IMG/VR virus record: IMGVR_UViG_3300013132_000314
Location: 1 to 20,995 of that record
Length of the DNA: 20,995 bases
Strand: one strand, 5' to 3'
Source: a virus
Part shown: piece after piece, positions 1 to 20,995 of the stretch
Layout of the letters: every line of letters starts with the position of its first letter
Position numbering within the stretch: the first letter of the stretch is position 1
Notes under the pieces: generated by a model
What the model was told of the DNA's origin: nothing
What the model saw: the letters and a program-made list of their open reading frames with translations, nothing else
Database searches by the model: none
Made by a program: the position numbers and the translations under genes

Positions 1-1
1 T

Positions 2-1057
2 AAATTCTGTAAACAACAAGAACTCCAAAAAGTAATGACCAAGGCTCAATCAATCATCGATAAAGGTGATTTCGAGAGTTATGATAAGTTAGAAGAAATG
101 GTAAGGGGAGCACTTCAAGTTGGCGAAGTAGATAAGGGAACTACTGATGTATTTTTTAACCTTGATGAGGTATTGGATGACGATTATAGACACCCAATTC
201 CAATTGGAGTACCTGGTATAGACAACCTATTAAAAGGTGGTCTTGCTAAAGGTGAAATCGGTGTTATTTTAGCACCTACCGGTGTTGGTAAATCTACGTT
301 CACAACAAAGATTGCTAACCACGCATTTAACTTAGGGTATAATGTTCTTCAAATATTTTTTGAAGACAACCCAAAAATTATCCAAAGAAAACACTTTACA
401 CTTTGGACAGGAATACACCCTGACGATCTTTCTGAAAATAGAAAAGAAGTGACAGAAAAAGTAAAAGAACTTCAATCATCTAGAAAAAACAAATTGATAT
501 TGAAAAAATTACCCTCTGATACTGTGACTATGAATCAGATTAAAAATCAAATAAGAAAGATGGTTGCTGAAGGGATAAAAATTGATATGGTTATTTTAGA
601 CTATATTGATTGTGTGGTTCCTGACAGAGCGTTAGGTGATGAATGGAAGAGTGAAGGATCGGTAATGCGAGGATTTGAAGCAATGTGTCACGAGTTGGAT
701 ATTGCAGGATGGACAGCAACACAAGGTAACAGAAATTCAATATCATCAGAGGTTGTAACAACAGATCAAATGGGTGGTTCTATTAAAAAGGCACAAGTTG
801 GACACGTTATAATTACGGTCGCAAAATCATTACAACAAAAAGAAATGAACTTGGCAACAATTGCAATCACAAAATCAAGGATCGGTAAAGATGGAATTAT
901 ATTTGAAAATTGTAAGTTCGATAACGGTATGTTAGAAATAGATACAGAACAAAGTGTGACATTCTTAGGTCACGAAGAACAAAAAGAAGAAAAGAATAGG
1001 AACAGAATAAAAGAACTGTTGGAAAGAAAAAAACAAAAAGAACAACAAGAACCTTAA
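2..1057 (+). CDS. DnaB/gp41-family replicative DNA helicase, 5'-truncated by window edge
   Basis: This is a hexameric RecA-fold ATPase expected to unwind DNA at the phage replication fork. Counting from the ATG at 35, Walker A is APTGVGKST (residues 80-88), Walker B is MVILDYID (185-192), a DnaB motif-3-like ATQGNR lies at 228-233, and KSRIGKDG (280-287) resembles the DnaB arginine-finger region. The frame has no stop back to base 2, and the 11 codons before the ATG (KFCKQQELQKV) continue smoothly into the helical linker usual in gp41-type helicases. No ribosome site precedes base 35, so that ATG is probably internal and the N-terminal domain lies upstream of the window. The C-terminal tail (about 313-340) is very rich in Lys, Glu and Gln. 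nrdJ follows after 25 bases, probably in the same replication and nucleotide operon. Family assignment is firm; RadA/KaiC-type relatives are less likely. Confidence 0.9.
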   Translation, partial: KFCKQQELQKVMTKAQSIIDKGDFESYDKLEEMVRGALQVGEVDKGTTDVFFNLDEVLDDDYRHPIPIGVPGIDNLLKGGLAKGEIGVILAPTGVGKSTFTTKIANHAFNLGYNVLQIFFEDNPKIIQRKHFTLWTGIHPDDLSENRKEVTEKVKELQSSRKNKLILKKLPSDTVTMNQIKNQIRKMVAEGIKIDMVILDYIDCVVPDRALGDEWKSEGSVMRGFEAMCHELDIAGWTATQGNRNSISSEVVTTDQMGGSIKKAQVGHVIITVAKSLQQKEMNLATIAITKSRIGKDGIIFENCKFDNGMLEIDTEQSVTFLGHEEQKEEKNRNRIKELLERKKQKEQQEP

Positions 1058-1082
1058 AATAAATTATTAAATTTGAATAAAA

Positions 1083-2942
1083 ATGGATATTTCGCAAAAA
1101 ATATTAAGTGACATTACTGTCTTTATGAAATACGCTAAGTTTCAACCTGAATTGAACAGGAGAGAGACTTGGGAAGAGTTGGTAACACGTAACAAAGAAA
1201 TGCACCAAAGAAAATACCCTCACATAAAAGACGAGATAGAAGAGGTATATAAAATGGTGTACGACAAGAAAGTTTTACCATCTATGAGATCATTACAATT
1301 TGGTGGAAAACCAATTGAAATCTCACCAAACAGAGTCTACAATTGTGCATACATGCCAATCGATCACGTAGATGCATTTTCTGAAACAATGTTTTTACTT
1401 TTAGGTGGAACAGGAGTTGGATACTCAGTTCAAAAACACCACGTTGAAAAACTACCAGAAATAAAAAAACCAAACTCTGAAAGAACAAGACGTTATCTAA
1501 TTGGTGACTCTATTGAAGGGTGGGCTGATGCCATTAAAGTATTAATGGAATCATATTTAGGTTATAAGTCATCAACACCTGTATTTGATTTTTCAGATAT
1601 TAGACAAAAAGGTGCGATGCTTGTAACATCAGGAGGTAAGGCTCCCGGACCTCAACCATTAAAAGATTGTATCCACCAAATTACAAAAGTTTTGGATAAC
1701 AAAAAAGATGGTGAAAGATTAACACCTATTGAAACACATGACATCGTTTGCCATATTGCAGATGCAGTACTTGCGGGTGGTATCAGACGAGCAGCACTTA
1801 TCTCATTATTTTCGGCTGACGATGAAGAAATGATTTCTTGTAAATCAGGGAATTGGTGGGAACAAAATGCACAAAGAGGTAGAGCTAATAACTCAGCAGT
1901 ACTTCTTCGTCACAAAATCACAAAAGAATTCTTTATGGATTTGTGGAAACGTATTGAATTATCAGGAGCAGGAGAACCTGGAATTTATCTATCTAACGAT
2001 AAAGATTGGGGCACAAACCCTTGTTGCGAAATTGCACTACGACCATTCCAATTCTGTAACCTATGTGAGGTAAATGCTTCAGATATTGAATCACAAGAAG
2101 ATTTTGATAAAAGAGTTAAAGCAGCATCATTCATTGGTACTTTACAAGCTGGTTATACTGACTTCCATTATTTGAGAGATATTTGGAAAAGAACAACTGA
2201 AAAAGACGCACTTATTGGTGTTGGTATGACAGGTATTGGTTCAGGTGTTGTGTTAGGTTATGATATGAAGAGAGCGGCTAAAATGGTTAAAGAAGAAAAC
2301 GAAAGAGTTGCAGGGCTTATTAACATTAATAAATCTGCAAGAACAACCACAGTTAAACCATCAGGTACTTCGTCTTTAGTTTTAGGTACGTCATCAGGAA
2401 TTCATGCATGGCATAATGACTACTACCTAAGAAGAATTCGTGTAGGAAAAAATGAATCAATTTACTCTTACTTAGCAATCAATCACCCTGAATTAATTGA
2501 GGACGAGTACTTTAGACCACACGACACTGCGGTTATTACAATACCACAAAGAGCACCTGAAGGATCTATTGTGAGACATGAATCTGTATTTCAAATGTTA
2601 GAAAGAGTTAAAAAAGTTTCACAAGAATGGATTAAACCTGGACATAGAAACGGACAAAACACACACAACGTTTCAGCAACTGTTTCAATTAAAGAAGATG
2701 AGTGGGAATTAGTTGGAGAATGGATGTGGAATGAGCGTAATTACTACAATGGTTTGTCTGTATTACCTTATTCTAACCATACTTATAAGCAAGCACCTTA
2801 TGAAGATTGTACTAAAGAAGAGTATGAAAGATTACTTAAATCATTAACAAATGTTGATTTAACAAAAGTTATTGAGTTACAAGATAATACCGACCTTAGA
2901 GGTGAAGCAGCATGTGCTGGAGGGGCTTGTGAAATAGTTTAA
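1083..2942 (+). CDS. nrdJ: Adenosylcobalamin-dependent class II ribonucleoside-triphosphate reductase
   Basis: It reduces ribonucleotides to deoxyribonucleotides using a cobalamin-generated thiyl radical, feeding phage DNA synthesis in the cytoplasm. The full catalytic set is visible: C88 in YNCAYMP, the NPCCEI motif with C314 as probable thiyl radical and E316, C325 as radical-site partner (11 residues after C314, as between C408 and C419 of the Lactobacillus leichmannii enzyme), and a C-terminal C611-x4-C616 pair for re-reduction. A Gly-rich LLGGTGVGYSV follows C88, and PSGTSSLVLGTSSGIH (426-441) is the conserved barrel loop. At 619 aa it is shorter than the roughly 740-aa L. leichmannii enzyme; much of the difference lies between C88 and C314. 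No NrdB-like small subunit is present. The start ATGGAT has an A-rich leader and no Shine-Dalgarno. Class I NrdA is the alternative, but motif wording and lack of NrdB favour class II. Confidence 0.92.
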   Translation: MDISQKILSDITVFMKYAKFQPELNRRETWEELVTRNKEMHQRKYPHIKDEIEEVYKMVYDKKVLPSMRSLQFGGKPIEISPNRVYNCAYMPIDHVDAFSETMFLLLGGTGVGYSVQKHHVEKLPEIKKPNSERTRRYLIGDSIEGWADAIKVLMESYLGYKSSTPVFDFSDIRQKGAMLVTSGGKAPGPQPLKDCIHQITKVLDNKKDGERLTPIETHDIVCHIADAVLAGGIRRAALISLFSADDEEMISCKSGNWWEQNAQRGRANNSAVLLRHKITKEFFMDLWKRIELSGAGEPGIYLSNDKDWGTNPCCEIALRPFQFCNLCEVNASDIESQEDFDKRVKAASFIGTLQAGYTDFHYLRDIWKRTTEKDALIGVGMTGIGSGVVLGYDMKRAAKMVKEENERVAGLININKSARTTTVKPSGTSSLVLGTSSGIHAWHNDYYLRRIRVGKNESIYSYLAINHPELIEDEYFRPHDTAVITIPQRAPEGSIVRHESVFQMLERVKKVSQEWIKPGHRNGQNTHNVSATVSIKEDEWELVGEWMWNERNYYNGLSVLPYSNHTYKQAPYEDCTKEEYERLLKSLTNVDLTKVIELQDNTDLRGEAACAGGACEIV

Positions 2943-2945
2943 GTC

Positions 2946-3026
2946 ATGAAAGTAACATGGGGTAACGATACAACGCTAACATACCAAGTTATGTTGGCGT
3001 TTTATAATCTTAGAAAGAATAATTAA
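2946..3026 (+). CDS. Possible 26-codon ORF between nrdJ and the DUF5522-like gene
   Basis: ATG at 2946 opens a 26-codon frame ending TAA at 3024-3026, one base before the next start. The product would begin MKVTWGNDTTL and end YNLRKNN. It fills the gap almost exactly, matching the tight packing around it. However, about a third of it coincides with a 12-bp hairpin (2972-3001), so the sequence may be constrained by RNA structure instead of by protein. I recognise no family. Reality as a gene is uncertain. Confidence 0.25.
   Translation: MKVTWGNDTTLTYQVMLAFYNLRKNN
2972..3003 (+). terminator. Hairpin downstream of nrdJ, possible weak terminator or processing site
   Basis: Bases 2972-2983 (AACGCTAACATA) pair with 2990-3001 (TATGTTGGCGTT) in a 12-bp stem with one G-U wobble and a 6-base loop (CCAAGT). 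The right arm runs into four Ts (3000-3003), two of them paired. The shape fits an intrinsic terminator with a short T tract, or an mRNA-stabilising 3' structure for nrdJ. The complementarity is directly visible; the function is inferred. Confidence 0.5.
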
Positions 3027-3027
3027 A

Positions 3028-3258
3028 ATGAATGTAGGAGCATCAAAAGATTGGGTACAACAATTATATGTTAGAGAATTTGGACCAAAATTACAACCAA
3101 CCGACTTTTATTGGAATGATGGTAAAATGGTTATGACAGAGGAGTACCACAAAAGAAGAGGTAAATGTTGCGGCAGTGGTTGTTTACATTGCCCATATGA
3201 ACCAAGATACGAAAAAGGTAACACAAACCTACAAGAAAAATCACTGAGTAATCAGTGA
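3028..3258 (+). CDS. DUF5522-like small Cys-motif protein
   Basis: This 76-aa protein carries a compact motif at residues 47-55 (CCGSGCLHC, with C47, C48, C52 and C55) preceded by MVMTEEYHKRRG. That layout, an aromatic/Asp strand, 'V/M-x-TEEYH', a basic turn, then CCGxGCxHCPY, matches the short Bacteroidota proteins grouped as DUF5522, whose role is unknown to me. The four cysteines and H54 suggest metal binding, but this is inference. The N-terminal 25 residues are probably a phage-specific extension. It is the last gene of the replication and nucleotide module: its final codons form the terminator hairpin, and the stop TGA lies in the right arm. The start at 3028 follows the preceding small ORF by one base; no Shine-Dalgarno is seen. 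Confidence 0.75.
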   Translation: MNVGASKDWVQQLYVREFGPKLQPTDFYWNDGKMVMTEEYHKRRGKCCGSGCLHCPYEPRYEKGNTNLQEKSLSNQ

Positions 3259-3266
3259 TTTTTTTT
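3236..3266 (+). terminator. Strong intrinsic terminator overlapping the stop codon of the DUF5522-like gene
   Basis: TCACTGA (3241-3247) and TCAGTGA (3252-3258) form a perfect 7-bp stem with a GTAA loop, extended by five A-T pairs (AAAAA at 3236-3240 with TTTTT from 3259). An eight-T tract follows at 3259-3266. The TGA stop of the upstream gene is bases 3256-3258 inside the right arm. The A/T flanks are symmetric, so it could work in both directions. It marks the end of the first transcription unit. Confidence 0.88.
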
Positions 3267-3302
3267 ATTTATATAAAATTATAAGACATTATATTTATAT
3301 AA
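3266..3302 (+). promoter_or_regulatory. Direct-repeat region upstream of the gp25-like gene, candidate structural-module promoter
   Basis: The 11-mer TATTTATATAA occurs at 3266-3276 and again at 3292-3302, 26 bases apart, in the short gap between the terminator and the first structural gene. The second copy ends one base before the ATG at 3304. Related 11-mers (TATTTATTTAA, TATTTATAAAA) sit in the two other real gaps of the structural region. A new transcript must begin about here if the terminator works. A clear Bacteroidota TTG/TAnnTTTG promoter is not visible, so a phage-specific late promoter or activator site is the inference; low-complexity AT sequence is the alternative. Confidence 0.4.
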
Positions 3303-3303
3303 T

Positions 3304-3945
3304 ATGGCAGATGTTTATAGATATGGAATAACTTTTCCTCTAAGAGATAGTATTAATGGTACTTATTTTGAACAAACTTATCAATCAAAAGACGAAATAA
3401 GAGCATCCCTACTACATTTGCTTTTAACACAAAAAGGACAAAGATATTATAACGTGGATTTCGGTACTGACATCTACAAATACATTTTTGATCCAATGGA
3501 CGGAGACACCTTTGAAAATATTAGAGAAGAAGTAGAAACACAAGTTAAAAAATATATACCGAATTTAGAAATAAGCGACATAAAAGTAGAACCATTTACC
3601 CCTGAAGAAACAGATAATCAAGATAAAATAAACAGTATTGATTTTTTTAGTCCTCAGGAATTAGTAAACGATAGTATTATAAGAAGACAACTTGCAACAA
3701 ATCCTACAAATTATGAACCAACCCAAACAGTTCCTGAATATATAATATCACCATTTTCTGGTGAAGTTTTTTATAACTACGTTGGGCAACAATTTGATGA
3801 AACAAATGTTAATAGTGAATCTTATACGGATATTTTTAGAACACCAGGACCAAACACTTTAGAATATACTGCTAAACTAACTATAGTATATAGTGACACA
3901 AATAGTCCTTTTGGATCAAAAGAATTTCTAATAATAAATATATAA
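3304..3945 (+). CDS. gp25: Baseplate wedge protein, gp25/gpW-like
   Basis: This is a T4 gp25/P2 gpW-family protein, expected to bind the gp6-gp7-type core bundle and help join the baseplate wedge to the sheath. Residues 32-66 carry the family signature: an Ile-Arg-x-Ser-Leu helix, then LLTQKGQRYYNVDFGTDIYK leading to IFDPMD, followed by a helix and VKKYIPNLEISDIKVEP. At 213 aa it is much longer than T4 gp25 (about 130 aa). The extra length is an insert at roughly 100-185 before the last strand (TAKLTIVYSDTN). The family's EPR motif reads E96-P97-F98 here. It is the first gene after the terminator and direct repeats and lies six bases before the gp6-like gene, the conserved order 25-6. Assignment is confident. 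Confidence 0.88.
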   Translation: MADVYRYGITFPLRDSINGTYFEQTYQSKDEIRASLLHLLLTQKGQRYYNVDFGTDIYKYIFDPMDGDTFENIREEVETQVKKYIPNLEISDIKVEPFTPEETDNQDKINSIDFFSPQELVNDSIIRRQLATNPTNYEPTQTVPEYIISPFSGEVFYNYVGQQFDETNVNSESYTDIFRTPGPNTLEYTAKLTIVYSDTNSPFGSKEFLIINI

Positions 3946-3951
3946 AATATT

Positions 3952-5790
3952 ATGGCTGAAAAAAAATTATCATACACAGAAAGAGATTTTGTTGGATTAA
4001 GAAACGAACTTATTAATTTTACTCAAAAGTATTATCCCGATTTAGTACAAAACTTTAATGATGCGTCTATTTTTTCGGTATTAATGGACTTAAACGCGGC
4101 AATTGCTGATAATTTACACTTTCATATAGATAGGACCGCACAAGAAACTGTTTTACAGTATGCACAACAAAAATCATCAATTTACAACATTGCAAGAACT
4201 TATGGATTAAAAATACCTGGATATCGACCATCTGTTGCTATTGTTGATTTTTCAATAACAGTACCACCATTTGGTGATTCAGAAGATACTAGATATTTAG
4301 GAACTATTAGGGCAGGGTCTCAGTTTTTTGGTGGAGGAAACTCATTTGAAAATTTAAATGATATCGACTTTTCAACTCAATATGATCAACAAGGTTTTGT
4401 AAATAGAACAAAAATACCTACTTTTGATTCAAATAATAATATATTAAATTATGTTATTACAAAAAGAGAAGTTGTTGTTGCCGGAACAACTAAAGTATTT
4501 AAAAAATCAATTAGACCATCTGATGTTATACCATTTTTTAGTTTTTTTCTACCCGAAAGAAATGTATTAGGAGTAACAGGTATAATACAAAAAGATGGAA
4601 CATCTTTTCAATCTGTACCTACTTATGCTGAGTTTCAATCATCTACAGATAAATGGTATGAAGTTGATGCTTTGGCCGAAGACGTTGTATTTGTTGAAGA
4701 CCCAACAAAACCAATTGACTCATTTGGAATTAAACCTGGTAAATACATTAAAACTGACAATAGATTTATAACAGAATATACTGGAGAAGGGTTTATTAAA
4801 GTTCAATTCGGTGCCGGTACAACAACACCTGAACAACAACTAAAAGAGTTTACAAATACAGGTGTAAAATTAAGATTACAAGACTACCAAAATAATATTG
4901 GTTTAGGGTTAACCGTTAAACCTAATACAACTATTTTTGTACAATACAGAGTGGGTGGAGGTTCGTCAAGTAATGTTGGAACAGGTGCTATTAACCAAAT
5001 AGGTACAATTGATTTTGTTGTTAATGGACCTAGTGAACAGGTTAGTAGAAACGTAATACAGTCATTAAAATTAAATAACGTAACTGCTGCGATTGGTGGG
5101 TCCGATCCACCAACAACTGAAGAAATGAGAAATATGGTTGCGTTTAATTTTGCGGCACAAAAAAGGGCGGTAACAGTGAATGACTATAAATCTTTAATAG
5201 ATACAATGCCTGGTAGGTTTGGAGCACCTGCTAAAGTATCGATAACAGAAAATAATAATAAAATTTTAGTTCAAGTTTTATCATATGACACTAATGGTAA
5301 ACTTACACAACTAACTTCAAATAATCTTAAAAATAATTTAGCAAATTATCTTGCTAGATATAGAATGGTAAATGATTATATATCTATAGACAATGCAAAA
5401 GTCATAGATTTAGAATTTGACATTTCAGTAGTAATGGAATCAGACAGAAATCAAGGACAAGTTATTACTGAAATTATTTCAATAGTATCAAACTACATGG
5501 CACCCGCAAATAGAGACTTGGGCCAAGGGGTAAACATTTCTGAAATTAGAAAACAAATCCAAAACTTGACTGGTGTATTAACAATATCTGATTTGAAAAT
5601 TTTTAATAAAGTTGGTGGTAATTATTCATCATCTGAAACCTCACAAAAATATAAAGATCCGTCCACTAAAGAAATATCATTAATTGATGACAACATATTT
5701 GCGGAACCAGATCAAGTATACCAAATAAGGTTTGATAATATTGACATTAAAGTAAGAACGAAAAACTTTAAAACAGTTGACTTCTCATAA
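3952..5790 (+). CDS. gp6: Baseplate wedge protein, gp6/Baseplate_J-like
   Basis: This 612-aa protein matches the size and layout of T4 gp6 (about 660 aa), the subunit that forms the continuous ring holding baseplate wedges together. The N-terminal helical part (residues 6-90: YTERDFVGLRNELINF, then FNDASIFSVLMDLNA) is typical of gp6-like proteins that start near the wedge core. The Baseplate_J signature is residues 404-431, RAVTVNDYKSL followed by PGRFGAPAKVSI, after a PTTEEMRNMVAFNF helix. The region 485-555 (FDISVVMESD, then a helix and VNISEIRKQIQN) is the usual C-terminal fold of the family. It follows gp25 by six bases and probably shares its transcript. A 75-base gap follows, so a second promoter may serve the next genes. 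Confidence 0.88.
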   Translation: MAEKKLSYTERDFVGLRNELINFTQKYYPDLVQNFNDASIFSVLMDLNAAIADNLHFHIDRTAQETVLQYAQQKSSIYNIARTYGLKIPGYRPSVAIVDFSITVPPFGDSEDTRYLGTIRAGSQFFGGGNSFENLNDIDFSTQYDQQGFVNRTKIPTFDSNNNILNYVITKREVVVAGTTKVFKKSIRPSDVIPFFSFFLPERNVLGVTGIIQKDGTSFQSVPTYAEFQSSTDKWYEVDALAEDVVFVEDPTKPIDSFGIKPGKYIKTDNRFITEYTGEGFIKVQFGAGTTTPEQQLKEFTNTGVKLRLQDYQNNIGLGLTVKPNTTIFVQYRVGGGSSSNVGTGAINQIGTIDFVVNGPSEQVSRNVIQSLKLNNVTAAIGGSDPPTTEEMRNMVAFNFAAQKRAVTVNDYKSLIDTMPGRFGAPAKVSITENNNKILVQVLSYDTNGKLTQLTSNNLKNNLANYLARYRMVNDYISIDNAKVIDLEFDISVVMESDRNQGQVITEIISIVSNYMAPANRDLGQGVNISEIRKQIQNLTGVLTISDLKIFNKVGGNYSSSETSQKYKDPSTKEISLIDDNIFAEPDQVYQIRFDNIDIKVRTKNFKTVDFS

Positions 5791-5793
5791 GAT

Positions 5794-5865
5794 TATTTAT
5801 TTTCATACTATTCAAGTTACCTTTAAAAAAAATAAAAATTAGTATTTATTTAAAAAAAGGGATTA
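5794..5865 (+). promoter_or_regulatory. AT-rich intergenic leader before the 1653-aa gene
   Basis: The gap 5791-5865 holds TATTTATT at 5794-5801 and TATTTATTTAA at 5843-5853, resembling the repeated 11-mers before 3304. AAGGG at 5857-5861, four bases before the ATG at 5866, is the only Shine-Dalgarno-like string near a start in the structural region. I see no hairpin terminator. A promoter for the downstream group of genes is plausible but not proven. Confidence 0.3.
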
Positions 5866-8800
5866 ATGGGAAACAGCTATAGAATAAGAACCAATTTTGG
5901 TGACGATAAAAATATACGTATAAACGTTAATCAAAATTTTGATTTTCTAGAGATATTGTCTCTAAAACTAAAACAAGACGATGTTTATACTAGATTTTGT
6001 GCAGACTATGGCGTAGTTGCGGGTAGGGTTATAGTTAATGGAGGTTATGGTATACCTAATGCTAATGTCTCAATATTCATTCCACTTTCAGAAGTTGATG
6101 AAAACGATGTCGTTATATCGACATTATACCCATATAAAAGAATTGATCAAAAAAACGAAGATGGGTATAGGTATAATTTACTACCTTACAGACAAGAGTA
6201 TGGTGGACATACACCGACAGGTACGTTTCCAGATAGAGAAGACCTATTAACAAGAAGTGAAGTTTTAGAGGTTTATGAAAAATATTATAAATTCACAGCA
6301 AAAACAAATGAGAGCGGTGACTTTATGATTGTTGGGGTACCATTAGGTATCCAAACCATAATGATGGATTTAGACCTATCAAATATTGGTTGTTTTTCAT
6401 TAAGACCTGCAGATTTGATAAGAGCTGGTTTAGCAGGACCAGGACAATTTAACGGAAATCAATTCAAGTCGTCAACCGATTTAGATTCTTTACCACAAAT
6501 AGTTAATTTTAAAAAGGATATTGATGTAACATCATTTTGGGGTGAAGAAGAAATATGTAACATTGGAATTACTAGAGTTGATTTTGATCTTAGAGAACTA
6601 GGTATAGAAATAAAACCACAGGCGGTCTTTATGGGGTCAATATTTTCAACATCAAACGAAGATTTTTTAAAAACTACTTGTAAACCTAAAAAAGATGCTG
6701 GTAATCTATGTGATATGGTTACTGGTGAAGGTAAAATTTTGGCTATACGACAAACAATCAATTATGATGTAAATGGTAGACCTGTATTAGAACAATTTTC
6801 TTTAGAAAATGGAGGAGACGTTATAGATGAAAACGGAACATGGTTGGTTGAAGTACCAATGAATTTAGACTATGTTGTTACAAATGAATTTGGTGAACAA
6901 GTAATCTCAAATGACCCATCAATAGGCATTCCAACAAAAGGAAAATATAGATTTAGAGTCCAATACCAAAACGAATCTGGCATGGAAAACGATATAATGA
7001 GAGGTGATTATTTAGTGCCAAACGTCAAAGAATGGGGATGGTCAACATCTAATATTAACGGTCCTGATACCTTTAACTCAACACAGTTAGACCAACAAAA
7101 AAAATCATACGCATTTAGTTTGGATTGGAATGATTATGGTGATTTAACAACAACAGTAGGTCAACAAATGGTTCAAGAGGCTATTGATTGTAAAGATAGA
7201 TTCTATGAATTTACATTCAATAAAGTTTATACTGTTGCAAACTTTGTAGATAGATGGAAATGGGGGTTTAATAGAAGTAGACATTTAGGTATAAAAGAAA
7301 TAACTGACAGAAGATGCACAACAACAACAAATAGATTTCCTGTTAATGATGGAGTAAGAAACTTTGATTTTACATTTTTCTTATTTAATCTAATGATAAC
7401 AATAATGACACCTGTGTTTTTGGCACTTATACCAATACTACACTTGTTAGCATTACTTTGGCCAATACTAAAATGGTTTTTGGCGATACTATTTCCCGCT
7501 TACCTACTTTATCAAGCGGTATTATATGGTATAGATGGAGTTAATGCTTGGCCAGCATTTGGGTTAGTTGCTTGGTCATTTGTTAAGGCAATATTGATGG
7601 CGGGGGCGGCAACCGCATTTGCAATTAAAGTTGCACCATTATTAGTTGCTTTTAAATTTAAAGGAATAAACCTACCGATGATGTCGTATCCTGATTGTGA
7701 GGCATGTCCATGTGAAAGTGAAGATTTGGATACACCTGATGTTACGGGAACTGTATTTTCTTCAGGTAATGGTCAAGGAAGTTCTCAAGTTTACGGAGAT
7801 TATACCGTATATAATAGAAGTGGAGGGTCATTTTTAGCGGATACAAATGTTGGATCAACATGGGGTATTTTACAAGGAGACCAAACAAACACCATACCTG
7901 TTGGTATGAATAGTGAAGACTACATCTTTGGTGGTGCACAAGTTAAACAAAATAAATTACAAGCAGATTTAAATGGTTTTAGATATGCAATAGCAGGGTA
8001 CCCAACCCCACCTGAAATTGGTACTCCTGTTGTTAGTATATTTTCCGATAATCAATATGTACAGGCACAAGGGGTTCCATATTCACAATCTTTAAATTTA
8101 GCAAACATAAGAGAAAGATATTTTGACACAACAACACCAAATATAATAAGAACAACTGTAAATAATCCTGGTTATCCTTCATCACCGTTTGATGATAATG
8201 TTTTGATACTTTTATGTGAACCAGGAACATTAACAAATTTTAATTCAGGAAGTTTAATATCTTTTGTCGATACAAATAACACCAATATTGTTAATGATAT
8301 TAATAACGTTAGCGGGACAACGAACCAATTTGGGACAAACGCAATAACTGGAAGCTCAATTACTGCTACCACCGTTTATCCGACAACCGTAAGTTATTTA
8401 AAACAAGATCAAACAATAGTTTCTGCAACCGTTTATTTGACTGCAACAACCGCGGAGTCAGAGTATAAATTCAAAACAGGAGTTGAATATTTTCAAGTGA
8501 TTACTGGACTTACAGTATCATCTGCATTTTCTTTATATGATAGTGCGGTTAATTCATTATTAAAAAAGTATGTCTTAAATAAGACACAAAGAGTTTATTA
8601 TGAAAAATCAAATGGTAATGATGATAGTGTCGTATTAAATCAATTAACATCTATTGGATCATCAACTTATCAGAATTTAGAAATAATAATTTTAAATAGA
8701 GGTGTGGATCCATACACACAAAAACAAAAAATAAAATATGACTTATCTAAATTGTTTGGATATAATTTAGGTTCCGACACCATTTCAATTGAAGGTGATT

Positions 8801-10827
8801 TCTATATGAATAGACCGATACAAGAAAACAGTGGTAGTGGTTCATGGTACGTCAGTGCAAAATCACCCGAACCCCATACAAACAATTTAAATAGTAAATT
8901 ATTTTTTACACCATATAATTTTACAGTCGACACTACCCATTTTACTTCAGTTACTAGTACCGCATTAAGTTATTATTCTTCTTTAGATAAAAGTAATTTA
9001 AGTTTTCAACCCGATTCAAATGCATTTACTATTTCACATTATACATCTAGTAGTGATGTTGATGACAATGGTAGTAACACACAAACAATAAGGTTTGATG
9101 ATACAAACACATTTCAAGGAAATGTTGAAGGAGGGTCTTTTATTGGAAGCACTGAGACTAACGGAAACATATTTGGATCTTTAGGGAATTATAAAGGTAG
9201 AGTTTATGCACCAAAGTACTCAACAATAAATTTAACTATAACATCCGCTAACCCAAAATTAGTTTTAAGATCCGATAGGTTACCAACGTCGGATAAGTTA
9301 CAAAATTTTGGAAATAATTCATTTGCACTACATCAAAACGATAATTTTGCAATTTATAAACAAGATTATGGAAATAGTGCACCCCCTAACCCACCAACAG
9401 GAAATGTTGCAACAGACTCTACTAATAATTCTGGTGATTTTACTGGTGACACCCCATCTGTTCAGGATAGTGTTTTAAGTACATTTAGTTGTGAAGGAAT
9501 GGTACCATTAAAATGTTATGATTATGATAGTAATGGTAATTTTATAGTTAAAGATCCTTGTGATGAGAATGACCCTAAAGTTGTAAAGGGTGGGTGCTAT
9601 AATTTAGTACAAAAACCATTTATTGTATCAATAGGTAAAGATATTGTTAATTTTGCAGAATGGAAGGCCAGGTTTAGAATGATGTTTGGTGCTTGTAGAG
9701 GGGTTTTCTCACACGTATTCCAAAATAATTGGGTAAATGGTACTTTATATATGTACTCTTTTAAAAAGAAAACAATTTTCAATATTACAGGACAACCAAA
9801 AAAATATAAATTTTGCGGAACCTTAGATAATAATTTTAGACCAGGTCAGGGTCCTATTTATTATACTGAAGGAACAACAAATTCATTATTTTATAGATCA
9901 ACACCTTATGATGGAAATAACTTTATTGGTCAAAAACCAAAAAAGAAAGATTTGTCAGGAAATTGGCAAGACGTTGATTTCAAAGGCACTAATGACCACA
10001 ATATATTTTTCCCAACAACTTTGATGGATTTAGGTTCTAGAGATGAGTTTGTTAGGGAAATTTGTTTTAATCCGGCATTAGAGGCGTATTATGTTAATAA
10101 TCTAAAATCATCATCATTTAACGAAACTGCAGATATATTACAATTATTTTTTGTTTCAAGACTAGTTAGTAGTAACTTTTTACAAAATATTATAGGGGCT
10201 GGCGACGCATCAATTAATAAATTATTTTCTAGAACTGAAGATAGAATGGATGGTGACGTTGTACAAATGTTTAGTATTAATTCAGAGTATGGCGTTGTAC
10301 CATTTAGTGAAGATGAATACGACGACCCAAATGACCTATACGTCCCACCGACACCTGACCCTCTTATGGGTATTTTCTTTTCTTCAGATACGAGGACAAG
10401 AGCTTTAGCGTCACCTGGTACTATTGTATTTGCCCCAACATTAACATCAAACTTTGGGTATCCTAAATCACAAGAAGTACCAATGTATAAATGGAGTTCC
10501 GCTAATCAAAATACAATATTTGGTAACGAACTTAATGATTGGTTTACAACGCCTAATCAGAATATAGGAGGAAATGGATTCTTTTCAGAAAATTACCAAA
10601 ATTTAAGTTTTATACAATCACCTTTTTCCCCTTATTTTAACAACGGACCCACAGGACAAAAAGGTTATATTTATAATACAGACCAAAACGGTGTACAAAC
10701 CGAAACTTGGCCTTCTTCACAATCTGATAAGTATGTTGTTGGTGCACCTTATCATTTTTATTTTGGTTTGAATGTTGGAAAAACTGCAATAAACAGATAT
10801 ATAACAAAATACATTCTTAACGTATAA
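5866..10827 (+). CDS. Giant baseplate/tail-module protein with hydrophobic multi-span segment
   Basis: I do not recognise a named family for this 1653-aa protein. Residues about 50-170 look like a carboxypeptidase-regulatory-type beta-sandwich: VVAGRVIVNGGYGIPNANVS early and an ESGDFMIVGVPLG strand pair late. Residues about 501-595 are strongly hydrophobic and Trp/Pro-rich (FFLFNLMITIMTPVFLALIP, ILKWFLAILFPAYLLYQAVL, and a second half at about 558-595), enough for three or four membrane spans. A C611-x2-C614-x-C616 cluster follows at once. Residues 620-1200 are Ser/Thr/Asn-rich beta-like sequence. Cys residues 1209, 1217, 1232 and 1244 precede a more compact C-terminal domain. There is no N-terminal signal peptide. 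Sitting between gp6-like and gpI/gp7-like genes, it is probably a virion baseplate component; a membrane-penetrating role is inference. The next gene overlaps its stop by one base. Confidence 0.8.
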   Translation: MGNSYRIRTNFGDDKNIRINVNQNFDFLEILSLKLKQDDVYTRFCADYGVVAGRVIVNGGYGIPNANVSIFIPLSEVDENDVVISTLYPYKRIDQKNEDGYRYNLLPYRQEYGGHTPTGTFPDREDLLTRSEVLEVYEKYYKFTAKTNESGDFMIVGVPLGIQTIMMDLDLSNIGCFSLRPADLIRAGLAGPGQFNGNQFKSSTDLDSLPQIVNFKKDIDVTSFWGEEEICNIGITRVDFDLRELGIEIKPQAVFMGSIFSTSNEDFLKTTCKPKKDAGNLCDMVTGEGKILAIRQTINYDVNGRPVLEQFSLENGGDVIDENGTWLVEVPMNLDYVVTNEFGEQVISNDPSIGIPTKGKYRFRVQYQNESGMENDIMRGDYLVPNVKEWGWSTSNINGPDTFNSTQLDQQKKSYAFSLDWNDYGDLTTTVGQQMVQEAIDCKDRFYEFTFNKVYTVANFVDRWKWGFNRSRHLGIKEITDRRCTTTTNRFPVNDGVRNFDFTFFLFNLMITIMTPVFLALIPILHLLALLWPILKWFLAILFPAYLLYQAVLYGIDGVNAWPAFGLVAWSFVKAILMAGAATAFAIKVAPLLVAFKFKGINLPMMSYPDCEACPCESEDLDTPDVTGTVFSSGNGQGSSQVYGDYTVYNRSGGSFLADTNVGSTWGILQGDQTNTIPVGMNSEDYIFGGAQVKQNKLQADLNGFRYAIAGYPTPPEIGTPVVSIFSDNQYVQAQGVPYSQSLNLANIRERYFDTTTPNIIRTTVNNPGYPSSPFDDNVLILLCEPGTLTNFNSGSLISFVDTNNTNIVNDINNVSGTTNQFGTNAITGSSITATTVYPTTVSYLKQDQTIVSATVYLTATTAESEYKFKTGVEYFQVITGLTVSSAFSLYDSAVNSLLKKYVLNKTQRVYYEKSNGNDDSVVLNQLTSIGSSTYQNLEIIILNRGVDPYTQKQKIKYDLSKLFGYNLGSDTISIEGDFYMNRPIQENSGSGSWYVSAKSPEPHTNNLNSKLFFTPYNFTVDTTHFTSVTSTALSYYSSLDKSNLSFQPDSNAFTISHYTSSSDVDDNGSNTQTIRFDDTNTFQGNVEGGSFIGSTETNGNIFGSLGNYKGRVYAPKYSTINLTITSANPKLVLRSDRLPTSDKLQNFGNNSFALHQNDNFAIYKQDYGNSAPPNPPTGNVATDSTNNSGDFTGDTPSVQDSVLSTFSCEGMVPLKCYDYDSNGNFIVKDPCDENDPKVVKGGCYNLVQKPFIVSIGKDIVNFAEWKARFRMMFGACRGVFSHVFQNNWVNGTLYMYSFKKKTIFNITGQPKKYKFCGTLDNNFRPGQGPIYYTEGTTNSLFYRSTPYDGNNFIGQKPKKKDLSGNWQDVDFKGTNDHNIFFPTTLMDLGSRDEFVREICFNPALEAYYVNNLKSSSFNETADILQLFFVSRLVSSNFLQNIIGAGDASINKLFSRTEDRMDGDVVQMFSINSEYGVVPFSEDEYDDPNDLYVPPTPDPLMGIFFSSDTRTRALASPGTIVFAPTLTSNFGYPKSQEVPMYKWSSANQNTIFGNELNDWFTTPNQNIGGNGFFSENYQNLSFIQSPFSPYFNNGPTGQKGYIYNTDQNGVQTETWPSSQSDKYVVGAPYHFYFGLNVGKTAINRYITKYILNV

Positions 10828-12533
10828 TGGGTAATGAAAATGACATAAGAATAGTACTAGGTTCTAAAAGATTTGCCGGTAGCACAGATAAAGATGTTAG
10901 TCTACAAGTTCCTCTTTCTGCGAATAGGAGAACTATGGTTGAAGGGGACAGGTCTGTTGTTGTTGATGCGGAAGAAAGATTTAATTTAGAAAGACAATCA
11001 AGCGGAACATTTAGAATATCAGGTAAAATATCAAATATTATTAACAATAGTATTTCTGGTAAAACAACTTATTCACCATATGTTAATTATTTGTATTATA
11101 CAAACCCCGTCTCAAACGCATTAGCATTACAAGGTTCACCATGGGAAGGGTACCCACAATTTGATGAGTTTTCATTTTTAAGAATGTCAGGAATAACTGG
11201 ACATATAAATTTTGTACCAAAAAGTGCTTCAACATATAATTGGGCGTCATATGTTACATATGCGTATAGTAGCACTACCGCCCAAACAATGTCCTATACT
11301 AATGAAAATTTTTCAGTAACAAACACATTTAATGTAAATCAGGGAATTCCATTTGTTTTAGAAAATAAAATAATTGGAGGCAGGTCACTTGTTTATTTTT
11401 ATTGCGGAGGAAAACACAATTTACAACCAAACGATTATGTTGAACTTAGTACTACAATAAACAATAGAAATGTTTTTCAAGTATATGACTTAGGAGATGG
11501 TTCTTATGGTTCAGAAAAAAACGTATTTTCAGTATACGATATGAAATTTCCAACAAATGACATATTACCAGGGACTTTTGGTAATTTCAAAAGAATTACT
11601 AATATAAAAAATAGTGGAGAAACAAAATCTAAATATTATATACGACTTCATAAAGTACTTACAGAGGCCAAAGACTGTAATATAACAAAGGCAGGATTTG
11701 AAAATAATCCTTTTTTTACCAAAAAGAAATTAGAGTATTCGGCAATTACACCTAACCAACAACAAAGAATTTCAATAAAAGATAGCTGTCAAAACTATAC
11801 ATTTAACATTACAAAGGATGTTAACATTTCAGGACTTAAAGACAATAATGGAAAACCAATTACTGATTTATATTTGACAACAATAAATAGAAATTACTTT
11901 GGATTTTTTAACCAACCACCAATAGGACAAAACAGTTCAATAGACATTGGATGGGAATTTAATTTTTTACAAAATACTTATGATTCTTGGTGGGATCACA
12001 CATCAACCAATAATAAAGACAATATCCCAATAGGTTCTTATGTGTCTAATGGACAAACATTTTATTATAATGAATTTTTAAATATTGGAGACATCATAAA
12101 AGGAGATTTTTGTGAATACAACGATTATGAACAAAAAGAATATATTGTTTCACCGATTTATCATAAATACTCAATAAACTCAAATGTTTTTTATGATAAC
12201 TCAACACTAAACGAACCTAGTGGTTATCTTTATAAACCACACACAAATATAAAAATCAGATCATTTAGTGACTATTTAGAATTTGGTAATAAAGATGAGG
12301 TTGACAATATACCTAAATATGCTTGGTACTCTGAATATGAAGATACTTTTATTTGGAGAGATTTGTATGAATATGGATACATAGATGGAGATAACATAGG
12401 AGTAAACAACCCATTTACAAATGGGGCACACTACCCCTTTAAAAATATATTATTCCTACAGTACCCAATAAAAAGAAGTACAAGTGTGAAAACAAATTTA
12501 ATAACTCAAATAACTCAAGATAACTGTGAATAA
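10827..12533 (+). CDS. Probable baseplate/tail structural protein, unknown family
   Basis: The 568-aa product begins MGNENDIRIVLGSKRFAGST and has no motif that I recognise. It starts with the same MGN as the 1653-aa neighbour and both have an early charged, Ile/Val-rich strand, but the similarity is too short to call homology. Composition is rich in Asn, Tyr, Ser and Phe with few long hydrophobic stretches, as in phage beta-rich structural proteins. Cys residues are few. The C-terminus is aromatic and charged (IWRDLYEYGYIDGDN, then NNPFTNGAHYPFKN). The start codon shares one base with the upstream stop (TAATG), and the next gene begins eight bases inside its 3' end, so the three are likely translated together. 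Baseplate function is inferred from position only. Confidence 0.75.
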   Translation: MGNENDIRIVLGSKRFAGSTDKDVSLQVPLSANRRTMVEGDRSVVVDAEERFNLERQSSGTFRISGKISNIINNSISGKTTYSPYVNYLYYTNPVSNALALQGSPWEGYPQFDEFSFLRMSGITGHINFVPKSASTYNWASYVTYAYSSTTAQTMSYTNENFSVTNTFNVNQGIPFVLENKIIGGRSLVYFYCGGKHNLQPNDYVELSTTINNRNVFQVYDLGDGSYGSEKNVFSVYDMKFPTNDILPGTFGNFKRITNIKNSGETKSKYYIRLHKVLTEAKDCNITKAGFENNPFFTKKKLEYSAITPNQQQRISIKDSCQNYTFNITKDVNISGLKDNNGKPITDLYLTTINRNYFGFFNQPPIGQNSSIDIGWEFNFLQNTYDSWWDHTSTNNKDNIPIGSYVSNGQTFYYNEFLNIGDIIKGDFCEYNDYEQKEYIVSPIYHKYSINSNVFYDNSTLNEPSGYLYKPHTNIKIRSFSDYLEFGNKDEVDNIPKYAWYSEYEDTFIWRDLYEYGYIDGDNIGVNNPFTNGAHYPFKNILFLQYPIKRSTSVKTNLITQITQDNCE

Positions 12534-13362
12534 TTATTATAAGTTTAGACTAAACAATAAAGAACAATTTATTAACATACCCATAAAAATTGACTTCGAT
12601 AATGAAGGAAGACAAGAGGGTATTGAAGAATTTGAAAGGCAAACAATCGAAAAAATAATAAACCCAATTAACGATTTTGAAACAACAAGATTTTCACATT
12701 CACCTTGGGATACAAATCAAGACAAAACAGAAATAAATTATAATTTTAATTTTTTTGATTTTAATTCTCCAATTTTAGTCGCAACACAATCAAACTGGTT
12801 AGATGATTATCAAAATGCTGGATTTGCCGACAATGAAATTTATTTTTTTGCTAATTCATTTAAAGGAAGTTTTTTTAAATTGGATTTTTATAATACTAAA
12901 AATTTCCAAGATCAAAAAGCGTTATTAAGTATTATTATACCAACACAACAAGGTTTAAAAGAACCGGGTTTTATTGGGGTTGCTCAAACACCCGTCGAAG
13001 TAAAAAAACCAAAGTTTATTTTAGATTTTTTAGGGGCAGACAAAGAAGGGTTTTTTATTTATTGGTTAAAACAACAAACTTTTTTAGCACAAAATGAATT
13101 TTATGTCTCTTGTAAATTTTTTAATGCAAAAAAAGGAATTTTTGTTAGAATGATGAACGAACCACAATCCTCTTTAAATAGTTTAAATAAATTTAATTTT
13201 GATAAAGGACAATATTTTTTTTACAAATATGTATTAGACTATAATACGTATGAGTATAAAGTATATAAAGAAATACCAGTAATAAACCAACCACCAACTC
13301 TGTTTAGAGTGGGAGATACCACTAATCCTGTTGTTTGGTATGAATATGTTAATGAACAATGA
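12526..13362 (+). CDS. Probable structural protein with GTG start, unknown family
   Basis: This 278-aa frame has no recognised domain. It is Phe/Asn-rich (for example YNFNFFDFNSP near residues 71-81) and looks like a beta-rich virion protein. No ATG occurs in frame until the MMNEP stretch near residue 209, and the frame is closed by TAA at 12511-12513, so the start must lie in the first few codons. GTG at 12526, eight bases inside the upstream gene, is the best candidate and gives (M)NNYYKFRLNN. All other complete genes here start with ATG. A TGA stop overlaps the next gene's ATG by four bases. The protein is real on length and context; its exact start and role are uncertain. Confidence 0.7.
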   Translation: MNNYYKFRLNNKEQFINIPIKIDFDNEGRQEGIEEFERQTIEKIINPINDFETTRFSHSPWDTNQDKTEINYNFNFFDFNSPILVATQSNWLDDYQNAGFADNEIYFFANSFKGSFFKLDFYNTKNFQDQKALLSIIIPTQQGLKEPGFIGVAQTPVEVKKPKFILDFLGADKEGFFIYWLKQQTFLAQNEFYVSCKFFNAKKGIFVRMMNEPQSSLNSLNKFNFDKGQYFFYKYVLDYNTYEYKVYKEIPVINQPPTLFRVGDTTNPVVWYEYVNEQ

Positions 13363-14504
13363 TGTATTATAATTTTAATGTCAGAATATCTCCAGGGGTT
13401 TTGAGTACTGATTTAATATCAATACCATATACTAGTGACACAACTAATGGTGTAATATCCTATAATTTTAGTGCATACACCGGTTTAAGTTATTTAGTTT
13501 CGGGAAATACTAATAATTGTGGTTGTAATTTATCAAACTGTGGTGTATGTAATGCATGTAAACCGATCTCATTATTAACAGGACTTACATTACCGATTTT
13601 TTTGACTCAAAAATATAATGACTTGGGTTATTACTCTGAATTTGATGGTTTAGTTTTACAAAAAGATACAATAACTAATTTTCTTTACAGCTCAGATACG
13701 ATAAATCCATATTTAATTACTTTATATGATACGTCCGGTGATCCTACCGCAAGTCTATTAACGCAGACAATTTTTTTTGTTGATTGGGGGGATGGTAGTG
13801 CGATTCAACAATTATCTAATAGCCAAATTAATCATACATACTTAAATAATGGTGATTATACTATAAGTTTTTCAGGAACAAATACATGGTCTACAAATAT
13901 TATTGAAAAACCCATATCAATACCCGTTACAGGTGCAACCGTTGGGAACCCATTAGGTACATACATATTTAATCAACAAGGGGGTAATTGGTCTTCAATT
14001 ACTAATTCATATAATTATATTTTTACCGGAGATTCTCAAAATAATTGCCCTGCTCAAGTATCTAGTTCTTACACTACAATACCTTTTTTAGTTTCTGGGT
14101 ATACAACTTCAAAACTAAGTACTTTAAAAAGATGGGGACCACAAACATATACTCCGGGTTACGTTATAACTAAAAAAGGAAATATGTTGGGTATGGTGGA
14201 TCAAATAACAACAGACTATACATCATATACTATAAATAATATAACATATTATGATTTAAATAATGGTAGAACTTTTTATTTAATGAATAGTTCAGGAATT
14301 ACTTGTAACGATATATCACTTACAAAAATAACAAAAGATGAATATCTATTAGATTTTGTTGCTGCGCCTGAAATTATCACAGACGTTTATTTAGAAAGAG
14401 GTAAATATAGTCCATTTGAAAATTTAAATAGACTAGGAGAAGTCGATAATATTGGAGATTTACAAAAATACGGTTACGGTTTTTTCAAAATCAATAATGT
14501 ATAA
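13359..14504 (+). CDS. PKD-domain and Cys-cluster tail protein
   Basis: The 381-aa product has two visible features. A Cys cluster at residues 54-67 (C54, C56, C61, C64, C67) could bind a metal or form disulfides. Residues about 138-175 resemble a PKD domain: FFVDWGDGS, then HTYLNNGDYTISFSG, the WGDGS/HTY pattern of these Ig-like folds, which are common in surface adhesins. The C-terminus is charged and distinctive (DVYLERGKYSPFENLNRLGE, then NIGDLQKYGYGFF). The start may be ATG 13359 (four-base overlap) or ATG 13362 (TGATG, one-base overlap); both give nearly the same protein. It probably forms an external part of the baseplate or a fibre attachment site, inferred from PKD and position. The next gene lies after a 32-base gap. 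Confidence 0.75.
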   Translation: MMYYNFNVRISPGVLSTDLISIPYTSDTTNGVISYNFSAYTGLSYLVSGNTNNCGCNLSNCGVCNACKPISLLTGLTLPIFLTQKYNDLGYYSEFDGLVLQKDTITNFLYSSDTINPYLITLYDTSGDPTASLLTQTIFFVDWGDGSAIQQLSNSQINHTYLNNGDYTISFSGTNTWSTNIIEKPISIPVTGATVGNPLGTYIFNQQGGNWSSITNSYNYIFTGDSQNNCPAQVSSSYTTIPFLVSGYTTSKLSTLKRWGPQTYTPGYVITKKGNMLGMVDQITTDYTSYTINNITYYDLNNGRTFYLMNSSGITCNDISLTKITKDEYLLDFVAAPEIITDVYLERGKYSPFENLNRLGEVDNIGDLQKYGYGFFKINNV

Positions 14505-14518
14505 AAAACAAAATAAAC

Positions 14519-14529
14519 TATTTATAAAA
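14519..14529 (+). promoter_or_regulatory. TATTTATAAAA element in the 32-base gap before the 302-aa gene
   Basis: This 11-mer differs at one position from the repeats at 3266-3276 and 3292-3302. It lies seven bases before the ATG at 14537, in one of only three sizeable gaps of the structural region. It may be a promoter core or an initiation enhancer. The AT-rich background makes chance occurrence possible. Confidence 0.25.
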
Positions 14530-14536
14530 TAAAAAA

Positions 14537-15445
14537 ATGGCATTAGGAACATACGGAACCATAAGACCCTCAGATGTATCACCAACAGATGTTGAAATAA
14601 TATTACATTATTCGGCAACAAGAGATGTTACAAATGATTTTACTTTAAAAAAATTGAACGCTTCAAGCATTCTTACACCATATTTCCACAATTCAGAAAC
14701 AGGAGGTAATGCAGATATTGAAGTTTTAGGAGGACTTTATAATCTAAAATTACCAACAACAGAATTTAATAAATTAGGTATATATACTCTTTTTATTAGA
14801 CCTGCTGAAATAAGAACAACAATAACAGACTGCGGGGTCCTTTCTTCTTTACCTAATGTAAAAGGTATAGTTATAGACATAAACAATGTTCCTAGCGATT
14901 ATAGAAATAAATTCATAAATCAAGGACTTGTTGGATTCAGAGTAGAGTATTTAAATTCTGACGGAACAAAAATTACAAATTTTTATAGAATTATCACATC
15001 TTCATTTTTTTGTGAACCTGTTGTTACCGAACAAGTAAATACATCTCAAAAGTCAATAAGATATCGTTATGTGGACGGAGGGACCGATTTAATTTTTTGT
15101 ACACTTTCGCCATCTTCTTCACCGACTAACAAACCATCGGCAACCCCATTTATTGGCCAACCTAATCAAAATATAATTATAACTAATACATTTTTTGATC
15201 CAATAACTATAGACATTCAAATGACTGAGCACGATATAGATACTTTAGGTATTGCATTATATGGTAATCAAACAAAAAGTATTGAAGACGGTGTTTACAC
15301 TATGTATGATTCTAATAATAATATATACAAACAGTATAATTTATTTGAAATACGAGATAACTTTAATGAATTATTATATGAGGTTAGACAAGAAAAAATA
15401 AACGGATTCGATTTTAGTAAGAACTTTACAAATATTGTTAGTTAA
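14537..15445 (+). CDS. Probable baseplate/tail protein, unknown family
   Basis: This 302-aa protein begins MALGTYGTIRPSDVSPTDVE and has no family that I can name. The first 190 residues look like a compact folded domain with alternating strands (IEVLGGLYNLKLP, GIYTLFIRPAE, VGFRVEYLNSDG). A Ser/Pro/Thr linker (SPSSSPTNKPSATP, 191-204) follows, then a second domain of about 95 residues (IIITNTFFDPITIDIQMTEH and onward). Cys residues are C99, C159 and C188. The A-rich leader AAATAAAAAA precedes ATGG, with no Shine-Dalgarno. Its stop shares a base with the gpI/gp7-like start, so it is probably coupled to that baseplate gene and may be its structural partner. That link is inference. Confidence 0.75.
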   Translation: MALGTYGTIRPSDVSPTDVEIILHYSATRDVTNDFTLKKLNASSILTPYFHNSETGGNADIEVLGGLYNLKLPTTEFNKLGIYTLFIRPAEIRTTITDCGVLSSLPNVKGIVIDINNVPSDYRNKFINQGLVGFRVEYLNSDGTKITNFYRIITSSFFCEPVVTEQVNTSQKSIRYRYVDGGTDLIFCTLSPSSSPTNKPSATPFIGQPNQNIIITNTFFDPITIDIQMTEHDIDTLGIALYGNQTKSIEDGVYTMYDSNNNIYKQYNLFEIRDNFNELLYEVRQEKINGFDFSKNFTNIVS

Positions 15446-18396
15446 TGGCTAGTAAAAAATATTTTTATCCACCAGCACCACCAGTAGGGTCAGAAACTTT
15501 CTCAAATGATATTGTGGGATTCCAAACGATTAATGGGGGCGGATTAACAAATGCAAATTTTAGATTTGTAAATAACACAAAAGACAAAACAAATAGAGGG
15601 TTTGATACTGGAGTATTTTCTAAACCACAAAATTTAGAGTCACTTGATATTAAAAATATTGAAGAAACTAAAGAACTAATACAAAAAAATTTTAAAATTT
15701 ACCCAAATTTTGATTTAACACAAGTAACAAGTTTTTGTACATACGGATCAATTCAAAAAAGACTTTCAACATCGGTTATAAATATTGTTAATAAATTTCC
15801 TGGCGCGATCATATCTAATGAATTTATTTTTGGTAATATAACCGCAGACACTGCTTTTAATGCGATATACGATCCTTTGGAAGATATAACTAATTTTGAA
15901 ATGGATACTAATGCGTTTAGAAATCCTTTTAATATTGATTATACTGTAAATGCGCCTAGAACAGTAGAAACAGCACCAATAAAAGTATCAAAATATAGGG
16001 ATTTAACGACAAACTATAGAAGTTATTCAGTCTATATTGGTGACTTTTTAAAAGAATATTCATTAATAACATTCACACCTTCTGAACAACTTTTAGATGA
16101 TACTGTAAATATTACAGTAAAAGGAAACCCATTTTCTGGCAAAACCGGATACTCAGGTACAATGATTATTAGACCAAATGACGTTACTGTAGAAAGTATA
16201 TTTAATTTGGAGTTTGATGAAATTGAAAAATTTTTACTAAACAGGAATATTGAACCTAAATATAGTGCGACTTTCAAATACTCTGAAAATTCTTCAGACG
16301 GTAAAACTAGAGATTTTGTAGAAAAAATTACTTGGCCACTTATAGATCAGTGGAATTTAGACATTAAAACAGAAAATTTTGAGAAATACCTTCAAAAAAT
16401 AAGTCAAATAGGTAAAAGTTTAGATACTGACAAAACTAATTTAATATCTAGATTTTTAACAACAAACGCACTAAAAGATTTTGACACTTCAGATAAAAAA
16501 ATGGAAAAAGTTTTACAACTATACGGTAGAAGTTTTGATGAAGTTAAAAAATTTGTAGATTCTTTATCTCATATGACATCAGTAAATTATAATGTTGGAA
16601 ACGATATACCTTCACAGTTACTTAAAAATTTAGCACAAACACTAGGAATAAACACCGATATCTCACCAATAACAAATGAATCTTTTTTGAGTTCAGTTTT
16701 TAACACAGATAATAAAAAAATATATGGAGGTAAATCCAAAGACGACTCCCCAACAGAACTAAACTATCAATATTATAGGAATGTTATTCTAAATTCTGCA
16801 TATATGTTTAAATCTAAAGGGACAAGACAATCTTTAGAATATATAATGAGGTTTATTGGTGCGCCTGAAGCCTTAATTGAATTTAATGAAATCATATACG
16901 TTGCTGATGGTAAAATACGTATGGATGAGTTTGAAGAGAAATTTGCACAAATTTCAGGAGGGACAATTTATGAAGAAAAACCCATATTAAACCCAAACGT
17001 TACATATTCATTATTAGGTGTAATTTATACTGGATTCACTAGCGGAGGATTCATAAGTTTTAATTCAAACACTAGACAAGATTATGGTATTGATGACAAA
17101 GGTTTCCCAAAAAGCCCAAGGGCAACCGAAAATACCTTTTATCAAAAGGGTTCGGGTTGGTTTGAAAAAAGTCCAAAACACAGATCGCCAGAAATTATTG
17201 ATGACGCGAATTCATCTTTTGACCCTAGAAATCTTTCTTTAAAAACAAAATTACAACCATTTAGTTTTGGGCAAGAATATATGGATAAGTTTAGAAAACC
17301 TGATTTTATGGGGGGTATGGGTTATACATTAACTAGAATAAATGATAATAAAAAATCTTGGGTTTCAAATGAAGTTGGTAATAGAGTTAATAAACAAAAC
17401 TTCAATGGGGTAAATTATAAAGTTAATGATGATAAATTAGTTATAAATTCTAAAAATATAGAACTATATGCGAACGTAGGTCAAGGAATTACATACGATA
17501 TTTGGGACATGTCTGTAAATTTTGGATACCCTATACCTAATTCTGCTATGACATCACCTTATCCTACGCCAGGTAATATAGATTGGACAACAATAAACCC
17601 AAAACCAAAAGAAAAAACATTTTTTGAATTTGCTCAGTCTTTTTATAACAATTTTATAAATGTTAGAAACAGACAAACCATATTTGATGGTAAAACTGGA
17701 GGGTACCCAACACTCCAATCGGTTTTTTGGAGATACCTTCAATCTGAAGAAACCGTTGGATTACCAACAAATAAATTTACATATCAAAAACTTATAGATT
17801 ATACATTGGGTCTTGGTGATTATTGGCAAAGACTTTTAGAACAGGTTGTTCCTGCTACCACGCTTTGGTTAACCGGACAAAAGTTAGATAACTCAATTTT
17901 TCATAGACAAAAATTTGTTTGGAGAAGACAAAGAGGTTGTGTGTTCATTCCTGTTGAATGTATTCCTTGTGAGTATAACGGGCAACCATTTGTTTATGAC
18001 TGTATCGATCAAACCTTAAAATGTCAATTACCGACAGCATCACCAGCCGGTATATTAGGTAACATATTAAATAACGTATTAAATGGAAGTGGATATACCC
18101 AAAGTCAATGTGATTTAAATTCTATTATATCGACTTGGTTTGTTGATTGTAGAATAGGAAATCAAATATTAGTTCAAGAACAATTTTATGTTGGTTATGG
18201 TTATAACGATTTCCCAACAAATAGTGAAGTAATAAATGCAATAAACGATAAGTTACAAACACTTTATAACTATGGTTTAAATTATTTTTTTAGTGGTAAT
18301 GTTTTAACAATTAGTAATAGTACTTGTTATGATGACTTCACAAATAAAACTTTATCATTAAATATTGGTATAAACATTCAAATAAATTGTAGTTAA
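15445..18396 (+). CDS. Baseplate wedge/tail protein with gpI (T4 gp7-like) core
   Basis: The middle of this 983-aa protein resembles the P2 tail protein I fold. Residues 353-402 have a long helix (MEKVLQLYGRSFDEVKKFVD) and DIPSQLLKNLAQTLGI; residues 451-482 carry SAYMFKSKGTRQSLEYIMRF followed by IGAPEALIEFNE, the gpI hallmark of an aligned helix, KGT turn and helix. T4 gp7 (about 1030 aa) is the counterpart of gpI and forms the wedge core with gp6 and gp25, so length and context agree. The N-terminal 350 residues may be a gp7-like extension. Residues about 788-832 (GLGDYWQRLLEQVVPATTLW and onward) end the wedge part. The C-terminus is Cys-rich (C832, C839, C842, C853, C860) and carries a roughly 70-residue domain (914-983) that resembles one in the next gene. 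One-base overlaps flank it on both sides. Core assignment is moderately firm. Confidence 0.72.
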   Translation: MASKKYFYPPAPPVGSETFSNDIVGFQTINGGGLTNANFRFVNNTKDKTNRGFDTGVFSKPQNLESLDIKNIEETKELIQKNFKIYPNFDLTQVTSFCTYGSIQKRLSTSVINIVNKFPGAIISNEFIFGNITADTAFNAIYDPLEDITNFEMDTNAFRNPFNIDYTVNAPRTVETAPIKVSKYRDLTTNYRSYSVYIGDFLKEYSLITFTPSEQLLDDTVNITVKGNPFSGKTGYSGTMIIRPNDVTVESIFNLEFDEIEKFLLNRNIEPKYSATFKYSENSSDGKTRDFVEKITWPLIDQWNLDIKTENFEKYLQKISQIGKSLDTDKTNLISRFLTTNALKDFDTSDKKMEKVLQLYGRSFDEVKKFVDSLSHMTSVNYNVGNDIPSQLLKNLAQTLGINTDISPITNESFLSSVFNTDNKKIYGGKSKDDSPTELNYQYYRNVILNSAYMFKSKGTRQSLEYIMRFIGAPEALIEFNEIIYVADGKIRMDEFEEKFAQISGGTIYEEKPILNPNVTYSLLGVIYTGFTSGGFISFNSNTRQDYGIDDKGFPKSPRATENTFYQKGSGWFEKSPKHRSPEIIDDANSSFDPRNLSLKTKLQPFSFGQEYMDKFRKPDFMGGMGYTLTRINDNKKSWVSNEVGNRVNKQNFNGVNYKVNDDKLVINSKNIELYANVGQGITYDIWDMSVNFGYPIPNSAMTSPYPTPGNIDWTTINPKPKEKTFFEFAQSFYNNFINVRNRQTIFDGKTGGYPTLQSVFWRYLQSEETVGLPTNKFTYQKLIDYTLGLGDYWQRLLEQVVPATTLWLTGQKLDNSIFHRQKFVWRRQRGCVFIPVECIPCEYNGQPFVYDCIDQTLKCQLPTASPAGILGNILNNVLNGSGYTQSQCDLNSIISTWFVDCRIGNQILVQEQFYVGYGYNDFPTNSEVINAINDKLQTLYNYGLNYFFSGNVLTISNSTCYDDFTNKTLSLNIGINIQINCS

Positions 18397-20807
18397 TGGC
18401 TTGTATTACTGGATATACACTTGGGGGGTATTATAATTATATAGATTGTTGCGGTAATAAAGTTGAAGGTCTTGCTGCCACAACTGAATCGGTTTGTTTA
18501 GATGCGACTTTTTCAGGTTCCGCCGTAGGGATTAGTGCTGATACCTCAAGTACATGTACTCAAAATTGTGATTTAGGACCATTAAATTATAGTTTCTTAG
18601 TAACAGGGACGTGTTACGCGGCTTCAGGCACAACAATAATAAACGTTTTCAACGGAACCCCAATATATACGGTTAATAATGAAATACCTGGGGGATATCC
18701 TTCACAGACAGGGTTAGGACCTTTTACTTTTAGTGGGTTAAGTGCCGGTACTTACACTTTTAGAATAAATGATTCTTCAGGTGGTGTTAATGAAGATCTT
18801 TATGTTAATGTTATAATAAGCGATTGTTTCAGGGCTAGATTATATGACGTTTCGGGAACAACTTGTGGTGAAAATAATGGGTCATTTTATGTTAGTGCAA
18901 CGACAACTGCGTCACCATACACTTTATTTTTATATGAGAGCGGCAATTTAGTTGATTTTGTTACAACACCAACACAACCATATCAATTTAACAATCTATC
19001 TTCAGGAATTTATTATGTTAATTTTGTTGATTTTGGTAATGTCACGGCAACAACAGGTAATGGTGTCGTAATACCTAGTACAGGTCCTGATTTTGGATTT
19101 TGGAAAGTTAACACATCAAATTGTGTGATAGATAAAGGAAAGTTAGCGGTTACCGGTGTAACGGGTACTGGACCTTTTACTTACTTATGGTCTAACGGAG
19201 AAACAACACAACTAATAACAGGACTTACCCAAGGTTCTTACAGTTGTACAGTAACTGATAGTTTAGGCTGTTCAGTGACTAAATTTGAAACAGTAGGTAT
19301 TGCCGACCCTATAGGTTTAGGTTTAGTTACTGCAATTAATCCATCTTGTTTCAATTCTGATGGATCTTTGACATACACACTTACAGGCGGTACTACACCA
19401 TTTTATTATTCAGCAAATACAGGTCAGGTTGGGTACACACTTTCAGATACTTTTGTTATTACTGGACTCACAAACGGTAATTATACTACAGTAGTAAGAG
19501 ACGCCAATTTTTGTGAGTTTACCTTTAATGATTTTTTAAGCACACCGAATGGGTTTAATGTTGTTAATACAACAATAACTAATTCAAATTGTTCTCAAAA
19601 CAACGGACAAATACAAGTTAATTTGTCTGGTGGGTATAATATTTACAATTATTATTTATCGGGTCAAACTACAGGGTTTGTAAATGTAGAAACAGGACCA
19701 TTTGTTAGTTACACTTCACCTTTATTAGCTAACGATAACTACTTATTAGTAATATCAGCTTCAAGTAGTAGTTGTGTTTACACAAACACTTTTAGTGTTA
19801 ATTCACAACAAAAATTTACAATAAGTGCGAATACAACAGGATCTACTTGTGGTTATAATAATGGTTCTTTAGAAATAAATGTAAGTAGTGGATACACAGG
19901 ATTATTAGATTACGTTTTAAGTGACGGGCAATCAATAATAGATACAACATTATCATCTTATACATTTACAAATTTATATGCCGGCAGTTATAACATTACT
20001 GTTACAGATCAGAGCGGATGTTCAGTTACTGAACAAGTTATAATCACAACTTCAGGTAGTTTGGTTAGTACTATATCAACAACATCTTGTACAGGAAATA
20101 ATGATGGACAAGCAACTGTAAACATATTTGACGGAGTACCGCCAATAACATATTCATGGTCAAATAACGTTCCGGGGTTACAAACAGGAACTACGGTAAC
20201 AGGACTAACCGCAGGTACTTACAGTGTACTTGTAACCGACTCTAATGGATGTTTTAAAAATCATAATTTTACACTACAATGTAATTCCAATTTAGTCACT
20301 TCTTATGATATTTACACTTTATGTAAAAACACTTTTGTAACATCAACAGGTAACCAAAGAGGGTTTTTTGAAATGTTAAACGAAGGTTATTTAGATATTA
20401 CTTCAGGATATACTGGTTGTGTGTTTAGTGGGGCAGTATTTAACGCCCAAGTTAATATTAACGGAAGCGCTTTCACTCAAAGTTTTTATACCGCAACAAC
20501 ATTAAATGATGTACCTCAAGATACATTATGGCAATCAACAATAGAAAATATTTTATCAGGAATTGATGAGGTTGGTAGTTATAATATTGATTTATTAAAC
20601 AATACATTACAAATAAAATCAAATTGTGACGGCGATTTTGATCCACTAGCTGATGCGTTTTTTAGTTTAGGATTAGAGATAGTTTATGACGTTACCTGTG
20701 ACGCAACACCTACACCAACACCTACACCAACACCTACACCAACACCATTACCACCACCAATAAGTTGTGGAATGTCAGGATATACTTTTGAAATAAACCA
20801 ACCATAA
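18396..20807 (+). CDS. SprB-repeat tail adhesin candidate with TP-repeat linker
   Basis: This 803-aa protein is built of about seven units of roughly 80 residues (59-629). Typical parts are a Cys before an NNGS/NDGQ-like turn (C157, C243, C318, C399, C485, C565), a YxWSN strand (units 3 and 7), a GLxxGxY strand and VTDxxGC (288-292, 538-542, 615-619). This is the pattern of the SprB repeat of Bacteroidota gliding adhesins. The N-terminus is Cys-rich (C3, C18, C19, C34, C54, C58). After the repeats come a domain at 696-768, seven Thr-Pro pairs (771-784) and a short Cys-containing end (ISCGMSGYTFEINQP). No signal peptide or type IX sorting domain is evident, so it is more likely a virion protein than a secreted one. 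It shares one base with the upstream baseplate gene. Host binding is inferred. Confidence 0.8.
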   Translation: MACITGYTLGGYYNYIDCCGNKVEGLAATTESVCLDATFSGSAVGISADTSSTCTQNCDLGPLNYSFLVTGTCYAASGTTIINVFNGTPIYTVNNEIPGGYPSQTGLGPFTFSGLSAGTYTFRINDSSGGVNEDLYVNVIISDCFRARLYDVSGTTCGENNGSFYVSATTTASPYTLFLYESGNLVDFVTTPTQPYQFNNLSSGIYYVNFVDFGNVTATTGNGVVIPSTGPDFGFWKVNTSNCVIDKGKLAVTGVTGTGPFTYLWSNGETTQLITGLTQGSYSCTVTDSLGCSVTKFETVGIADPIGLGLVTAINPSCFNSDGSLTYTLTGGTTPFYYSANTGQVGYTLSDTFVITGLTNGNYTTVVRDANFCEFTFNDFLSTPNGFNVVNTTITNSNCSQNNGQIQVNLSGGYNIYNYYLSGQTTGFVNVETGPFVSYTSPLLANDNYLLVISASSSSCVYTNTFSVNSQQKFTISANTTGSTCGYNNGSLEINVSSGYTGLLDYVLSDGQSIIDTTLSSYTFTNLYAGSYNITVTDQSGCSVTEQVIITTSGSLVSTISTTSCTGNNDGQATVNIFDGVPPITYSWSNNVPGLQTGTTVTGLTAGTYSVLVTDSNGCFKNHNFTLQCNSNLVTSYDIYTLCKNTFVTSTGNQRGFFEMLNEGYLDITSGYTGCVFSGAVFNAQVNINGSAFTQSFYTATTLNDVPQDTLWQSTIENILSGIDEVGSYNIDLLNNTLQIKSNCDGDFDPLADAFFSLGLEIVYDVTCDATPTPTPTPTPTPTPLPPPISCGMSGYTFEINQP
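18564..20282 (+). repeat. Seven degenerate SprB-like protein repeats
   Basis: Units lie at about residues 59-143, 144-230, 231-305, 306-384, 385-470, 471-554 and 555-629 of the 803-aa protein. Units 3, 6 and 7 keep the full GLxxGxY, VTDxxGC pattern; units 1, 2, 4 and 5 have drifted. The DNA is not visibly repeated, so this is old divergence and not a recent expansion. Confidence 0.7.
20706..20747 (+). repeat. 12-bp tandem repeat encoding Thr-Pro linker
   Basis: ACACCTACACCA is repeated at 20706-20717, 20718-20729 and 20730-20741, followed by a half unit ACACCA. In frame it encodes seven Thr-Pro pairs, an extended stiff linker between the 696-768 domain and the Cys-containing C-terminus. The identical 12-base units suggest recent expansion by replication slippage; each unit gained or lost keeps the frame (four codons). 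Confidence 0.9.
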
Positions 20808-20815
20808 TTAAATAT

Positions 20816-20995
20816 ATGCCATTCTCTGCTGTTACATGCTTATCTTATACTGGAACAACACCATTAGGTGGGATAATAAATCTTTATAGTGATGTTGATA
20901 GTTTTACAAGTGCTTTTACTACTAATATAAATTTATCTGCAATAACAGGAAACGAATGTCCTTACTATATAAGTAATGTACCTGATGGTACTACA
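20816..20995 (+). CDS. Start of a further structural/adhesin-like gene, cut by window edge
   Basis: ATG at 20816, eight bases after the SprB-repeat gene, opens a frame without stops for 60 codons to the window end. The product begins MPFSAVTCLSYTGTTPLGGI and contains LYSDVDSFTSAF and CPYYISNVPDGTT. The two Cys residues (C8 and C52), the Thr/Ser/Asn-rich composition and the position fit another tail-fibre or adhesin component. The domain from C8 to the end may be one repeat unit. No family is recognised, and the remainder lies outside the window. Confidence 0.7.
   Translation, partial: MPFSAVTCLSYTGTTPLGGIINLYSDVDSFTSAFTTNINLSAITGNECPYYISNVPDGTT

Follow-up and report, generated by a model that had tools for sequence, protein, structure and literature searches.

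The window analysed here is the whole stretch of 20,995 bases of an IMG/VR virus record, on which the genes lie on the plus strand. Helicase-like and ribonucleotide reductase-like genes are followed by a gp25-like gene, a gp6/Baseplate J-like gene, large tail-module genes, a gene for a 983-aa protein and the SprB-repeat gene (Table 1). The assignment of the baseplate genes (GPW_gp25, Baseplate_J) at 3304-5790 is firm; they lie upstream of the SprB gene in conserved order, which places the latter in a tail module near baseplate genes. The gp6-like protein aligns with its counterpart from Flavobacterium phage immuto at 27% over 91%. Within the module, a 1653-aa protein (5866-10827) is hydrophobic and membrane-like over a long central segment (about aa 510-600), and a 302-aa protein without assigned function (14537-15445) is the most conserved of all, with identities that never drop below 76% across the 63 related loci. 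The gene behind the SprB gene is cut by the window end; a full-length relative (L041:15384-17642) encodes 752 aa, for which no Pfam family was found.

Table 1. Positions of the genes and protein domains discussed in the text. Plain numbers refer to the window, those with a locus name to contigs of related phages.
Feature	Position	Strand	Evidence
gp25-like baseplate wedge protein	3304-3945	+	Pfam GPW_gp25, E 1.2e-10
gp6/Baseplate J-like wedge protein	3952-5790	+	Pfam, E 1.3e-6; PHROG 219, E 1.7e-21
983-aa tail protein, always precedes SprB gene	15445-18396	+	weak DUF2612; synteny
C-terminal domain of 983-aa protein, paralogue of 20280-20699	18022-18393	+	
SprB-repeat tail protein, 803 aa	18396-20807	+	ORF; Pfam SprB, E 3.1e-14
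N-terminal domain (aa 1-62), conserved cysteines	18396-18581	+	alignment, AlphaFold2
Ig-like unit 1 (aa 63-144), beta-sandwich, below SprB threshold	18582-18827	+	
Ig-like unit 2 (aa 145-231), beta-sandwich, below SprB threshold	18828-19088	+	
SprB unit 3 (aa 232-305), highest conservation (mean identity 0.71)	19089-19310	+	
SprB unit 4 (aa 306-385)	19311-19550	+	
SprB unit 5 (aa 386-472)	19551-19811	+	
SprB unit 6 (aa 473-554)	19812-20057	+	
SprB unit 7 (aa 555-628), best single Pfam match, 35.8 bits	20058-20279	+	
C-terminal domain (aa 629-768), paralogue of C-terminal domain of 983-aa protein	20280-20699	+	HMM, hhalign, AlphaFold2
Pro-Thr linker (TPTPTP...), 12-bp repeat CAACACCTACAC	20700-20759	+	TRF
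Short tip peptide ISCGMSGYTFEINQP	20760-20804	+	
Next tail-module gene, start only, cut by window end	20816-20995	+	
Sorted/signal-peptide protein (G007)	L219:5628-12545		
Sorted/signal-peptide protein (G006)	L222:2896-9321		
Sorted/signal-peptide protein (G007)	L220:6775-8985		
Sorted/signal-peptide protein (G001)	L121:7755-10214	-	

Domain structure of the SprB-repeat protein and its neighbour

The coordinates that an earlier note on this DNA had given for the SprB gene turned out to be exact, and so was its count of seven SprB-like units, which is borne out by the repeat spacing and by AlphaFold2. The units comprise 74-87 aa each. In the AlphaFold2 model, which used 39 aligned sequences (mean pLDDT 82), they form seven beta-sandwiches between an N-terminal domain and an alpha/beta C-terminal domain. 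A profile search with PF13573 (SprB) yielded 52.7 bits for the whole 803-aa protein, which is above the curated Pfam cut-off of 28. The five single profile matches all fall within units 3-7 (19143-20171). The units of the window score 17-36 bits, and unit 7 is the only one that exceeds the cut-off by itself. Units 1 and 2 are below the profile threshold and are SprB-like through position and fold. When the units were compared with each other, 12 of the 21 pairs scored higher than any of 200 shuffled comparisons, which reached 42 at most and averaged 5. In the VIA list, the SprB core is matched mostly by generic Ig/FN3 folds with Z up to 11, and a PDB sequence search gave only weak matches, at E 0.001-0.009, with decoration proteins and neck whisker proteins of phages.

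The ATG of the SprB gene overlaps the stop codon of the 983-aa gene by one base. The earlier note had called this neighbour a baseplate gene: it is a tail gene and directly adjacent, whereas its baseplate identity is plausible and goes back to a weak DUF2612 match (E 0.018). It is possible that the 983-aa protein connects baseplate and fibre, perhaps in the manner of P2 gpI, given its position between the baseplate and fibre genes. The AlphaFold2 model of this protein is poor overall (pLDDT 56), and Foldseek found no match with this low-confidence model. Its C-terminal domain is homologous to that of the SprB protein: an HMM of the SprB-protein domain finds the 983-aa relatives (i-E 2.9e-9), hhalign of the two domains gives E 5.9e-6, and the order of helices and strands is identical in two separate AlphaFold2 models.

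Relatives and conservation of the repeats

A single-sequence search with the SprB protein retrieved 35 relatives from IMG/VR, and a profile of the SprB core retrieved 113 loci, the longest contigs being 281 and 292 kb. For the 983-aa gene, 63 related IMG/VR loci were found. In 62 of these a relative of the SprB protein (46-88% identity) follows directly, and the 63rd locus ends at the 983-aa gene. Pattern scans of prokaryote genomes with the SprB core and the 983-aa protein, which can miss distant relatives, detected none. Among cultured phages, tblastn with the 983-aa protein gave no match, and with the SprB protein the only match was the uncultured 642-kb LR756502, where a different, T9SS-sorted protein was hit. 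The gp25 and gp6 proteins are shared with Flavobacterium phage immuto, Microcystis phage Mel-JY01 and LR756508, in which no SprB domain was found. The window comes from an uncultivated freshwater phage, the host of which is probably a member of the Bacteroidota, since its gp6 protein resembles that of immuto and since Bacteroidota-style signal peptides and T9SS sorting domains occur in the same phages.

Across the relatives, the SprB core has a length of about 760-797 aa and the number of units is constant at seven. Each unit is conserved position by position, with a mean identity of 0.47-0.71 per unit, and between the cores of L146 and L193 dN is 0.031 and dS 0.65. The units date back as far as the phage group itself, and variation is concentrated in the C-terminal tip and not in the repeats. 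The bacterial SprB-repeat proteins that were found share 24-39% identity with the 803-aa protein. The earlier note had suggested that the phage took the repeat from its host; a recent capture from a host adhesin was rejected on account of this divergence, the position-specific conservation and the fixed unit number.

Pro-Thr linkers and exchangeable tips

A Pro-Thr linker follows the C-terminal domain in 30 of the 65 distinct SprB relatives. In 26 of the 65, the protein ends after the C-terminal domain and carries no tip, so the stalk must be able to work without one. The tips comprise a Fib_succ_major domain (L063, E 4e-18), a PKD-like module just under its cut-off (L066), several unnamed domains and the short peptide that is present in the window, which is found again behind linkers of relatives and in a further gene of L013. 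Tips occur on the 983-aa protein as well: 12 of its 66 distinct relatives have one, in most cases attached through a Pro-Thr linker. The linker DNA is low-complexity and repetitive and occurs in several tail genes.

In the relatives, this linker is the joint at which the tips change. L146 and L193 have cores that are 95% identical and unrelated tips, which are bounded by the linker and the next gene. On the DNA level, identity is 87% up to the linker, the tips of about 1.2 and 0.44 kb show no homology to each other, and homology is back at the next gene (79%). The reverse is seen for L146 and L151, where cores of 67.7% identity carry a shared tip module of 92.1% identity. In L103, the tip of the 983-aa gene is homologous to tips of SprB genes of other phages (E 4e-7 to 9e-36). 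On the core tree the tip types are scattered, with 14 changes of type versus a minimum of 8; well-supported branches account for at least four changes for type 1 and at least six for the tipless state. Types 0 and 2 mostly track clades, and some tip types were simply inherited. Thus, tips have been exchanged between phages among the relatives, and the family combines a conserved core with an exchangeable distal part, as modular receptor-binding proteins do. When five related contigs, 115-292 kb long and possibly incomplete, were searched for RVT_1, the reverse transcriptase of diversity-generating retroelements, there was no match.

It could be argued that the exchange is an artefact in which short-read assemblers misjoined at repetitive linker DNA, as the linkers are of low complexity and occur in several genes. 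We regard this as very unlikely. For L146 and L193 homology resumes at the start of the next gene, so two misjoins would be needed, the second of them in non-repetitive DNA. The same tip types recur across metagenomes, L151 and L152 having the same core and tip type in two samples, and the tips are full-length in-frame domains.

Function of the SprB-repeat proteins

Taken together, we think it likely that the SprB gene encodes a virion tail adhesin with an Ig-like stalk of fixed length and exchangeable tips. In this model the phage would be a large contractile-tailed, T4-like phage of Bacteroidota. The N-terminal domain would probably anchor the protein at the baseplate, the seven Ig-like SprB-type domains are predicted from sequence and fold to form the stalk, and the C-terminal domain that is shared with the 983-aa protein would end it as a socket. 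Past the socket, a tip that can be exchanged may sit on the flexible Pro-Thr linker and make contact with the host surface. The repetitive linker DNA likely offers homology for recombination, by which tips may move from phage to phage, or from one of the two adjacent genes to the other, at the breakpoints seen in the relatives; this looks like a way to alter what the phage grips. In the phage of the window the tip is only the short peptide, and a larger binding domain may therefore sit on another tail protein. The paralogous socket domain and the linker provide a clear joint where phages, and also neighbouring genes, appear to exchange the pieces that contact the host. For a modular adhesin of a widespread uncultivated freshwater phage group, this amounts to a concrete and testable model for the possible evolution of host range.

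Location in the virion is the best reading of the tail context and the missing export signals. The earlier note had seen no sorting domain and had favoured use on the virion, and both points stand. Neither CHU_C nor Por_Secre_tail was detected in the 803-aa protein at E<=1 in Pfam, there was no NCBIfam match, and no hydrophobic signal-peptide segment was found at its N-terminus (MACITGYTLGGYYNYIDCC). In a crude hydropathy window, used in place of a dedicated signal-peptide predictor, the maximum over 12 residues is 0.77, compared to 1.7-2.6 in T9SS-sorted SprB proteins of phages, and the N-termini of 65 distinct tail versions are all less hydrophobic than that of any such sorted protein. It is this contrast with the SprB proteins of related phages, which bear signal peptides and T9SS sorting domains, that most strongly argues for the virion.

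It might also be that binding to polysaccharide or to the host surface is done by the SprB units as such and that the tips are secondary, although we consider this clearly less probable than the stalk model. In crAss-like phages, BACON domains form Ig-like tandem repeats in a tail-module protein, the arrays are diverged from bacterial copies, and a role in host binding has been proposed for them; a link to the binding of carbohydrates and cells has been drawn for Ig-like domains of phages (PMC6949934). The tipless relatives would fit such adhesive repeats, and so would the closest solved folds, which are fragments of GhpA from Aureispira (PDB 9flp and others; Foldseek E 5e-19). The GhpA structures bear the title 'grappling hook protein A', and according to a review, T9SS-secreted hooks attach to prey flagella in predation of this kind (PMC11205867). 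GhpA is likewise a Bacteroidota protein built as a chain of Ig-like units, but it is host-encoded, lies outside any tail context and shares 15-18% sequence identity with the 803-aa protein. Since stalks of Ig-like domains resemble numerous unrelated adhesion proteins in fold, what the match with GhpA shows is a common fold and not a common function. Moreover, the conservation and fixed number of the units are as expected of a stalk, variation lies in the tip, and no binding residues were identified in the units.

A third explanation, raised in the earlier note, is that the repeats were taken from the host so that the tail resembles or pairs with the gliding adhesin SprB. The Pfam match and the probable Bacteroidota host speak for such mimicry, which is nevertheless most improbable, since the units are conserved in place and fixed in number and their divergence from bacterial SprB is old and position-specific. 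No bacterial protein homologous to the entire core turned up in the pattern scan of species genomes, which may miss distant relatives. Many surface proteins of Bacteroidota that are not gliding adhesins contain PF13573 as well, and the repeat is widespread in proteins without a known gliding role. With SprB of Flavobacterium johnsoniae, the 803-aa protein has the PF13573 repeats in common, but it differs in its length of only 803 aa and in having no signal peptide, T9SS sorting domain or spr context; instead of an spr locus, the family is found in a phage tail module in all relatives. Display on the infected cell instead of the virion is hardly credible, as the SprB proteins of related phages that would suggest it carry a signal peptide and a sorting domain, the 803-aa protein carries neither, and its family lies within the tail module in every relative.

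Phage tails with tandem Ig-like repeats are already known, including those with the Bacteroidota-associated BACON arrays, and the crAss protein also resembles the one described here in its poorly conserved C-terminus. Here, however, the repeat is SprB (PF13573; no BACON family appeared among the Pfam matches of the 803-aa protein at E<=1), the phages are different, the units are fixed at seven, and a Pro-Thr linker with swappable tips is shared with a paralogous neighbour. Modular tail fibres and receptor-binding proteins, e.g. those of Klebsiella phages (PMC8262889), similarly join a conserved N-terminal part to an exchangeable C-terminal module; in the present case the stalk consists of Ig domains, exchange takes place at repetitive Pro-Thr linkers, and the tips are common to two adjacent genes via a paralogous domain. 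What is new is that tips are exchanged between neighbouring genes whose products have a paralogous socket domain in common; past this domain, each of the two proteins may continue into a Pro-Thr linker and a variable tip. The automatically annotated 714-aa protein A0A6J5LD72 ('SprB repeat', uncultured Caudovirales phage), with 34% identity over most of its length and a Foldseek E of 9e-60, probably represents the same family in the public record. A literature search found no paper on SprB repeats in phage tails or on A0A6J5LD72.

Contigs G001, G006, G007 and G008 of this phage group and the 642-kb phage LR756502 also code for other proteins, which end in a CHU_C or Por_Secre_tail sorting domain; SprB repeats and signal peptides are present in several of these. 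One example from LR756502.1 (L104:9325-14337) has 1670 aa, 14 SprB repeats, a PKD domain, a CHU_C T9SS sorting domain and a signal peptide. In G006 and G007, the gp23-like major capsid gene (match E 4e-74 in G007) is followed, immediately or at a short distance, by a cluster of genes for such proteins, and one of the SprB proteins, encoded in G007, is fused to a subtilase domain. Judged by these signals, the sorted SprB proteins would apparently be exported by the host. The best repeats of the sorted copies reach up to 54.7 bits against the SprB profile, and these scores, higher than those of the window units, fit an old recruitment of the repeat for the tail and a newer acquisition of the sorted proteins, a pattern that resembles the one reported for BACON in crAss-like phages (PMC6949934). 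We see about even chances that one domain family serves on both sides of adsorption, in virion stalks with swappable tips and in separate SprB proteins exported via the host T9SS. If so, the type IX system of the infected host would export phage-made adhesins or proteases to the cell surface or the medium. The sorting signals suggest that phages may use host type IX secretion, for which a literature search found no description.

Further genes with a bearing on the tail were noted in the relatives. On long contigs, the tail module contains a second SprB-repeat gene of about 524-541 aa (L124:30-1604 and equivalents), roughly 8 kb further downstream than the first; in the phage of the window it would be expected past the window end. 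Its product matches a PHROG of virion structural proteins (E 7e-11), and it is preceded by a protein with weak YadA-head similarity. The tail-fibre module also encloses genes for a glycosyltransferase (GlcNAc, PF11397, E 2.7e-68) and for HtrL_YibB (L123:7472-8719, L123:10865-11656 and equivalents in relatives), the products of which might modify tail proteins or their linkers. Small ORFs of 92-95 aa (L123:4467-4745, L122, L120) encode single-domain proteins that resemble one SprB/Ig unit, some of which terminate in a short peptide similar to the 'TEDSYFMITEEGF' tip that is found in part of the SprB genes. Several small proteins from ORFs of L120, L121, L122, L124 and L220 share an N-terminal tag such as MKRIVRLTESDLARIVRRVINEE, which by analogy is perhaps a capsid-targeting propeptide as in T4.
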